Below are positions 1 through 64,000 of a stretch of DNA of 64,000 nucleotides, piece after piece. The position numbers and the translations under genes are program-made. The DNA is from Actinomadura terrae (GTDB taxonomy: Bacteria; Actinomycetota; Actinomycetes; Streptosporangiales; Streptosporangiaceae): positions 1,550,001-1,614,000 of the forward strand of contig NZ_JAICDG010000001.1 in the NCBI RefSeq assembly GCF_022751215.1, in the 5' to 3' direction. Within the stretch, counting starts at the first letter, position 1, and the number at the start of each line of letters is the position of its first letter. Under the pieces are notes generated by a model. It was not told where the DNA came from, did no database searches, and saw nothing but the letters and a program-made list of their open reading frames with translations.

Positions 1-243
1 CTGCGCCCCCTCGTCGGCATGGACAAGGTCGAGATCATGGACCAGGCCCGCCGCATCCGGACACTGACGATCTCCGAGCTGCCCGACGAGGACTGCTGCA
101 CGGTGCTCGCGCCCCGCCGCGCCGAGACCAAGGCGAAGATCGACGACCTCCGCCAGATCGAGAAGCGCCTGGACGTGGGCGAACTGGCCGACCAGCTCGC
201 CGCCTCCGTCCAGGAGCACCGCCCGGTCTACGGCTCTGCTTGA
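1..243 (+). CDS. thiI: tRNA 4-thiouridine synthase ThiI, C-terminal end (cut by window start)
   Basis: The frame is open from base 1 to the TGA at 241-243 and gives the last 80 residues. It begins LRPLVGMDKVEIMDQAR and contains EDCCTVLAP, both typical of the end of the ThiI PP-loop domain that adenylates U8 of tRNA and hands on sulfur for s4U and thiazole synthesis. The protein stops about 50 residues after EDCCTV, so there is no C-terminal rhodanese domain like that of the E. coli enzyme. This is the short form found in many Gram-positive bacteria. The start lies outside the window. The next gene is convergent. Confidence 0.88.
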   Translation: MRPLVGMDKVEIMDQARRIRTLTISELPDEDCCTVLAPRRAETKAKIDDLRQIEKRLDVGELADQLAASVQEHRPVYGSA

Positions 244-263
244 TTCGATCTCGGCCCAGCGTG

Positions 264-280
264 CTCGCCTGGCGGCTCGC
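264..280 (+). repeat. isolated 17-base core of the dispersed repeat
   Basis: CTCGCCTGGCGGCTCGC occurs here and again, identically, at 9594-9610, 9695-9711, 9854-9870 and 41478-41494. Here it sits alone, without the variable stem module, between the convergent thiI and DUF5954 genes. See the full copies at 9519-9761 and 41406-41544. Confidence 0.7.
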
Positions 281-336
281 AGGCTGACCGATCTCGTGCG
301 AGCGCGTGATCGTTGAGGTTGTCGCGGGGGTGACCT

Positions 337-352
337 GGCCCCCTGAGGGGCC
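337..352. terminator. possible bidirectional terminator
   Basis: GGCCCC, loop CTGA, GGGGCC. The hairpin lies between the convergent ends of thiI (243) and the DUF5954 gene (362). There is no U-tract on either side, as is common in high-GC actinomycetes. Confidence 0.45.
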
Positions 353-361
353 CAGGGCTGC

Positions 362-1267
362 TCAGTAGACGCTGTCGAAGTCGTCCGGGCGGGGCGGTTC
401 GGGGCCGTCCGGGCCGATGAGCGTGATCCGCTCGATGCGGACGATGCGGAACCGGCGGCCCGCGGCCTGCACGCCGTTGCGGCGCGGCTCGTCCTCCATC
501 AGGTCGGCGGCCTCGGTGTACTCGGCGAGCGCGGCCGGGGTGGGCTGCTCCACGGCCGGGATCACGTGCCGGAAGTAGGTCACGAGCGCGGCGCGGGCCT
601 GGCGCGGGGTGTCGTGCAGCCGCCCGATCGGGCGCCAGCGGCCGCCGAGCCGCTCGGCGACCGTGAACGCGGGCGCGAGGGCGATCGGGGTGAGGAACGC
701 GCCGGACGGCTCGTTGCCCGTCGCGGCCGCCGCGTCCAGCACCTGGCACAGCAGTTCGGCGGTGGTGAGGTCGGAGGCGGCCCGGTCCTCGGGCAGCAGG
801 TCGTAGGGGCGGGCCGGGACGGCGCGCCGGTCGGCCGGGTGCGGGTCGAGGTCGGTGGGGCGCGGCGGCTCGGGGCCGTCGGGGCCGGTGCGGACGAGCT
901 GCTCGATCCGGACGATGCGGAACCGGCGCCCGTCGGCCGTCACGTCGTCGGCGGGGGAGTCGCGCAGCAGGCCGGAGGCCTCCCGCAGCTCCCGCGCGGG
1001 CACGCCCTCGGTGAGGGCCGCGCGGTCGTCGAGGTGGTCGGCGAGCAGCTCGCGGGCGCCCTGGGGGAGCGGGTCGCAGGGGCAGAGGATCTGCCAGCCG
1101 CCGGGGACGTGCTCGGCGGCGGTGAACAGCGCGCCGACGACCACGAGTTCGGGATAGGCGGCGATGGAGCGGCAGGCGTCCGCGAGCATCACCGCGGCGA
1201 CCGGATCGATTCCGTCCAGATTGTCCGGGAAAAGCCGCCCCCCGGCGTCCCCATCGCCCGTAGTCAT
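362..1267 (-). CDS. DUF5954 family protein
   Basis: About 301 residues. I recognise the actinobacterial DUF5954 family from the segment GRRFRIVRIE...GPDGPEPPRP; its function is not known. The segment occurs twice, near residues 113-136 and again at the extreme C-terminus (about 270-295), each after a similar helical stretch, so the protein is an internal tandem duplication. No signal peptide or membrane segment is visible. The ATG at 1267 (MTTGDGDAGG) is chosen because GAGG lies upstream; an in-frame ATG at 1279 sits directly against that sequence and is less likely. It is convergent with thiI and not obviously in an operon. Confidence 0.8.
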   Translation of the reverse strand: MTTGDGDAGGRLFPDNLDGIDPVAAVMLADACRSIAAYPELVVVGALFTAAEHVPGGWQILCPCDPLPQGARELLADHLDDRAALTEGVPARELREASGLLRDSPADDVTADGRRFRIVRIEQLVRTGPDGPEPPRPTDLDPHPADRRAVPARPYDLLPEDRAASDLTTAELLCQVLDAAAATGNEPSGAFLTPIALAPAFTVAERLGGRWRPIGRLHDTPRQARAALVTYFRHVIPAVEQPTPAALAEYTEAADLMEDEPRRNGVQAAGRRFRIVRIERITLIGPDGPEPPRPDDFDSVY

Positions 1268-1422
1268 GCCGGATATCATCCTCGCCGGGATCGGTTCTGG
1301 CGAGTGGTTCAGACCAATTTGTTACTGCGGGGTCTGTCTCGCCTTTCCCGTCCCCGGACGCGATGCTCCGGCGGGCTCGCACGGGCCGGCACGGACTCGC
1401 GCGGGCCCGCCGGAGCGGTCCG

Positions 1423-2361
1423 CTACCGCCGCGCGGGCAGGACCAGGACGACCAGGCTCGCCGCCAGCAGCGCGAGGCCGCCGAGGGCGACCGCGCCGAG
1501 GTGCTCGCCGAGGACGGCCGTCCCGAGCACCGCCGCCACGGCCGGTTCGGCGAGCGTCAGCGTCGTCGCCGTGGTCGCGGAGGTGGTGCGCAGGCCGCGG
1601 GTGAACAGCACGTACCCGCCGCCGGTCGTGACCGCGCCCAGGTAGAGCGCGGTCAGCGCGCCCGGCCCGGTGAGCAGCCAGCCGATCGGCTCCAGCGCCA
1701 GGACGGGCAGCAGCACGACGCCCGCCGCGCCGAACAGCGCCCCCGCGACGGCCCGGTCGTCCTCGCCGCGGGCGATCAGCGTGGACGCCGCCGTCGCGTA
1801 CACCGCGTACGCGAGCCCGGCCAGCAGCGCCAGGGCGATCCCGCCCGGCTCGATCCCGGCGTCCCGGCCGCCGCCGACCAGCGCCGCGCAGCCGCCGACC
1901 GCGCCCGCCGTCGCCAGCGCCCAGCGCCGCGACGGCGCGCTCCGCCGGGTCGCCAGGCCGATCAGCCCGGCGAAGGCGGGCGCGCTGCCGATCGTGACGA
2001 CGGTCCCGGCCGCGACGCCGGTGCGGGCGACCGCCAGGAAGAACGCCGTCTGGTACACCGCGATCGCCGCCGCGCCGAGCGCGAGCGGCGGCCACGAGCG
2101 GCGGGCGGCGAGCAGCGTGCGGAGCCCGGCGGGGCGGGTGAGGGCGGCCAGGGCGACCAGCACCACCCCGCCGATGACGATGCGGACCGCGCCGACCGAG
2201 ACGCTGGACGCGCCGTCCGCGAACGTCCTGACGGTGCCGGTCGTCCCCCACAGGGACGCGGCGGCGAGGATGTCGCCGCCGCCCGGCAGCCGCCGACGGG
2301 ACGCGGGTTCCGGGGACGTGCCTTGCTTGGAGGTGCTCAGCCTGAACGTGCGTACTGCCAC
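1423..2361 (-). CDS. EamA/DMT-family membrane transporter
   Basis: 312 residues with about ten hydrophobic helices arranged as two EamA repeats (roughly residues 30-160 and 175-310). This is the drug/metabolite transporter fold; many members export amino acids or other metabolites, and substrate cannot be read from sequence. The GTG at 2361 has AGGAG eight bases upstream. It lies downstream of aroF on the same strand, but its own leader peptide (2486-2527) and hairpin (2424-2451) stand between them. The leader carries Tyr-Trp codons, which makes an aromatic amino acid (compare the EamA exporter YddG) a reasonable but unproven substrate. Confidence 0.85.
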   Translation of the reverse strand: MAVRTFRLSTSKQGTSPEPASRRRLPGGGDILAAASLWGTTGTVRTFADGASSVSVGAVRIVIGGVVLVALAALTRPAGLRTLLAARRSWPPLALGAAAIAVYQTAFFLAVARTGVAAGTVVTIGSAPAFAGLIGLATRRSAPSRRWALATAGAVGGCAALVGGGRDAGIEPGGIALALLAGLAYAVYATAASTLIARGEDDRAVAGALFGAAGVVLLPVLALEPIGWLLTGPGALTALYLGAVTTGGGYVLFTRGLRTTSATTATTLTLAEPAVAAVLGTAVLGEHLGAVALGGLALLAASLVVLVLPARR

Positions 2362-2423
2362 GGGAGATGCTCCTGGGCTCGAATCGGGAGGGGGTGATCC
2401 GGATTCGGGGCGCAGGAGAACGC

Positions 2424-2451
2424 CGGCCCGGCGCAGGTCGGCGCCGGGCCG
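2424..2451 (-). terminator. attenuator-like hairpin before the EamA gene
   Basis: Eleven-base perfect stem CGGCCCGGCGC / GCGCCGGGCCG with a six-base loop, 62 bases upstream of the GTG at 2361 and 34 bases beyond the leader-peptide stop. A second hairpin (CGCCCCG/CGGGGCG, 2479-2499) overlaps the leader stop codon, as expected for an attenuation device. No U-tract follows. Confidence 0.5.
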
Positions 2452-2485
2452 CGGCAGGTCTTAGGGAATGTGACGCCGCGCCCCG

Positions 2486-2527
2486 TCAGGAGCGGGGCGG
2501 CCCGAGGTTCGAGGTCCAGTACGCCAT
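2486..2527 (-). CDS. putative leader peptide with Tyr-Trp codons
   Basis: A 13-codon ORF, MAYWTSNLGPPRS, starts at 2527, only seven bases after a -10-like TAGCCT (minus strand, plus-strand bases 2535-2540), so it would begin a nearly leaderless transcript. Adjacent Tyr and Trp codons at positions 3-4 are followed by a hairpin that overlaps the stop codon and then a strong hairpin at 2424-2451. The layout copies that of the aroF leader at 3732-3800. Only one Trp and one Tyr are present, so the ribosome-stalling signal would be weak. It could equally be a chance ORF in the aroF-EamA spacer. Confidence 0.45.
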   Translation of the reverse strand: MAYWTSNLGPPRS

Positions 2528-2580
2528 GCCGCCGAGGCTACCAGCCCGTGACGTGCTCCCCGCCCGGCCCGAGCGCGGGT

Positions 2581-3621
2581 TCAGGCGGGGACGCCGTCGG
2601 CCGTCCCGGTGAGGACGCGGCCGACCATCGGCGGCAGGTCGCGGACGACCTTGGCCAGCTCGCGCAGGTCGCCGTCCACGAGGGCCTGCGGGCCGTCGCA
2701 CAGCGCGGTCTCCGGGTGCGGGTGCACGTCGATGATCACACCGTCGGCGCCGACCGCGATCGCGGCGCGGGTCAGCGGCAGCACGAGGTCCCGGCTGCCG
2801 CCCGAGTGGGACGGGTCCACGATCACCGGCAGGTGCGACATGCGCTGCGCCACCGGGACGGCGGAGATGTCGAGGGTGTTGCGGGTGGCGCGCTCGAACG
2901 TCCGGATGCCCCGCTCGCAGAGCACGATGTCGAGGTTGCCGCGCTGCGCGATGTACTCGGCGGCCATCAGCCACTCCTCGATCGTGCCGTTCATGCCGCG
3001 CTTGAGCATGACCGGGCGGCCCGCCTCGCCCGCCGCCTGGAGCAGCGCGAAGTTCTGCGCGTTGCGGGTGCCGATCTGGAGCATGTCGGCGTAGGAGGCG
3101 ACGAGGTCGACGTCCCGGGCGTCGACGACCTCGGTGACGATCGGCATGCCGGTCTCCTCCCGCACGTCCGCGAGGATGCGCAGGCCCGCCTCGCCGAGGC
3201 CCTGGAACGCGTACGGGGAGGTGCGGGGCTTGAACGCGCCGCCGCGCAGCAGCGTCGCGCCCGCCGCCTGCGCCATCTGCGCGGCGCCGAGCGTCTGCTC
3301 GGGGGTCTCCACCGCGCACGGCCCGGCGATCAGCGTCATCGTGCCGGGGCCGACCGGGACGCCGCCGACGCGGACGACCGTCCGCTCGGGGTGGTTCTCG
3401 CGGCTCACCAGCTTGTGCGGCGCGGAGATGCGGATCACGTCGCTGACGCCGCGCATCCCGCGCAGGTTCAGCGAGCCGAACTGCTGGACGTCGCCGACGA
3501 GCCCGACGATGGTCCGCTCGACGCCGCGGCTGACGAACGCGTCGCCGCCCGCCGTCTCGACCAGTGAGACGACGGCCCGGACATCCGCTTCGTTGGCCTC
3601 GGGGGCCATGACGACGACCAT
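2581..3621 (-). CDS. aroF: 3-deoxy-7-phosphoheptulonate synthase (DAHP synthase)
   Basis: 346 residues. It condenses phosphoenolpyruvate and erythrose 4-phosphate, the first step to chorismate and the aromatic amino acids. The type I-beta architecture is clear: an N-terminal ferredoxin-like regulatory domain (about 1-70, MVVVMAPEANEADV...) and a TIM barrel with GPCAVET, KPRTSPYAFQG, KRGMNGTIEEW and DPSHSGG, which hold substrate- and metal-binding residues. The ATG at 3621 follows GAGGAGAGG; longer upstream frames run through the leader hairpin and are not coding. The regulatory domain suggests feedback inhibition; the leader at 3682-3812 suggests transcriptional attenuation. Mycobacterium and Streptomyces often use type II enzymes, so the type here is worth noting. 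Confidence 0.93.
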   Translation of the reverse strand: MVVVMAPEANEADVRAVVSLVETAGGDAFVSRGVERTIVGLVGDVQQFGSLNLRGMRGVSDVIRISAPHKLVSRENHPERTVVRVGGVPVGPGTMTLIAGPCAVETPEQTLGAAQMAQAAGATLLRGGAFKPRTSPYAFQGLGEAGLRILADVREETGMPIVTEVVDARDVDLVASYADMLQIGTRNAQNFALLQAAGEAGRPVMLKRGMNGTIEEWLMAAEYIAQRGNLDIVLCERGIRTFERATRNTLDISAVPVAQRMSHLPVIVDPSHSGGSRDLVLPLTRAAIAVGADGVIIDVHPHPETALCDGPQALVDGDLRELAKVVRDLPPMVGRVLTGTADGVPA

Positions 3622-3681
3622 TGGTTGCTGCCTCTCCTCGTGACGCGGGGGCCGGCGGCCCCCGGACGCGTCCCTGAAACG

Positions 3682-3720
3682 ACGAAGAGCCCCGGGCCGC
3701 TGGGGCCCGGGGCTCTTCGT
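3682..3720 (-). terminator. attenuator hairpin before aroF
   Basis: A perfect 17-base stem (ACGAAGAGCCCCGGGCC / GGCCCGGGGCTCTTCGT) with a five-base loop lies 60 bases before the aroF start and directly after the aromatic leader peptide. On the minus strand it is followed by CGTTTC, a short U-containing stretch. Upstream, TGGTCTG in the leader can pair with CAGACCA after the leader stop, and a 10-base inverted repeat joins the two ends of the leader ORF (3735-3744 with 3789-3798). The two pairings cross, so they should be mutually exclusive. Confidence 0.75.
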
Positions 3721-3731
3721 CTGGTGGTCTG

Positions 3732-3800
3732 TCAGCGCAACGTCTGGCAGACCAGCCGCCCGGGCTGGTCGAACCAAAAGAAATACACGACGTTGCGCAC
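3732..3800 (-). CDS. aromatic leader peptide of aroF
   Basis: A 22-residue ORF begins at GTG 3800 and reads MRNVVYFFWFDQPGR... Codons 6-10 are Tyr-Phe-Phe-Trp-Phe, five aromatic residues in a row and the end products of the pathway controlled by the next gene. It ends 11 bases before the 17-base hairpin at 3682-3720. A -10-like TACGCT lies six bases upstream of the GTG, so the message is probably leaderless. Stalling at the aromatic codons would break the 10-base stem formed by the two ends of the ORF. I infer classical translation-coupled attenuation of DAHP synthase by aromatic amino acids. Confidence 0.8.
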   Translation of the reverse strand: MRNVVYFFWFDQPGRLVCQTLR

Positions 3801-3806
3801 GGGCTC

Positions 3807-3812
3807 AGCGTA
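3807..3812 (-). promoter_or_regulatory. -10 element of the aroF leader transcript
   Basis: TACGCT on the minus strand, six bases from the GTG of the leader peptide. This is the TAnnnT form usual for actinobacterial housekeeping sigma factors. No convincing -35 is visible. Confidence 0.4.
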
Positions 3813-3888
3813 GCCGATTCCCCGGCCCCCGCTCCGCGCGGGGGGCGAATATGGCTCAGCTCACGCCGGATGGCAGGATGGCCGCGTC

Positions 3889-4515
3889 ATGTCGTCCCCA
3901 CCCGATGAGCCCGCGCCGGATCCGCGGGACCTTCCGCCCGGCCAGTACGTCCCCCGGGGCTGGCCGGTCCTCCACTACGGGCCGGTGCCCCGGTTCCGTC
4001 CGGAGGGCTGGGACTTCCGGGTGTTCGGCGCCACCGCGTCGGGCGGGCAGTACCGCTGGAGCTGGGACGAGTTCGACGCGCTCCCGAAGGCCGAGGCCGT
4101 CGGCGACTTCCACTGCGTCACCAAGTTCACGATCCCCGACAACGAGTGGCGGGGCGTCCCCGGCACGGTGATCGTGGAGCTCGCGCCGCCCGCGCCGGAC
4201 GTCACGCACGTCATGGTCTGGGCCGAGTACGGCTACAGCGCCAACATCCGCATGACCGACTTCCTCGCCGACGGGACGATGTTCGCCACGCACCGCGACG
4301 GGGAGCGGCTCAGCCCCGACCACGGGTTCCCGATCCGCATCGTCGTCCCGCACCTGTACGCGTGGAAGAGCGTGAAGTGGGTCCGGGGCGTCGAGTACCT
4401 GGTGAGGGACCGCCGCGGCTTCTGGGAGGAACGCGGCTATCACAACGTCGCCGACCCGTGGCGCGAGCAGCGCTACTCCTACCAGGAGGACGAGGGCGAG
4501 GCGCCGCCCGGTTAA
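3889..4515 (+). CDS. molybdopterin-dependent oxidoreductase (sulfite oxidase-like fold)
   Basis: 208 residues matching the oxidoreductase molybdopterin-binding domain of the sulfite oxidase/YedY group. The Mo-ligand cysteine region reads GDFHCVTKFT, followed by the typical late motif WKSVKWVRGVEY. It is shorter than sulfite oxidase, lacks the dimerisation and heme domains, and has no twin-arginine or Sec signal, so it should be cytoplasmic. The substrate is unknown. No partner heme or membrane subunit is adjacent; the neighbours are divergent (aroF) and an unrelated two-component system. The ATG at 3889 is the first plausible start, with weak GGATGG upstream. Confidence 0.85.
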   Translation: MSSPPDEPAPDPRDLPPGQYVPRGWPVLHYGPVPRFRPEGWDFRVFGATASGGQYRWSWDEFDALPKAEAVGDFHCVTKFTIPDNEWRGVPGTVIVELAPPAPDVTHVMVWAEYGYSANIRMTDFLADGTMFATHRDGERLSPDHGFPIRIVVPHLYAWKSVKWVRGVEYLVRDRRGFWEERGYHNVADPWREQRYSYQEDEGEAPPG

Positions 4516-4683
4516 CGCGGCGATTCGCGGGCGATAGGGCGGCCAGAGGGGCGGCCCCTGGCCATCGGCCTTTGTGGTCCACGCGCCGATCGGTGCGTTG
4601 TCCGGGATTTCGGTCCAATCGAGTTCTTCGTAAATGGGGAACAGACAGACCGGCCGGGGAGACAGCCATTACCGTGGGTCGTC

Positions 4684-6012
4684 ATGGACCTACCGTCCGT
4701 TGTCGGTGTCATGGCATGCACGTCGGCCGCCGTGGCCGTCACCGGCGCCTGCGCGCTGCACCGCTGGCCCGCGGCCCGGCGGCGGCGCCGTCCGGGGGCC
4801 GCGGCCGAGGCGGCGAGGTTCGCCGCGCTGCACACGATCGCGCGGGCCTCGCCGCCGCTGCGCGGCGGGCTGAGCAGGGAGGCGGCCCGCCGGTCGGCCG
4901 GGCACCTGCGGTCCCTGCTCGGCGCCGAGGCCGTCGCGCTGATCTCCGCCCACCCCCCGGAGTGCGAGGAGGCGGGCGACCCCGGCGGGGCGGACGGGCG
5001 GCTGCTCGCCTGGGACGGCGCGGGCGCCGGACGGCACGCGGCCGACGCCGTCCGGCAGGCCCTGCCGGTGCTGGCGTCCGGGCGGCCCCGCGTGGTCACG
5101 CCCGGCCCCCCGTCCTGCGCCGACCCCCGGTGCCCGCTGCGCGTCGCCGCGATCGCCCCGCTCACCGTCGAGGGACGGGTGGAGGGCGCGCTCGCCGCGT
5201 ACTGGCCCGGGCCGTCCGCCGCCCGGGTCAAGGCGGTGGGCGAGGCGGCCCGCTGGGTCACCGGCCAGCTGGAACTCGCCGAACTGGACGCCTCCCGGGT
5301 CCGGCTCGCCGAGGCCGAGACGCGGGCGCTGCGGGCCCAGATCTCCCCCCACTTCGTCTACAACTCCCTGACCACGATCGCCTCGTTCGTCCGCACCGAC
5401 CCCGCCCGCGCGCGGTCGCTGCTGCTGGACTTCGCCGACTTCGCCCGCTACTCCTTCCGCAACCCCCGCGACTTCACCACGCTCGCCGACGAGCTGCGCT
5501 CCATCGACCGCTACCTGCTTCTGGAGCGCGCCAGGTTCGGCGACCGGCTGCGGTTCAGCGTGGAGGTCGCGCCCGAGGTGCTGCCGGTCGCGGTGCCCTT
5601 CCTGGCCCTGCAACCCCTGGTCGAGAACGCCATCCGGCACGGCATGCAGGGCGCGGAGGGCGACTTCCACATCTCGATCGTCGCGCGCGACTCCGGCGCC
5701 GATGCCGCGATCAGCGTCGAGGACGACGGCGCCGGCATGGACCCCGAGCGCCTCCAGGAGATCCTCTCCGCCCCGGTTGGCCGGTCCCGGTCGCCCGGGC
5801 CGGGGGGCGCCGCGTCCCGCGGACGATCCGGGGGCGACCCCCAGGAAAGGCCGAACGCGGACGGAGCGGGCATCGGCCTCGCCAACGTGGACGAGCGGAT
5901 GCGGCAGGTCTACGGCGAGGAGTACGGGCTGACCGTCGAGACCGCGCCGGGCGCCGGAACCAAGGTGAATTTGCGTGTCCCGAAGTACCGGCCAGGAGTA
6001 TTTCCAGAGTGA
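4684..6012 (+). CDS. LytS/YehU-type sensor histidine kinase
   Basis: 442 residues. One N-terminal membrane helix (about 5-27) is followed by a GAF-like sensor region (about 45-190), a His_kinase domain with phospho-acceptor His223 in QISPHFVYNS, and an HATPase with N-box Asn315 (LVENAIRHG), DDGAGM and GIGLANV. An unusual Pro/Gly/Arg-rich insert of about 40 residues separates the ATP-lid motifs. It forms an operon with the LytTR regulator 75 bases downstream and with the symporter pair, the arrangement seen for acetate/pyruvate-type symporters in actinobacteria. A cytoplasmic metabolite or carboxylate signal is therefore likely, but this is inference. Confidence 0.92.
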   Translation: MDLPSVVGVMACTSAAVAVTGACALHRWPAARRRRRPGAAAEAARFAALHTIARASPPLRGGLSREAARRSAGHLRSLLGAEAVALISAHPPECEEAGDPGGADGRLLAWDGAGAGRHAADAVRQALPVLASGRPRVVTPGPPSCADPRCPLRVAAIAPLTVEGRVEGALAAYWPGPSAARVKAVGEAARWVTGQLELAELDASRVRLAEAETRALRAQISPHFVYNSLTTIASFVRTDPARARSLLLDFADFARYSFRNPRDFTTLADELRSIDRYLLLERARFGDRLRFSVEVAPEVLPVAVPFLALQPLVENAIRHGMQGAEGDFHISIVARDSGADAAISVEDDGAGMDPERLQEILSAPVGRSRSPGPGGAASRGRSGGDPQERPNADGAGIGLANVDERMRQVYGEEYGLTVETAPGAGTKVNLRVPKYRPGVFPE

Positions 6013-6087
6013 GCGGCCGTCCACGACACGCCACTCACATTTCGAAACCGATTGCGGACAGACGGTAATCGCGGCAAAGTCGCCCCT

Positions 6088-6879
6088 ATGCTGCGCGTCC
6101 TGGCCGTCGACGATGAACGCCCCGCCCTGGAGGAGCTCACCTACCTGCTCCGCAAGGACCCGCGGATCGGGCAGGTCACCGGGGCGGCCGAGGCCGCCTC
6201 CGCGCTGCGCGACCTGAGCCGGATGCTCGTGGCGGGCGAGCGGCTCGACGCGGTCTTCCTCGACATCCGCATGCCGGGGCTGGACGGCCTCGACTTCACC
6301 CGCCTGCTCACCGGCTTCGCCGCGCCGCCGCGCGTGGTGTTCGTGACCGCGCACGACGACTGCGCCGTCACCGCCTACGAGCTCGGCGCCCTCGACTACC
6401 TGCTCAAGCCCGTCCGGCCCGAACGGCTCGCGGAGGCCGTCCGCCGGGTCGCCGAGGCCGCCGGACGGGACGCGCCGCCGGGCGAGGGCGGGCGCGCCGA
6501 CGACGAGATGATCCCCGTCGAGCTCGGCGGCCGCACCCGCCTGGTGTCGCGCCGCGCGGTCACCCACGTCGAGGCGCAGGGCGACTACGTCCGGCTGCAC
6601 ACCGCCGACGGCGGCTTCCTCGTCCGGATGCCGCTGGCGGCGCTGACCAAGCGGTGGGAGGCGGCCGGGTTCATCCGCATCCACCGCAGCACGCTCGTCG
6701 CCTCCGAGCACATCACGGAGCTGCATTTCGACGGCGGGCGCGCGGCCGTCCAGATCGGCGACGAGCTGCTGCCGGTGAGCCGCCGGCACACCCGCGAGGT
6801 CCGCGACCTGCTGATCCGCCGCTTCCACCAGCCCGCCCGGCAGCAGCCCGAGGCTCCCGGAGGTGGCCGCCGTGGCTGA
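6088..6879 (+). CDS. LytTR-family response regulator
   Basis: 263 residues. The receiver domain (1-120) has the acidic pair Asp8/Asp9 in LAVDDER, the phosphorylated Asp59 in VFLDIRMPG, and the conserved Lys in LLKPVRPERL. The C-terminal LytTR DNA-binding domain (about 150-250) has VTHVEAQGDYVRLHT and FIRIHRSTLV. ATG 6088 (MLRVLAVDDE) is preferred over the in-frame ATG at 6052 because receiver domains start here. Its end overlaps the next gene by eight bases, so kinase, regulator and transporter are one operon. It probably activates the symporter genes behind it. Confidence 0.93.
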   Translation: MLRVLAVDDERPALEELTYLLRKDPRIGQVTGAAEAASALRDLSRMLVAGERLDAVFLDIRMPGLDGLDFTRLLTGFAAPPRVVFVTAHDDCAVTAYELGALDYLLKPVRPERLAEAVRRVAEAAGRDAPPGEGGRADDEMIPVELGGRTRLVSRRAVTHVEAQGDYVRLHTADGGFLVRMPLAALTKRWEAAGFIRIHRSTLVASEHITELHFDGGRAAVQIGDELLPVSRRHTREVRDLLIRRFHQPARQQPEAPGGGRRG

Positions 6880-7396
6880 CCGCCGCCGCGTCGTGGTCTC
6901 CGGCGCGACCGCCGCCCGCGCCCGGGCCCTGCCGCAGCCGGCGTCCGCGCCGGTCGCCGGGCCGCCGGCCGGCGGTCACGAACCGGCCGGACGGGAGACG
7001 TCCGACAACGACCCGCCTGATCCGGCATGTCCACCGTGTTCTGTTTCGTTCCACCCTGCGGCCCCCGGCGGTGAGGCGGCGGGCCGCGGCGGCGAGGGCG
7101 CCGGGCTCGCGCAGGCGCAGGCGCTGATCCGCGTCCAGCTCCGTGCGGCCCTCACTACCGGCGCGACCGTCATGATCGTGACGACCGGCCTGCCGCTGCT
7201 GCTGACCTTCGCCCCGGCGCTCGGACGGCTCCGTGCCGACGGCGTCCCCCTCGCCTGGGCCGTCCTCGCCTTCGGCATCCAGCCGATCTGGATCGCCGCG
7301 TCCCTCCTGCACCTGCGGCGCGCCGAACGAGCCGAACGGGCCCTCACCCGCCAAGCGGAACGCCCCGCACCGGGCGCGCGCGCGGGGCGCCGGTGA
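6872..7396 (+). CDS. small membrane protein partnering a sodium/solute symporter (DUF485-like)
   Basis: 174 residues. The first 70 are a disordered Pro/Ala/Gly-rich cytoplasmic region; then LIRVQLRAALTTGATVMIV... and VPLAWAVLAFGIQPIWIAASLLHLRRAE give two membrane helices. Size, topology and position between a LytS/LytR pair and a symporter match the DUF485-type subunit encoded with ActP/MctC-like carriers, though the N-terminal extension is longer than usual. GTG 6872 is preferred because GGAGG ends eight bases upstream; GTG 6863 overlaps that sequence. Its stop overlaps the symporter GTG. Confidence 0.75.
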   Translation: MADRRRVVVSGATAARARALPQPASAPVAGPPAGGHEPAGRETSDNDPPDPACPPCSVSFHPAAPGGEAAGRGGEGAGLAQAQALIRVQLRAALTTGATVMIVTTGLPLLLTFAPALGRLRADGVPLAWAVLAFGIQPIWIAASLLHLRRAERAERALTRQAERPAPGARAGRR

Positions 7397-9102
7397 CCGT
7401 GACGGCCACGGCGGCCTCCGTCAGCGCGCTCGTCGCGCTGGTCGGCATGACCGCCGCCCTCGGCCTGTACGGCCGCCGCGCCGTCCGGACCACCTCCGAC
7501 CTCGTCATCGCCTCCCGGGGCGTCACGCCCTGGTGGAACGCCTCCGCCATCGGCGGCGAGTACATCTCCGCCGCCGCCTACCTCGGCACGGCCGGGCTGG
7601 TGCTCGCCTACGGCGCCGACATGGTGTGGCTGCCGATGGGCGCGACCGCCGGATACGTCCTGCTCCAGGCGTTCGTCACCGCGCCGCTGCGCCGGTCGGG
7701 CGCCTACACGATCTCCGACTTCGCCGAGTGGCGGCTCGGCTCCCGCGCCGTCCGGCGGATCGTCACCGGGTGCGTCTGCTTCGTCGGCTGGTTCTACCTG
7801 CTGCCGCAGTTCCAGGGCGCCGGGGTCACGCTCCGCGTGCTCACCGGCGCGCCCGTGTGGGCGGGGTGGGCCCTGGTGATCGCGGTGGCGCTGCTCGTCG
7901 TGGCCTCCGGCGGGATGCGCAGCATCACCGCCGTGCAGGCCGTCCAGTTCTGGGTGAAGCTCGTCGCGGTCGCCGTCCCCGCCGTGGCGCTGCTGGCCCT
8001 CTGGCACCTGGACGGCGGCGCCGACCCCGCGAGCGCGGGCGTCCCCGCGTTCGCCCGCGACACCCGCGTCCACGTCGGCCACGGCCTCACCGTCAGCGTG
8101 CCCGCCGACACCGTCGTCACCGCCAGCGGACCCGTCGACGGCGTCCCGCGCGACCGGGAGCGGCTGCGGCTGCCCGCCGGCACCCACACGATCGGCCCCG
8201 GCACCGACGTGGAGTTCGCGTCCGGGGCGCCCGTCCCGCACGCCGGGCGCCTCACCGTCCAGGACGGCGACACCTGGGCCATGCCGTTCGGCCACGGCCA
8301 CGGCTTCTACACCGGCTACTCGGCGATGCTCGGCGTCCTCCTCGGGACGATGGGCCTTCCGCACATCCTCATGCGCTTCTACACCAACGCCTCCGGCACC
8401 AGCGCCCGCCGCACCGCCGCCGCCGTCCCCGCCCTCCTCGCCCTGTTCTCGGTGTTCCCCGTCCTGTACGGGGCGCTCGGCCGCCTCTACACGCCCGACC
8501 TGCTGCTCACCGGCGACCTCGACGCGACCGTCCTGCTCCTCCCGCAGCGGATGCTGCCGGGGCCCGCCGGCGCGCTGCTCACCGGGCTCGTCGCCGCCGG
8601 CGCGTTCGCCGCGTTCATCTCCACCTCGTGCGGCATCGTCGTCGCCATCGCCGGGACCCTCTCCCAGAGCGTCCGCCGCCGGGGCGTCACCGCGTTCCGC
8701 GCCGGCGTCGTCCTCACGCTCGCGGCGCCGCTCGCCCTGCTCCCCGGCATCGGCCCCCAGGGCGCCGCGAACCTCGTGACGATGGCGCTGTGCGTGTCGG
8801 CGTGCTCGCTGTGCCCCCTGCTCGTCCTCGGCATCTGGTGGCGCGGCCTCACCGCTCCCGGCGCGGGCGCCGGTCTCCTGCTCGGCGGCGGCCTGTCGGT
8901 CGCCGCCGGCGTCGCCCGCATCGCCGCCGGCCCCTTCACGGGCTGGCCCGCCGTCCTGCTCACCCACCCCGCCATGCTCCTCGCCCCGCTGTCGTTCGCG
9001 ACCATGGTCGCCGTCTCGCTGCTGACCCGGCGCCGCGTCCCGGGCCGCGCCGAACGCGCCCTCGCGCGCCTGCACCTGCCCGAGGACATCGCCAACCGCT
9101 GA
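7393..9102 (+). CDS. sodium/solute symporter (SSS family, acetate/monocarboxylate-like)
   Basis: 569 residues and about thirteen membrane helices. The N-terminal half has the SSS signature region RTTSDLVIASRGVTPWWNASAIGGEYISAA and the conserved GMRSITAVQAVQFWVK. A soluble, probably external loop of about 75 residues (215-290) interrupts the helices, as in ActP/MctC carriers. Family members use sodium or protons to take up acetate, pyruvate or related monocarboxylates; which one applies here is not visible. The GTG overlaps the stop of the DUF485-like gene, so stoichiometric synthesis is likely. Control by the LytS/LytR pair upstream is inferred. Confidence 0.9.
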   Translation: MTVTATAASVSALVALVGMTAALGLYGRRAVRTTSDLVIASRGVTPWWNASAIGGEYISAAAYLGTAGLVLAYGADMVWLPMGATAGYVLLQAFVTAPLRRSGAYTISDFAEWRLGSRAVRRIVTGCVCFVGWFYLLPQFQGAGVTLRVLTGAPVWAGWALVIAVALLVVASGGMRSITAVQAVQFWVKLVAVAVPAVALLALWHLDGGADPASAGVPAFARDTRVHVGHGLTVSVPADTVVTASGPVDGVPRDRERLRLPAGTHTIGPGTDVEFASGAPVPHAGRLTVQDGDTWAMPFGHGHGFYTGYSAMLGVLLGTMGLPHILMRFYTNASGTSARRTAAAVPALLALFSVFPVLYGALGRLYTPDLLLTGDLDATVLLLPQRMLPGPAGALLTGLVAAGAFAAFISTSCGIVVAIAGTLSQSVRRRGVTAFRAGVVLTLAAPLALLPGIGPQGAANLVTMALCVSACSLCPLLVLGIWWRGLTAPGAGAGLLLGGGLSVAAGVARIAAGPFTGWPAVLLTHPAMLLAPLSFATMVAVSLLTRRRVPGRAERALARLHLPEDIANR

Positions 9103-9518
9103 TCCGCCGCCCATCCGGCCCGGCGGCCGCCGCCCGACGTGCGTGGACCGTTCCCGCGACCCCGCCCGGCCCGCTCGTCCCGCCGGACCGCCCGCTCGTC
9201 GCACAGCTACTCTACGCACATCTCCGACTACATACCGCTCATCGAGCCCCGCGTTTTCCGCCTCCCGATCGGAGGCACCAGACCCCTAGTGTTCTCAGTG
9301 GCACAACAGTCACAGCCGCCACGGAGGGCGGACGGCGGGCCGGCACCACCCCACCGCCGAGAACCTCCCACAACAGCAAACCCGGAGATCCGGCGCACGC
9401 CAGTCGAGCGCCGGGTCGTGAGTCGCTGGATCCCGTACCGGGGGGGTGGGATCCGGCGACCTGTGGCTCGGGCGTCGCGGAACAGTCGGGGGGTTGTTCC
9501 GCGGCGTCCGAGTCTTTT

Positions 9519-9610
9519 GTATTTTTCTTGGCGGTCGGCGCTGGCGCGCCTCCCTTCGGCGAAAAACACGGCGATCGCTGGCATCGCTCCGAACTCGCCT
9601 GGCGGCTCGC
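9519..9610 (+). repeat. dispersed structured element, copy 1 (truncated 3' part)
   Basis: Order of parts: 5' arm GTATTTTTC (9519-9527); TTGGCGGTCGG; inner hairpin GGCGC-TGGC-GCGCC (9537-9550); CTCCCTTCGGC; 3' arm GAAAAACAC (9561-9569), complementary to the 5' arm at eight of nine positions; then the constant block GGCGATCGCTGGCATCGCTC and CTCGCCTGGCGGCTCGC. The second hairpin module of copy 2 is missing; copy 2 begins 11 bases further on. Confidence 0.75.
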
Positions 9611-9620
9611 TGTGCTCATT

Positions 9621-9761
9621 GCAGTGCCCTTGGCGTCGGGCGCTGGGCGCCCTCCTTCAGCGGGCACTGCGGCGATCGCTGGCATCGCTCCGAACTCGCC
9701 TGGCGGCTCGCTTCGCGATCAAGTTCTTGCTTCGCTCGAACTTGCCTTCGGACGCGATCGC
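9621..9761 (+). repeat. dispersed structured element, copy 2 (full length)
   Basis: Same order as copy 1 with different arms: 5' arm GCAGTGCCC (9621-9629), TTGGCGTCGG, inner hairpin GGGCGC-TGG-GCGCCC, CTCCTTCAGC, 3' arm GGGCACTGC (9662-9670, perfect complement), then the constant block. A second module follows: CAAGTTC (9720-9726), an 11-base loop, GAACTTG (9738-9744), closing with GCGATCGC at 9754-9761. The constant block is offset exactly 101 bases from that of copy 1. Confidence 0.8.
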
Positions 9762-9779
9762 AACGTGGCCGTTGTCGCG

Positions 9780-9816
9780 GGGCTGGGGTTACTACGCTGC
9801 GGGCTGGGGTTACTAC
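9780..9816 (+). repeat. two tandem 16-base units, period 21
   Basis: GGGCTGGGGTTACTAC at 9780-9795 is repeated exactly at 9801-9816. It lies just after repeat copy 2. No function is apparent. Confidence 0.7.
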
Positions 9817-9853
9817 CTTGTGCGGGGTGCTCTTGGTGCTTTGCTGCCCCTTG

Positions 9854-9870
9854 CTCGCCTGGCGGCTCGC
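9854..9870 (+). repeat. solitary 17-base repeat core
   Basis: A further exact copy of CTCGCCTGGCGGCTCGC, 33 bases before the end of nfo. The flanks (GCCCC upstream, GGGGTGC downstream) can pair weakly, but the rest of the element is not recognisable. Confidence 0.6.
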
Positions 9871-9902
9871 GCTCGGGGTGCCTTCGCCGTCGCTCGCTGG
9901 GC

Positions 9903-10751
9903 TTAGGGGCGTTGGTTTTTCAGGGTTGTTATGTCTTTGGCGTGCGGTTCTGGGGCTCGGCCCGGGGTTTCGATGATGAAGGGGACTCCGGCCACGGCGG
10001 GGTGGCGGAGGAGGTCGGCGAAGGGGGACTCGCCTATGTGGCCGGCGCCGATGTTCTCGTGGCGGTCGCGGCCCGAGGCGCAGGGGTCCTTGGAGTCGTT
10101 GGCGTGGACGAGTTTGAGGCGGCCCTCGCCCACGGTGGCGACCAGGGCGTCGATGGTGGCCTTGACGCCGCCGGGGGCGGCGAGGTCGTGGCCCGCCGCG
10201 TAGGCGTGGCAGGTGTCGAAGCAGACGCCGAGCTTCGGGTGGTGCTCCAGCTTCTCGAAGAAGGGGCCCAGTTGCTCGACCTTGGCGCAGAGCATGTTGT
10301 TCTGGCCCGCCATCGGCTCCAGGAGCAGGTCGGGGCCGTCCTCGGGGATCTCCTCCAGGAGGGGGAGGACGTGCTCGCGGACCTGGGCCATCGCCTCGTC
10401 GTAGGTCTGGGTGACGGAGGAGCCGGTGTGGACGACGACGCCGCGGGCGCCGATCGCGCGGCCGCGGGTCAGGGAGTGGCGGATGGACGCGAGCGACTTG
10501 GCCAGGGTCTCGGGGTTCGGGGAGCCGACGTTGACCAGGTAGGGCGTGTGGACGTAGACGGGGACGTCGGTGCGCTCCAGCAGCTTCGCGTCCTCGGTGG
10601 GCTTGCCCTCCGGCATCGCCCAGCCGCGCGGGTTCGCCACGAAGACCTGGATGGTCTCGGCGCCGATCTCGGCGGCGTACTTCAGGCCGCCGGTGGCGAG
10701 GCCGCCCGCCACCGGGACGTGCGCGCCGATCAGGCTTTTTGGTGAGGTCAT
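9903..10751 (-). CDS. nfo: deoxyribonuclease IV (endonuclease IV, AP endonuclease)
   Basis: 282 residues, full length for the family. It cleaves 5' of abasic sites and removes 3' blocking groups in base-excision repair. The TIM barrel opens IGAHVPVAGGL and carries the zinc-ligand motifs VVVHTGS, LLLEPMAGQ, GVCFDTCHAYAAGHD, LVHANDSKDP and RHENIGAGHIG, ending with a late Glu in FIIETPG. ATG 10751 (MTSPKSLIG) matches the family N-terminus, and a TACGCT -10-like element lies nine bases upstream of it. The gene is followed by the repeat-rich gap and preceded by the PASTA kinase, whose end is 17 bases from its start. Confidence 0.93.
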   Translation of the reverse strand: MTSPKSLIGAHVPVAGGLATGGLKYAAEIGAETIQVFVANPRGWAMPEGKPTEDAKLLERTDVPVYVHTPYLVNVGSPNPETLAKSLASIRHSLTRGRAIGARGVVVHTGSSVTQTYDEAMAQVREHVLPLLEEIPEDGPDLLLEPMAGQNNMLCAKVEQLGPFFEKLEHHPKLGVCFDTCHAYAAGHDLAAPGGVKATIDALVATVGEGRLKLVHANDSKDPCASGRDRHENIGAGHIGESPFADLLRHPAVAGVPFIIETPGRAPEPHAKDITTLKNQRP

Positions 10752-10768
10752 AGGCGGTCCAGCGTAGC

Positions 10769-12664
10769 TCAGGGGCCCCGCAGGAGCGTGATGGTGGAGC
10801 CGCGGGGCGCCTCGCCGGAGCTCGGGTTCTGGAAGCGGACGGTGTCGCCGCCTATCCCGGTCACGTTGACCTTGAAGCCCGAGTCCTCCAGGGCCGCCCT
10901 GGCCTCGTCGACGTTGCGGCCCATCAGGTTGGGGACGGGGATGTGCTCCTCGCCGCCCTTCTTGCAGCCCCACTTGACCGGGCCGATGTCGATCTTGCAG
11001 TCGTCCTCGTTGACGACGAGCGTGACGTGGTCGCCGCGGGAGACGCCGGTGCCCATGGGCGGGTCCTGGCTGACCACCGTGCTCGGCGGCTTGCCGTCGA
11101 CCTTCCGGTGGTCGATCCTGACGTCCAGGCCCATCGAGCGGAGCTGGTTGGCGGCGTTGTCGCCCGCGATGCCGACCAGGTTCGGCATCGACATGCCGCT
11201 GCTGATCACGAGGTCGACGGGCTCGTCGGGGGAGCGGCGGTCGCCCGCGGGCGGGTCGCTGCTGATGACCCGGTCCTTGGAGACGGTCTGCGAGCCGTTG
11301 GTGCTGGTCTCCCCGACGGTGAAGCCCTTGCCTTCGAGGGCCTTCCTGGCGTCCGCGAGCGTCTTGCCCTCGACGTCCGGGACCTCGCGGGGGGTGCGGC
11401 CGCGGGACGGGGTGAGCGTGACGGTCTCGCCCTTGGCGACGCGGGCGCCGGCGGGCGGGTCGGTCTTCGCGACCTCGCCCTTGCGGACGTGGTCGTCGTA
11501 GACGGCCTCCGTGACGCGGACGTCGAGGCCGCCGTCCTTCAGCTTGGCGCGGGCGTCGGCCAGCTTCATCCCGACGATCTTCTCGGGGACGTGGTCGTAC
11601 TGGCCGGACGTCTCGTACCAGACGGCCCAGCCGAGGATCATCGCGACGACCACGCCGACGGCGATCAGGACGTAGCGGCCGGTGATCGCGCCGATCGCGC
11701 GGTCGGCGCGGCCGCGCTCGCGGGGGAGGTCCCGCTCGTCCAGGACGGCCGTGTGGGGGGACGGCGCGTGCATCTCGACGGTGGTGGTCTGCGGCTGCGC
11801 GCGCTGGTCGAAGTCGCGGGGGAGGCCGTTGTAGGCCTCGGCGACCTCGGCGAGGAACTGGTTCGCGTCCCGGGGGCGGCGGTCCGGATTGTGACTGGTG
11901 GCGTCGGTGACCAGGTCGTCGACCTGGCGGGGGATGCCGGGGACGGCCTCCGACGGCGGCGGGACGGTCTCGTTGACGTGCTTGTAGGCGACGGCGAACG
12001 CGGTGTCGGCCTGGTGCGGCAGCCGGCCGGTGACCAGCTCGTAGAGCATGATCCCGGCGGCGTAGACGTCGGTGCGGACGTCGACCTCGCCCGCCTGCAC
12101 CTGTTCGGGCGCCAGGTAGCCGACGGTTCCGATGATCACGCCGGTCCGGGTCATCTTGCTCGCGGACTCGGCCCGGGCGAGGCCGAAGTCGGCGACCTTG
12201 ACCCGGCCGTCCTCGGTGATCAGCACGTTCTCGGGCTTGACGTCGCGGTGCACGAGCCCGGCCCGGTGCGCGGCGCCGAGCGCGGCGAGGACCGGCTGCA
12301 TGATCTCCAGCGCGGCGCGGGGGCCGAACCGCCCGGCGGCGGTGAGCGCGTCGCGGAGCGTGTGGCCCTGGACGTACTCCATCACCAGGAAGACGTGCTC
12401 GCCGTCGGTGACCTGGTCGTAGACGGCGACGACGTTCGGGTGCGAGAGCGCGGCGGCGGACTTGGCCTCGCCGATGAAGCGGGCGACGAAGTCCTCGTCG
12501 GTGGCGAGCGCGGGGTGCATCACCTTGATCGCGATGACGCGGTCGAGGCGGATGTCGCGGGCCACGTACACGGTGGCCATGCCGCCGCGGGCGACCCGTG
12601 ACTCAATGCGGTATCGCCCGTCGAGAACCTGCCCCACGAGGGGATCGGTAGCCGTCGCGTCCAT
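10769..12664 (-). CDS. pknL: PASTA-domain Ser/Thr protein kinase (PknL/PknB type)
   Basis: 631 residues. The cytoplasmic kinase (about 15-275) has the Gly loop VARGGMATVYVARD, Lys47 in AIKVM, HRDVKPEN with catalytic Asp141, Asp159 in DFGLA, and an activation loop with TRTGVIIGTVGYLAPEQ. A single membrane helix (YVLIAVGVVVAMILGWAVWY, near 335-355) leads to four external PASTA repeats that in relatives sense peptidoglycan or lipid II. TAAACT lies seven bases before the ATG, suggesting a leaderless message. The nearby Rv2175c-like gene (17427) and the aroF, idsA and metF homologues make PknL the best family assignment; the gene symbol is by context. Confidence 0.92.
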   Translation of the reverse strand: MDATATDPLVGQVLDGRYRIESRVARGGMATVYVARDIRLDRVIAIKVMHPALATDEDFVARFIGEAKSAAALSHPNVVAVYDQVTDGEHVFLVMEYVQGHTLRDALTAAGRFGPRAALEIMQPVLAALGAAHRAGLVHRDVKPENVLITEDGRVKVADFGLARAESASKMTRTGVIIGTVGYLAPEQVQAGEVDVRTDVYAAGIMLYELVTGRLPHQADTAFAVAYKHVNETVPPPSEAVPGIPRQVDDLVTDATSHNPDRRPRDANQFLAEVAEAYNGLPRDFDQRAQPQTTTVEMHAPSPHTAVLDERDLPRERGRADRAIGAITGRYVLIAVGVVVAMILGWAVWYETSGQYDHVPEKIVGMKLADARAKLKDGGLDVRVTEAVYDDHVRKGEVAKTDPPAGARVAKGETVTLTPSRGRTPREVPDVEGKTLADARKALEGKGFTVGETSTNGSQTVSKDRVISSDPPAGDRRSPDEPVDLVISSGMSMPNLVGIAGDNAANQLRSMGLDVRIDHRKVDGKPPSTVVSQDPPMGTGVSRGDHVTLVVNEDDCKIDIGPVKWGCKKGGEEHIPVPNLMGRNVDEARAALEDSGFKVNVTGIGGDTVRFQNPSSGEAPRGSTITLLRGP

Positions 12665-12741
12665 CGCTGCGAGTTTACGGCGCGGCCCGGGCGGATCTCA
12701 TCAGTCCGGAGTATGAGCGCATCTGCGCCGTCGGTCGGAGT

Positions 12742-13698
12742 TCAGGGGGTGGTGGCGCAGGGTTCGGGCTCGGGCTCGGCCTGCGGGACGGGGGTGCGGC
12801 GCCGCAGCGACCGGGTGCTGCGGGACACGCCGACGCCGGCCAGGCACAGGGCGCCGCCCGCGAGCGTGAGCAGCCCGGGAACCTCGCCGAGGAACAGCCA
12901 CGACATCAGGACGACGAGCGCGGGCGCGGCGTAGGTGGTGGCGCCCATCTTCCCCGCCGACGTGCGGGCCAGCGCGTAGCCCCAGGTCGTGAACGCCAGC
13001 GCGGTCGGGAAGACGCCCAGGTAGAGCACGTTGAGCGTGGCGCCGGTGGAGGCGTCCGCCGCCTCGCCCGCGAACTGACCGGCGAACGGCAGGCAGGCGA
13101 GGGCGCCGATCGCGCAGGAGAACGTCGTGAACTGGAGCGGCGTGGCGTGCCTGAGCGTGGGCTTCTGGGTCACCACGCCCGCGGCGTAGGTGACGGCGGC
13201 GGCCAGGCACAGCAGGACGCCGCCGACCGAGGAGCCGCCCTCGTCCGACATCGACAGCCCGACGACGGCGGCGCCCGCGAACGAGACCGCCATGCCCGCG
13301 AGGAGCCGGGGCGCGAAGCCCTCCTTCAGCAGCCAGCCGCCGAGGAGCGCGATGAGGATCGGCCCGATGTTGACGACGAGCGCGGCGGTGCCCGCGTCCA
13401 CGAGCCGCTCGCCCCAGTTCAGCGCGATCATGTAGGCGCCGAACCACAGCACCCCGGCGGTGACGATGCCGGGCCACGCGCCGCGGGAGGGCAGCCCCTC
13501 GCGGCGGACGAGGCAGATCACGCCGAGCACGAGGGTCCCGGAGAGCATGCGGCCGAGCGCGAGGGCGCCGGGGCTGTAGTCCTCCCCGGCGCTGCGGATC
13601 GCGACGAACGCCGACGCCCACAGGACGACGGTCACGGTCGCCGCCGCCACGGCCAGCCTGTCGATTCCCGCCGGGGCGGGAACGTTCCCTTCTGCCAT
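12742..13698 (-). CDS. EamA/DMT-family transporter (second)
   Basis: 318 residues, ten hydrophobic helices in two EamA repeats, with a charged Pro/Glu-rich C-terminal tail (PVPQAEPEPEPC). It is only distantly similar to the EamA protein at 1423-2361, so it is not a recent duplicate. Substrate unknown. ATG 13698 is chosen because AAGG lies eight bases upstream; GTG 13707 is an alternative. It stands alone between the PASTA kinase and the thiamine operon. A 12-base palindrome (13746-13757) lies about 50 bases upstream. Confidence 0.87.
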   Translation of the reverse strand: MAEGNVPAPAGIDRLAVAAATVTVVLWASAFVAIRSAGEDYSPGALALGRMLSGTLVLGVICLVRREGLPSRGAWPGIVTAGVLWFGAYMIALNWGERLVDAGTAALVVNIGPILIALLGGWLLKEGFAPRLLAGMAVSFAGAAVVGLSMSDEGGSSVGGVLLCLAAAVTYAAGVVTQKPTLRHATPLQFTTFSCAIGALACLPFAGQFAGEAADASTGATLNVLYLGVFPTALAFTTWGYALARTSAGKMGATTYAAPALVVLMSWLFLGEVPGLLTLAGGALCLAGVGVSRSTRSLRRRTPVPQAEPEPEPCATTP

Positions 13699-13745
13699 GT
13701 CACGCACCTTAGGTCTGAGATGTTTCCATCAACACCGAAATGTCG

Positions 13746-13757
13746 CGCAACGTTGCG
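13746..13757. promoter_or_regulatory. 12-base palindrome upstream of the second EamA gene
   Basis: CGCAACGTTGCG is perfectly palindromic and lies 48 bases before the start codon, a position suited to an operator. No regulator gene is adjacent, so the binding protein is unknown. Confidence 0.35.
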
Positions 13758-13850
13758 GACGAGGGGTTCGGGGGGATGGGCCCAGTCTCGGTGCGCCGAC
13801 CGTGCAGGTCTAGCGACTCTTGCTATAGACGATCTTTAAGGATCTCTACA

Positions 13851-14834
<984 letters not shown>

Positions 14835-14835
<1 letters not shown>

Positions 14836-15959
14836 CAGTGCACCTCGGGGGAGAAGCGGTCGGGTGTGAAGGGGGCTGCCTCGGCGGGGACGGGCTCGTC
14901 CAGCAGCGTCGCGGCCAGGATGTCGGCGCTGACCGGGGCGAGGAGGACGCCGTTGCGGAAGTGGCCCGTTCCGAGGTACAGGCCGGGCAGCGCCGAGGCG
15001 CCCATCACCGGCGCGTTGTCGGGGGAGCCGGGCCGCAGGCCCGCCGAGACCTCGGCGAACTCCAGTTCGGTGATGCCGGGCAGCAGCTCGTGGGCGTCGC
15101 GCAGCAGCTCCCACAGCCCGCCCGCGGTGACCCGCGTGTCGAAGCCCAGCTCCTCCTGGGTCGCGCCGACGACGATCTCGCCGTCCGCGCGCGGCACCAG
15201 GTAGACCGACGAGCCCCGGACCAGCGCCCGGGTGCAGCGCCGCAGGAACGGCACCGCCGTCCGCAACCGGATGACCTGGCCCTTCACCGGCCGGACGGGC
15301 GGGACCACGCCCGCCGGCACGCCCTCCAGGTCGCCGGACCAGGGGCCGGCTGCGATCAGGACGCGGTCGGCGCGGAGCTCCGTCCCGTCGTCGAGGCGGA
15401 CGCCGGTCGCCCGGTCGCGCTCGACCAGGACGCCCGCCGCCCGCCGCCGGACGAGCCGCGCGCCCAGCGCCTCGGCCGCCGCCAGCAGCGCGGGGGTGAG
15501 GCGGCGCGGGTCGACCGAGCCGTCCTCGGGGGCGAGCAGGCCGCCGCGCACGCCGGGTGCCAGCATCGGCTCGTGCCGGCGGCACTCGCGGCCGGTCAGC
15601 GCCTCGGTCGGGATGCCGAGGCTCTCCTGGAAGCGGCGCAGGTCGTCCAGGTAGTTCAGGTCGCCCGAGTCGAACGCGACCTCCAGGATGCCGTCGGTGC
15701 GGTGGGCGACGTCGAGCCCGGTCCGCTCCTCCAGCTCGGCGACGAACGCGGGGTAGCGGTCGCGGGAGGCGAGCCCGAGCCGCAGCAGCGGCTCCTCGCC
15801 GTAGGTCAGTTCGCTGACCGGGGTCAGCATGCCCGCCGCGACCGACGACGCCCCGCTCATGGGCGCCGGGTCGACCAGCGTGACGGCGGCGCCGCCCGCG
15901 GCCGCCCGCCAGGCGGTGGCGAGGCCGATGACCCCGGCGCCGATGATGACGATCTCCAT
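14835..15959 (-). CDS. thiO: glycine oxidase ThiO
   Basis: 374 residues, a DAO-type flavoprotein with the FAD-binding start MEIVIIGAGVIGLATAWRAA. It oxidises glycine to the imine used by ThiG in aerobic bacteria. Late motifs include RPVKGQVIRL, GATQEELGFDT and TGHFRNGVLLAP, characteristic of ThiO. It is first in the thiOSG operon and begins only five bases after the TPP riboswitch core, whose AGGGAG element also serves as the ribosome-binding site. Confidence 0.94.
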
Positions 15960-15964
15960 GCGCG

Positions 15965-16054
15965 CTCCCTTCGCCGGCATGATCCGGATCAGGTGGTGGC
16001 GGTCGGCGGCCCGCTCAGCCGCCCTCTCAGCCCGGTCGCACCGGACTCCCGCGC
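15965..16054 (-). ncRNA. TPP riboswitch (THI element)
   Basis: Minus strand shows the two conserved THI segments: CCGGGCTGAGAGGG (pyrimidine-binding arm) and ACCTGATCCGGATCATGCC followed by GGCGAAGGGAG (pyrophosphate arm). The aptamer's last element, AGGGAG, is five bases from the thiO ATG and is the only Shine-Dalgarno, so TPP binding should block translation initiation directly. TATGGT (plus-strand 16066-16071) is a likely -10. The final segment reads GGATCATGCC where the usual form is GGATAATGCC, a single-base variant. Confidence 0.95.
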
Positions 16055-16148
16055 TCTCGCCCTCCACCATACGACGTCGGGTGATATGCGCAGTTGTCCG
16101 GATACCGATCATGGGGCTGCGGGAGGCCCCCGGCTAGGGTGGACGGCC

Positions 16149-17357
16149 ATGGACAGCGTGATCGTCGTGGGTGGCGGGCTGGCGGGGCTGCGGGCGGTTC
16201 AGGGGCTGCGCGACGGCGGCCACACGGGCGCGATCACGCTCGTCTCGGCCGAGGCCCACCTGCCCTACGACCGGCCGCCGTTGTCGAAAGACGTCCTCGC
16301 GGGCTCCACCGACGACACCACGCTCGACGCCGACTGGGACGCGCTGCGCTGCGAGGTCCTGCTCGGCGAGCGGGCCACCGGCCTGCGGCTGGACGCGCCG
16401 GGCGCGGGCGGCACCGTCGCGTCCACGGCGGGCGAGCTGCGCTTCGACGGCCTCGTGATCGCCACCGGCGCCGCGCCGGTCACGCTGCCGGGGGACGGGC
16501 GCCAGCGCGTGCTGCGCACCGTCGAGGACGCCCTGGGCCTGCGCGCCGCGCTCGTCCCCGGCGCCCGGATCGCGATCGTCGGCGCGGGCTGGATCGGCGC
16601 GGAGGTCGCGACGACCGCCGCCGCCAAGGGCTGCGCGGTCACCGTGGTCGAGGCGGCGGACACTCCGCTCGCGTCCGCGCTCGGGCCCGAGGTCGGCGCG
16701 CTGACCGCGCCCTGGTACGCCGAGGCGGGCGTCGAGCTGCGCACCGGCGTGAAGGTCGCGGAGGTCGCGGACGGCGGCCTGGCCCTGGCGGGCGGCGAGC
16801 GGGTCGAGGCCGACGAGGTGGTCGTCGGCGTCGGCGTCCGGCCCGTCCTGGGCTGGCTGGAGGGCTCGGGGCTGCTGCTGGAGCGCGGTGTCGTCACCGA
16901 CGCCTCGTTCCGCGCCTCCGGGGCGGACGGGGAGCCGCGTCCCGACGTGGTGGCGGTCGGGGACTGCGCCGCCTGGTGGTCCGCGCGGTACGGGCGGCGG
17001 CTGCTCGTCGAGCACTGGGACGCCGCCCTGAACGCGCCGGCCGTGGCCGCCGCCGCCCTCCTCGGGCGGGACGCGGTCTACGACGCCGTCCCGTACTTCT
17101 GGTCCGAGCAGTTCGGCCGGATGGTCCAGTACGCGGGGGTGCACGGCGCCTCCGAGCGGCTCGTCCGCCGGGGGGACCCGGGGGACGCGGCGTGGGCGGT
17201 CGCCTGGCTCAGCGGCGACCGGCTCGACGCGATCCTCGCCGTCGGCCGCCCCCGCGACCTCGTGCAGGCCAGGCGGGTGATCGCCGCCGGGACCCCGGTC
17301 GACCCCGCCGCGCTGGCCGATCCGGACGTCCCGGTGAAGCGTGCTGTTCGCGCGTAG
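16149..17357 (+). CDS. FAD/NAD-dependent ferredoxin reductase-like oxidoreductase
   Basis: 402 residues. The FAD-binding GGGLAGLRAVQGLRDGG is followed by YDRPPLSKDVL, an NAD-binding segment VGAGWIGAEVATTAAAKGC, the second FAD motif VVAVGDCAAW, and the C-terminal reductase domain YFWSEQFGRMVQYAG. This matches ferredoxin reductases that feed cytochrome P450s and ring dioxygenases. No ferredoxin or oxygenase is adjacent, so its partner is unknown. TAGGGT ends eight bases before the ATG, pointing to a nearly leaderless transcript. It is divergent from the thiOSG operon. Confidence 0.87.
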   Translation: MDSVIVVGGGLAGLRAVQGLRDGGHTGAITLVSAEAHLPYDRPPLSKDVLAGSTDDTTLDADWDALRCEVLLGERATGLRLDAPGAGGTVASTAGELRFDGLVIATGAAPVTLPGDGRQRVLRTVEDALGLRAALVPGARIAIVGAGWIGAEVATTAAAKGCAVTVVEAADTPLASALGPEVGALTAPWYAEAGVELRTGVKVAEVADGGLALAGGERVEADEVVVGVGVRPVLGWLEGSGLLLERGVVTDASFRASGADGEPRPDVVAVGDCAAWWSARYGRRLLVEHWDAALNAPAVAAAALLGRDAVYDAVPYFWSEQFGRMVQYAGVHGASERLVRRGDPGDAAWAVAWLSGDRLDAILAVGRPRDLVQARRVIAAGTPVDPAALADPDVPVKRAVRA

Positions 17358-17426
17358 CGGACACTGACCTGCGCGAACGGGCGCCGGACGGGTTTGAGGC
17401 TTCCGATGGCGTGGTATCCAGGTGGC

Positions 17427-17810
17427 GTGACGCAGATGCACGCGACCGTTGACAGCGCACTCGACCCCCGCACCGACGCCCTGGCCGGGGAGTGGCTCTC
17501 CCTCAGGGAGACCGCCGAGCGACTCGGCATCAAGACCAACCGGATCAAGCAGCTCATCAGCGAGCGCCGGCTCCTGTCCATCCGGCGCGACGGCGAGCCG
17601 ATGGTGCCCGCCGCGTTTCTCAAGGACGGCCAGGTCATCAAGGGCCTGTCCGGGACGCTGACGCTCCTGTCGGACGCGGGCTTCGACGAGGTGGAGACGG
17701 TCCGCTGGCTGTTCACCGCCGACGACACGCTGCCCGGCACGCCCGTCGAGGCGCTGAGCGAGAACCGCGGGACCGAGGTGCGCCGCCGCGCCCAGGCGCT
17801 GGCCTTCTAG
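17427..17810 (+). CDS. Rv2175c-family DNA-binding protein (PknL substrate family)
   Basis: 127 residues. A winged-helix/excisionase-like N-terminal part (LSLRETAERLGIKTNRIKQLISERRL) is followed by the conserved C-terminal domain GQVIKGLSGTLTLLSDAGFD...ETVRWLF. In Mycobacterium tuberculosis Rv2175c is phosphorylated by PknL on an N-terminal threonine, which reduces DNA binding. Here several threonines precede the helix-turn-helix, and a PASTA kinase lies 5 kb away. GTG 17427 is the likely start; ATG 17436 and ATG 17406 are in frame. Target genes are unknown. Confidence 0.87.
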   Translation: MTQMHATVDSALDPRTDALAGEWLSLRETAERLGIKTNRIKQLISERRLLSIRRDGEPMVPAAFLKDGQVIKGLSGTLTLLSDAGFDEVETVRWLFTADDTLPGTPVEALSENRGTEVRRRAQALAF

Positions 17811-17938
17811 GGCGCGACCGGGCGGACGGGCCGGCACCAGGGCCCGGTGAGAGCACGTGACACGATTGCGGGGTCGCGCGCGGCATGAGGCTGCCGCGCG
17901 GCCCCGCGATCCGTATCCGGAAGGAACCGTCCGACACC

Positions 17939-18622
17939 GTGTCCAGCACCGTCTCCGCCCACCTGCCCACCGAGCGGGCCGTCGCGCTCCGCGCCCGGCT
18001 CGCCCGCGCCCGCCTCTACCTCTGCACGGACGCGCGGCAGCGGCAGGGCGACCTGCCCGAGTTCCTGGACGCGGTGCTCGCGGGCGGCGTCGACCTCGTC
18101 CAGCTCCGGCAGAAGGGCCTGGAGGCCCGGCAGGAGCTGGAGTACCTGGAGGTCTTCCGCGCGGCCTGCGACCGGCACGGCGCGCTGATGGCGGTGAACG
18201 ACCGGGCCGACGTCGCGCGCGCCGCCGGAGCCGACGTCCTGCACCTCGGCCAGGACGACCTGCCGGTGCCGGTCGCCCGCGAGATCCTCGGCGAGGACGT
18301 CCTGATCGGCCGCTCGACGCACTCGGGCGAGCAGGCGGGCGCGGCGGCGGGGCAGGCGGGCGTCGACTACTTCTGCGCGGGCCCGGTGTGGCCCACGCCC
18401 ACCAAGCCGGGACGTCCCGCGCCCGGCCCCGAGCTGCTGGAGCACGTCGCCGGGCGGCGCGAGAGCCGCCCCTGGTTCGCGATCGGCGGCATCGACCTCG
18501 GCAACCTCGACGAGGTGCTCGCGGCCGGGGCGCGCCGCGTCGTGGTGGTCCGGGCGATCACCGACGCGGACGATCCGGGCGCCGCCGCGGCCGCGTTCGC
18601 CGACCGGCTCCCGCCGCTCTGA
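17939..18622 (+). CDS. thiE: thiamine-phosphate synthase
   Basis: 227 residues from GTG 17939. It couples HMP-pyrophosphate and thiazole phosphate to thiamine phosphate. Visible motifs: [58 protein letters not shown] and FAIGGID. GTG 17939 follows AAGGAA at an acceptable distance and matches family length; ATG 17885 would add 18 unmatched residues. No TPP element is visible before it, unlike thiOSG. Confidence 0.92.
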
Positions 18623-18693
18623 TCTCGGCCCGTTCAGGTCCCGTTCGCCTACTGGCGGCCGGGGCAGCCGCCGCGATGACCGACAATGGGATC

Positions 18694-18855
18694 ATGAGCG
18701 TTGGACCCGACGACGACAGGCCCGTGCACCTGGACGACGACCTGGACGTCCTGCCCGACCAGACGTCCGACGACACCGACACCGGCTGGGGCGAGTGGCG
18801 CGGCGGCGCGAGCGACGACGACCGACTGCTGGAGGAACGGCCGCCGCACTGGTGA
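18694..18855 (+). CDS. small acidic protein, conserved-looking, unknown function
   Basis: 53 residues, MSVGPDDDRPVHLDDDL..., about one third Asp/Glu, ending EERPPHW. The block LPDQTSDDTDTGWGEW resembles small proteins I recall next to thiE in other actinomycetes, but I cannot name the family. No membrane segment or cysteine is present. An in-frame ATG at 18676 (MTDNGI) is possible. It is convergent with the next kinase gene, 18 bases apart. It is too acidic to be a DNA-binding protein. Confidence 0.65.
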   Translation: MSVGPDDDRPVHLDDDLDVLPDQTSDDTDTGWGEWRGGASDDDRLLEERPPHW

Positions 18856-18873
18856 CCCTCGTGGCGCGGCCCG

Positions 18874-20004
18874 CTAGAACAGCACGCCGAGCGCGAAACC
18901 GGCGGTGACCACGAACGCGAGCGCGAGCATCATCCGCCAGCGGTAGCGGGGGATGCGCTTCGGGCGTGGCTTCGGCGCGGGCGCCTGGCCGTCCCGCAGC
19001 GCGCGGACGAGCTGCCGCGCGCTCGGGCGCGCGGCCGGGTTCTTGTCCAGGCAGCGCGCCGCCAGCTCGCGCAGCGGGCCGTCCAGCTCGCCGAGGTCCG
19101 GCGGGCGCGACGTCACGCGCCGCATCACGGCGGCGCTCGGCCCGGTGCCGAACGGCGGGCGCCCGGTCGCGGCGAACACCAGCGTGGCTCCCCAGGCGAA
19201 CACGTCCGCCGCAGGGCCGACCGGCTCGTCCTCGATCTGCTCGGGCGCCATGTAGGCGGGGGTGCCGACCGGGCCCGTGGTCACCGGGGTCGCGTCGGCG
19301 GTGCGGGCGATCCCGAAGTCGATCACCTTGGCGCCGTCCGGGCCGAGCAGGACGTTGCCGGGCTTGAAGTCGCGGTGCACGATCTCGGCGCGGTGGATCG
19401 CGGCGAGCGCCGCCGCGGTCCGCAGCGCGACCTTCTGGAGCCGGGGCTCCGGCAGCGGGCCCCGGTCCTCGACGACCTGCTGGAGCGAGGGCCCCTCGAC
19501 GTACTCGCTGACGATGTAGGGGCGGTCGCCGGTGACGTCGGCGTCCAGCACGCGGGCGGTGTGGCGGCCCTCGACCCGCCGCGCCGCCTCCGCCTCCTTG
19601 ACGAAGCGGCTCCGGGCGCGCTGCCCGGCCGCGACGCCGCCGCGTAGCAGCTTGACGGTGACGAGCGCGCCGTCCTCGTCCTGGCCCAGGTAGACGACGC
19701 CCTGGCCGCCCTCGCCGAGCCGGCCGAGCAGCGTGTAGCCGCCGAGGGCGTGCGGGTCGCTCGCCCAGAGCGCCGACCCGGAGTGCCGCGCCCGCGCGGG
19801 CCGGGCCGCGCGCGGCGGACGCGGCTCCGCGGCGCGGGGCTTCCCGCCGTGCGGCTGGCCGGCGCGGGGCTGGCCGGCGCGCGCCGGGGCGCCGCCACCG
19901 GTACGGGCGGCGGGACGCGGGGGATGGGGGTTCGTCCTCCCGCGGGAGGTGTCGTGCGGCACGGCGGACTCCGACTCGGCGGGGACGGACGAAGATTTCC
20001 TCAT
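18874..20004 (-). CDS. Ser/Thr protein kinase with C-terminal membrane anchor
   Basis: 376 residues. The first 80 are a low-complexity Pro/Ala/Arg/Gly tail with repeated AGQPRAGQPHGGKPR-like units. The kinase (about 88-330) has GRLGEGGQGVVYLG, the Lys in VTVKLL, HRDFKPGN, DFGIA and GTPAYMAPEQ, so it should be active. One C-terminal helix (MMLALAFVVTAGFALGVLF) ends the protein with no external domain, so it is anchored rather than a sensor. It is not PASTA-containing and differs from the kinase at 10769. The basic tail could bind acidic partners or nucleic acid. Confidence 0.88.
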   Translation of the reverse strand: MRKSSSVPAESESAVPHDTSRGRTNPHPPRPAARTGGGAPARAGQPRAGQPHGGKPRAAEPRPPRAARPARARHSGSALWASDPHALGGYTLLGRLGEGGQGVVYLGQDEDGALVTVKLLRGGVAAGQRARSRFVKEAEAARRVEGRHTARVLDADVTGDRPYIVSEYVEGPSLQQVVEDRGPLPEPRLQKVALRTAAALAAIHRAEIVHRDFKPGNVLLGPDGAKVIDFGIARTADATPVTTGPVGTPAYMAPEQIEDEPVGPAADVFAWGATLVFAATGRPPFGTGPSAAVMRRVTSRPPDLGELDGPLRELAARCLDKNPAARPSARQLVRALRDGQAPAPKPRPKRIPRYRWRMMLALAFVVTAGFALGVLF

Positions 20005-20083
20005 TTGTACCGCGTAACCACCGGACGCGGCAGGGGAACCCCGATCTTCGGGCCCCGTCCGGCGAAGTCAGGTGCGTCGTGGG

Positions 20084-21169
20084 TCAGGTGCGTCGAGTGG
20101 TCGCGGCGACGGCGAGGGCGTTCAGCGCGTCGCGCGCCTCCTCCGGGAACGGCGCGGCGGCCAGCACGCGCTCGGCGTCGCCGGTGTAGCGGGCGATCAT
20201 CGCCTCGCAGGCCGCGAGCCCGCCGGTGTCGGTGATGATCTGGCGCAGCTCGTCCACCCCCGGCAGGTCGAGGCCGGGGTCGCCGAGGCGCCGCTGGAGC
20301 GCCGCCGCCTGCGCGGGCGTGGCGCGTTCGAGGGACAGCGCGACCAGGACGGTCCGCTTTCCCTCGCGCAGGTCGTCGCCTGCGGGCTTGCCGGTCTCGG
20401 CCGGGTCGCCGAACACCCCCAGCACGTCGTCGCGGAGCTGGAAGGCGATGCCGAGCGGGACGCCGTAGCCGGTGAGGGCGGCGGTCGCCTCCGGCGGTCC
20501 CCCGGCGAGCGCGGCGCCGAGGTGCAGCGGCCGCTCGATCGTGTACTTGGCGCTCTTGAACTCCACCACGCGCAGCGCCGTGTCGACGGTGGCCTCGCCC
20601 CGGGTGCCCTCCAGCATGTCCAGGTACTGGCCGCACATGACCTCGGTGCGCATCAGGTCGTAGACGGCCCGGCCTCGGCCGCGGCGCTCCTCGTCCAGCC
20701 CGCACGTCTCGAACATCTCGCCCGACCAGGCCAGGCACAGATCGCCGAGCAGGATCGCGGTGCCCTCCCCGAACGCCCGCGCGGGGCCCGGCCAGCCCTG
20801 CGCGCGGTGCAGCGCCTCGAACCTGCGGTGCATCGACGGCTGCCCGCGGCGGGTGTCGCTGGAGTCCATCACGTCGTCGTGGATCAGCGCGCTCGCCTGG
20901 AGCAGCTCCAGGGACGCCGCCGCGTTGACGATGCCCTCGTGCAGCCGCTCGCCGGGCGTCCCGCCGAGGTCCTCCTCCACGGCGCCCGCCGCCCGCCAGC
21001 CCCAGTAGCAGAAGGCCGGGCGCAGCCGCTTGCCCTCCGCGAGCAGCGCGTCCAGGGCGGCCATCAGCGGTGCCAGCTCGTCGCTGATCGCCAGCAGGTT
21101 CGGACGCTGCCGGTCGACGAAGGCCAGCAGCGCCCCGTCGACCTCCTTGCGGATGGGGCTCGTTGACAT
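20084..21169 (-). CDS. polyprenyl (geranylgeranyl/farnesyl) diphosphate synthase
   Basis: 361 residues. Trans-prenyltransferase with the first Asp-rich motif DDVMD (IHDDVMDSSDTRRGQPSMHRRF region) and the second QLRDDVLGVFGD, plus GKRLRP near the N-terminus. The residue five positions before the first motif is Ser rather than a bulky aromatic, which in the family favours products longer than C15; C20 is a guess. ATG 21169 (MSTSPIRKEV) follows TACGAT by six bases, indicating a leaderless transcript. The M. tuberculosis relative at the equivalent place is idsA2. Confidence 0.9.
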   Translation of the reverse strand: MSTSPIRKEVDGALLAFVDRQRPNLLAISDELAPLMAALDALLAEGKRLRPAFCYWGWRAAGAVEEDLGGTPGERLHEGIVNAAASLELLQASALIHDDVMDSSDTRRGQPSMHRRFEALHRAQGWPGPARAFGEGTAILLGDLCLAWSGEMFETCGLDEERRGRGRAVYDLMRTEVMCGQYLDMLEGTRGEATVDTALRVVEFKSAKYTIERPLHLGAALAGGPPEATAALTGYGVPLGIAFQLRDDVLGVFGDPAETGKPAGDDLREGKRTVLVALSLERATPAQAAALQRRLGDPGLDLPGVDELRQIITDTGGLAACEAMIARYTGDAERVLAAAPFPEEARDALNALAVAATTRRT

Positions 21170-21339
21170 GCCGAGATCGTATCCACGGGACGGCCGCCAC
21201 TCGTACGTCATAACGGGATAAATGCCCAGTTCTAGCTATTTAAGGGGCATACCGGATGGCGCGAGGTGGGCGGGATCACTCCACCCGGGCCCGTCCGCGG
21301 CTTGCTCTCCGCTCAAGGTCGCTTCTGTACTCTGGGGTG

Positions 21340-22272
21340 ATGCGACGCCTGCGCCCGGACCGGCCCCCGACCGTCAGAGAACTGCTGGCCTCGGGCCGGT
21401 CCTTCTCCTTCGAGTTCTTCCCGCCCAAGACCGACAAGGGCGCCCGGAACCTGTGGCGGACGATCCGCGAGCTGGAGCCCCTCCGCCCGTCGTTCGTCTC
21501 GGTGACCTACGGCGCGGGCGGCGGCACGCGGGACAAGACCGTCGACATCGTCGAGCGGATCGCGACCGACACCACGCTCACCCCCGTCGCGCACTTCACC
21601 GCCGTCGACCACTCGCAGGCCGAGCTGCGCCAGCTGATCGGCCGGTTCGCCGCCGTCGGCGTGCGCAACATCCTCGCCGTGCGCGGCGACCCGCCCGGCG
21701 ACCCGATGGGCGAGTGGATCAAGCACCCCGACGGCGTCGAGTACGCCGCCGACCTCGTCCGGATGATCCGCTCCTACGGCGACTTCAGCGTCGGCGTCGC
21801 CGCGTTCCCCTACAAGCACCCGCGCTCGCCCGACATCGAGAGCGACACCCGGCACTTCGTCGCCAAGTGCCGCGCCGGGGCCGACTACGCGATCACGCAG
21901 ATGTTCTTCCGCGCGGAGGACTTCCTGCGCCTGCGCGACCGCGTCGACGCCGCCGGATGCGACGTCCCAATCATCCCGGGCATCATGCCGGTCACCCAGC
22001 TCAGCACGATCGAGCGGTCCGAGCAGCTCTCGGGGGCACCGTTCCCCGAGGACGTGCGCGCCCGGTTCGAGGCCGTCGGCGACGACCCGGAGGCCGTCCG
22101 GCGCCTCGGCATCGAGCACGCGGCGGAGCTGTGCCGCGACCTGCTCGACCAGGGCGTGCCCGGCATCCACTTCATCACCTTCAACAAGTCGACGGCGACG
22201 CGCGAGGTCTACGGCCTGCTGGAGGCCGACGGGTACGGCGCCAGGGGCAGCGTCCCGCCCATGACGGCATAG
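21340..22272 (+). CDS. metF: methylenetetrahydrofolate reductase
   Basis: 310 residues, full length. It reduces 5,10-methylene-THF to 5-methyl-THF for methionine synthesis. Motifs: [47 protein letters not shown] and [11 protein letters not shown] 21340 follows TACTCT by six bases, so a leaderless transcript is likely. It is divergent from the prenyl synthase, and its 3' end overlaps the convergent GNAT gene by 64 bases. Confidence 0.94.
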
Positions 22273-22811
22273 AGCGGCCCGCCGCCGGGGAACTCGAACC
22301 CCGTCAGCAGATCGACCATTCCCACCGACCGATACAGGCGCCGGGCGGGGGTTTCGGAGCGCAGGTCCAGCGTGGACAGCACCACCGTCCGCTCCGGCCG
22401 GCCCTCGCACAACGCGGTCAGCAGCCCCCGCCCGAGGCCCCGGCCCTGCGCCGCCGGGTGGACGTGCAGCTCCGCCACCTCCAGCGGGTCGTCCATCCAG
22501 GCGTCGGCGTGCTCGGGGCCCTCCCGCGCGGCGAGCGCCTGGTGGACGACGTCGTGCCACCACTGCCCGTGCGCGCCGTGGAACCCGTACGCGAACCCCA
22601 GCACCGGCCCGGCCAGGCCGGGCAGCGGCCCGCGCCGCTCCGCGACGAACGCGCGGAAACCGGGGTAGGCCGCGTGCCGCTCCATGATCGTGTGGCGGCC
22701 CGGGAGCTGCTCGTGCGGCGGCGTCATCGCGGCGGCGTAGACGTCCAGCATCGGGCCGAGCCGGCGCAGGAAGGCGCGCTCGTCGATCTCGCGCAGCTTC
22801 GGATCCCTCAC
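22209..22811 (-). CDS. GNAT-family N-acetyltransferase
   Basis: 200 residues from GTG 22811. The acetyl-CoA loop appears as [20 protein letters not shown], followed by [24 protein letters not shown], the standard GNAT end. The N-terminal third (about 1-60) is less usual. The substrate is unknown. Its last 64 bases, coding [20 protein letters not shown]..., are antisense to the metF end, and both reading frames look real, so this is a true convergent overlap. Confidence 0.83.
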
Positions 22812-22921
22812 CGGACGTCCCTCACCACACAGAGACTAGACGTCCCGCCCGATCACCCGCGCCGGAACGATGATCCGCAGTGGTCACGGGCGTGGCGGGG
22901 ACGCCGCGCGCCCGGCGGGCC

Positions 22922-23266
22922 TCAGACCTTGGCGATGGTGCGCTGGGTCGCGTTGAGCCGGTCGTAGATGTCCCAGAGGATGCGGTCGGCGGCCTTGCGC
23001 AGCGCGTTCCGGTTGGCGTCGAGCTGCCCGCCCCACTGGCGCGCCTCCGGGCCGAGCCAGGCGTCCGTCGAGTTGAACGTGCGGGCGGACGCGTCGAGCG
23101 CGTTCCTGAGCCGGTCGATGCTGCCGTAGGCGTCCGCGTACGCCTGGTACAGCCGCGCGTACTCGGGGTTCGGACGCTCGGTCGGCGGGAGGCTCACCGC
23201 CGCCGCGGCCTCGATCGGCGGGGGCAGGCTCCCGGGCGGCGGCGGGGCGGACGAGGGGAGGGACAC
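22922..23266 (-). CDS. small WXG100-like helical protein
   Basis: 114 residues. After a Pro/Ala-rich start, residues 35-114 are predicted helical and contain W-x-G twice (DAWLGPEARQWGGQLD) followed by an amphipathic helix NRNALRKAADRILWDIYDRL. Length and the W-x-G turn resemble type VII (ESX) secreted WXG100 proteins, though I am not certain. GTG 23266 is two bases after the stop of the 294-residue gene, so the two are cotranscribed. No EccC-type ATPase is in the window. Confidence 0.6.
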   Translation of the reverse strand: MSLPSSAPPPPGSLPPPIEAAAAVSLPPTERPNPEYARLYQAYADAYGSIDRLRNALDASARTFNSTDAWLGPEARQWGGQLDANRNALRKAADRILWDIYDRLNATQRTIAKV

Positions 23267-23268
23267 GG

Positions 23269-24153
23269 TCAGCCACCCGCCTTCAGGTGCAGCCCGGCGA
23301 GCGCCTCGCGCGTCCGGTGGCTCAGGTCGGCGCCGGTGAGCACCTGGAGCGCGACCGGCCGCACGCCCTCCCGGTCGGCCTCGGCGAGGAACGCGCGCAG
23401 CCACCTCGCGTCCATCGTCAGGTGGTGGCTGGACGTGCCCAGCGACTCCCGCAGGGCCTTCAACCGCGCCGGGTCGCCGTGGGCGGCCTTCACCAGCGCC
23501 GCCGCGGACGCGGGGCCGAGCCGCTCGTACAGCGCCTCGGTGTAGTCGGGGTCGTCGGCGTTGGCGCGCAGGTGCTTCCAGACGCCGTCCGGGACGGGGT
23601 CGCCGTCGCGGACGGCGGCGGCCACCGCCAGCGCGTCCGCCCGCGCGGCCTTGGCCGCCGCCTGCCGGGTCGGGAAGTTGCCGAGGTCGCCGGCGCCCCG
23701 CGAGGTCGGCGGCGCCGTGTGCCTCGGCGGCCGTACCGGATGGCGCCGCTCGGGCGTGCCCGGCGCACCGGGCGAGGGCGTGCGCGGCGCGGGCGCGCCC
23801 GGCCTGCCGGGCTTCACGCCGCCGCCGGGGCCGGGGCTCCCGCCGGGGCTCGGCTTCGGGCTCGGCGCGTGGACGGGCGGGACGTCGACGCCGCCGCCGT
23901 CCGGATGCGTGATCGCGTAGTTGTAGCGGCGGGTCAGCATGCCGAGCTGGTCGGCGGCCCACATCGCGACCTGGTCGGCCTGCCGGTACCCGGTCGCCGG
24001 CACCCCGGGCGGCGGGCGGTGCCCGTTCAGCCAGCCCTGGATCGCGTTCTGCGCGTCCTGGAGCTGGCGGATCACCCGGTCGAGCGCGGGCGGGTCGATC
24101 CCCCGGAACTCCGGGTCGCGCGCCGCCGGGCCGGAGCGCATCTGCGCTGTCAT
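23269..24153 (-). CDS. 294-residue protein with Pro-rich hinge, possible type VII-associated
   Basis: Residues 1-85 are helical (LDRVIRQLQDAQNAIQGWLNG...); about 86-155 is a Pro/Gly hinge; about 160-294 contains ANADDPDYTEALYERLGPAS AAALV and HHLTMDARWLRAFLAEADREG, a pattern I associate with N-terminal parts of actinobacterial WXG-superfamily/polymorphic toxin proteins. There is no toxin domain and no signal peptide. It is the first gene of a two-gene unit with the WXG-like protein. The function is not known. Confidence 0.65.
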   Translation of the reverse strand: MTAQMRSGPAARDPEFRGIDPPALDRVIRQLQDAQNAIQGWLNGHRPPPGVPATGYRQADQVAMWAADQLGMLTRRYNYAITHPDGGGVDVPPVHAPSPKPSPGGSPGPGGGVKPGRPGAPAPRTPSPGAPGTPERRHPVRPPRHTAPPTSRGAGDLGNFPTRQAAAKAARADALAVAAAVRDGDPVPDGVWKHLRANADDPDYTEALYERLGPASAAALVKAAHGDPARLKALRESLGTSSHHLTMDARWLRAFLAEADREGVRPVALQVLTGADLSHRTREALAGLHLKAGG

Positions 24154-24230
24154 CGCCCCTCCGGTTGGTCACCGATCGTCATGGCTCGGTTCCGCGGAAT
24201 CACACCTCGGTCCCCAGAATCACATCAGGG

Positions 24231-24599
24231 TCACCGGCTGTCGAGGGCCCGGCGCACCGATTCGTCATCACGCGCCACCACCGCCACCGCGCCGGTCAGG
24301 ATGATCGGCCGCTGGATCAGCACCGGGTGCGCCACCATGACCTCGATCCAGCGCGCCCGGTCGTGCTCCAGGGCGGCGAGGCCGAGCTCCTTGGCGACGG
24401 GCTCGTTCAGCCGCGCGACGTCCCACGGCTCCGCGCCGATCCTGGTCAGCGCCGCGTCCAGCTCCGCCGCCGTGGGCGGCTCGTCGAGGTAGCGGCGCTC
24501 GGTGTAGGGGACGCCCGCCTCGTCCAGCGCGGCCTTCGCGGCGCGGCTCTTGGAGCAGCGCGGGTTGTGCCACAGTTCCGTGGCCTCGTTGTCGCCCAT
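24231..24599 (-). CDS. arsC: ArsC/Spx-family arsenate reductase-like protein
   Basis: 122 residues with the thioredoxin-like start ELWHNPRCSKSRAAKAALDEAG: a single active-site Cys within CSKSR, and VLIQRPIIL downstream with the conserved Arg. This is the glutaredoxin-dependent ArsC family. There is no arsenic operon (no ArsR, ArsB or Acr3) around it, so a housekeeping reductase role is equally possible. It follows the YbaK gene by one base and is cotranscribed with it. Confidence 0.87.
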   Translation of the reverse strand: MGDNEATELWHNPRCSKSRAAKAALDEAGVPYTERRYLDEPPTAAELDAALTRIGAEPWDVARLNEPVAKELGLAALEHDRARWIEVMVAHPVLIQRPIILTGAVAVVARDDESVRRALDSR

Positions 24600-24600
24600 C

Positions 24601-25065
24601 TCAGCCCACCTCCGCCGGGGTGCCCCCGGTGATCCTCAGCAGTTCCTCGTACGAGGTGGGGAACACGGTGTGCGGGTGCCCGCCGGCCGCCCAGACCTCG
24701 TCGTACTTGTCCAGCCAGACGTCCACGAGCGTACGGATCGGCTCGGGGTGGCCCAGGGGAGCGACGCCCCCGATGGGCTGGCCCGTCGCCTCCCGGACGA
24801 ACTCCGGCGTCGCCCTGCGCACCGCCGCCGCGCCCACCAGCGCCGCGACCCGGGCCGTGTCGACCCGGTGCGCGCCGCTCGTCAGCACCAGCAGCGGCGC
24901 CCCGTCGGCGTCGAAGACGAGGCTGTTGGCGATCGCGCCGACCTCGCAGCCGAGCTGGTCGGCGGCGGCCTGCGCGGTCCGGGCCGAGTCGGGCAACTCC
25001 ACGATCTTCCCGGCCGCCCCCTGCGCCTCCAGGGCCTTCGCGACACGTTCGGCGTTTGCGTGCAT
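24601..25065 (-). CDS. YbaK/EbsC-family aminoacyl-tRNA deacylase
   Basis: 154 residues. YbaK/ProX domain proteins hydrolyse mischarged aminoacyl-tRNA in trans. Visible motifs: AADQLGCEVGAIANSLVFDADG with the expected Lys position replaced by Asn in IANSL, LVLTSGAHRVD, and QPIGGVAPLGHPEPIRTLVD. The usual catalytic lysine segment reads IVKSL, so its replacement by Asn here may alter activity. ATG 25065 (MHANAERV) is chosen; upstream frames run into the promoter of the divergent lipoprotein gene, 44 bases away. Confidence 0.87.
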   Translation of the reverse strand: MHANAERVAKALEAQGAAGKIVELPDSARTAQAAADQLGCEVGAIANSLVFDADGAPLLVLTSGAHRVDTARVAALVGAAAVRRATPEFVREATGQPIGGVAPLGHPEPIRTLVDVWLDKYDEVWAAGGHPHTVFPTSYEELLRITGGTPAEVG

Positions 25066-25109
25066 GGGAAGCACTTTAAGGTCAGCGGTGAGGCGAAGGA
25101 GACCATGGC

Positions 25110-25961
25110 ATGCGGAAAAGCGCGGCATTGCTGATCCCGATCGTCCTGCTGGCCGGATGCAAGACGGCGAGCGACGCGGCCCCCGCCGACGCGGGACGCT
25201 CCTCGCAGGGCCGCAAACCCCCGCACGACCGGCCCAGGCACAAGCCCAAGCCCAAGCCCAAGCGGGAGCCCGCGCACAAGCCGAAGACCAGGTCCACGCC
25301 CAGGCCGTCGCCGACCAGGCCCCCGCTCAGGGCCGGGGACCGCAAACTCAGGCCGGGCGCCGAGGGGGCCGACGTCCGCGAGCTCCAGCGCCGCCTCACG
25401 AGCCTGCACTACGACCCGGGCAAGGCGGACGGGGAGTACGGGACGTCCACCCAGCTCGCCGTGTGGGCGTTCCAGGCGGTCAACCGGCTCAAGCCGACCG
25501 GCACGCTGGGCCCGGCCTTCTGGAGGGCGCTGGACGACCCCAAGGAGCCCCGCCCCATGGCGAGGCGCCACGAGGCCGACCGCGTCGACGTCGACCTGCG
25601 CCGCCAGTACCTCGTCCTCTACAAGGACGGCAGGCCCCGGCTCATCACGCACGTGTCATCCGGCTCGGGGGAGTACTACTGCGCCAAGGACCGCGGCGCC
25701 ACCGTCGCCCGCTGCCGCTACGCCATCACGGGCACCGGCGACTTCCGGACGGGCCGCCGCGCCAAGGGCTGGGAGATCTCACCGCTCGGGCGGCTCTACA
25801 ACCCCGTCTACTTCAACGGCGGCATCGCCTTCCACGGCGCCTTGGACGTGCCCCGGTACCCGGCCTCGCACGGCTGCGTCCGCATGCCCATGCACGTCGC
25901 GGAGTACTTCCCGAGCCTGGTCGGGACGGGTGTGGCCGTGCACGTCCGACGCCCGGGGTGA
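25110..25961 (+). CDS. L,D-transpeptidase lipoprotein with peptidoglycan-binding domain
   Basis: 283 residues. A lipoprotein signal ends at LLAGC (Cys17). A basic Lys-Pro linker (KPKPKPKREPAHKPK, about 45-70) spans the wall, then a PG_binding_1 domain (LRPGAEGADVRELQRRL, about 80-135) and a YkuD domain (145-283) with the catalytic signature SHGCVRM and the earlier FHG. It should form 3-3 cross-links in the cell wall. GGAG lies about nine bases before the ATG. The arrangement lipobox-linker-PG_binding-YkuD is unlike the Ig-like mycobacterial LdtMt enzymes. Confidence 0.93.
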   Translation: MRKSAALLIPIVLLAGCKTASDAAPADAGRSSQGRKPPHDRPRHKPKPKPKREPAHKPKTRSTPRPSPTRPPLRAGDRKLRPGAEGADVRELQRRLTSLHYDPGKADGEYGTSTQLAVWAFQAVNRLKPTGTLGPAFWRALDDPKEPRPMARRHEADRVDVDLRRQYLVLYKDGRPRLITHVSSGSGEYYCAKDRGATVARCRYAITGTGDFRTGRRAKGWEISPLGRLYNPVYFNGGIAFHGALDVPRYPASHGCVRMPMHVAEYFPSLVGTGVAVHVRRPG

Positions 25962-26023
25962 CGGACGGTCAGGCGCTTCGTGTAACCCGCTGACCTGTGG
26001 GAAGCACCACCCGTTCGAACACG

Positions 26024-26052
26024 TTGACGAATCGCTCCGGGGGCGCTTTACT
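26024..26052 (+). promoter_or_regulatory. probable promoter of the HEPN gene
   Basis: TTGACG (26024-26029) and TTTACT (26047-26052) are separated by 17 bases. The predicted start point falls at about 26059, directly upstream of the LexA-type box, so LexA would block the initiating polymerase. Confidence 0.55.
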
Positions 26053-26060
26053 GTGAGTGC

Positions 26061-26078
26061 GTCGAACTTATGTTCGAC
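26061..26078 (+). promoter_or_regulatory. SOS (LexA) box
   Basis: GTCGAACTTATGTTCGAC: a perfect 7-4-7 inverted repeat matching the actinobacterial and Bacillus LexA consensus TCGAAC-N4-GTTCGA at every position. It lies at the start point of a good promoter, 140 bases before the HEPN gene. Confidence 0.85.
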
Positions 26079-26217
26079 GTGGTGCGGGACTCGCGGCCCG
26101 CGCCAGGGCGACGTCCCCGCCCGGTGGCAGCGCGATGCCCCCGGGCGGGACGGACGGCCGGGCGGAGTGAGGGGAAGCTCTCCGCCCGGCCGGCCCGAGC
26201 CCCGGAAGGAGGCAGTC

Positions 26218-26712
26218 ATGTCCGGAACGACGACCGCCCGCGGAGTCCACTCCGCCGCCCAGTTCGGCCCGCCGGCCCCGCGCTCGCGGCCGATGCCCGC
26301 ACCGCGCCCGGCCCACACGGCCGTCGGCCAGCTGCACGCTGCCCGCATGGGCCTCGCCGAGGCGGCCGAGGCCACCTCGCCCGCCGTCCGCTACGTCTGC
26401 GCCCACCTGGCCGCGCTGCGCGCCGCCGCAGCCGTGCTGGCGTCCAAGGAACCGTTGGAGACGCACCGCAGGGGGCGTCCCCGCAGCGTGTGGGTCCTGC
26501 TGCCCGAGGCCGAGCCCGCGCTGCGCGAGTGGGCCGCGTTCTTCGCCGCCGGCGCCGACAAGCGCGCCGCCGCCGAGGCGGGCCTGCCGCGCGCCGTGAC
26601 CCCGCGCGAGGCCGAGGAGCTGCTGCACGACGCCGAGGTCTTCGTCACCCTCGTCGAGGACACCCTCGGCGTGACCAGCCAGCCCACCCTGCCCATCCCC
26701 GAGGCGAGCTGA
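26218..26712 (+). CDS. SAV_6107-type HEPN-domain protein
   Basis: 164 residues. After a Pro-rich N-terminus (about 1-40), the helical part YVCAHLAALRAAAAVLAS...RRGRPRSVWVLLPEAEPALREWAAFFAAGA...LLHDAEVFVTLVEDTL matches the actinobacterial SAV_6107 family of HEPN proteins, which I recall next to translesion polymerase genes. HEPN domains are often RNases; no clear RxxxxH motif is visible, so a catalytic role is uncertain. GGAAGGAGG precedes the ATG. The perfect SOS box upstream makes DNA-damage induction very likely. No dinB, imuB or dnaE2 lies in the window. Confidence 0.8.
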   Translation: MSGTTTARGVHSAAQFGPPAPRSRPMPAPRPAHTAVGQLHAARMGLAEAAEATSPAVRYVCAHLAALRAAAAVLASKEPLETHRRGRPRSVWVLLPEAEPALREWAAFFAAGADKRAAAEAGLPRAVTPREAEELLHDAEVFVTLVEDTLGVTSQPTLPIPEAS

Positions 26713-26872
26713 CCCCGACCCCGCCCCCCGCCAACCCCGCCAACCCGCCGAGTACCTCCCGGGCCACTCCCGGGCCGTCCCGTCGACCTCCCCAGGGGAC
26801 GGCCGCGCCCGAAGGCCGGGGCCGCCGCTGGAGCACGGCCCCGGCCTTCGCCACGCCCGACCTCGCGGTGCC

Positions 26873-28078
26873 CTAGAGGCGGGACGCCTCCTTCAGCGGG
26901 CGCCAGGCCGCCGCGGTGACCAGGGCCGTGAGCGCGCCTGCGATCCAGTAGGGCGCGGTGACGCCGCCCGCGCGGGCCAGGACGCCGCCGGTCAGCAGGC
27001 CGAGCGCCGCGCCGCTGGAGTCGGCCAGCGCGTAGACGCCGCCAACCCGGCCGAGCAGCCGGTCCGGCGTAGCCCGCTGCCGGACGGTCGTGGCGATCAC
27101 CCCCCACACCATCGTGTGGACGCCGAACGCCACGAGGATCGCGGCGGCGACCCAGGCGTGCCGTGTCGAAGCGAGCACCAGGTGCGTCGCGGCCTCCAGC
27201 GCCAGCCCTGCGCGTAGCAGGGCCGTGGCGCCGAACCGGCGCTGGAGCCGGTCGGCGAGGACGGTCCCGGCGAGGCCGCCGAACCCGAACGTGGTGAGCA
27301 GGAGCCCGTACCCGACCTCCGACAGCCCGAGGCGGTCGGCGGCGTACAGGACGAACACCGAGAACGCGGAGCAGAACGCGATGTTCGCCACGCCCATCGA
27401 CAGCGCGAGCGTGCGCAGCAGCCGGTGCGACCACAGCCAGCGGACGCCCTCGGCGATGTCGGCGCGCAGCGAGCGCCGGTCGCCGGGCGGGCGGCCTCGG
27501 GTCTCTGCGGGCACCCGCCGCATGGACGCGACCAGCAGGGCCGCCACCACGAACGTGACGGCGTCGAAGCCGAACGGGAACGCCGCGCCAGCCGCGAACA
27601 GCCAGGCGCCGAGCGGCTTGGCGGCGAGCTGGTTCCCGACCGTGAACGTGGCCATCAGCCGCGCGTTGGCGGCGGCGAGCCGCTCGGGCGGGACGATCGC
27701 GGGGAGCCGGGCGACGGCGGCGGTGTCGGCGACCGTCTCACCGAGCCCGACCAGGAAGAACACCGCGCACAGCAGCGGGACGGTCGCCGCGCCGGCCGCG
27801 ACCAGCAGGGCCAGCCCGGCGAGCACGGCGCCGCGCAGCAGGTCGACCGCGCAGATCAGCCGCCGCCGGTCGACCCGGTCGACGACCGCGCCGCTGACCA
27901 GCGAGAACAGGGGCCAGGGGAGGGCCTGCGCGAACGCGACGAGGGCGACCTGCGCCGGGTCGCGGGTCAGGGACGCGGCGAGCAGCGGCCCGGCGACGAC
28001 GGTGACGCCGTCGCCGACGTTGGAGACGGCCGAGGCCGTCCAGAGCTTGGCGAACTCCGCGCCGGGACGCGCGGACAT
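26873..28078 (-). CDS. MFS transporter
   Basis: 401 residues, twelve hydrophobic helices in two halves; the first half has LVSGAVVDRVDRRRLICAVDLLRG between helices 2 and 3, the MFS signature loop of the MFS_3/enterobactin-exporter-like group. It is similar to multidrug or siderophore exporters, with unknown substrate. ATG 28078 (MSARPGAEF) is used. It stands alone; no regulator is adjacent. Confidence 0.85.
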   Translation of the reverse strand: MSARPGAEFAKLWTASAVSNVGDGVTVVAGPLLAASLTRDPAQVALVAFAQALPWPLFSLVSGAVVDRVDRRRLICAVDLLRGAVLAGLALLVAAGAATVPLLCAVFFLVGLGETVADTAAVARLPAIVPPERLAAANARLMATFTVGNQLAAKPLGAWLFAAGAAFPFGFDAVTFVVAALLVASMRRVPAETRGRPPGDRRSLRADIAEGVRWLWSHRLLRTLALSMGVANIAFCSAFSVFVLYAADRLGLSEVGYGLLLTTFGFGGLAGTVLADRLQRRFGATALLRAGLALEAATHLVLASTRHAWVAAAILVAFGVHTMVWGVIATTVRQRATPDRLLGRVGGVYALADSSGAALGLLTGGVLARAGGVTAPYWIAGALTALVTAAAWRPLKEASRL

Positions 28079-28387
28079 GGGGGCACGCAAAACAGAGCTC
28101 CTGGGAGATCGAGGCGGTCATGCCGATGACCGCCCGCGCTCCGGGAGTCGCGCCCCCGCGCGCCGGAGACCGGCGCGGCGGAGCGAAGGGTGGCTCAGGG
28201 GGCGGCGGGCTCCCGTGGCGGGGCGTCGGTCCTTGCCCTTGCGCGAGCCATGCGTGCTCCTTCGCGTCGGTGCGGCGTCCGTGCCGCGTCCGTCTGGCGC
28301 GGCGTCCGTGCGGCGCCGTCTGGCGTCGGCCCGAATGTAGGCGGACGGCGCCGCCCGCCTCAACGGGATTCCGGGCCGGGACGCGAA
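28079..28387. other. 309-base gap before the MFS gene
   Basis: No convincing gene. ORFs on the plus strand here have no ribosome-binding site or recognisable content. Bases 28268-28332 hold a degenerate tandem array of GCGTCCGTGCGGC-like and CCGTCTGGCG-like units of about 13 bases. The MFS promoter must lie here but I see no clear elements. Confidence 0.5.
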
Positions 28388-28417
28388 ACGGGGGCCCGGT
28401 GTCGGCCGGGCCCCCGT
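28388..28417. terminator. strong terminator after bldD
   Basis: ACGGGGGCCCGG, loop TGTCGG, CCGGGCCCCCGT: a perfect 12-base stem. On the minus strand it is followed by TTTCG, 35 bases past the bldD stop, so it most likely ends the bldD transcript. Confidence 0.75.
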
Positions 28418-28451
28418 CTCGGTGCTGCCAGGGGTTAGATGGTGCTAGGGG

Positions 28452-28946
28452 TTAGAACGACTCGACGGCGCGCCGCGCCTCCGGGTCGAGGACGCCCCAG
28501 GTGATGAGCTCCTCGGTGAGCTCGTTCGGGGACTTGTCGTAGATGACCGCGAGTGAACGCAGGTCTTCCTGGCGGATGGACAAAACCTTTCCGTTGTAGT
28601 CGCCCCGCTGGCTCTGGATCGTCGCGGCGTAACGGGCGAGAGGACCGGCCTTGTCTTTCGGAAGCTGCTGCAACCGCTCGAGGTCGATCACGAGCTTGGG
28701 TGTAGGCCCGAGCGGGCTCGGCGCGGCTCCGCCGGGCAGCAACTCGGAAACCGGCACGCCGTAGAAATCGGCGAGCTCGGCCAGCTTCTGAACGGTGACG
28801 GCGCGGTCGCCCCGCTCGTACGAACCCACGACGACGGCCTTCCAGCGGCCGCGGGACTTCTCCTCCACACCGTGCAGGGACAGGCCCTGCTGTGTGCGGA
28901 TGGCGCGCAGGCGCGCGCCGAGAGCCTTAGCGTATTCAGACGGCAT
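28452..28946 (-). CDS. bldD: developmental regulator BldD
   Basis: 164 residues. The N-terminal helix-turn-helix (MPSEYAKALGARLRAIRTQQ... to about 75) and the C-terminal domain are both typical. The C-terminal part has RGD-YNGKVLSI-RQED, exactly the RxD-x8-RxxD cyclic-di-GMP signature of BldD, so a tetrameric c-di-GMP complex should repress sporulation genes here as in Streptomyces. ATG 28946 is chosen by similarity; the 33 upstream in-frame codons are Pro/Asp-rich and lie in the 5' leader. It is divergent from the pyr operon, as in Streptomyces, with its own promoter at 29070-29098. Confidence 0.95.
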   Translation of the reverse strand: MPSEYAKALGARLRAIRTQQGLSLHGVEEKSRGRWKAVVVGSYERGDRAVTVQKLAELADFYGVPVSELLPGGAAPSPLGPTPKLVIDLERLQQLPKDKAGPLARYAATIQSQRGDYNGKVLSIRQEDLRSLAVIYDKSPNELTEELITWGVLDPEARRAVESF

Positions 28947-29069
28947 TGTCGGCCCCCCAGGCTCACTTTCGTCGTCGTATGCCCCCGGCGGGTCGCCTGG
29001 GGCGGAGGCGGGGAACCCCGAGCGCTGATCGCTCCAGGAATCCACCTCCGGGGATGGTTACGGACAGTG

Positions 29070-29098
29070 ACGGTAAAACGGGGACGGCCTCAGGTCAA
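29070..29098 (-). promoter_or_regulatory. bldD promoter
   Basis: Minus strand: TTGACC (plus 29093-29098), 17-base spacer, TACCGT (plus 29070-29075). The transcript would have a leader of about 115 bases. AGTGAC at 29066-29071 overlaps the -10 and resembles half of a BldD site (AGTGA...TCACC), which would fit autoregulation, but the other half is not clear. The rest of the 28947-29350 gap shows only the PyrR region. Confidence 0.7.
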
Positions 29099-29310
29099 GC
29101 TGATTGGAAAAAAGCGGTCGAATCAGTAGGTCTCGCTGGGGGTCCCCCCGATCGCCCGGAAGCCCGGCCGCGTCGGCGTCGCGGGCGCCGCGCCGGCCCG
29201 CCGGACCGTTCCGAGCCTGTTCGAGTGTGACCCCTCTCACCAGGCAAGACGTGGACCGGTCCGGTGCGGGTCCGCGGTAGCCGACTGCTACGGTGTGGGG
29301 GACAAGGCGT

Positions 29311-29345
29311 CCTTTAAGACCCGTCCTGTGAGGCGGGAAAGGAGG
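29311..29345 (+). promoter_or_regulatory. PyrR-binding RNA loop overlapping the pyrR ribosome-binding site
   Basis: CCTTTAAGACCCGTCCTGTG then AGGCGGGAAAGGAGG forms a short hairpin (CCCG...CGGG with purine-rich loop) ending in AAAGGAGG, five to eight bases before the pyrR start. This arrangement matches the actinobacterial pyr leaders in which PyrR-UMP binds the loop and hides the Shine-Dalgarno. TACGGT (29289-29294) is a candidate -10. There is no terminator hairpin after it, so control should be translational. Confidence 0.72.
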
Positions 29346-29350
29346 TTTCG

Positions 29351-29956
29351 GTGGTGAATGCTGCCTCCCGGCCGGAAGAGTCGGCGGCGGCGCGCGTGGC
29401 GGACGGTGACCCCCGGCCCAAGGCCGTTCTGGAGGGACCGGACATCCGGCGCGCGCTGACCCGGATCGCGCACGAGATCCTCGAACGCACCAAGGGCGGG
29501 CACGACGTCCTGCTCCTCGGCATCCAGACCCGCGGGGTGACGCTGGCCGAACGGCTGGCCGCCCTCCTCGGGGACGTGGAGGGCCGTCCGGTGCCCTGGG
29601 GGTCCCTGGACGTGACGATGTACCGGGACGATCTCCGGATGCGTCCCGCGCGCGCTCTGGGCCGCACAGAGGTGCCCCAGGACGGCGTCGACGACCGCGT
29701 GGTCGTCCTCGTCGACGACGTGCTGTTCTCGGGCCGGACGGTGCGCGCCGCGCTGGACGCGCTGAACGACCTCGGGCGGCCCCGCGCCGTCCAGCTCGCG
29801 GTGCTGGTCGACCGCGGGCACCGACAACTGCCGATCCGCGCGGACTACGTCGGCAAGAACCTGCCCACGTCGATGCGGGAGACCGTGCGGGTCCTGCTGG
29901 GCGAGAACGACGGACGCGACGCGGTGCTGCTCGGTCCGGCGGGGGGTGACCGGTGA
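29351..29956 (+). CDS. pyrR: bifunctional pyr operon regulator / uracil phosphoribosyltransferase
   Basis: 201 residues. The PRPP-binding motif [19 protein letters not shown] and the segments IARHEILER-like ([15 protein letters not shown]) and [22 protein letters not shown] define PyrR. It senses UMP/UTP and binds pyr mRNA. GTG 29351 is used; GTG 29354 is equally possible. The first 20 residues are a variable extension. It is the first gene of the UMP operon and its stop overlaps the pyrB GTG. Confidence 0.95.
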
Positions 29957-30894
29957 AGCGCCATCTGATCTCGGCGGCCGACCTGACGCGCGATGACGCG
30001 CTGCTCGTCCTCGACACGGCCGCGGAGCTGGAGAAGGTCGCGGGCCGCTCGATCAAGAAGCTGCCGACGCTGCGCGGCCGGACGGTCGTCAACCTGTTCT
30101 TCGAGGACTCCACCCGCACCCGGATCTCCTTCGAGGCGGCCGCCAAGCGGCTGTCCGCCGATGTGATCAACTTCTCCGCGAAGGGGTCGAGCGTGTCCAA
30201 GGGCGAGAGCCTGAAGGACACCGCGCTGACGCTGGAGGCGATGGGCGCCGACGGCGTCGTCGTCCGGCACGGCGCCTCCGGTGCTCCGCACCGGCTCGCG
30301 GGCTGGGTGCAGGGCAGCGTGGTCAACGCCGGGGACGGCACCCACGAGCACCCGACGCAGGCCCTGCTGGACGCGTTCACGATGCGCAAGCGGCTCGGCG
30401 ACCTGGAGGGCCGCCGGGTCACGATCGTCGGCGACGTCCTGCACAGTCGGGTGGCACGCTCCAACGTGCTGCTGCTCGGGACGCTCGGCGCCGACGTGAC
30501 CGTGGTCGCGCCGCCCACGCTGCTGCCGGTCGCGATCAACACCTGGCCGTGCCAGGTGTCCTACGACCTGGACGCGGTGCTCCCCAAGAGCGACGTGATC
30601 ATGATGCTGCGCGTCCAGCAGGAGCGGATGAACGCCGCCTACTTCCCGACCGTCCGCGAGTACAGCCGGCGGTACGGGCTGGACGGCGAGCGCATGGCCG
30701 CGCTCCCCGACCACGCCATCGTCATGCATCCGGGGCCGATGAACCGCGGCGTGGAGATCGCCGCCGAGGTCGCCGACTCCGTCCGGTCCACGATCGTCGA
30801 GCAGGTCGCCAACGGCGTCAGCGCCCGCATGGCCGTGCTCTACCTGCTGCTCGGGGGCTCCGAGCCCGCCATCGGCACGGAGGTCGCCGAATGA
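29953..30894 (+). CDS. pyrB: aspartate carbamoyltransferase catalytic subunit
   Basis: 313 residues. It transfers the carbamoyl group to aspartate. Motifs: carbamoyl phosphate-binding [33 protein letters not shown], and the late MHPGPMNRG. It follows pyrR with a GTGA overlap and meets pyrC with ATGA. No regulatory pyrI subunit is present, as usual in actinobacteria. Confidence 0.97.
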
Positions 30895-32174
30895 ACCACC
30901 TGATCAGGGGCGCCCGCATCCTGGGCGGCGCGCCCGCCGACATCCTCGTCCGGGACGGCCAGATCGCCGAGATCGGCTCCGGGCTCGACGCCGGCGGCGC
31001 CGCGGTCGTCGACGCCGACGGCCTGGTCGCGCTGCCCGGGCTCGTGGACCTGCACACCCACCTGCGCGAGCCGGGACGCGAGGACGCCGAGACCGTCGAG
31101 TCCGGCACGAAGGCCGCCGCGATGGGCGGGTTCACCTCCGTCCACGCGATGGCCAACACCGACCCGGTCGCCGACACGGCGGGCGTGGTCGAGCAGGTCT
31201 GGCGGCTCGGCCGCGAGGCCGGGTACTGCGACGTCCAGCCGGTCGGGGCCGTCACCCGCGGCATCGCGGGCGAGCAGCTCGCCGAGCTCGGCGCGATGGC
31301 CGACTCGGCGGCGCGGGTCCGGGTGTTCTCCGACGACGGGCACTGCGTGTCCGACGCGGTGATCATGCGGCGGGCGCTGGAGTACGTGAAGGCGTTCGGC
31401 GGCGTCGTCGCCCAGCACGCGCAGGAGCCCCGGCTCACCGAGGGCGCGCAGATGAACGAGGGCGAGATGTCGGCGGCGCTCGGGCTGCGCGGCTGGCCCG
31501 CCGTGGCCGAGGAGGCGATCATCGCCCGGGACGTGCTGCTCGCCCAGCACGTCGGGTCGCGGCTGCACGTCTGCCACGTCTCCACGGCCGGCTCGGTGGA
31601 GATCATCCGCTGGGCCAAGAGCAAGGGCTGCCCGGTGACCGCCGAGGTCACCCCGCACCACCTGCTGCTGGACGACACCCGCGCCGGCACCTACGACCCG
31701 ATCTTCAAGGTCAACCCGCCGCTGCGCACCGCCGACGACGTCGCGGCGCTGCGCGCGGCGCTCGCCGACGGCACGATCGACTGCGTCGCCACCGACCACG
31801 CCCCGCACCCGGTCGAGGCGAAGGAGACCGAGTGGGCCGTGGCGGCGATGGGCATGATCGGCCTGGAGACGGCGCTGCCCGTCGTCCAGGAGGCCATGGT
31901 CGAGACCGGGCTGCTCGACTGGGCCGGGGTCGCCGAGCGGATGTCGGCGAGCCCCGCCCGCATCGGCCGCCTCTCCGGACAGGGTCGTCCGCTGGAGGCG
32001 GGATCGCCCGCCAACATCACGTTGTACGACCCGTCGCCGCGCCGCGCCGTGGACGCGTCGGAGATGACCTCCAAGAGCCGCAACACCCCGTTCGCGGGGC
32101 TGGCGCTGCCCGGGCGGGTCGTCGCGACGTTCCTGCGCGGCACGCCGACCGTCCTGGAAGGGAAGCTCCAATGA
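30891..32174 (+). CDS. pyrC: dihydroorotase
   Basis: 427 residues, type I dihydroorotase. The metal-binding [34 protein letters not shown], and [10 protein letters not shown], with the substrate-binding NPPLR, are all present. It cyclises carbamoyl-aspartate to dihydroorotate. It starts inside the pyrB stop and ends inside the carA start, so all three are coupled. The small membrane-protein gene that I recall between pyrC and carA in Streptomyces is absent. Confidence 0.97.
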
Positions 32175-33288
32175 CCCCTGCTCTGCTGGTTCTGGAAGAC
32201 GGCAGGGTGTTCCGGGGGACGGCCTACGGGGCCGAGGGCGAGACCTTCGGCGAGATGGTCTTCAACACCGGCATGACCGGTTACCAGGAGACCCTCACCG
32301 ACCCGTCCTACGCGCGGCAGATCGTCGCGATGACCGCCCCCCACATCGGCAACACCGGCGTGAACGCCGAGGACCCGGAGTCCGGCCGCATCCAGGTCGC
32401 CGGGTACGTGGTGCGCGAGCCCGCGCGCGTGGCCTCGAACTGGCGGGCCACCGGCTCGCTCGGGTCGGCGCTGCGCGAGCAGGGCGTGGTGGGGATCGCG
32501 GTCCCCGGCACCCGCGCGCTGACCCGGCACCTGCGCGACCGGGGCGCCATGCGCGCCGCGATCTTCAGCGGCGGCGAGGCGCTCGCCCCGGGCGAGGACG
32601 CCCTGGTGGAGCGCGTCCGGCAGGCGCCGCCGATGGTCGGCGCCGACCTCGCCCGCGACGTCTCGACCTCGGCGCCCTACGTCGTCCCGCCCCGGGGCGG
32701 GAAGCGCTTCACGGTCGCGGCCGTGGACCTCGGCATCAAGGCGATGACCCCGCACCGGATGGCCGAGCGGGGCTGCGAGGTGCACGTCCTCCCGGCCTCC
32801 AGCACCGCCGAGGAGATCCTCGCGCTCGACCCCGACGGGGTGTTCTTCTCCAACGGCCCCGGCGACCCGGCCGCCGCCGGCTACGCCGTGGACGCGCTGC
32901 GCGGCGTCCTGGACGCGGGCAGGCCGTTCTTCGGCATCTGCTTCGGCAACCAGATCTTCGGGCGCGCGCTCGGCCTCGGCACCTACAAGCTGCGGTTCGG
33001 GCACCGGGGCATCAACCAGCCCGTCCAGGACAGGACTACCGGCCGGGTCGACGTGTCAGCGCACAACCACGGGTTCGCCGTGGACGCGCCGACCGACGGC
33101 CCGTTCGACACCCCCTACGGGCGCGGCGAGGTCAGCCACGTGAACCTCAACGACGGGTGCGTGGAGGGGCTGCGGCTCCTGGAGCGCCCCGCGTTCAGCG
33201 TCCAGTACCACCCGGAGGCCGCGGCGGGCCCGCACGACGCCTCCGGTCTCTTCGACCGGTTCTGCGAGATCATGGAGGGGTCGAGGTA

Positions 33289-33289
<1 letters not shown>
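32171..33289 (+). CDS. carA: carbamoyl-phosphate synthase small subunit
   Basis: 372 residues. It has the N-terminal small-chain domain ([13 protein letters not shown]) and a C-terminal class I glutamine amidotransferase with nucleophile Cys in [10 protein letters not shown] and the His-Glu of [12 protein letters not shown]. It releases ammonia from glutamine and channels it to CarB. ATG overlaps the pyrC stop; TAATG joins it to carB. Confidence 0.97.
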
Positions 33290-36633
<3,344 letters not shown>

Positions 36634-36667
36634 CGGCACGGCCGAGGAGGGACGAGGAGGGAGAGGT

Positions 36668-37555
36668 GTGTCCGACACACCGGTGCAGACGTCGGCGACG
36701 GTCCTGACGGTCCGCCAGGTGCAGGACTACCACGCGGTCACGCTGGTGGCCCCGGCGATCGCCGAGCGGTTCCGGCCCGGCCAGTTCGTGGCGGTCGCCG
36801 TCGGCGGCGAGTACTCCGCCCGGCTCGTCCGCCGCTGCTTCGGGGTGCACGAGGTGAAGTCCGACTACGGCGGCACCGTCGAGCTGGTCTTCGCCGACAC
36901 CGAGCCCGGCACCGGCTGGCTCGCCGGCCGCCGCTCCCGCGACCAGCTCGACCTCCTCGGCCCGCTCGGCCGCCCGTTCCGGCTCCCGCGCGACCCGGTC
37001 AGCTGCCTGCTCGCCGCGGGCGGGCCGGGCGGCGCGGCGGTGTTCGCGCTCGCCGACACGCTGCTGCGGCGCGGCTGCAAGGTCCACTTCGTGCTCGGCG
37101 GGCCGTCCGCCAAGGCGGTGTTCGGGTCGCGGATGGCGCAGCGCATCGGCGACTCGGCGACCATCACCACCGAGGACGGCTCGATGGGGGAGAAGGGCAC
37201 CGTCCGCGACGTGCTGCCCCGCGTCCTCCAGGAGACCGGCGCCGACGTCGTCTACGGCTGCGGGCCCACCGGCCTGCTGCGCGCCGTCACGCAGGTCGCG
37301 GGCGACTTCGGGCTGCCCTCGCAGGTGTCGGTCGAGGAGTTCCTCCAGAAGACGGGCGCGTGCGGCATCGGCGTGTGCATGACGTGCATGCTGCCCCTCC
37401 ACGGCGACGACGGCGTGACCCGCATGGTGCGCGCCTGCGCCGACGGGCCCGTGCTGCGCGGCGACCGCGTCCGCTGGGGCGACCTCGGCACGATCCCGTT
37501 CGACGCGCTGGGCGCCCCGCGCGTCCTCAGCGTCTCCGAGGGGGGCTCCCAGTGA
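36668..37555 (+). CDS. pyrK: dihydroorotate dehydrogenase electron-transfer subunit
   Basis: 295 residues, a ferredoxin-reductase-like flavoprotein: an FAD domain (about 10-105) with SARLVRRCFGV, an NAD domain with LLAAGGPGGAAV, and a C-terminal 2Fe-2S site GACGIGVCMTCMLPL...RACADGPV with four cysteines in the PyrK spacing. It passes electrons from class 1B PyrD to NAD. The GTG follows GGGAGAGG. Its stop overlaps the pyrD GTG. Confidence 0.95.
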   Translation: MSDTPVQTSATVLTVRQVQDYHAVTLVAPAIAERFRPGQFVAVAVGGEYSARLVRRCFGVHEVKSDYGGTVELVFADTEPGTGWLAGRRSRDQLDLLGPLGRPFRLPRDPVSCLLAAGGPGGAAVFALADTLLRRGCKVHFVLGGPSAKAVFGSRMAQRIGDSATITTEDGSMGEKGTVRDVLPRVLQETGADVVYGCGPTGLLRAVTQVAGDFGLPSQVSVEEFLQKTGACGIGVCMTCMLPLHGDDGVTRMVRACADGPVLRGDRVRWGDLGTIPFDALGAPRVLSVSEGGSQ

Positions 37556-38532
37556 GCGACCGGCTCCTGACCACCCTCGGGCCGCTGGAGCTCCCCAATC
37601 CCGTCCTGACGGCCTCCGGGTGCGGCGGGACGGGCCGCGAGCTGGCCCAGTTCTTCGACCTGACCCGCCTCGGCGCGTTCGTCACCACGTCGGTGATGCC
37701 GCAGGCGCGCGCCGGGCGCCCCACGCCGCGCGTCGCCGAGACCCCGAGCGGCCTGCTCACCGCCACGGGCCTGCCGAGCCCCGGCGTCGAGACGTTCCTG
37801 GAGCGCGACCTGCCCTGGCTGATCGAGCAGGAGGTCCGCACGGTCGTGTCCGTCGCGGGCAGCAGCGTCGAGGAGTACGGCGACGTCGCGCGCCGGCTCC
37901 GGCACGTCCCCGGCGTCGCCGCGATCGAGGTCAACGTCGCCTGCCCGAACGTCGAGGACCGGGGCCGCATGTTCGGCTGGCACCCGACGGCCGCCGCGTC
38001 GGTCGTGCGCGCCGTCCGCGCCTACGCGCGGCCGGGCGTGCCGGTGTTCGCCAAGCTCGCGCCGGACGTCACCGACATCGTCACGATCGCGCTCGCCTGC
38101 GTCGACGCGGGCGCCGACGGGCTGACGCTGATCAACACGATGGAGGGCATGGCGATCGACACCGGCACGCTGCGGCCCGCGCTCACCGGCGTGTCCGGCG
38201 GGCTGTCGGGGCCCGCGATCCGGCCCGTCGCCGTCCGCTGCGTCTACCAGGTGCACGCCGCGCTGCCCCGGACGCCGATCATCGGCGTCGGCGGCGTCGC
38301 GTCCGGCCTGGACGCGCTGGAGTTCATCCTGGCCGGGGCCAGCGCGGTCGCCGTCGGCACCGCCCTGTTCCACGACCCCGCCGCGGGGCCCCGCGTCCTG
38401 CGCGAGCTGGACGAGGCGCTCGCGGCCCGCCGCATCGGGCGGCTCGCCGACGCCGTGGGCCTCGCGCACAAGCCCGCCGGGTACGTCCCGCCCCAGGTGC
38501 GCCCCGAGGAGCCCGAGAAGGAGCCGCTGTGA
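37552..38532 (+). CDS. pyrD: dihydroorotate dehydrogenase, class 1B catalytic subunit
   Basis: 326 residues. The FMN barrel has PNPVLTASGCGGTG, VNVACPNVED with the catalytic Cys that marks class 1 enzymes, LIN-x-TMEGMAID and PIIGVGGVASGLDALEF, with AGASAVAVGTA near the end. The adjacent pyrK shows it is the NAD-linked 1B type, not the membrane quinone-linked class 2 enzyme. GTGA overlaps occur at both ends. Confidence 0.95.
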   Translation: MSDRLLTTLGPLELPNPVLTASGCGGTGRELAQFFDLTRLGAFVTTSVMPQARAGRPTPRVAETPSGLLTATGLPSPGVETFLERDLPWLIEQEVRTVVSVAGSSVEEYGDVARRLRHVPGVAAIEVNVACPNVEDRGRMFGWHPTAAASVVRAVRAYARPGVPVFAKLAPDVTDIVTIALACVDAGADGLTLINTMEGMAIDTGTLRPALTGVSGGLSGPAIRPVAVRCVYQVHAALPRTPIIGVGGVASGLDALEFILAGASAVAVGTALFHDPAAGPRVLRELDEALAARRIGRLADAVGLAHKPAGYVPPQVRPEEPEKEPL

Positions 38533-39245
38533 CCCCGCCCATCGCCCCCGCCCCGATCGCCGTCGCGCTGGACGCCCCCGACCTGGAGACGGCCGCGCGC
38601 TGGGCCACGCTGGTCACGCCGCACGTCACCACCGTCAAGGTCGGCCTGGAGCTCTACCTGCGGTACGGGCCGGACGTCGTCGCCAGCGTCCGGGGCGCGA
38701 GCGGCGTCCAGGTCTTCCTCGACCTCAAGCTGCACGACATCCCGGCGACCGTCCGCGGCGCCGCCCGCGCGGTCGCGCGGCTCCGGCCGTCGTACCTCAC
38801 CGTGCACGCCGCCGGGGGGCCCGCCATGATCCGCGAAGCCGTCGAGGCGGCCCCGGACACGGCGATCGCGGCGGTGACCGTGCTGACGTCGCTGGGGGAG
38901 GGCGACCTGGCCGCGATCGGGCTGGAGGGGCCCGCGCCCGACGCCGTCCGCCGGCTGGCCGCCCTCGCCGTAGGGGCGGGCGCGCAGGCGCTCGTGTGCT
39001 CCCCGCAGGAGGCCGCCGCCGTCCGCGCCGAGGTCGGCGCGGGGGTCACGCTGATCACGCCCGGCGTCCGGCCGGCGGGCGCCGACGTCCAGGACCAGGC
39101 GCGCGTCGCGACCCCCGAGCAGGCCCTCGCCGCGGGCGCGGACCTGCTGGTCATCGGCCGTCCCATCACCGGAGCGCCCGACCCGGGCGCCGCCGCCGCG
39201 GGCATCGCCGCCGCGCTCCGCCGCACGTCCGCCGGAGCCTCCTAG
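38529..39245 (+). CDS. pyrF: orotidine 5'-phosphate decarboxylase
   Basis: 238 residues. The catalytic DLKLHDIPATV and TVHAAGG, plus ITPGVRPAGADVQDQARVATP, are typical of the standard-length PyrF. It makes UMP and is the last gene of the operon. PyrE (orotate phosphoribosyltransferase) is missing from the operon and must be elsewhere, as in Streptomyces. A hairpin at 39286-39314 may end the transcript. Confidence 0.96.
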   Translation: MTPPIAPAPIAVALDAPDLETAARWATLVTPHVTTVKVGLELYLRYGPDVVASVRGASGVQVFLDLKLHDIPATVRGAARAVARLRPSYLTVHAAGGPAMIREAVEAAPDTAIAAVTVLTSLGEGDLAAIGLEGPAPDAVRRLAALAVGAGAQALVCSPQEAAAVRAEVGAGVTLITPGVRPAGADVQDQARVATPEQALAAGADLLVIGRPITGAPDPGAAAAGIAAALRRTSAGAS

Positions 39246-39285
39246 CCGCCCTCTCCGCGCCCTCGCTCGGGCCCTGTCGCCCCCG

Positions 39286-39314
39286 CCGGACATGAAAGAT
39301 CTTCGCGTGTCCGG
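39286..39314 (+). terminator. possible pyr operon terminator
   Basis: CCGGACA (39286-39292) and TGTCCGG (39308-39314) form a seven-base stem with a 15-base loop, 41 bases after the pyrF stop. There is no U-tract. Confidence 0.45.
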
Positions 39315-40031
39315 ATGGCGAGTTTTGCTTTCCGGGCAACGTTTAGGGCCGGGCGTACTACGGCGCGCACTAGGGCGTGCTGGATCGTTCTTAGTCGTTT
39401 CTCCGCAATGCCAATCAGGCGCCGGGGTCTTCCCCAATCCGGTACGCGCCGAACGGTGGAAGTCGTTCACCCGGGCACGGGGTTTGCGGGCGCCGTTACT
39501 CGGAGTTGTCACCCCGGTTCCGATGGAATCGTTTCCGCGTGGCTTCGGGGGCTCACAAGGGCGCGCGGGAGCGAACGCGCGAGCGGCGGCCGGGCGCGTC
39601 CGGGAGAGGAGCGGGGAGCGGGGTGAGGCGGCGACTCCAGGGTCTGTAACGATCTTGGCGGGCGACGTGTCACGAGGATGGCAGGCCCGCCGCCGCCCCG
39701 ACGTGCGGAACGGCCCGGCGTGACGAGCGTCACTAGCCTCTCCGCCCGGTGTGGGGGACGTCACACGCGCGCCAGGCTCTGGACCGGTGGAACCGGGGCC
39801 GCGGATGCCGGGATCATGGTCCAGGCGCCCCGCCCGCCCGCCGACCGCCATGGCATTCTGGTACTCGGTGCCGCAAATGGGGCCAGAAAGGGGGGATTTT
39901 CACGATCATGCGAAAGTCCCAGCAAGGCACGGGGATGGGCCCCGCACCGGCGAAGTTGTGTACACTCGGTATTCAGGACACTCCGGGGAGTGATTTTCGT
40001 GAATTTGTGGCGGGCTAAACGGCACTTCACG
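39315..40031. other. 717-base stretch without a recognisable gene
   Basis: ORFs on both strands here (up to 143 codons) lack ribosome-binding sites and known motifs. The base composition is lower in G+C than the neighbours and AT-richer between 39890 and 40010, suggesting regulatory or non-coding RNA. Visible elements: TGACG-AG-CGTCA (39721-39732), a -10-like TAGCCT (39733-39738), a CRP-like site (39750-39765), the palindrome GTGTACAC near 39957, and an inverted repeat CGTGAA...TTCACG (about 39998-40031). Confidence 0.55.
39750..39765. promoter_or_regulatory. CRP/FNR-like operator
   Basis: TGTGG-GGGACG-TCACA differs from the CRP consensus TGTGA-N6-TCACA in one base and fits the actinobacterial GTG-N6-G-N-CAC pattern. 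It lies about 345 bases before mihF and 12 bases after a -10-like TAGCCT. Confidence 0.45.
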
Positions 40032-40061
40032 TTGCCTTATGGGGCGTGAACTCGCTAGTTT
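40032..40061 (+). promoter_or_regulatory. probable mihF promoter
   Basis: TTGCCT (40032-40037), an 18-base spacer, TAGTTT (40056-40061). The start point would be near 40068, giving a leader of about 40 bases before the mihF GTG. Confidence 0.55.
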
Positions 40062-40107
40062 CCCAACCCGTCCGACTCCATCGAGTGGAAACCTGAGGTG
40101 ACCCGGC

Positions 40108-40434
40108 GTGGCTCTTCCGCCCCTAACCCCCGAACAGCGCGCCGCAGCCCTGGAGAAGGCTGCCAAGGCGCGCAAGGAGCGGGCCGAGGTTAAGAACAAG
40201 CTCAAGCACGGGGGAACCTCTCTCGCGGAGGTTCTCAAGGAGGGACAGTCCGATGACGTCATCGGAAAGATGAAGGTCTCGGCCCTCCTGGAATCACTTC
40301 CCGGCGTGGGCAAGGTCCGTGCGAAGCAGATCATGGAGCGCCTGGGCATCGCCGAGTCCCGCCGCGTGCGGGGCCTCGGCGCCAACCAGCGCGCCTCCCT
40401 GGAGCGTGAGTTCGGCGGAAGTGCGAACCGCTGA
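40108..40434 (+). CDS. mihF: actinobacterial integration host factor (mIHF/sIHF)
   Basis: 108 residues. [33 protein letters not shown] followed by the helix-two-turn-helix motif [18 protein letters not shown] is diagnostic. The protein is a nucleoid-associated DNA binder unrelated to the alpha/beta IHF of proteobacteria and is essential in mycobacteria. The GTG follows AGGTGA. It overlaps the possible long form of gmk, so mihF and gmk are cotranscribed. Confidence 0.96.
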
Positions 40435-40549
40435 CACGCGACTCACGGTCGGGCGCGGCGGCGTGACCGCCGCGGCCGGCTCGGGCTCCCCCGCGGCCGG
40501 CTCCATCCCGTCCGGCTCCGGCGCACCCATTCCTGCGCCGGACGGCTCC

Positions 40550-41116
40550 ATGCAGCATGGCCCGCTCCTCCGACGGCTGACGGTCCTCTCCGGGCCGTCA
40601 GGCGTCGGCAAGAGCACGGTCGTCGCCGAGATCCGGCGCTCACACCCCCGGGTGTGGCTGTCGGTCTCGGTGACCACCCGGTCCCCCCGGCCGGGTGAGA
40701 CCCATGGCGTGCAGTACTTCTTCGTCGACGACGCCGGCTTCGACCGGCTCGTCGCCGAAGGGGAGCTGCTCGAATGGGCGGAGTTCGCGGGCAACCGCTA
40801 CGGCACCCCCCGCGGCCCCGTCGAGGAACGGCTGGCGCGCGGCGAGCCGGTGCTCCTGGAGATCGACCTCCAGGGCGCCCGGCAGGTCCGCCAGGCGATG
40901 CCGGAGTCGCGGCTGGTGTTCCTCGCCCCCCCGTCCTGGGAGGAGCTCGTCCGCCGGCTCACCGGCCGGGGCACCGAGCCCCCCGAGGTGATCGAGCGCC
41001 GGCTCGACGCCGCCCGCGTGGAGCTGGCCGCCGAGCAGGAGTTCGACGTCACGCTCGTCAACACCTCCGTCCAGGACGTGTGCTCCGAGCTGCTAGCCTT
41101 GATGGCTGATCGCTAG
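40550..41116 (+). CDS. gmk: guanylate kinase
   Basis: 188 residues from ATG 40550. It phosphorylates GMP/dGMP. The P-loop [43 protein letters not shown] and [11 protein letters not shown] are standard. A longer start, GTG 40421, overlaps mihF by 14 bases and would add 43 Gly/Ser/Pro/Ala residues of low complexity; it has GGAA nearby, whereas ATG 40550 has only a weak site, so the true start is open. rpoZ begins 26 bases downstream. Confidence 0.93.
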
Positions 41117-41142
41117 ACGCCGAACCTAGGGAAGGCCACCGA

Positions 41143-41397
41143 GTGGCAGCCAGCAATGAGGGCATCACCAACCCCTCGATCGACGAGCTCCTGGAGGTCG
41201 TCGACACCAAGTACGGCCTCGTGAGCATCGCGGCCAAGCGCGCGCGCCAGATCAACGCCTACTACGCCCAGCTGGGCGAGGGCCTCCTGGAGTACGTCGG
41301 CCCGCTCGTCGAGACGCAGGTGCAGGAGAAGCCCCTCTCCATCGCCCTGCGCGAGACCCGTGAGGGACTCCTGAACGCCGAGCCCATCGAGGGCTGA
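41143..41397 (+). CDS. rpoZ: RNA polymerase omega subunit
   Basis: 84 residues. [29 protein letters not shown] is the omega signature. It assists beta-prime folding. GTG start with GGAAGG upstream. The gmk-rpoZ-coaBC order is the common actinobacterial one. The 210-base gap to coaBC is filled by a copy of the dispersed element. Confidence 0.95.
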
Positions 41398-41405
41398 GTC
41401 CATTT

Positions 41406-41544
41406 CGTCGCCCTTGGCGTCGGGCCTTGGCGGCCCTCCTTCAACGGGCGACGCGGCGATCGCCGCATCGCTCCGAACTCGCCTGGCGGCTCGCTGCGCG
41501 ATCAGGTCCTCGCTTCGCTCGTACCTGGCTTCGCACGCGATCGC
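41406..41544 (+). repeat. dispersed structured element, copy 3 (full length)
   Basis: Part for part as in copy 2, with new arms: CGTCGCCC (41406-41413), TTGGCGTCGG, inner hairpin GGGCC-TTGGC-GGCCC (41422-41436), CTCCTTCAAC, GGGCGACG (41446-41453, perfect complement), constant GGCGATCGC and CTCGCCTGGCGGCTCGC, then CAGGTCC (41503-41509), loop, GTACCTG (41521-41527), ending GCGATCGC (41537-41544). The two GCGATCGC sites are 89 bases end to end here and 90 in copy 2. It lies between rpoZ and coaBC, which run in the same direction. Confidence 0.8.
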
Positions 41545-41607
41545 GGCGCCGAGGGGTCGATGTCACGATCAAGACGTGATGGCCGAGGAATCGTGAAGGG
41601 AGGCGGG

Positions 41608-42828
41608 GTGACCTCCCGTAAGCCGCGTGTCGTGTTGGGCGTGGGCGCCGGCATCGCCGCGTACAAGGTGTGCGAGCTGCTCCGGCGGCTCACCGAGTCG
41701 GGGCACGACGTCCGCGTCGTCCCGACCGCCGACGCGCTGCGGTTCGTCGGCGAACCCACCTGGGCCGCGTTGTCGGGGCATCCCGTGTCCGCGCAGGTGT
41801 GGGACGACGTCGCCGCCGTGCCGCACGTGCGGCTCGGGCAGGACGCCGACCTCGTGTTCGTGGCGCCGGCCACCGCCGACCTGCTCGCCAGGGCCGCGCA
41901 CGGCCTCGCCGACGACCTGCTCACCAACACGCTGCTCACCGCGCACTGCCCGGTCGTGTTCGCGCCCGCGATGCACACGGAGATGTGGGAGCACCCCGCG
42001 ACCCGCGCGAACGTCGAGACGCTGCGCTCGCGCGGCGCGATCGTCGTCGAGCCCGCGTCCGGGCGCCTCACCGGGAAGGACACCGGCCCCGGCCGGCTGC
42101 CCGACCCGGGCGAGCTGTTCGAGGTCGCCCGGCGCGTCCTCGCGCGGGGGGCCGGGGACGCCGACCTCACCGGGCGGCACGTCGTGGTGTCGGCGGGCGG
42201 CACCCGTGAGCCGATCGACCCGGTCCGCTTCATCGGCAACCGCTCGTCCGGGCTCCAGGGGTACGCGCTGGCGCGCACGGCCGTCGCCCGCGGCGCCCGC
42301 GTGACGCTGGTCGCGGCGAACGTCGCGCTGCCCGACCCGGCGGGCGCCCGGGTCGTCCCGGTCGGCTCGGCCGCGCAGCTGCGCGAGGCCGTCCTCGCCG
42401 CGGCGCGGGACGCCGACGCCGTCGTCATGGCGGCCGCCGTCGCCGACTTCCGGCCCGCCGAATACCGGGGTTCGAAGATCAAGAAGACCGAGGGTGCGGG
42501 CCCCGAACCGATCACGTTGCGTAAGAACGCCGACATCCTGGCCGAACTAGGCCAGGCGCGGCGCCCCGAGCAGGTGATCGTCGGGTTCGCCGCCGAGACC
42601 GACGACGTGCTCGCCAACGGCCGCGCGAAACTCGCCCGCAAGGGCAGTGACCTGCTCGTCGTCAACCAGGTCGGCGAGGACCTCGCGTTCGGGCGCCCCG
42701 ACAACGCGGCGGTCGTGCTCGGCGCCGACGGCTCGCAGACCGAGGTCCCGCGCGGCGCCAAGGAGGCCCTCGCCGACGTGGTCTGGGACCTCGTCGCCGC
42801 CCGCCTGAAGCCCCCGGCCGCGACGTGA
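41608..42828 (+). CDS. coaBC: bifunctional phosphopantothenoylcysteine decarboxylase / phosphopantothenate-cysteine ligase
   Basis: 406 residues. The N-terminal CoaC flavin domain has VGAGIAAYKVCELLRRL and the decarboxylase motif FAPAMHTEMWEHPATRANV; the C-terminal CoaB domain has VVVSAGGTREPIDPVRFIGNRSSG, the CTP-dependent ligase signature, and SKIKKTEG. It makes 4'-phosphopantetheine for CoA. GTG 41608 is preferred because GGGAGG ends four bases upstream; GTG 41593 is in frame. Confidence 0.95.
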   Translation: MTSRKPRVVLGVGAGIAAYKVCELLRRLTESGHDVRVVPTADALRFVGEPTWAALSGHPVSAQVWDDVAAVPHVRLGQDADLVFVAPATADLLARAAHGLADDLLTNTLLTAHCPVVFAPAMHTEMWEHPATRANVETLRSRGAIVVEPASGRLTGKDTGPGRLPDPGELFEVARRVLARGAGDADLTGRHVVVSAGGTREPIDPVRFIGNRSSGLQGYALARTAVARGARVTLVAANVALPDPAGARVVPVGSAAQLREAVLAAARDADAVVMAAAVADFRPAEYRGSKIKKTEGAGPEPITLRKNADILAELGQARRPEQVIVGFAAETDDVLANGRAKLARKGSDLLVVNQVGEDLAFGRPDNAAVVLGADGSQTEVPRGAKEALADVVWDLVAARLKPPAAT

Positions 42829-42915
42829 GGGGCGCGGCGGGGGGCGTGGTGCGGGTGTGGTGAGGAGCCGAGCGGGCCTGCGCCTCGGCTTGAGGGTGCC
42901 TCCACCCGATCCCGC

Positions 42916-42972
42916 TAGACTCGCCCTCATCATCCAAGGGGAACCGGTGGAGGGGCGGCGTCCCGCCACCGG
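42916..42972 (+). promoter_or_regulatory. metK promoter and leader hairpin
   Basis: TAGACT (42916-42921) is a likely -10. The leader then contains CCGGTGG (42944-42950) and CCACCGG (42966-42972), a seven-base stem extended inside by GGG/CCC, 60 bases before the metK GTG. I do not recognise a SAM-I, SAM-II or SAM-IV aptamer in it. It might be a simple stability or attenuation element. Confidence 0.45.
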
Positions 42973-43032
42973 ACACGACAAACAATCCGTCCTGCGACGT
43001 CAGTCAGCAGCCGCTGCAAGGAGCTCACGTAC

Positions 43033-44226
43033 GTGTCTCGCCGCCTGTTCACCTCCGAGTCCGTCACCGAAGGCCACCCGGACAAGATCGCGGACCAGAT
43101 CAGCGACGCGATCCTCGACTCGATGCTCAAGGACGACCCGCGCAGCCGGGTCGCCGTCGAGACGATGATCACGACCGGTCAGGTGCATGTGGCCGGTGAG
43201 GTCACCACCGAGACCTATGTCGACCTTCCCGGCGTGATCCGGGAGAAGATCCTTGAGATCGGCTACGACTCCTCCAAGAAGGGCTTCGACGGGCACTCCT
43301 GCGGCGTGTCGGTGTCGATCGGCGCGCAGTCGCCCGACATCGCGCAGGGCGTGGACGACGCCTACGAGACCCGCGAGGGCGAGGGCGTCGACGACCTCGA
43401 CCGGCAGGGCGCGGGCGACCAGGGCCTGATGTTCGGCTACGCCACCGGCGAGACCCCCGAGCTGATGCCGCTGCCGATCACGATCGCGCACCGGCTCGCG
43501 CAGCGGCTCTCGCACGTCCGTAAGAGCGGCGACGTCCCCTACCTGCGTCCGGACGGCAAGACCCAGGTCACGATCGAGTACGACGGCGACCGCGCCGTCC
43601 GCCTCGACACGGTCGTGGTGTCCTCGCAGCACGCCCCCGACATCGACCTGAAGGAACTGCTCACCCCCGACGTCAAGGAGCACGTCGTCGACCCGGTGCT
43701 CGCCGCGTTCGACCTCGACACCTCCGGCTACCGGCTGCTGGTCAACCCCACCGGCCGGTTCGAGATCGGCGGGCCGATGGGCGACGCGGGCCTGACCGGC
43801 CGCAAGATCATCGTCGACACCTACGGCGGCATGGCCCGGCACGGCGGCGGCGCGTTCTCCGGCAAGGACCCGTCCAAGGTCGACCGGTCCGCCGCGTACG
43901 CGATGCGGTGGGTCGCCAAGAACATCGTCGCCGCGGGCCTCGCCGACCGCGCCGAGGTGCAGGTCGCCTACGCGATCGGCAAGGCGCACCCGGTCGGGGT
44001 GTTCGTGGAGACCTTCGGCACGGAGAAGGTGCCGGCCGCGCGCATCCAGGCCGCCGTGCCCGAGGTGTTCGACCTGCGTCCGGCCGCGATCGTCCGCGAC
44101 CTGGACCTGCTCCGCCCGATCTACCAGCAGACCGCCGCCTACGGCCACTTCGGCCGGCCGGAGCCCGACTTCTCCTGGGAGTCGACCGACCGCGCCAAGG
44201 ACCTGGCCAGCGCCGCCGGGCTGTAA
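43033..44226 (+). CDS. metK: S-adenosylmethionine synthetase
   Basis: 397 residues, full length. [21 protein letters not shown], the [12 protein letters not shown] hexapeptide region, and the [20 protein letters not shown] loop are all conserved. It makes SAM from methionine and ATP. AGGAG lies ten bases before the GTG. The strong hairpin at 44242 ends the transcript. metF (21340) belongs to the same methionine cycle but is not linked. Confidence 0.97.
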
Positions 44227-44241
44227 CCAGCGAACGCGAGA

Positions 44242-44272
44242 AAGGGCCCCGGGGGACGACCCCGGGGCCCTT
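44242..44272. terminator. bidirectional terminator between metK and the membrane protein gene
   Basis: AAGGGCCCCGGGG, loop GACGA, CCCCGGGGCCCTT: a perfect 13-base stem between two convergent genes, 15 bases after the metK stop. Confidence 0.85.
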
Positions 44273-44285
44273 CATCGTGCGCCGG

Positions 44286-45971
44286 TCAGCTCTCGCAGTG
44301 GTTGCCGCGGTGCAGGCCGTACCGGGCGGCGATCGTGTAGCGGCCGGGGGCCTTGACGTCCATCCGGACGAACTCGCCCGCGCGGGCCAGGCACCCGCCG
44401 CCCCCGCCGGTGACGCTGAGCCAGGGCGACCAGGAGACGCGCACCAGCGTCGACCCGGCGGCGGGCACGTCGACGACCAGCTGGCCGGAGTTGACGCGCT
44501 TCACTGTGGCCGGGGCGTCCACCAGCGGCGTCGGGCGCGAGACGCGGAACAGCCGCCAGTGCTCGTCGCTCCACACCTCCGTCAGGTACGGCTGGCCCGC
44601 CTCGACGAGGTCGGTCTCGTCCTGCGCGGACCAGTCGGTCTCCTGGGTGGGCAGGACGACGTAGTGCACCGCCCACTTGTGCAGCCAGTCGCGGTAGGAC
44701 GTCGCGGTGAGCGCGCCCTTCTCGTAGAACAGCGCGTGGCGCTCGGCGTCGACCTGCCGGTTCCAGCCGCGGGCGAGGATGAAGTCGCGGCTCAGCCCGG
44801 CCGCCTCCCAGTGCGAGCGCAGCGGCACGACCTCGATGCGGGTGTCGTCGGCGCCGAGCGCCTTCATCTCGTCGATGAGGCCGCGGGCGTGCCGCGCGGA
44901 GGCACTCGCGGGCTCGGTGTGGATCACGTCGTCGACGGGCTTCACGACCTGCCAGGACGCGGTGACGATGAAGGCCAGCGACAGCACCGCGATCCGCGTC
45001 CGGCCGTGCGCGCGGGCGACCGCGGGCAGCAGGAACATGCCGCCGAACAGCAGCGAGAGCCGCTCGACGTTGCTGCCGACCGGCGAGGGGATCAGCCAGG
45101 TCAGCGTGATCCCGGCGAGGTAGACGCCCGCGCCGACCCGGACGATCCTCCATTCGCGGGGCGCGCAGAGCAGCAGCGCGACGACGCTGGCGATCGCGGG
45201 CAGCACGATCGCGGGGAGCGAGATCGGCTGGACGCCGCTGAAGGGGAACAGGAGGCTGGTCGTGCCGACGACCAGCGGCGGCCCGGCGGCCATGCAGAAC
45301 CCGGCGCGCCGCCGTCCGGTGAGGATCAGCGCGGCGGCCAGCACCATGAGGAACAGCCCGGCGACGGGGCTGGACAGCGTGGCCAGCAGGCCGAGCCCGA
45401 CCATGCCCGCCGCGCGCAGCGACGGGGTGCCGTACTCGGTGAACGCGACGATCGTCGCGGCGAGCGCGAACAGCAGGCCGAGCCCGAAGGTGACCCGCCC
45501 CGACGCGGAGTTGCACACGAGCGCGAACGCCGCCCACAGGCTCGCGGGCAGCGCGACCGGCGCCCGGAAGCGCCGCAGCAGGTAGGCGGTCAGCGTGGCC
45601 GACAGCGTGCCGGTCACCACCGCGACGGTCCGGATGCCGAACACGGCCATCAGGTAGGGCGACAGGACGCTGTAGGACGCGGGGTGCATCCCGCCGTACC
45701 AGGCGAAGCTGTAGGCGGTGTCGGGGTGCTTCCAGGCGAAGTCGGTCCAGGCGGCCTGCGCGGCGAGGTCGCCGCCCTCGGTCGCGATGTACAGGGCCCA
45801 CAGCAGGTGCATCACGGCGGAGACGACGGTGGCCGCCACGACGGGATGGCGCGGGCTGGCCCACCGGCGCCAGTCGGCGAGCACGGTGCGTGCGGTGGTC
45901 CTCGGGGAGGAGCGCGGCGGCCCCTGCCGGGGCGGCGCGTCCGTCCGTTCTGGGGTATGCGCTGCTGTCAC
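44286..45971 (-). CDS. large polytopic membrane protein, possible glycosyltransferase-like
   Basis: 561 residues from GTG 45971. About ten helices lie between residues 45 and 360, with short loops (for example WKHPDTAYSFAWYGGMHPASY after the first helix, which contains a His/Asp-rich loop), followed by a 200-residue extracellular domain with many aromatic residues and four cysteines near the end (GGGGGCLAR..., GLHRGNHCES). The topology resembles GT-C glycosyltransferases, but the catalytic motif is not clear. TAGGGT overlaps the upstream GTG at 46061, so transcription begins downstream of it and 45971 is the better start. It is divergent from priA. Confidence 0.72.
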   Translation of the reverse strand: MTAAHTPERTDAPPRQGPPRSSPRTTARTVLADWRRWASPRHPVVAATVVSAVMHLLWALYIATEGGDLAAQAAWTDFAWKHPDTAYSFAWYGGMHPASYSVLSPYLMAVFGIRTVAVVTGTLSATLTAYLLRRFRAPVALPASLWAAFALVCNSASGRVTFGLGLLFALAATIVAFTEYGTPSLRAAGMVGLGLLATLSSPVAGLFLMVLAAALILTGRRRAGFCMAAGPPLVVGTTSLLFPFSGVQPISLPAIVLPAIASVVALLLCAPREWRIVRVGAGVYLAGITLTWLIPSPVGSNVERLSLLFGGMFLLPAVARAHGRTRIAVLSLAFIVTASWQVVKPVDDVIHTEPASASARHARGLIDEMKALGADDTRIEVVPLRSHWEAAGLSRDFILARGWNRQVDAERHALFYEKGALTATSYRDWLHKWAVHYVVLPTQETDWSAQDETDLVEAGQPYLTEVWSDEHWRLFRVSRPTPLVDAPATVKRVNSGQLVVDVPAAGSTLVRVSWSPWLSVTGGGGGCLARAGEFVRMDVKAPGRYTIAARYGLHRGNHCES

Positions 45972-46108
45972 ATCGCCTACGGAGCTCGTCGGACGGCGAG
46001 GGGGCCGGCGGGCGCCGGGCGATCTCCGGCGACACCCGCCCCGTTCGAAGGGACCACTCACCCTAGCGTGCGGCGGTGACTGTCGGGTTGATCTGGTAGG
46101 ACGGGGAC

Positions 46109-48226
46109 GTGACCAAGGACGGCGGCGGCGCGGACCTGATTCCGGGCCTGGACGACCTTCCCCGGGCCCCGGCGGCCGAGGTGAAACGGGCCTCGGGAGC
46201 GGGCGGGAAGGCGGGCGCGGGCGGCCGCAAGGGCGCCAGGAAGGGCGCGCGGCGTCCCGCCGACGATCTTCCGGTGGCGCGGGTGGCGGTCGACATGTCG
46301 CTGCCGCACCTCGACCGCCCGTTCGACTACCTGGTGCCGGTGGAGCTCGCCGGGAAGGCCGTCCCCGGGTGCCGGGTGCGGGTGCGCTTCGCCGGGCAGC
46401 TCGTGGACGGCTTCCTGCTGGAGCGCGTCGCCGAGAGCGACCACGAGGGCCGCCTGGCCTACCTGGAGCGGGTCACCTCGCCCGAGCCCGTGCTGACCCC
46501 GGAGATCGCGGCGCTGGCCCGGGAGGTGGCCGTCCGCTACGCGGGGACGTTCGCCGACGTGGTCCGGCTGGCCGTCCCGCCCCGGCACGCCCGCGTGGAG
46601 GCCGAGCCGGTCCCCGAGGACGAGGACGACGCCGAGGCCGAGGAGGACGAGAAGGCAGAGCCCGCCGGGATCGGCGTGTGGGCGGAGTACCCGGCGGGCG
46701 CGTCGTTCCTGGGGGCGCTGGAGGCCGGGCGGGCCCCCCGGGCGGTCTGGACGGCGCTGCCCGGCGACGGATGGGCCCCCGCCATCGCGCGGGCGGTGGC
46801 GGCGGCGCTGGCGTCCGGGCGCGGCGCGCTGGTCGTGGTCGCCGACGGGCGCGACGTCGCCCGCGTGGACGCCGCCCTGGCGGCCGAGCTGGGGGAGGGG
46901 CGGCACGTCGCGCTGACGGCGGAGCTGGGCCCGGCCGAGCGGTACCGCAGGTGGCTGTCGGTGCTGCGGGGGCGGGCGCGCGCGGTGGTCGGCACCCGCG
47001 CGGCGATGTTCGCGCCGGTCGCCGATCTGGGGCTGGTCGTCCTGTGGGACGACGGCGACGACGTCCACGCCGAGCCGCACGCCCCGTATCCGCATCCGCG
47101 CGAGGTGCTCGCGCTGCGCGCCCACCGGGCGGGCGCGGGCGCGCTGATCGGCGGCTTCACCCGCACCACGGACGCGACGCAGCTGGTCGAGAGCGGGTGG
47201 GCGCACGCGCTGGCCGCCGACCGTGCGCGCATCCGGGAGGCCATGCCCCGCGTCCGGTACGTGGGGGAGGACGCGCAGCTCGCCCGGGACGCCGCCGCCC
47301 GCACCGCGCGGCTGCCGAACGTGGCGTTCGAGGTGGCGCGGAGCGCGCTCGCGGAGGGGCCGGTCCTGGTGCAGGTGCCCAGGCGCGGCTACGTGCCGGG
47401 CATCGCCTGCGGGCGGTGCCGGAGCCCGGCGCGGTGCGCGGCGTGCCAGGGGCCGCTGTCGCTGTCGTCGTCCCATGCCGCCCCCTACTGCCGGTGGTGC
47501 GGGCGGATCGCGGGCGACTGGCACTGCCCGGAGTGCGGGTTCTTCCAGGTGCGCGCCGTGGTGGTCGGCGCGAAGCGCACGGCCGAGGAGCTGGGCAGGG
47601 CGTTCCCCGGCGTACCGGTGCGGACGTCGGGGCGGGAGGCGGTCCTCGACCGGGTGGGGCCCGAGCGGGCGCTGGTGGTGTCCACGCCGGGTGCCGAGCC
47701 GTCCGCCGAGGGCGGGTACCGGGCGGGCCTGCTGCTGGACGGCTGGGTGCTGCTGGGCCGTCCCGACCTGCGCGCCGGTGAGGAGACGCTGCGCCGCTGG
47801 ATGAACGCGGCGTCGCTCGTCCGTTCGGGGTCGCCGGTGATCGTGGCGGCCGAGGGGTCGCTCCCGCCGGTGCAGGCGCTCGTCCGGTGGGATCCGGTGA
47901 CGTACGCGGAACGGGAGCTGGCCGAGCGGCGCGAGGTGGGCTTTCCGCCCGCCGCGCGGATGGCGTCGCTGACCGCGTCCCCCGCGGCGATCCGGGAGCT
48001 GCTGGCCGACGCGCGGCTCCCCGACGGCGCGGAGGTGCTCGGGCCGGTGCCCGTCCCGCAGGCGGGGGCGGCGGACGGCCCGGAGAAGGAGCGCGCGCTG
48101 GTCCGCGTGCCGAGGGCGGCCGGGCAGGCGCTGGCGCGCGCGCTGAAGGAGGCCCAGGGGGTGCGCAGTGCCCGCAAGGCGACCGAGACCGTCCGCGTCC
48201 AGGTCGACCCGCTCGAACTGATCTAG
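46109..48226 (+). CDS. priA: primosomal protein N' (PriA), ATPase-degenerate actinobacterial type
   Basis: 705 residues. The 3'-binding domain (FDYLVPVELAGKAVPGCRVRVRF) and the eight-cysteine zinc region (CGRCRSPARCAACQGPL... CRWCGRIAGDWHCPECG) are conserved. Walker A is replaced by LPGDGWAPAI, where GxTGSGKT is expected, and the DEAH box by LWDDGDD. It therefore probably binds forks without unwinding DNA. A basic Gly/Lys/Arg tail (20-50) precedes the domain. The GTG lies six bases after TAGGAC, possibly leaderless. Its stop abuts the convergent araC-type gene. Confidence 0.92.
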   Translation: MTKDGGGADLIPGLDDLPRAPAAEVKRASGAGGKAGAGGRKGARKGARRPADDLPVARVAVDMSLPHLDRPFDYLVPVELAGKAVPGCRVRVRFAGQLVDGFLLERVAESDHEGRLAYLERVTSPEPVLTPEIAALAREVAVRYAGTFADVVRLAVPPRHARVEAEPVPEDEDDAEAEEDEKAEPAGIGVWAEYPAGASFLGALEAGRAPRAVWTALPGDGWAPAIARAVAAALASGRGALVVVADGRDVARVDAALAAELGEGRHVALTAELGPAERYRRWLSVLRGRARAVVGTRAAMFAPVADLGLVVLWDDGDDVHAEPHAPYPHPREVLALRAHRAGAGALIGGFTRTTDATQLVESGWAHALAADRARIREAMPRVRYVGEDAQLARDAAARTARLPNVAFEVARSALAEGPVLVQVPRRGYVPGIACGRCRSPARCAACQGPLSLSSSHAAPYCRWCGRIAGDWHCPECGFFQVRAVVVGAKRTAEELGRAFPGVPVRTSGREAVLDRVGPERALVVSTPGAEPSAEGGYRAGLLLDGWVLLGRPDLRAGEETLRRWMNAASLVRSGSPVIVAAEGSLPPVQALVRWDPVTYAERELAERREVGFPPAARMASLTASPAAIRELLADARLPDGAEVLGPVPVPQAGAADGPEKERALVRVPRAAGQALARALKEAQGVRSARKATETVRVQVDPLELI

Positions 48227-49063
48227 CTAGCGGGCCGGGCGGCGGCCGGGCGTGTACCCGTACTCCTTGGCGAACGCGGCGATGAACGCGGACGCGCTGG
48301 CGTAGCCGACCTGGTGGGCGACCGTGCTCACCGGGCGCGAGTCGAGGAGGGCCCGCGCGGCGCGCAGGCGGAGCGCCGTCCGCCACCGGGTGTAGGGCAT
48401 GCCGAACTCGCGGACGAAGTCGCGTTGCAGGGTCTTGACGCTGACGCGGAGCCGCCGCGCCCACTCGTCGAGGCCGGTGGGGTCGGCGGGGTCGTGGGAG
48501 AGGGCGCGGGCGACGGCGAGCGCGAACCCGGTCCCCTTCCCGGGGGCGGTGTCGGTCCCGACCACGGGCGAGCCGATCCCGGCCATGATGCGGCGCCGGG
48601 CCTCCAGCGCGGTCGCCTCGGCGCAGCCCCGGCGGGCGATCGACACGACGAGCCGGGTCGCCTCGGCGTCGATCGGGACGGGCCCCGAGCGCAGGTCGCC
48701 GAGCGCGGGCGGCACCTCGCGCAGGCAGATCCGGTAGACGGTCTGCCGGTCCCCGGCGCGCACCTCGTGGCTCGTGGCGCGCCGCGCCCAGAACGCCTCG
48801 CCGGCGCCGACGAACCGGACGGCCGGGCCGTGCGTCGTGGCGAGCGGCCCGTCGGGGGACCAGTAGAGCTGGTGCAGGAAGTCCTGGCGGCCCTCGCCGA
48901 ACGCCAGCGCGTCCGCCGAGCGGTACCGCAGGACGAGGATGCCGCCGGGGTCGCCGAGTCCGTAGCCGAACTCTTCGCAGCTCTCAGGGTCGTTCCGGGG
49001 GGTGCGGGGGGTCGTCCCCCCGCGATGAAGCGGGTCGGCGGTGCCATGGCGCGTCAGCGACAC
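48227..49063 (-). CDS. AraC-family transcriptional regulator
   Basis: 278 residues. The N-terminal cupin-like sensing domain (about 35-140) precedes a C-terminal double helix-turn-helix: LDEWARRLRVSVKTLQRDFVREFGMPYTRWR and VSTVAHQVGYASASAFIAAFAKEYGYTPGRR. GTG 49063 has GGGAGG seven bases upstream. It diverges from the siderophore uptake operon across an iron box, so it is likely to activate that operon in response to a siderophore, like PchR/AlcR-type regulators. This role is inferred from position. Confidence 0.88.
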   Translation of the reverse strand: MSLTRHGTADPLHRGGTTPRTPRNDPESCEEFGYGLGDPGGILVLRYRSADALAFGEGRQDFLHQLYWSPDGPLATTHGPAVRFVGAGEAFWARRATSHEVRAGDRQTVYRICLREVPPALGDLRSGPVPIDAEATRLVVSIARRGCAEATALEARRRIMAGIGSPVVGTDTAPGKGTGFALAVARALSHDPADPTGLDEWARRLRVSVKTLQRDFVREFGMPYTRWRTALRLRAARALLDSRPVSTVAHQVGYASASAFIAAFAKEYGYTPGRRPAR

Positions 49064-49092
49064 AGGGTGTCCTCCCAGCGATATCGCGTTGG

Positions 49093-49111
49093 TTAAGTAA
49101 GGCTTACCTTA
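49093..49111. promoter_or_regulatory. iron box (DtxR/IdeR/DmdR type)
   Basis: TTAAGTAAGGCTTACCTTA closely matches the 19-base consensus TTAGGTTAGGCTAACCTAA. It overlaps a plausible promoter (TTGGTT 49089-49094, 18 bases, TAGCCC 49113-49118) for the uptake operon and also faces the araC-type gene, so both directions may be iron-repressed. Confidence 0.88.
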
Positions 49112-49158
49112 GTAGCCCTGTTCAGTGCTCTCACCACGCAAGACGAGGAAAGACGACC

Positions 49159-50163
49159 ATGCCTGTTGCCCAGCCCTGGAGACTCGCGGCGGCCGCCGCG
49201 GCCGCGCTCGTCCTGGCGTCCGCGTGCGGGTCCGGAGGGTCGGACGAGGCGTCCGGCGCGTCCGGCTCGTCCGCGACGCGGGTCTTCGACGCCGAGAACG
49301 GCAAGGTCGAGATTCCGGCCAAGCCCAAGAGGGTCGTCGCGACCGGCTACGCGGTGCCGGTGCTCATCGAACTGGGCGCGCCGCTGGTGGGCATCTCCAG
49401 CTGGAAGCGCGGCATCCCCATGATGAGCCCGGCGGACCGCGCGTCCTACGACAGGCTCACCAAGGTCGCGGGCGAGATGGCGGCCGAGACCAACTACGAG
49501 GCCGTCGCCAAGGCCAAGCCCGACCTCATCGTCATCGGCGTGCCGAAGCCCGTCCTCGGCGACCTGAACATGAAGCGGCTGGAGTCGATCGCGCCCGTCG
49601 TCGTGCTCGGGCCGTCCTCGCCGTCGGACTGGCGGGACCTGTCGCGGCGCCAGGCCGACGCGGCGGGCAGCCTCGGCGGCTACACCAAGGCGAAGGCGGC
49701 CTACGAGAAGCGGGCCGGGGAGGTCGCGGCCAAGTACCGGGGCACGCTGGCGAAGCTGAAGTTCGGCCACGTCGGCGGGTACGGCAAGGTCGCGGCCGGG
49801 ACGTTCATGCGCGAGTACGCCGGGTCCTGGGGCACCAACATCGCCGGGGACGTCGGCGTCAGGTACTACGGCGAGGTCAGGGAGAAGAAGGGCGGCGGCG
49901 CGGGCGTCTCGGAGTACCCCTCGATCGAGGAGGTGTCCACGAGCCTCGGCGCGGCCGACGTGATCACCTACACGCTGGAGCCGGACGGGACGGTCGGGCA
50001 GTCCGTCAAGTACGTGCTCGACTCGCGGATGTGGAAGGACCTGCCCGCGGTGAAGAAGGGCCGGGCCATCGGGCTCCGCTACACGCAGGCGGCGACCTAC
50101 CCGTCCGCGACCAAGACCCTCGACGCCCTCGACCAGGCGCTCGCGCCGCTGTCGAAGCCGTGA
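49159..50163 (+). CDS. siderophore ABC transporter substrate-binding lipoprotein
   Basis: 334 residues. The signal peptide ends with a lipobox LVLASAC (Cys near residue 23). The FecB/FepB-like fold is seen in VVATGYAVPVLIELGAPLVGISSWKRG, AKAKPDLIVIGVPKP, and the late KKGRAIGLRYT. It captures ferric siderophore at the cell surface. It begins 48 bases after the iron box and overlaps the next gene by GTGA. Confidence 0.93.
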   Translation: MPVAQPWRLAAAAAAALVLASACGSGGSDEASGASGSSATRVFDAENGKVEIPAKPKRVVATGYAVPVLIELGAPLVGISSWKRGIPMMSPADRASYDRLTKVAGEMAAETNYEAVAKAKPDLIVIGVPKPVLGDLNMKRLESIAPVVVLGPSSPSDWRDLSRRQADAAGSLGGYTKAKAAYEKRAGEVAAKYRGTLAKLKFGHVGGYGKVAAGTFMREYAGSWGTNIAGDVGVRYYGEVREKKGGGAGVSEYPSIEEVSTSLGAADVITYTLEPDGTVGQSVKYVLDSRMWKDLPAVKKGRAIGLRYTQAATYPSATKTLDALDQALAPLSKP

Positions 50164-50975
50164 GGGCCGACCGCAGCGACCCGCGCGGGCGGGTCGCCGA
50201 GCACCACCGCGCCGGGACGGGCGTCGCGCGCGTCGGCTACCCGATCGGGGTCAGGGAGGCGACGGTCGCGCGCCGCGAGCGGCTCACGCCGAACATGCTG
50301 CGCCTCACGCTCGGCGGACCCGGGCTCGACGGCTTCCACACCTACCAGGCCGACGACCACGTGAAGATCGTCTTCCCGGACGCGGACGGCGTGCTGCGCG
50401 CTCCCGTCCCCGGTGAGAACCAGGAGCTCCACTGGCCCCGCCCGCTGCCGCCCACCCGCAAGTACACGGTGCGGCGCTACGACGCGCGGGCGCGGGAGCT
50501 GGACCTGGACTTCGTGCTGCACCCCGGCGGGCTCGCCTCCGCCTGGGCGGAGGACGTCCCGGTGGGGGAGCGGGTCACGATCGCCGGGCCGCCCGGTGCC
50601 AAGGCGTTCGCCCAGACCTACGACCATTACCTGTTCGCGGTGGACGCGACCGCGCTGCCCGCGTTCGCGCGCTGGCTGGAGGAGGCCCCGGCGGGCGTCT
50701 CGGCGCGCGCGGTCGTCGAGACCGGGGCCGCAGCCGACCACGCCTACCCGCTCGCCCGGCGGTACGGGGTCGGCGTCACGTGGCTGGCGCGCGGGGACGG
50801 GGGTTCCGCGCTCGCCGACGCGGTCCGCGACCTGCCCCTCCCGGACGGGCGGACGTTCCTGTTCGCGGCGGGCGAGGCCGACGCGATCAAACCGCTGCGG
50901 GCCTGGAGCCGCGGGCGGATGGACGCGCTGTTCACCGGCTACTGGAAGCGCGGAGTAGTCGATCTTGACGACTGA
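50160..50975 (+). CDS. siderophore-interacting protein (ferric-siderophore reductase)
   Basis: 271 residues. The FAD domain carries RLTPNMLRLTLGG and RKYTVRRYD, followed by the ViuB/SIP C-terminal NAD domain TFLFAAGEADAIKPLRAW...GYWKRG. It reduces imported Fe(III)-siderophore in the cytoplasm and releases iron. Its GTG overlaps the stop of the binding protein, and its end overlaps the first permease. Confidence 0.92.
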   Translation: MRADRSDPRGRVAEHHRAGTGVARVGYPIGVREATVARRERLTPNMLRLTLGGPGLDGFHTYQADDHVKIVFPDADGVLRAPVPGENQELHWPRPLPPTRKYTVRRYDARARELDLDFVLHPGGLASAWAEDVPVGERVTIAGPPGAKAFAQTYDHYLFAVDATALPAFARWLEEAPAGVSARAVVETGAAADHAYPLARRYGVGVTWLARGDGGSALADAVRDLPLPDGRTFLFAAGEADAIKPLRAWSRGRMDALFTGYWKRGVVDLDD

Positions 50976-51954
50976 CCGGGGACGGCGGTTCGCGGTGCTG
51001 GCGGTCGCCGTCGTCCTGCTGGCCGTGCTCGTGGGCGCCAGCCTGTGCGTGGGGGCGCGGACCTTCCCGCCGGGGGCCGTGTGGGCGGCACTGACCGGGC
51101 ACGACGCGTCCGGCGCCCGGTCGGTCGTCCGCGACGTCCGGGTGCCGCGGACGGTGCTGGCCCTGTGCGCGGGCGCCGCGCTCGCCACCGCCGGGACGCT
51201 GATCCAGACGCTCACCCGCAACCCGCTCGCCGAGCCGGGCGTGCTCGGCGTCACCGCGGGCGCCGCGTTCGCGATCACGCTCGGGACCGTGGCCGGGCTG
51301 AGCGGGTCGCAGCCCGCGCAGATGGGGCTCGCGGTCGCGGGATCGGCGCTCGCCGCGACCGTCGTGTACGCCGTCGGGCGCTCGCTCCCGCTGCGGCTCC
51401 TGCTCGCCGGGGTCGCGCTGACCGCCGTGCTGGCGGGGCTGACCCTCGGGTTGCGGCTGGTGTACCCCGACGCGCTCGACGAGTACCGCTACTGGTCGGT
51501 CGGGTCGCTGGCCGGACGCGAGCGGACGCCGCTGGCCCTCCCAATCGGCACGATCCTCGTCGCGCTCGCCGGGACGGCGCTGGTGACCCGCCCGCTCGGC
51601 GGCCTGATGCTGGGGGACGGCGTCGCGCACGCGCTCGGGGCCCGGGTCCGGCGGACGGGGGTCGCCGTGCTCGTCCTCGTCACGCTGCTGACCGGCGCCG
51701 CGACCGCCGTGGTCGGGCCGATCATGTTCGTCGGGCTGATCGTCCCGCACCTGGCCCGGCGGTTCGCGGCGGGGTCGCTGCCCTGGCTCGTGGCCTACAC
51801 GGCCGTGCTCGGCTCGGTGCTGCTCGTCGCCGCCGACATCGGCGCGCGGCTGCTGCTGCCGACCGGCGAGGTGCCGGTCGCGATCGTGACCGCCTTCCTC
51901 GGTGGCCCGGCGCTGATCTGGGTCGTCCGGCGGCACGGGGCGGTGGCCCTGTGA
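50965..51954 (+). CDS. FecCD-family siderophore permease, subunit 1
   Basis: 329 residues, about nine helices. The family motif VRVPRTVLALCAGAALATAGTLIQTLTRNPLAEPGVLGV is present, and VVGPIMFVGLIVPHLARR near 245 is the ATPase coupling region. It starts with TTG 50965 inside the SIP gene and pairs with the second permease (GTGA overlap). Confidence 0.92.
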   Translation: MTTDRGRRFAVLAVAVVLLAVLVGASLCVGARTFPPGAVWAALTGHDASGARSVVRDVRVPRTVLALCAGAALATAGTLIQTLTRNPLAEPGVLGVTAGAAFAITLGTVAGLSGSQPAQMGLAVAGSALAATVVYAVGRSLPLRLLLAGVALTAVLAGLTLGLRLVYPDALDEYRYWSVGSLAGRERTPLALPIGTILVALAGTALVTRPLGGLMLGDGVAHALGARVRRTGVAVLVLVTLLTGAATAVVGPIMFVGLIVPHLARRFAAGSLPWLVAYTAVLGSVLLVAADIGARLLLPTGEVPVAIVTAFLGGPALIWVVRRHGAVAL

Positions 51955-52967
51955 TCGTCGTGCGGATGGGTCCGGTGTCGGCGCTGGTGGAGCGCCGCGC
52001 GGCGGTGGTCTCGCTCGGGCTCGCGGCGGCGATCGCGGTCCTCGCGCTGGCCGCGCTGTGCCGGGGCGACGCGTGGGACCCGCCGGGCGAGGTCGTCCAG
52101 GGCCTGTTCGGACGCGGCGGATCGGCGCTCGTCGTCCGGGAGTGGCGGCTGCCGCGCGTCGCCGCCGCGATCGTCTTCGGCGCCGCGCTCGGCCTGGCGG
52201 GCTCGCTGTTCCAGAACCTGACCCGCAACCCCCTCGGCAGCCCGGACGTCATCGGCCTCGACGCGGGCGCCTACACCGGCGTGCTCATCGCGATCACCGT
52301 GTTCGGCGGCACCGCCCCGGGGCTCGCGGCGGGCGCGCTCGCGGGCGGCCTGTGCACGGCGGCGGCCGTCTACCTGCTGTCGCTGCGGTCGGGGCTGAGC
52401 GGGCTGCGGCTCGTGGTCGTCGGCGTCGCCGTGCACGCCATGCTGACCGCCGCGAACTCCTGGATCGTGCTGCGCGCCGACCTGGACGTGGCGATCGCCG
52501 CGACCGGGTGGCAGGCGGGCACGCTCAACGGCGCCGAGTGGGCGGCGCTGCGTCCGGCGTTCCTCGTCATCGGCGTGCTGGCGCTGCTGACGGCGGCGCT
52601 GTCGCAGGGCGAGCGGCAGGCCGCGCTCGGCGACGAGGCCGCCGCCGCGTCCGGGCTCGGACTCGGCCGGTTCCGGTTCCTGGCCGTGCTGGCGGGGGTG
52701 GGCTGCACGGCGAGCGTCACGTCCGCCGCCGGGCCGATCGTGTTCGTCGCGCTCGTCGCCCCGCAGATCGGCCGCCGGATCACCGGTGCGGCCGGGACCC
52801 CGCCGCTGCCCGCCGCGCTGACCGGCGCGCTCCTGCTGCTGGCCGCCGACCTCGCGGCGCAGGCGGTGCTCGCCCCCGTCCAGCTCCCGGTCGGGGTCGT
52901 GACCACGGTGCTCGGCGGAAGCTACCTGTGCCTGCTGCTCCTCAGAGAGGTCGGACGAGCGTCATGA
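51951..52967 (+). CDS. FecCD-family siderophore permease, subunit 2
   Basis: 338 residues with the same fold as subunit 1: WRLPRVAAAIVFGAALGLAGSLFQNLTRNPLGSPDVIG and SAAGPIVFVALVAPQIGRR. Subunits 1 and 2 form the membrane channel as a heterodimer (FecC/FecD). GTG 51951 is used; ATG 51966 is an alternative. The stop overlaps the ATPase ATG. Confidence 0.93.
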   Translation: MIVVRMGPVSALVERRAAVVSLGLAAAIAVLALAALCRGDAWDPPGEVVQGLFGRGGSALVVREWRLPRVAAAIVFGAALGLAGSLFQNLTRNPLGSPDVIGLDAGAYTGVLIAITVFGGTAPGLAAGALAGGLCTAAAVYLLSLRSGLSGLRLVVVGVAVHAMLTAANSWIVLRADLDVAIAATGWQAGTLNGAEWAALRPAFLVIGVLALLTAALSQGERQAALGDEAAAASGLGLGRFRFLAVLAGVGCTASVTSAAGPIVFVALVAPQIGRRITGAAGTPPLPAALTGALLLLAADLAAQAVLAPVQLPVGVVTTVLGGSYLCLLLLREVGRAS

Positions 52968-53830
52968 ACGGCGATGTCATCGGAGGGAAGGCGCGGCTCA
53001 GCGCGCGGGACGTCACGCTCGGCTACGGCGACCGCGTCGTCTCGACCCGGCTGGACCTCGACGTCCCCGACGGCGCGTTCACCGCCGTCGTCGGCGCGAA
53101 CGCGTGCGGCAAGTCGACGCTGCTGCGCTCGTTCGCGCGGCTCCTGGCGCCCTCCGAGGGGGAGGTGACCTTCGACGGGCGGGACGTGCGCGGCTACCAC
53201 CCGAAGGCCATCGCGCGGCAGGTCGGGTTCCTGCCGCAGGGCGCGGTCGCGCCCGAGAACATCCTCGTCCGGCAGCTCGTCGCCCGCGGCCGCTACCCGC
53301 ACCAGTCGCTGCTGTCGACCTGGTCGGCCGAGGACGAGCGCGCCGTCGCCGCCGCGATGGACGCGGCGGGCGTCGCCGACCTCGCCGGGCGCCGCGTCGA
53401 GGACCTGTCGGGCGGGCAGCGGCAGCGCGCCTGGGTGGCGATGGTCCTCGCGCAGGAGACGCCCTACCTGCTGCTGGACGAGCCCACCACGTTCCTCGAC
53501 ATCACCCACCAGTACCAGCTGCTCGCGCTGCTCGCCCGGCTCCGCGACGAGGGGCGGACGATCGTCGCCGTGCTGCACGACATCAACCAGGCGTGCCGCT
53601 TCGCCGACCACCTCGTCGCCATGCGCGCCGGCCGGGTCGTCGCCGCCGGAGCGCCCGCCGACATCGTCGACGCGGCGCTGGTCGCGGAGGTGTTCGAGCT
53701 GTCCTGTGTGATCGTGCCCGACCCGGTGACCGGTACCCCGATGGTCGTCCCGACCGCCGAGTACGGGGGCGGGCGGGCGCCCGCGCGCTCCCAGGCCAAG
53801 ATGGGCGCGCCCGGCGGTGATGACCAATAG
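52964..53830 (+). CDS. siderophore ABC transporter ATP-binding protein
   Basis: 288 residues. Walker A VVGANACGKST, signature LSGGQRQRAWVAMVLAQE, Walker B PYLLLDEPTTFLDI, and H-loop VLHDINQACRF are intact. It is a FecE/FepC-type ATPase that powers the two permeases. The last 40 residues (AEYGGGRAPARSQAK...) are a variable tail. Nine bases separate it from the next gene. Confidence 0.94.
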   Translation: MNGDVIGGKARLSARDVTLGYGDRVVSTRLDLDVPDGAFTAVVGANACGKSTLLRSFARLLAPSEGEVTFDGRDVRGYHPKAIARQVGFLPQGAVAPENILVRQLVARGRYPHQSLLSTWSAEDERAVAAAMDAAGVADLAGRRVEDLSGGQRQRAWVAMVLAQETPYLLLDEPTTFLDITHQYQLLALLARLRDEGRTIVAVLHDINQACRFADHLVAMRAGRVVAAGAPADIVDAALVAEVFELSCVIVPDPVTGTPMVVPTAEYGGGRAPARSQAKMGAPGGDDQ

Positions 53831-53839
53831 GGTTCACGG

Positions 53840-55630
53840 GTGGCCGACAACTGGGTGGAGACGACCGCGGGCGAACTGCGGCTGTGGGCGGACGAGCACG
53901 GCGAGGAGCTGGACGAGCAGGGCGCCCGCCTGCTGCTCGACCTCGTCCGCGAGGAGATGGGGCTCGGCGCGGCCGAGGAGCTGACCGCCGAGGGGGTCCG
54001 CGAGCTGCTGCTGGAGGTGTTCCCCGAGTCGGTGGTCGCGGGCGCGGACGAGGTCCCCGCCGTCCTGGACACCCTGCGCCGCCTCGTGGCGTTCCTGCGC
54101 GACACCCGCGCGGTGCCCGCCCCGCGCGCCGCCGAGCTGGCGGCCGAGATCGAGCGGACCGCCCCCGCCTTCGCCGCGGCCGTGGCCGCCGCCGACACCG
54201 CCGAGCGGCAGGTCGCGGCCGAGGTCATCGCCGGGCTGATGCGCGCCGACGGCGTCCCGCTGGACGACCAGGACGCCGTCGAGGCGTGGGTGGCGGAGTT
54301 CGAGGCGCTGCCCGAGGACGAGCGCTACGCCCGCACCGAGGAGTACCTGCGGCAGACCGAGGAGCTGGTCGTGCCGCCCGTCCGGCTGCCGGCCGAGGCC
54401 GAGCTCGCCGCCGCCGTCCGCGCGTCGGAGCTGACCGCGCGGGTCATCGCGCTCGCGGAGTGGGCGGACGGGCGGGCGCTCACCGAGCACGACCAGCTGA
54501 CCGAGGCCGACGCCGAAGAGGCCCGCGACGTGCTCGGCATGAAGCTGACGGGCGGGTACGCCCAGCTTGAGGACGAGGGCGCGCTGGAGCGGCTGTGGTG
54601 GGCCGCCGTCGAGGCCGAGGTGATCACCGTCGGGGACGGCGCCGCCGCGTCCGGCCCCGCGCTGGAGGGCCTGCGGTCGGCCGACGACGCGGCGCTGCTC
54701 GCCGCCTGGCTGCCGCTGTTCGACGCCGTCGTGGTGCCCGAGCACGACCCCGAGGACGGCCTGGACGCGATGGAGCTCGTCCAGAACGAGATGACCGGCG
54801 TCCTGATCCACCTGTACGAGCAGGAGGAGCCGACGACCCCCCACGAGCTGCTGGAGGCGCTGCGCGAGCACGTCGGGGAGAGCTACGACTTCTCCGACGA
54901 GGACGCCATGTCGAGCCTGGTCGTCGACGCGTTCCTGCTGGAGCTCGGCGCGCTCCAGGAGTGGGGGATCGTCGAGCCCGCCGGCGAGGAGGGACGCGCG
55001 CTCACGCCGCTCGGCGTGTGGGGCGTCCGGGAGCTGCTGCTGGCCGACGGGTTCACCGCGCCGCTGGTCGGGGAGCTGGCGGACGCGTCGGCGGCCGGGC
55101 TGGTCGAGGGCCTCACCTGGCACCGCCCGGACACCGCCGACGAGGAGATCTCCGGCTGGCTCGCCGCCCGCGACGCCAAGGACGCCGCCGCCGACCTCCT
55201 CGACGTCATGCGGACGGGCGGCCCCGGCGCCCGCAACCTCGCCGCCGCCGTCCTGCACCGGATCGGCCCGGAGGCCGCGCCGGTGGTCCGGGCCGCGCGC
55301 GAGCATCCGCTGGTCTCGCCGTACGCGGTGCTGTGGCTGAACGCGGCGGGCGACGCCTCGGGGCGCGAGCTGGCCCGCGAGGAGTACCTGTGGGTGTTCG
55401 TCGACACCGTCGCCGGGATGCTGGAGACCGCCGAGCCCGCCGACGCCGTCGAGGCCGCGCTGGCCGACGCGCCGCCCGGCCCGGAGCTGCTCGCGATGAT
55501 CGACGAGCTGTGGCGCACCCACCACGACGACGTGGCCGGCGTCCTGGAGGCCCTCGGCGACCATCATCCCGACAAGGTCATCGCCAAGGCCGCTCGAACC
55601 GCCGCCTACAAGGCGCGCTCGTCGGGATAG
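53840..55630 (+). CDS. large acidic helical protein of unknown function
   Basis: 596 residues, strongly acidic, no signal, membrane segment or cysteine. GTG 53840 is nine bases after the iron ABC ATPase stop, so it may be the last gene of the iron operon. Residues 1-370 are long helices rich in Glu/Asp/Ala (for example RLLLDLVREEMGLGAAEELTAEGVRELLLEVF). Residues 440-596 look like short HEAT-type repeats (AAADLLDVMRTGGPGARNLAAAVLHRIG, ADAVEAALADAPPGPELLAMID). It recalls adaptor or scaffold proteins. I do not recognise a family. Confidence 0.75.
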   Translation: MADNWVETTAGELRLWADEHGEELDEQGARLLLDLVREEMGLGAAEELTAEGVRELLLEVFPESVVAGADEVPAVLDTLRRLVAFLRDTRAVPAPRAAELAAEIERTAPAFAAAVAAADTAERQVAAEVIAGLMRADGVPLDDQDAVEAWVAEFEALPEDERYARTEEYLRQTEELVVPPVRLPAEAELAAAVRASELTARVIALAEWADGRALTEHDQLTEADAEEARDVLGMKLTGGYAQLEDEGALERLWWAAVEAEVITVGDGAAASGPALEGLRSADDAALLAAWLPLFDAVVVPEHDPEDGLDAMELVQNEMTGVLIHLYEQEEPTTPHELLEALREHVGESYDFSDEDAMSSLVVDAFLLELGALQEWGIVEPAGEEGRALTPLGVWGVRELLLADGFTAPLVGELADASAAGLVEGLTWHRPDTADEEISGWLAARDAKDAAADLLDVMRTGGPGARNLAAAVLHRIGPEAAPVVRAAREHPLVSPYAVLWLNAAGDASGRELAREEYLWVFVDTVAGMLETAEPADAVEAALADAPPGPELLAMIDELWRTHHDDVAGVLEALGDHHPDKVIAKAARTAAYKARSSG

Positions 55631-55706
55631 GGAGCGCGCCCGGGAGCGGCGGCGGGTAGCGCGGTCACGCCCACCGCCTCCGTAGACTGGGGGCGGTAGC
55701 GCGTCC

Positions 55707-55736
55707 CCTGTCCGTCCCGCTCCTGTCCGTCCCGCT
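55707..55736 (+). repeat. two perfect 15-base direct repeats before def
   Basis: CCTGTCCGTCCCGCT at 55707-55721 is repeated exactly at 55722-55736, between the -10-like TAGACT (55683-55688) and the def start. It would lie in the 5' leader. Confidence 0.65.
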
Positions 55737-55776
55737 CCGGGAAACGGCTCTCCCACCCCAGGAAACGGAGTCCTCG

Positions 55777-56322
55777 TTGGCCGTCAAGCCCATCCGCCTC
55801 TTCGGCGACCCCGTCCTGCGCACGCCCGCGGAGCCGGTGCGGGACTTCGACAAGGAGCTGCGCCTCCTGGTCAAGGACCTCACCGACACGATGATCGACG
55901 CTCCCGGCGCCGGGCTGGCCGCGCCGCAGCTCGGCGTGGGCCTGCGCGTGTTCACCTACTACGTCGACGACCGGCTCGGGCACGTGGTGAACCCCACCCT
56001 GGACCTCACCGAGGAGCAGGAGACCGGCGACGAGGGCTGCCTGTCGCTGCCCGGCCTGGCGTTCCCCACCCCCCGGTCGGTGGGCGTCGTGGCCAAGGGC
56101 TTCAACATGCACGGCGAGCCGATCACGCTGGAGGGCACGCACCTGCTGGCGCGCTGCGTCCAGCACGAGACCGACCACCTGGACGGCATCATCTTCATCG
56201 ACCGGATGGACCCCGAGCAGCGCAAGGCCGCGATGAAAGCGATCCGGGAGGCCGAGTGGTTCGGCGACCCGGCGCCGGTCGTGAAGGAGTCCCCGCACCG
56301 CACGTTCGGGAAGGCGATCTGA
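55777..56322 (+). CDS. def: peptide deformylase
   Basis: 181 residues. The three motifs GAGLAAPQ, EGCLSLP and QHETDHLDG (metal His-His-Cys) are intact. It removes the N-formyl group from new proteins. It begins with TTG. It is directly followed by fmt, which adds the formyl group to the initiator tRNA, so the pair is functionally coupled. TAGACT at 55683 is a candidate promoter. Confidence 0.96.
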   Translation: MAVKPIRLFGDPVLRTPAEPVRDFDKELRLLVKDLTDTMIDAPGAGLAAPQLGVGLRVFTYYVDDRLGHVVNPTLDLTEEQETGDEGCLSLPGLAFPTPRSVGVVAKGFNMHGEPITLEGTHLLARCVQHETDHLDGIIFIDRMDPEQRKAAMKAIREAEWFGDPAPVVKESPHRTFGKAI

Positions 56323-57264
56323 GTGAGGCTGGTCTTCGCGGGAACCCCCGAGACGGCGCTCCCGGCCCTGAACGCGCTCCTCGCGTCCCCGCACGAGGTC
56401 GTCGCGGTCGTGACCCGTCCCGACGCGCCCGCGGGCCGTGGCCGTCACCTGGTGGCCAGCCCGGTCGGCGAGCGGGCCGCCGAGGCGGGCGTCGAGGTGC
56501 TCAAGCCCGCCAAGGCGCGCGACCCGGAGTTCCTCGCCCGGCTGCGCGAGATCGCCCCCGACTGCTGCCCGGTCGTCGCCTACGGTGCGCTGCTGCCGCG
56601 CGAGGCGCTGGACATCCCCCGGCACGGCTGGGTGAACCTGCACTTCTCGCTGCTGCCCGCCTGGCGCGGCGCCGCGCCCGTGCAGCGCGCGATCCTGCAC
56701 GGCGACGACATGACCGGCGCGGCGACGTTCCAGATCGAGGAGGGCCTGGACACCGGCCCGGTCTACGGCGTGCTCACCGAGCCGATCCGGCCCGACGACA
56801 CCACCGGCGACCTGCTCGGACGGCTCGCCGTGGCGGGCGCGACGCTGCTGCTCGACACGATGAACGGCATCGAGGCGGGCGTGCTGGTGCCGCGTCCCCA
56901 GCCCGAGGACGGCGTCTCCACCGCCGCCAAGCTGAACCCCGAGGACGCCCACGTCGACTGGCGCTCCCCGGCCCAGCACATCGACCGGCTGGTCCGCGCG
57001 TGCACGCCCACCCCTGGCGCGTGGACGAACTTCCGCGACACCCGCGTGAAGCTCTGGCCCGTCCGCCTCGCGCCCGACGCGCTCGGGCCGGACGCCGCCG
57101 CGCTGAGCCCCGGTGAGATCCGTCCGGGCAAGAAGGAGGTGCTGGTCGGCACGGCCACGCATCCGGTCGCGCTGGGCGAGGTGCAGCCGCAGGGCAAGCG
57201 CCGCATGGCCGCCGCCGACTGGGTCCGCGGCGTCAACCTCATCGGCAAGGACGCGCTGCACTGA
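56323..57264 (+). CDS. fmt: methionyl-tRNA formyltransferase
   Basis: 313 residues. The formyl-THF fold has [20 protein letters not shown] with catalytic Asn, His and Asp (Asp in GLDTGPVYG), and the C-terminal tRNA-binding domain (about 205-313). The GTG follows the def stop with no spacer, and TGATG joins it to rsmB. Confidence 0.96.
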
Positions 57265-58700
57265 TGGCCCCCGCCCGCAACCGCCGAGCCGACCACGGCA
57301 GGAACCGCCGCCCGGGAGGGCCGCGCCAGACCGGCCGCCCGCAGGACCTCGTCCGCCGCACCGCCTTCGACGTCATCCGCGCCGTCGAGACCCGGGACGC
57401 CTACGCCAACCTGCTGCTGCCCGCGCGGCTCCGCGACCGGAACCTCACCGGCCGGGACGCCGCCCTCGCCACCGAACTGACCTACGGGACGCTGCGCGGA
57501 CGCGGCACCTACGACGCGGTCCTCGCGCTGTGCAGCGACCGGGAGCTGCGCCGCATCGACGCGCCCCTCCTTGACGTCCTCCGCCTCGGAACGCACCAGA
57601 TCCTCGCCACCCGCATCCCGCCGCACGCCGCCGTGGGGACGGCCGTGGAACTCGCCCGGTCGGTGTCGGGCCCGGGCCAGGCGAAGTTCGCCAACGCCGT
57701 GCTGCGCAAGGTCACCACCCGCGACCTCGACGCCTGGCTCGCGATCGTCGCCCCCGAGGACGCCGACGTCACCACCCGCCTGTCGGTCGCGCACAGCCAC
57801 CCCAAGTGGATCGTGTCCGCGCTCCGGGACGCGCTGGGCCCCGAGCGCGCCGAGATCGACGCGCTGCTGGCCGCCGACAACGCCCGTCCCCAGGTGACGC
57901 TCGTCGCCCGCCCTGGGCGCTCCACCGTCGACGAGCTGCGCGACGCGGGCGCCGAGCCGACCTCCTACTCGCCGTACGCGGCGCTCCTGCCCGAGGGCGA
58001 CCCGGCGGGCATCGCCGCCGTCCGCGAGGGCCGCGCCGCCGTCCAGGACGAGGCGAGCCAGCTGGTCGCGCTGGCGTTGGCGGCGGCTCCGCTGTCGGGC
58101 CCCGACGCCCGCTGGGCCGACCTGTGCGCGGGCCCCGGCGGCAAGGCGGGCCTGCTGTCGGCCGTCGCGGCCGGAGGCGGCGCGCGGCTCCTCGCCGCCG
58201 ACGTCCAGCCCCACCGCGCCGGGCTGGTCGCCCGCGCCGTGGACGCGCGCACCGGCGTCGTCGTCGCCGACGGCACCGCGCCCGCCTGGCGTCCGGGCGT
58301 GTTCGACCGCGTCATGCTCGACGCCCCCTGCACCGGCCTCGGCGCGCTGCGCCGCCGTCCCGAGGCGCGCTGGCGGCGCGGCCCCGAGGCGATCGCCGAG
58401 CTGGGCCCGCTCCAGCGCGCGCTGCTGGGCTCGGCGCTGGACGCCGTCCGCCCGGGCGGGGTGGTCGCCTACGTCACCTGCTCGCCGCACCTGGCCGAGA
58501 CGCGCGTGGTCGTCGACGACGTACTGCGCAAGCGCGCCGACGTCGAACGGCTGGACGCGCCGTCCGTCCTGGCCGGGGTCGCGCCGGAACTCACCGGCCT
58601 GGGCGACGGCCCGTACGCGCAGTTCTGGCCGCACCGGCACGGCACCGACGCGATGTTCCTCGCCCTACTGCGCCGCCCCGGCCCCGACGGGACGGACTGA
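57264..58700 (+). CDS. rsmB: 16S rRNA m5C967 methyltransferase
   Basis: 478 residues. An NusB-like N-terminal domain (about 30-165) precedes the SAM domain (DLCAGPGGKAGLLS) with the two m5C cysteines in DAPCTGLGALRRRPE and VTCSPH. It methylates C967 of 16S rRNA. The first 25 residues are a basic Arg/Gly tail. It is coupled to fmt, as in many bacteria (def-fmt-rsmB). Confidence 0.95.
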   Translation: MAPARNRRADHGRNRRPGGPRQTGRPQDLVRRTAFDVIRAVETRDAYANLLLPARLRDRNLTGRDAALATELTYGTLRGRGTYDAVLALCSDRELRRIDAPLLDVLRLGTHQILATRIPPHAAVGTAVELARSVSGPGQAKFANAVLRKVTTRDLDAWLAIVAPEDADVTTRLSVAHSHPKWIVSALRDALGPERAEIDALLAADNARPQVTLVARPGRSTVDELRDAGAEPTSYSPYAALLPEGDPAGIAAVREGRAAVQDEASQLVALALAAAPLSGPDARWADLCAGPGGKAGLLSAVAAGGGARLLAADVQPHRAGLVARAVDARTGVVVADGTAPAWRPGVFDRVMLDAPCTGLGALRRRPEARWRRGPEAIAELGPLQRALLGSALDAVRPGGVVAYVTCSPHLAETRVVVDDVLRKRADVERLDAPSVLAGVAPELTGLGDGPYAQFWPHRHGTDAMFLALLRRPGPDGTD

Positions 58701-58723
58701 CCAGGAGGTTTCCACCGCACCCC

Positions 58724-59671
58724 ATGCTCACCGCCTTCATGCACGTGATGTCGTACCTCGGCAGCGCCGGGTTCACCATCCCCCTGCTCGCGGCGGTGTA
58801 CTGGTGCGTCGATCCGCGCCTCGCGGCGCGGGGCACGGTGATCCTGGCGTTCGGGTCGGTGATCAACACCGTCCTGAAGCTGGTGTTCCACGCTCCCCGC
58901 CCGTACTGGACCGACCCCGGGATCACCGGGAGGGAGTCCAGGACCTCATTCGGGATGCCGTCCGGCCACTCGCAGAACGCCGTGATCCTGTGGGGCTTCT
59001 TCGCGACGCGAACCCGGCGGTGGCTCCTGTGGGCCGGTGCCGTCATCGCCGTCGTCCTGATCGGCGTCTCGCGCGTCTACCTGGGCGTGCACTCGACGGG
59101 CCAGGTCCTCGCGGGCTGGGCGGTCGGGCTCGTCGTGCTCGTCGCCGCGCTCGGCCTCGAACCCCTGCTCGTCCCCTGGTGGACGCGGCGTCCCCTGGCC
59201 GTGCAGCTGGCCCTCGCCCTGGCGGTGTCCCTGGCGGGGGTGGGCGCGGGCTGGGCGGCCGTCCACTCGCTGCACGCCTGGCAGTGGCCGGACGCGTGGG
59301 CGCGCGCCATCGTCGCCGCCGGGGGCCGCACCCGTCCGATCACCATGAACGAGGTGGCCGCCGCCAGCGGCGGTCTCTGCGGGCTCCTGGCGGGACTCTC
59401 GCTGATGTCCGCCCGGGGCTGGTTCGACGCGGGCGGAGAGCCCTGGCGGCGCCTGGCACGCCTCCCCGTGGGGGTCGCGGGCGCGCTGGCCCTCTCCGCG
59501 CTCGGGTACCTGCTCGGGGTCCATCCCGTCCCGGCGTTCGCCGTCCAGATGCTGCTCGGGCTGTGGGCGACCGCGGGCGCGCCGGAGGCGTTCGTGCGGC
59601 TCGGCCTGGCGCGGCGTCCGGCCCCCGCTGTGGGGCGGCCGGGTGACGGGCTCGCCGAACTGCGCCAATAG
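58724..59671 (+). CDS. PAP2-superfamily membrane phosphatase with altered catalytic motif
   Basis: 315 residues, about seven helices. The lipid phosphatase motifs are KLVFHAPRP (K-x6-RP), MPSGHSQ and SRVYLGVHSTGQV. In the third motif the His is present, but the Asp expected four residues later (SR-x5-H-x3-D) is Gln. The enzyme may be less active or have a shifted charge relay. AGGAGG lies 16 bases before ATG 58724, further than usual, and no nearer start is in frame. Substrate could be undecaprenyl diphosphate or phosphatidate; neither is shown. Confidence 0.85.
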   Translation: MLTAFMHVMSYLGSAGFTIPLLAAVYWCVDPRLAARGTVILAFGSVINTVLKLVFHAPRPYWTDPGITGRESRTSFGMPSGHSQNAVILWGFFATRTRRWLLWAGAVIAVVLIGVSRVYLGVHSTGQVLAGWAVGLVVLVAALGLEPLLVPWWTRRPLAVQLALALAVSLAGVGAGWAAVHSLHAWQWPDAWARAIVAAGGRTRPITMNEVAAASGGLCGLLAGLSLMSARGWFDAGGEPWRRLARLPVGVAGALALSALGYLLGVHPVPAFAVQMLLGLWATAGAPEAFVRLGLARRPAPAVGRPGDGLAELRQ

Positions 59672-59683
59672 ACTCATCCCATC

Positions 59684-60355
59684 ATGGCTCCGCAGATCTC
59701 ACCCAGCATCCTGTCCGCCGACTTCGCCCGTCTCGCCGACGATGTCGCGCTCATCGCCGACGCGGCCGACTGGGTCCACGTCGACGTCATGGACAACCAC
59801 TTCGTGCCCAACCTGACCCTCGGCCTGCCGGTCGTCGAGGCGCTGCTCAAGCACAGCGCCCTGCCGCTCGACTGCCACCTCATGATCGAGGACCCCGACC
59901 GCTGGGCGCCCCAGTACGCCGAGGCGGGCGCGGGCAGCGTCACGATCCACGCCGAGGCCGCCAAGGCCCCGATCCGGACGCTCCGCGCCATCCGCGCGGC
60001 GGGCGCGCGCGCCGGGCTGGGCGTCAACCCCGCGACGCCCGTCGAGGGCCTCGAAGACCTGCTGGGCGAGATCGACATGCTGCTGCTCATGACCGTCGAG
60101 CCGGGCTTCGGCGGCCAGAAGTTCCTGGACGTCGTGCTCCCGAAGATCCGCCGCGCCCGCGCCCTCATCAAGGACCGCGACCTGCCCGTCTGGCTCCAGG
60201 TCGACGGCGGCGTCAGCGCGGAGACGATCGAGCGCTGCGCCGAGGCCGGGGCCGACGTGTTCGTCGCGGGCAGCGCCGTCTACGGCGCCGACGACCCCGC
60301 CGAGGCCGTCCGGGCCCTCCGGAACCAGGCGGCGGCCGCGGGGGGCGGGGAGTGA
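59684..60355 (+). CDS. rpe: ribulose-phosphate 3-epimerase
   Basis: 223 residues. [47 protein letters not shown] and VDGGVSAET are all typical. It interconverts ribulose and xylulose 5-phosphate. Ribulose 5-phosphate is also the substrate of RibBA in the next operon, which may explain the linkage. It overlaps the HAD gene by four bases. Confidence 0.95.
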
Positions 60356-60984
60356 TCCTCTCCTGCCGCGCCGTCCTCTTCGACGTGGACGGCACGCTCG
60401 TCGACTCCACCCCGTTGATCGAGAGCGCCGCCCGCGAGTGGGCCGCCGAGTACGGCATCGACCCCGACGTGTACCTGGAGGGCTCGCACGGCCGCCGCAC
60501 CAGCGACCGCGTCGCCGACTTCCTCCCGGCGGAGGAGGTGCGCGCCGCCACCGCGCGCCTGGACGAGCTGGAGGCCGCCCGCAGCGACGGCATCACCGCG
60601 CTCCCCGGCGTCCACGACCTCCTCGCGTCCATGAACGGCCTGCCCTGGGCGATGGTCACCTCCATGGACCGGGAGCAGCTCGCCGTCCGCACCCGCGTGG
60701 CCGGGGTCCCGCTGCCGGACGTCGTCGTCACCGCCGAGGACGTCGTGCTGGGCAAGCCCGACCCGTCCGGCTACCTGCTGGCCGCCGAGCGCCTCGGCGT
60801 GGACCCCTCCGGCTGCCTCGTCTTCGAGGACGCGCCCGCGGGCGTCGCCGCCGGACGCGCCGCCGGGGCCACCGTCGTGGCCGTGACCACCAGCCACCCC
60901 GCCGAGGCGCTGGCCTCGGCCCACCACACCGTCCAGGACCTCTCCCGGGTCACCTCCGCCCCCGGCGGCCTCCGCATCGCCTGA
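60352..60984 (+). CDS. HAD-superfamily phosphatase
   Basis: 210 residues. Motifs: nucleophile Asp in [13 protein letters not shown], the cap region (about 15-80), [13 protein letters not shown] and [15 protein letters not shown]. This is the beta-phosphoglucomutase/glycerol-phosphatase-like subfamily, commonly sugar-phosphate phosphatases. GTG start overlapping rpe. E. coli has a phosphoglycolate phosphatase in the same place after rpe. Because the riboflavin operon follows, it could also be the pyrimidine phosphatase of that pathway, but there is no specific evidence. Confidence 0.88.
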
Positions 60985-61002
60985 CCGGGACCGCATGCCG
61001 CA

Positions 61003-61022
61003 GAACAAGCGAACGCTTGTTC
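61003..61022. promoter_or_regulatory. 8-4-8 inverted repeat containing an SOS-like box
   Basis: GAACAAGC-GAAC-GCTTGTTC is a perfect inverted repeat. Shifted slightly, GCGAAC-GCTT-GTTCGA (61009-61024) matches TCGAAC-N4-GTTCGA at 11 of 12 positions. It lies 18 bases after the HAD stop and about 75 bases before the FMN aptamer, in a promoter position for the rib operon. A TetR-type operator is the other reading. Confidence 0.55.
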
Positions 61023-61098
61023 GACCACATGCGGCCGTGGCGTTCCTCACATCGGAACGGGAATGGGCGGCGTGGCACACTGGTTGCCAAGCAGTGCA

Positions 61099-61225
61099 CG
61101 CGTGCTCCGGGGTCGGTGCAATTCCGAACCGGCGGTGACAGTCCGCGACCCGGCCGAAGCCATCGGCCGGTTGACCCGGTGGAACTCCGGGACCGACGGT
61201 GAAAGTCCGGATGGGAGGCAGCGCG
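61099..61225 (+). ncRNA. FMN riboswitch (RFN element)
   Basis: Conserved blocks in order: GTCGGTGCAATTCCGAACC, GGCGGTGACAGTCCGCGA, a variable stem, GGTGGAACTCCGGGACCGAC, GGTGAAAGTCCGGATGGGAG, closing CGCG-TGC with GCA-GCGCG. It controls the riboflavin operon behind it. A hairpin at 61231-61248 follows as the likely expression platform. Confidence 0.97.
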
Positions 61226-61230
61226 CCGTA

Positions 61231-61248
61231 CGCCCCTGCATTGGGGCG
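61231..61248 (+). terminator. expression-platform hairpin of the FMN riboswitch
   Basis: CGCCCC, loop TGCATT, GGGGCG, followed by CTGTTTCG. It begins five bases after the aptamer and 52 bases before ribE, so FMN may act by premature termination. Confidence 0.55.
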
Positions 61249-61299
61249 CTGTTTCGCCACACGCACGTCCCCCGGAGCCTTACCTAGGAGGCCCGGGAG

Positions 61300-61923
61300 A
61301 TGTTCACCGGCATCGTCGAGGAACTCGGCGAGATCGTGGCGATCGAGCACGACGGCGACTCGGCCGTCCTCACCATCCGCGGCCCGCTGGTCACGCGGGA
61401 CGCCGTGCACGGCGCGTCGATCGCCGTCAACGGCGTCTGTCTCACCGTCGTGGACGTCAAGGGCGACGCCTTCACCGCCGACGCCATGAAGGAGACGCTC
61501 GACAGGTCCGGCCTCGGCGCGCTCGCCGCGGGCTCCCCGGTCAACCTGGAGCGGCCCGTCCGGCTGTCGGACCGGCTCGGCGGCCACCTCGTCCAGGGCC
61601 ACGTGGACGGCGTCGGCGAGATCCTCTCCCGCGAGCCCGGCGAGCGCTGGGACGTCGTCACGATCTCCCTCCCCGCCCACCTGAGCCGCTACGTGGTCGA
61701 CAAGGGCTCCATCACCGTGGACGGCATCAGCCTCACCGTCGTCGAGGCCGGGACCGACCGCTTCAGCGTCGCGCTCATCCCCACCACGCTCTCCCTCACC
61801 ACGCTCGGCCACAAGAAGCCCGGCGACCCGGTGAACCTCGAAGCCGACGTCGTCGCCAAGTACGTCGAGCGGCTCATCGGCGACCGGGCGCTCGGCGAGA
61901 GAACGGTCGGTGACCCGACATGA
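61300..61923 (+). CDS. ribE: riboflavin synthase alpha chain
   Basis: 207 residues in two similar barrels: MFTGIVEELGEI with ASIAVNGVCLTV, and LVQGHVDGVGEI with GSITVDGISLTV. It dismutates two lumazines to riboflavin. AGGAGG precedes the ATG. It overlaps ribM by ATGA. ribD (deaminase-reductase) is not in the operon within the window. Confidence 0.96.
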   Translation: MFTGIVEELGEIVAIEHDGDSAVLTIRGPLVTRDAVHGASIAVNGVCLTVVDVKGDAFTADAMKETLDRSGLGALAAGSPVNLERPVRLSDRLGGHLVQGHVDGVGEILSREPGERWDVVTISLPAHLSRYVVDKGSITVDGISLTVVEAGTDRFSVALIPTTLSLTTLGHKKPGDPVNLEADVVAKYVERLIGDRALGERTVGDPT

Positions 61924-62561
61924 ACTGGCTCAACGCGGACTTCTCCCTGTTCGGCGAGCACATCCTCTGGACCGACCTCATCGGCAACATCCTGTCCCTC
62001 GCCGTCGTGTGGCTCGCCATGCGCAAGACGCTCTGGACGTGGCCCGTCCAGCTCACGGGCGCGCTGCTGCTGCTCGCCGCGTCCCTGCACGCGCACGTCC
62101 CCGGCAACGCCCTCAAGCAACTCCTCTTCTGCGTGCTCGCCCTCTTCGGCTGGGCCATGTGGACCCGGGGCCGCCGCCAGGAGCGCGGCCTCGTCGTCCG
62201 GCAGGCGACGCTCCGCGAACGCGCCGTGCTCCTCACCGCCCTCGCCGCCGGGACGGTCGTCGTCGCCGAGCTGTTCATCCACCTGGACTGGCTGAAGGTC
62301 GCCTGGTCCCCGTGGGCGAACGCCTACATCTTCGTCGGCAGCGCGGTCGCGACGTTCGCGCAGAGCCGCGCCCTCGTCGACTTCTGGGTCATCTGGGTAC
62401 TCGTCGACCTCGTCGGCGTGCCGCTGGCCCTCAACTCCGGGCTGTACGTCTCCGGCGCCGTCTACGGGATCTTCTTCGTGATGGTGATCGCCGGGTTCAG
62501 GAACTGGCTCAGGGAGTCCCGGGACGTCCGGGCCCCCCACAACAAGGCGGTGACCGCGTGA
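61920..62561 (+). CDS. ribM: PnuC-family riboflavin transporter (RibM/PnuX type)
   Basis: 213 residues, seven helices, PnuC family. The family motifs W..W..QL (TLWTWPVQLTGALLLL) and NAYIFVGS appear. Members in FMN-controlled operons of Streptomyces and Corynebacterium (RibM, PnuX) import riboflavin by facilitated diffusion; the position between ribE and ribBA supports this over the nicotinamide riboside role of PnuC. It overlaps ribE by four bases. Confidence 0.9.
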   Translation: MNWLNADFSLFGEHILWTDLIGNILSLAVVWLAMRKTLWTWPVQLTGALLLLAASLHAHVPGNALKQLLFCVLALFGWAMWTRGRRQERGLVVRQATLRERAVLLTALAAGTVVVAELFIHLDWLKVAWSPWANAYIFVGSAVATFAQSRALVDFWVIWVLVDLVGVPLALNSGLYVSGAVYGIFFVMVIAGFRNWLRESRDVRAPHNKAVTA

Positions 62562-62570
62562 GCGGCCCCT

Positions 62571-63812
62571 ATGACGGGACACATGATGAGCGGTAACGAC
62601 GACGGGATCTTCGACTCCATCGAGGCGGCGGTCGCCGACATCGCGGCGGGCCGTGCCGTCGTGGTGGTCGACGACGAGGACCGCGAGAACGAGGGCGACA
62701 TCATCTTCGCCGCCGCGAAGGCGACGCCGGAGCTGCTGACGTTCACGATCCGGCACACCAGCGGCGTGATCTGCGTCCCGATGACGGGCGCGGACCTGGA
62801 CCGGCTCCAGATCCCCCTGATGACGTCGCAGAACAACGAGCACATGCGCACCGCCTACACCATCAGCGTGGACGCCCGCGACGGCGTGACCACCGGCATC
62901 TCCGCCGCCGACCGCGCCAGGACGATCCGCACCCTCTGCGACCCGGCGACCGAGCCCCCCGAGCTGGTCCGCCCCGGGCACATCTTCCCCCTGCGCTACC
63001 GCGAGGGCGGCGTCCTGCGCCGCCGCGGCCACACCGAGGCCGCCGTCGACCTCGCGCGGATGGCCGGGCTCGCCCCCGCGGGCGTCCTCGCCGAGGTCGT
63101 CAACGACGACGGCACGATGGCGCGGCTGCCGGAACTCCAGGTGTTCGCCAAGGAGCACGGCCTGAAGCTGATCTCCATCGAGGCGCTCGCCGAGTACCGC
63201 AGGCGCACCGAGTCCATGGTCACCCGCGTCGTGGAGACCCGCGTCCCCAACCGGTTCGGGACGTGGCGCGCCGTCGGCTTCGCCAGCGCCGTGGACGGCG
63301 GCGAGCACGTCGCGCTCGTCCTCGGCGACGTCGAGGACGGCGAGGACGTCCTGGTCCGCGCCCACTCCGAATGCCTCACCGGCGACGTCCTGCACTCCGA
63401 GCGCTGCGACTGCGGCCCCCAGCTCGACGCCGCCATGGAGCGGATCTCGCGCGAGGGGCGCGGCGTCGTGCTGTACCTGCGCGGCCACGAGGGACGCGGC
63501 ATCGGCCTGCTCGCCAAGCTCCGCGCCTACGCCCTCCAGGACAAGGGCTCCGACACCGTCGACGCCAACCTGGAGCTGGGCCTGCCCGCCGACGCGCGCG
63601 AGTACTCCAACGCGGCCCACATGCTGCGCGACCTCGGCGTCCGCTCCGTCCGGGTGCTCACCAACAACCCGGCCAAGCTGAGGGGCCTGGAGGGCTTCGG
63701 CCTGGACGTGCGGGGCCGCGAGACCATGCCGGTCGTCGTCACCGACCACAACCGGCGCTATCTGACGGTCAAGCGCGACCGTCTCGGACACCGGATCGAG
63801 GGACTGACATGA
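62571..63812 (+). CDS. ribBA: bifunctional DHBP synthase / GTP cyclohydrolase II
   Basis: 413 residues. The N-terminal RibB domain (about 10-210) has [18 protein letters not shown] and the [13 protein letters not shown] loop. The C-terminal RibA domain has the zinc site [18 protein letters not shown] and [12 protein letters not shown]. It supplies both precursors of the lumazine. ATG 62571 or 62586 (MSGNDDGIF) could be the start. The stop overlaps ribH by ATGA. Confidence 0.96.
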
Positions 63813-64000
63813 GCGGCGCCGGACGCCCCGAGGACGCCACCGTGGAGGCCGCCGGGCTCACGCTCGGCGTCGCCTGCACCCGCTGGCACGCCCAGATCAC
63901 CGACCAGCTCCTGGAACGTGCCCTCGCCGCCGCCAAGGCATGCGGCGTGGACGAGCCCGTCGTCGTCCGCGTCGCCGGGGCCCTGGAGCTGCCCGTCGTC
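63809..64000 (+). CDS. ribH: lumazine synthase, N-terminal part (cut by window end)
   Basis: 64 residues are inside the window: ...[50 protein letters not shown]. The RibH start is clear from the aromatic residue (Trp in CTRWH) and the GALELP motif that line the active site. It condenses the RibBA product with the aminouracil. It begins inside the ribBA stop. Confidence 0.93.

Follow-up and report, generated by a model that had tools for sequence, protein, structure and literature searches.

The closest published kind found for the element described here is that of small interspersed repeats such as YPAL/RU-2. In the passages available from one report (PMC2229807), YPAL/RU-2 of Yersinia is 168 bp long with internal inverted repeats, its targets span or adjoin dyad symmetry, and filled and empty sites occur among relatives; the same passages describe ERIC/IRU/RU-1, of 127 bp with terminal inverted repeats and TA ends, as an intergenic folded repeat that acts as RNA on mRNA stability. 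REPs are given as 20-40 bp units with GTAG or CGTC tags in the available parts of two reports (PMC3733652, PMC8266576). In rRNA-gene hairpins arising by template switching, or quasi-palindrome correction, one arm is rewritten from the other, with multi-base compensation, according to excerpts of a further report (PMC8794818).

The present element is a genus-specific, dispersed family of folded repeats of ~150-200 nt. As far as the excerpts describe YPAL/RU-2, the two are similar in size and both contain internal inverted repeats; the likeness is one of description and not of sequence, and YPAL/RU-2 belongs to another phylum. In contrast to YPAL/RU-2, the element has widely co-varying arms, a conserved closed core and the opposite favoured strand, and is without visible target duplication. 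It is intergenic and folded, as ERIC/IRU/RU-1 is in those excerpts, but its inverted repeats are internal. With the REP/BIME/REPIN repeats and their TnpA_REP (RAYT) it shares dispersed intergenic hairpins, but it is 150-200 nt long and its own genome has no Y1 transposase. Arms rewritten from their partners link it to the template-switch hairpins as excerpted, which there are parts of RNA genes and here of a many-copy dispersed repeat. No published description of the repeat was present in Rfam or among the matches listed from open-access full texts, and to that extent the statement of the sequence-only reading that no published family was recognised holds.

Within the window (the whole 64-kb stretch of DNA that was analysed), the element is present as the units and fragments listed in Table 1. 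Two adjacent copies with shared constant blocks and unrelated but self-complementary arms had been proposed, and the blocks, arms and inner stems were all found at the positions given for them. Both copies are indeed present; copy 2 is a full unit and extends beyond the limits first given to it, and copy 1 is truncated, breaking off past the P4 block without the closing arm of P3. The proposed convergent setting was confirmed, the copies being flanked by genes for a PF00474 symporter (plus strand) and a PF01261 AP-endonuclease-like protein (minus strand). No sigma-70-type promoter was found in a scan of 9400-9960. Rfam gave three matches in that interval, of 17-20 bits, far under the cut-offs and outside the units; in the window as a whole, the FMN riboswitch RF00050 (61098-61226, 91.5 bits) was the sole match at the gathering cut-off, and none fell on the element.

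Table 1. Positions of the element and associated features (window coordinates, written strand; R1 matches in contig coordinates)
Feature	Position	Strand	Remarks
Terminator-like hairpin with T-run	9467..9518	+	arms 9467-9484/9495-9512; directly 5' of copy 1
Copy 1, truncated unit	9519..9610	.	weak R1 match 1559512-1559625, E 1.6e-9; P1 arms GTATTTTTC 9519-9527 / GAAAAACAC 9561-9569, 8/9 pairs; P2 stem 9537-9541/9546-9550
Copy 2, full unit	9614..9762	.	R1 model match 1559614-1559762, E 2.9e-37; folded strand probably minus
Copy 2 P1 hairpin enclosing P2	9621..9670	.	P1 arms GCAGTGCCC 9621-9629 / GGGCACTGC 9662-9670, 9/9 pairs; P2 stem 9638-9643/9647-9652
Copy 2 closed core, P3-P6	9672..9761	.	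coordinates taken from sequence; P3 GCGATCGC at 9672-9679/9754-9761; inner helix ATCGC/GCGAT 9684-9688/9715-9719; P4 9691-9710; P5 9720-9726/9738-9744; P6 9745-9751
Weaker conserved extension	9762..9817	.	belongs to ~200-nt unit of tandem arrays; GCTGGGGTTACTAC present twice
P4 block CTCGCCTGGCGGCTCGC standing alone; fragment from an additional copy	9854..9870	+	
Second full unit of the window	41398..41545	.	begins immediately 3' of a TGA stop

On the written strand, the unit consists of a variable hairpin P1 (9+9) around P2, followed by a closed multi-branch core in which P3 (GCGATCGC ... GCGATCGC) encloses the ATCGC/GCGAT inner helix, P4, P5 and P6. By eye, three or more kinds of P1 loop can be told apart, and in some copies a single core is preceded by several P1 hairpins. 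The spacing in tandem arrays (196-202 nt in L138 and L159; other arrays differ, such as L127 with 234 nt) indicates that the whole unit also contains a weaker stretch of ~45-50 nt. The motifs TGAGGTCGTCGCG and GGGGTTACTAC recur in 9762-9817 and in the 3' flanks of many units. At 240-330 of the window lies what by appearance is a degenerate copy directly after a TGA stop, with CTCGCCTGGCGGCTCGC at 264-280.

The constant blocks are neither a chance similarity nor limited to the window: the 24-base block CGCTGGCATCGCTCCGAACTCGCC (≤3 mismatches) had two matches in the window and none in 100 shuffles, and a 286-base query found 23 places in the 8.96-Mb own genome, 40 of 153 first-look candidates having been scored. 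A covariance model (R1) was made from 21 full own-genome units aligned over ~150 nt, with the weak units L022 and L023 and truncated copies excluded, and returned 29 own-genome matches at E≤1, of which 21 (E<1e-30) are full units. In a search of relatives, 19 of 40 genomes were positive, namely the own genome and 18 of the 23 other genomes of its genus (G017 being counted on one weak match), and none of 16 genomes outside the genus was. Together the 19 genomes contained at least 643 matches, and copy numbers in single genomes reached the tens. A family-level search with stricter filters was positive in 8 of 11 same-genus genomes and in 0 of 189 of other genera of the family, where the sequence-only reading had proposed to look for the element. 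A DNA pattern searched against 84,980 species returned at least 116 stretches, and among the matches listed 115 were from Actinomadura and one from Spirillospora; rarer carriers may exist elsewhere. Searches of viral contigs, plasmids and phages gave no match.

The fold was supported by the pairing statistics of the 21 own-genome copies. In these, 96.2% of cells pair, versus 89.7% (sd 0.5) in shuffles, and 15 pairs vary on both sides, versus 7.7 in shuffles, with 0/500 shuffles reaching either value; the number of pair types was a weaker signal (12/500 shuffles as high), and sliding the register reduced pairing to 26-39%. Two-sided changes occurred in 8/9 pairs of P1, 2/6 of P2, 4/9 of P5 and 1/2 of P6, and in no pair of P3, the inner helix or P4 among the own-genome copies.

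For the arms of P1, the comparison was extended across the genus. Applied to 147 loci, the model gave 203 matches, 189 of them distinct; with the ahcY loci added there were 204 regions, of which the core-anchored ones reduced to 185 distinct P1 regions. Another 36 loci, scanned last, gave 47 matches. The claim of paired arms held in these other copies: 173 of the 185 were paired at ≥7/9, comprising 116 different arm pairs, as were 41 of 44 new P1 regions from the late loci. The best gapless 9-nt pairing was 9 in 68 copies, 8 in 84, 7 in 21 and 6 in 8, and lower or not scorable in 4. With the register left free in data and control alike, mean pairing was 7.99/9, compared with 6.33 when the 3' arms were permuted (maximum of 20 runs, 6.44). 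An earlier fixed-register test, which scored 149 of the 189 distinct units, had given 4.33/9 pairs versus 3.54 permuted, a small excess because the 3' anchor moves 1-2 nt among copies.

Plus-strand RNA was the initial assumption and was overturned by the P1 wobble count. A mismatch written as A.C becomes a G.U wobble when the opposite strand is read. The 116 distinct arm pairs contained 47 A.C, 14 G.T and 41 other non-Watson-Crick cells (p 3e-5), and the excess of A.C over G.T in P1 indicates that the wobbles fit the minus strand. At positions 3-7, a range picked after the counts were known, A.C outnumbered G.T 46 to 4; positions 1, 2 and 8 together showed the reverse (A.C 1, G.T 10), which we suspect is due to stem ends and register. 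Counting once per local context, A.C and G.T numbered 29 and 10 overall and 28 and 4 at positions 3-7. In 24 new arm pairs from the late loci, with positions 3-7 preset, the direction was the same (A.C 8, G.T 2, p 0.11), and all 35 late-loci arm pairs gave A.C 10 and G.T 2 (p 0.04). Slightly less weight is placed on the minus-strand reading, and slightly more on a purely mutational origin of the pairing, because the bias flips at the P1 ends and the held-out count is small. Mismatches in P5 were without bias (A.C 5, G.T 4), P2 contained three T.G cells on the plus strand, and the totals over every stem in the 21 own-genome units were A.C 12 and G.T 9.

The loops also differed between strands. 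Among 165 parsed units, 98 had a P4 loop of the GNNA/GNRA class on the minus strand and 0 on the plus, and YNNG loops were equally frequent on both (26 and 29). On the minus strand P4 takes the form GAG-CC-loop-GG-GAG, the loop being GCCA, GCAA, GCUA, GUAA or YNNG, and in P5 the caps GC-GAA-GC, CUUG or GNNA are flanked by GA...GA. GA-stem-loop-stem-GA caps numbered 2.49 per unit on the minus strand and 0.017 on the plus (172 units, a count made without shuffle control). The P2 variant GGTCGCTGGCGCTCC is mismatched on the plus strand and reads G-GA-GC-GCCA-GC-GA-C on the minus. Compared with its own shuffles, copy 2 folded as RNA with z -4.64 on the minus strand and z -3.65 on the plus; as DNA, both strands folded (z -4.20 and -4.17). 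G.A caps and GNA loops are also stable in single-stranded DNA, and mutation biased by strand (G to A on plus) could produce a similar mismatch bias. Selection on a minus-strand RNA nevertheless appears most likely from these patterns, with single-stranded DNA or strand-biased mutation as the alternatives.

In some P1 hairpins one arm appears to have been rewritten as the exact reverse complement of the other. Loci totalling 1.33 Mb, with overlapping parts counted repeatedly, contained 49 distinct hairpins that pair perfectly over ≥15 bp, and 10 of the 14 of ≥20 bp were the P1 of the element. These ten, of 20-25 bp and including the mutually orthologous L237 and L245, extend across the normally unpaired internal loop. 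Nine of them (without L245), together with the hand-added L238, which has one mismatch, were compared half by half. In the clearest cases one half is family sequence and the other its exact reverse complement. The comparison named the 5' half as source in L186, L240 and L238 and, by a smaller margin, the 3' half in L237. The half in L186 matched normal 5' halves at 0.79 and complemented 3' halves at 0.21; the corresponding values in L237 were 0.48 and 0.65. In 6 of the 9 tested (L111, L206, L058, L099, L110 and L174) no source half was assignable. L240 retains only the 5' end and P1, its own core being lost and an inverted unit following; in the sister G237 the P1 found at this site is normal. 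An arm rewritten from its partner is what published work gives as the mark of template switching (PMC8794818, PMC7202029). As a separate observation, L231 and L185 contain 25-27-bp perfect hairpins with a common CGTTGACTTGCGGCGTGTTG and differing loops, one of them downstream of ahcY in a genome that lacks a unit at this site, and perhaps represent another hairpin family.

Units often adjoin stop codons exactly or follow a terminator. Contexts were assigned with our own simple gene finder, tandem units being counted singly; 13 of 190 overlapped a predicted gene. The other 177 comprised 47 convergent and 14 divergent spacers, 49 whose neighbours both run in the direction of the written strand, 36 whose neighbours both run against it and 31 with one neighbour unknown. 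Like YPAL/RU-2, the element lies close behind stops and terminators: where the upstream gene is codirectional (111 units), 43 units begin within -10..+12 of that gene's stop and 23 of the 43 at -4, 0 or +1, and copy 1 directly follows a terminator-like hairpin and T-run. The common junction forms are stop+GTTCATTGC and TGA/TAA+TTGC. A 2006 paper on YPAL is said to report insertion immediately behind stop codons.

Turnover was followed behind ahcY (PF05221/PF00670), where 60 genomes were compared and the spacer was measured in 53. It was 66-101 nt without a core (21 genomes, one with a remnant), 201-721 nt with a core in either direction (26 genomes) and 230-383 nt with other sequence (6 genomes). 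Placed on a tree of 59 rows, the site requires eight presence/absence changes, the six other-sequence rows being uncounted, and with well-supported branches only, four changes were forced for the occupied rows. Units are inverted in G234 and G245, and G251 contains an inverted one.

In a comparison with the sister genome G012, 17 of the 21 own units occupy sites where G012 has a unit too, some degenerate (spacings judged by eye), and at the sites of L028 and L031 the G012 unit is inverted. Among the four other sites, candidates for empty ones, one holds a relic in G012; none of the four was clean, the spacer differing in each, and no target duplication was seen. Within the G012 stretches compared, the orthologous copy was the best match for just 5 of the 17 units, for core and P1/P2 alike; thus units at fixed sites change faster than their flanks, and hairpins are replaced or exchanged as blocks, by which paired arms travel together. 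L281 (G012:C3:151590-152701), at the site orthologous to that of L026, has long G and C runs in its P1 hairpin, perhaps a genuine expansion, perhaps an error of assembly.

Two causes had been put forward in the sequence-only reading, strong selection for the hairpin or the joint writing of both arms. Each seems to act, and so does the replacement of whole hairpins between copies. Two-sided compensation, with mismatches that are mostly wobbles on the minus strand only, speaks for selection, and the perfect P1 hairpins speak for writing. The co-changing arms are thus probably the product of selection on the fold, occasional template-switch rewriting and exchange between copies. The explanation favoured here, tentatively and at slightly less than an even chance, is a genus-specific repeat whose selected form would be the folded minus strand, most likely as RNA. 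Point changes in the arms would pass through G.U in that RNA and be compensated later, replication template switching would occasionally copy one P1 half onto the other to leave a perfect palindrome, and copies would exchange or replace whole hairpins; units at gene 3' ends could act as 3'-end or antisense RNA structures, in stability or bidirectional termination. In the 49 contexts antisense to the minus strand on both sides, a minus-strand RNA would need its own promoter. A rather unlikely alternative is that the pairing is unselected and that intrastrand template switching keeps or remakes hairpins in an inert repeat. Its mechanism is published, as far as the excerpts of PMC8794818 and PMC7202029 go, and it accounts for perfect hairpins across a normally unpaired loop and for a normal type-2 P1 in G237 and a perfect one in G251 at the same ahcY site in sister species; however, the A.C/G.T bias, the loop classes and the near-invariant core ask for selection, and 105 of 185 copies keep 1-2 mismatches in the 9-nt arm.

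A YPAL-like plus-strand 3'-UTR element, co-transcribed with the upstream gene and terminating or stabilising its mRNA, with T-rich P1 versions as bidirectional terminators, would agree with plus-oriented units that start at stop codons, with the rarity of divergent spacers (14/177), with a minus-strand terminator-like match within copy 1 whose T-run is supplied by the T-rich arm, and with G233 and G234, where by eye a unit occupies the place of the relatives' terminator-like hairpin. This is unlikely, since it predicts more G.T than A.C in P1 and the reverse was observed. Still less probable is a folded single-stranded DNA, the substrate of some single-strand transposase as in REP or attC, to which the stability of G.A caps and GNA loops in DNA, the DNA folding of both strands and the ahcY changes would be congenial. 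The Y1 transposase PF01797 is absent from 14 of the 16 same-genus genomes searched, the own one included (present in G002 and G004), the occupied sites in G012 point to little recent movement, and neither a clean empty site nor a target duplication was found there. A REP/RAYT origin was not supported, in view of unit size, of the absence by eye of a GTAG/CGTC foot at P1 in the consensus and of the lack of PF01797 in the own genome. A reverse-transcriptase-mobilised "bacterial SINE" was unsupported, there being no RVT_1 match in 9 of 13 carrier genomes, the own included; RVT_1 exceeded the cut-off in the non-carrier G018. Examined as a MITE, the element has internal inverted repeats and the differing G012 spacers given above. 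Taken further, the minus-strand RNA reading would make the units mobile or once-mobile RNAs settling at stops and terminators with neither a RAYT nor a resident reverse transcriptase, their P1 re-invented by template switching; judged from sequence patterns, this is possible though doubtful.

What makes the two arms of a stem change in concert is a long-standing question. In this family a single hairpin can be present tens of times in one genome and recurs at one site across dozens of species, and normal, mismatched and perfectly rewritten versions of P1 coexist, so that compensation, template switching and copy exchange can be counted against each other. If the reading as mobile or once-mobile minus-strand RNAs is true, the element would be a natural experiment on paired change in RNA arms, run in hundreds of parallel copies. 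It would also constitute a new repeat family in an actinobacterial genus, with a testable role at the 3' ends of genes.
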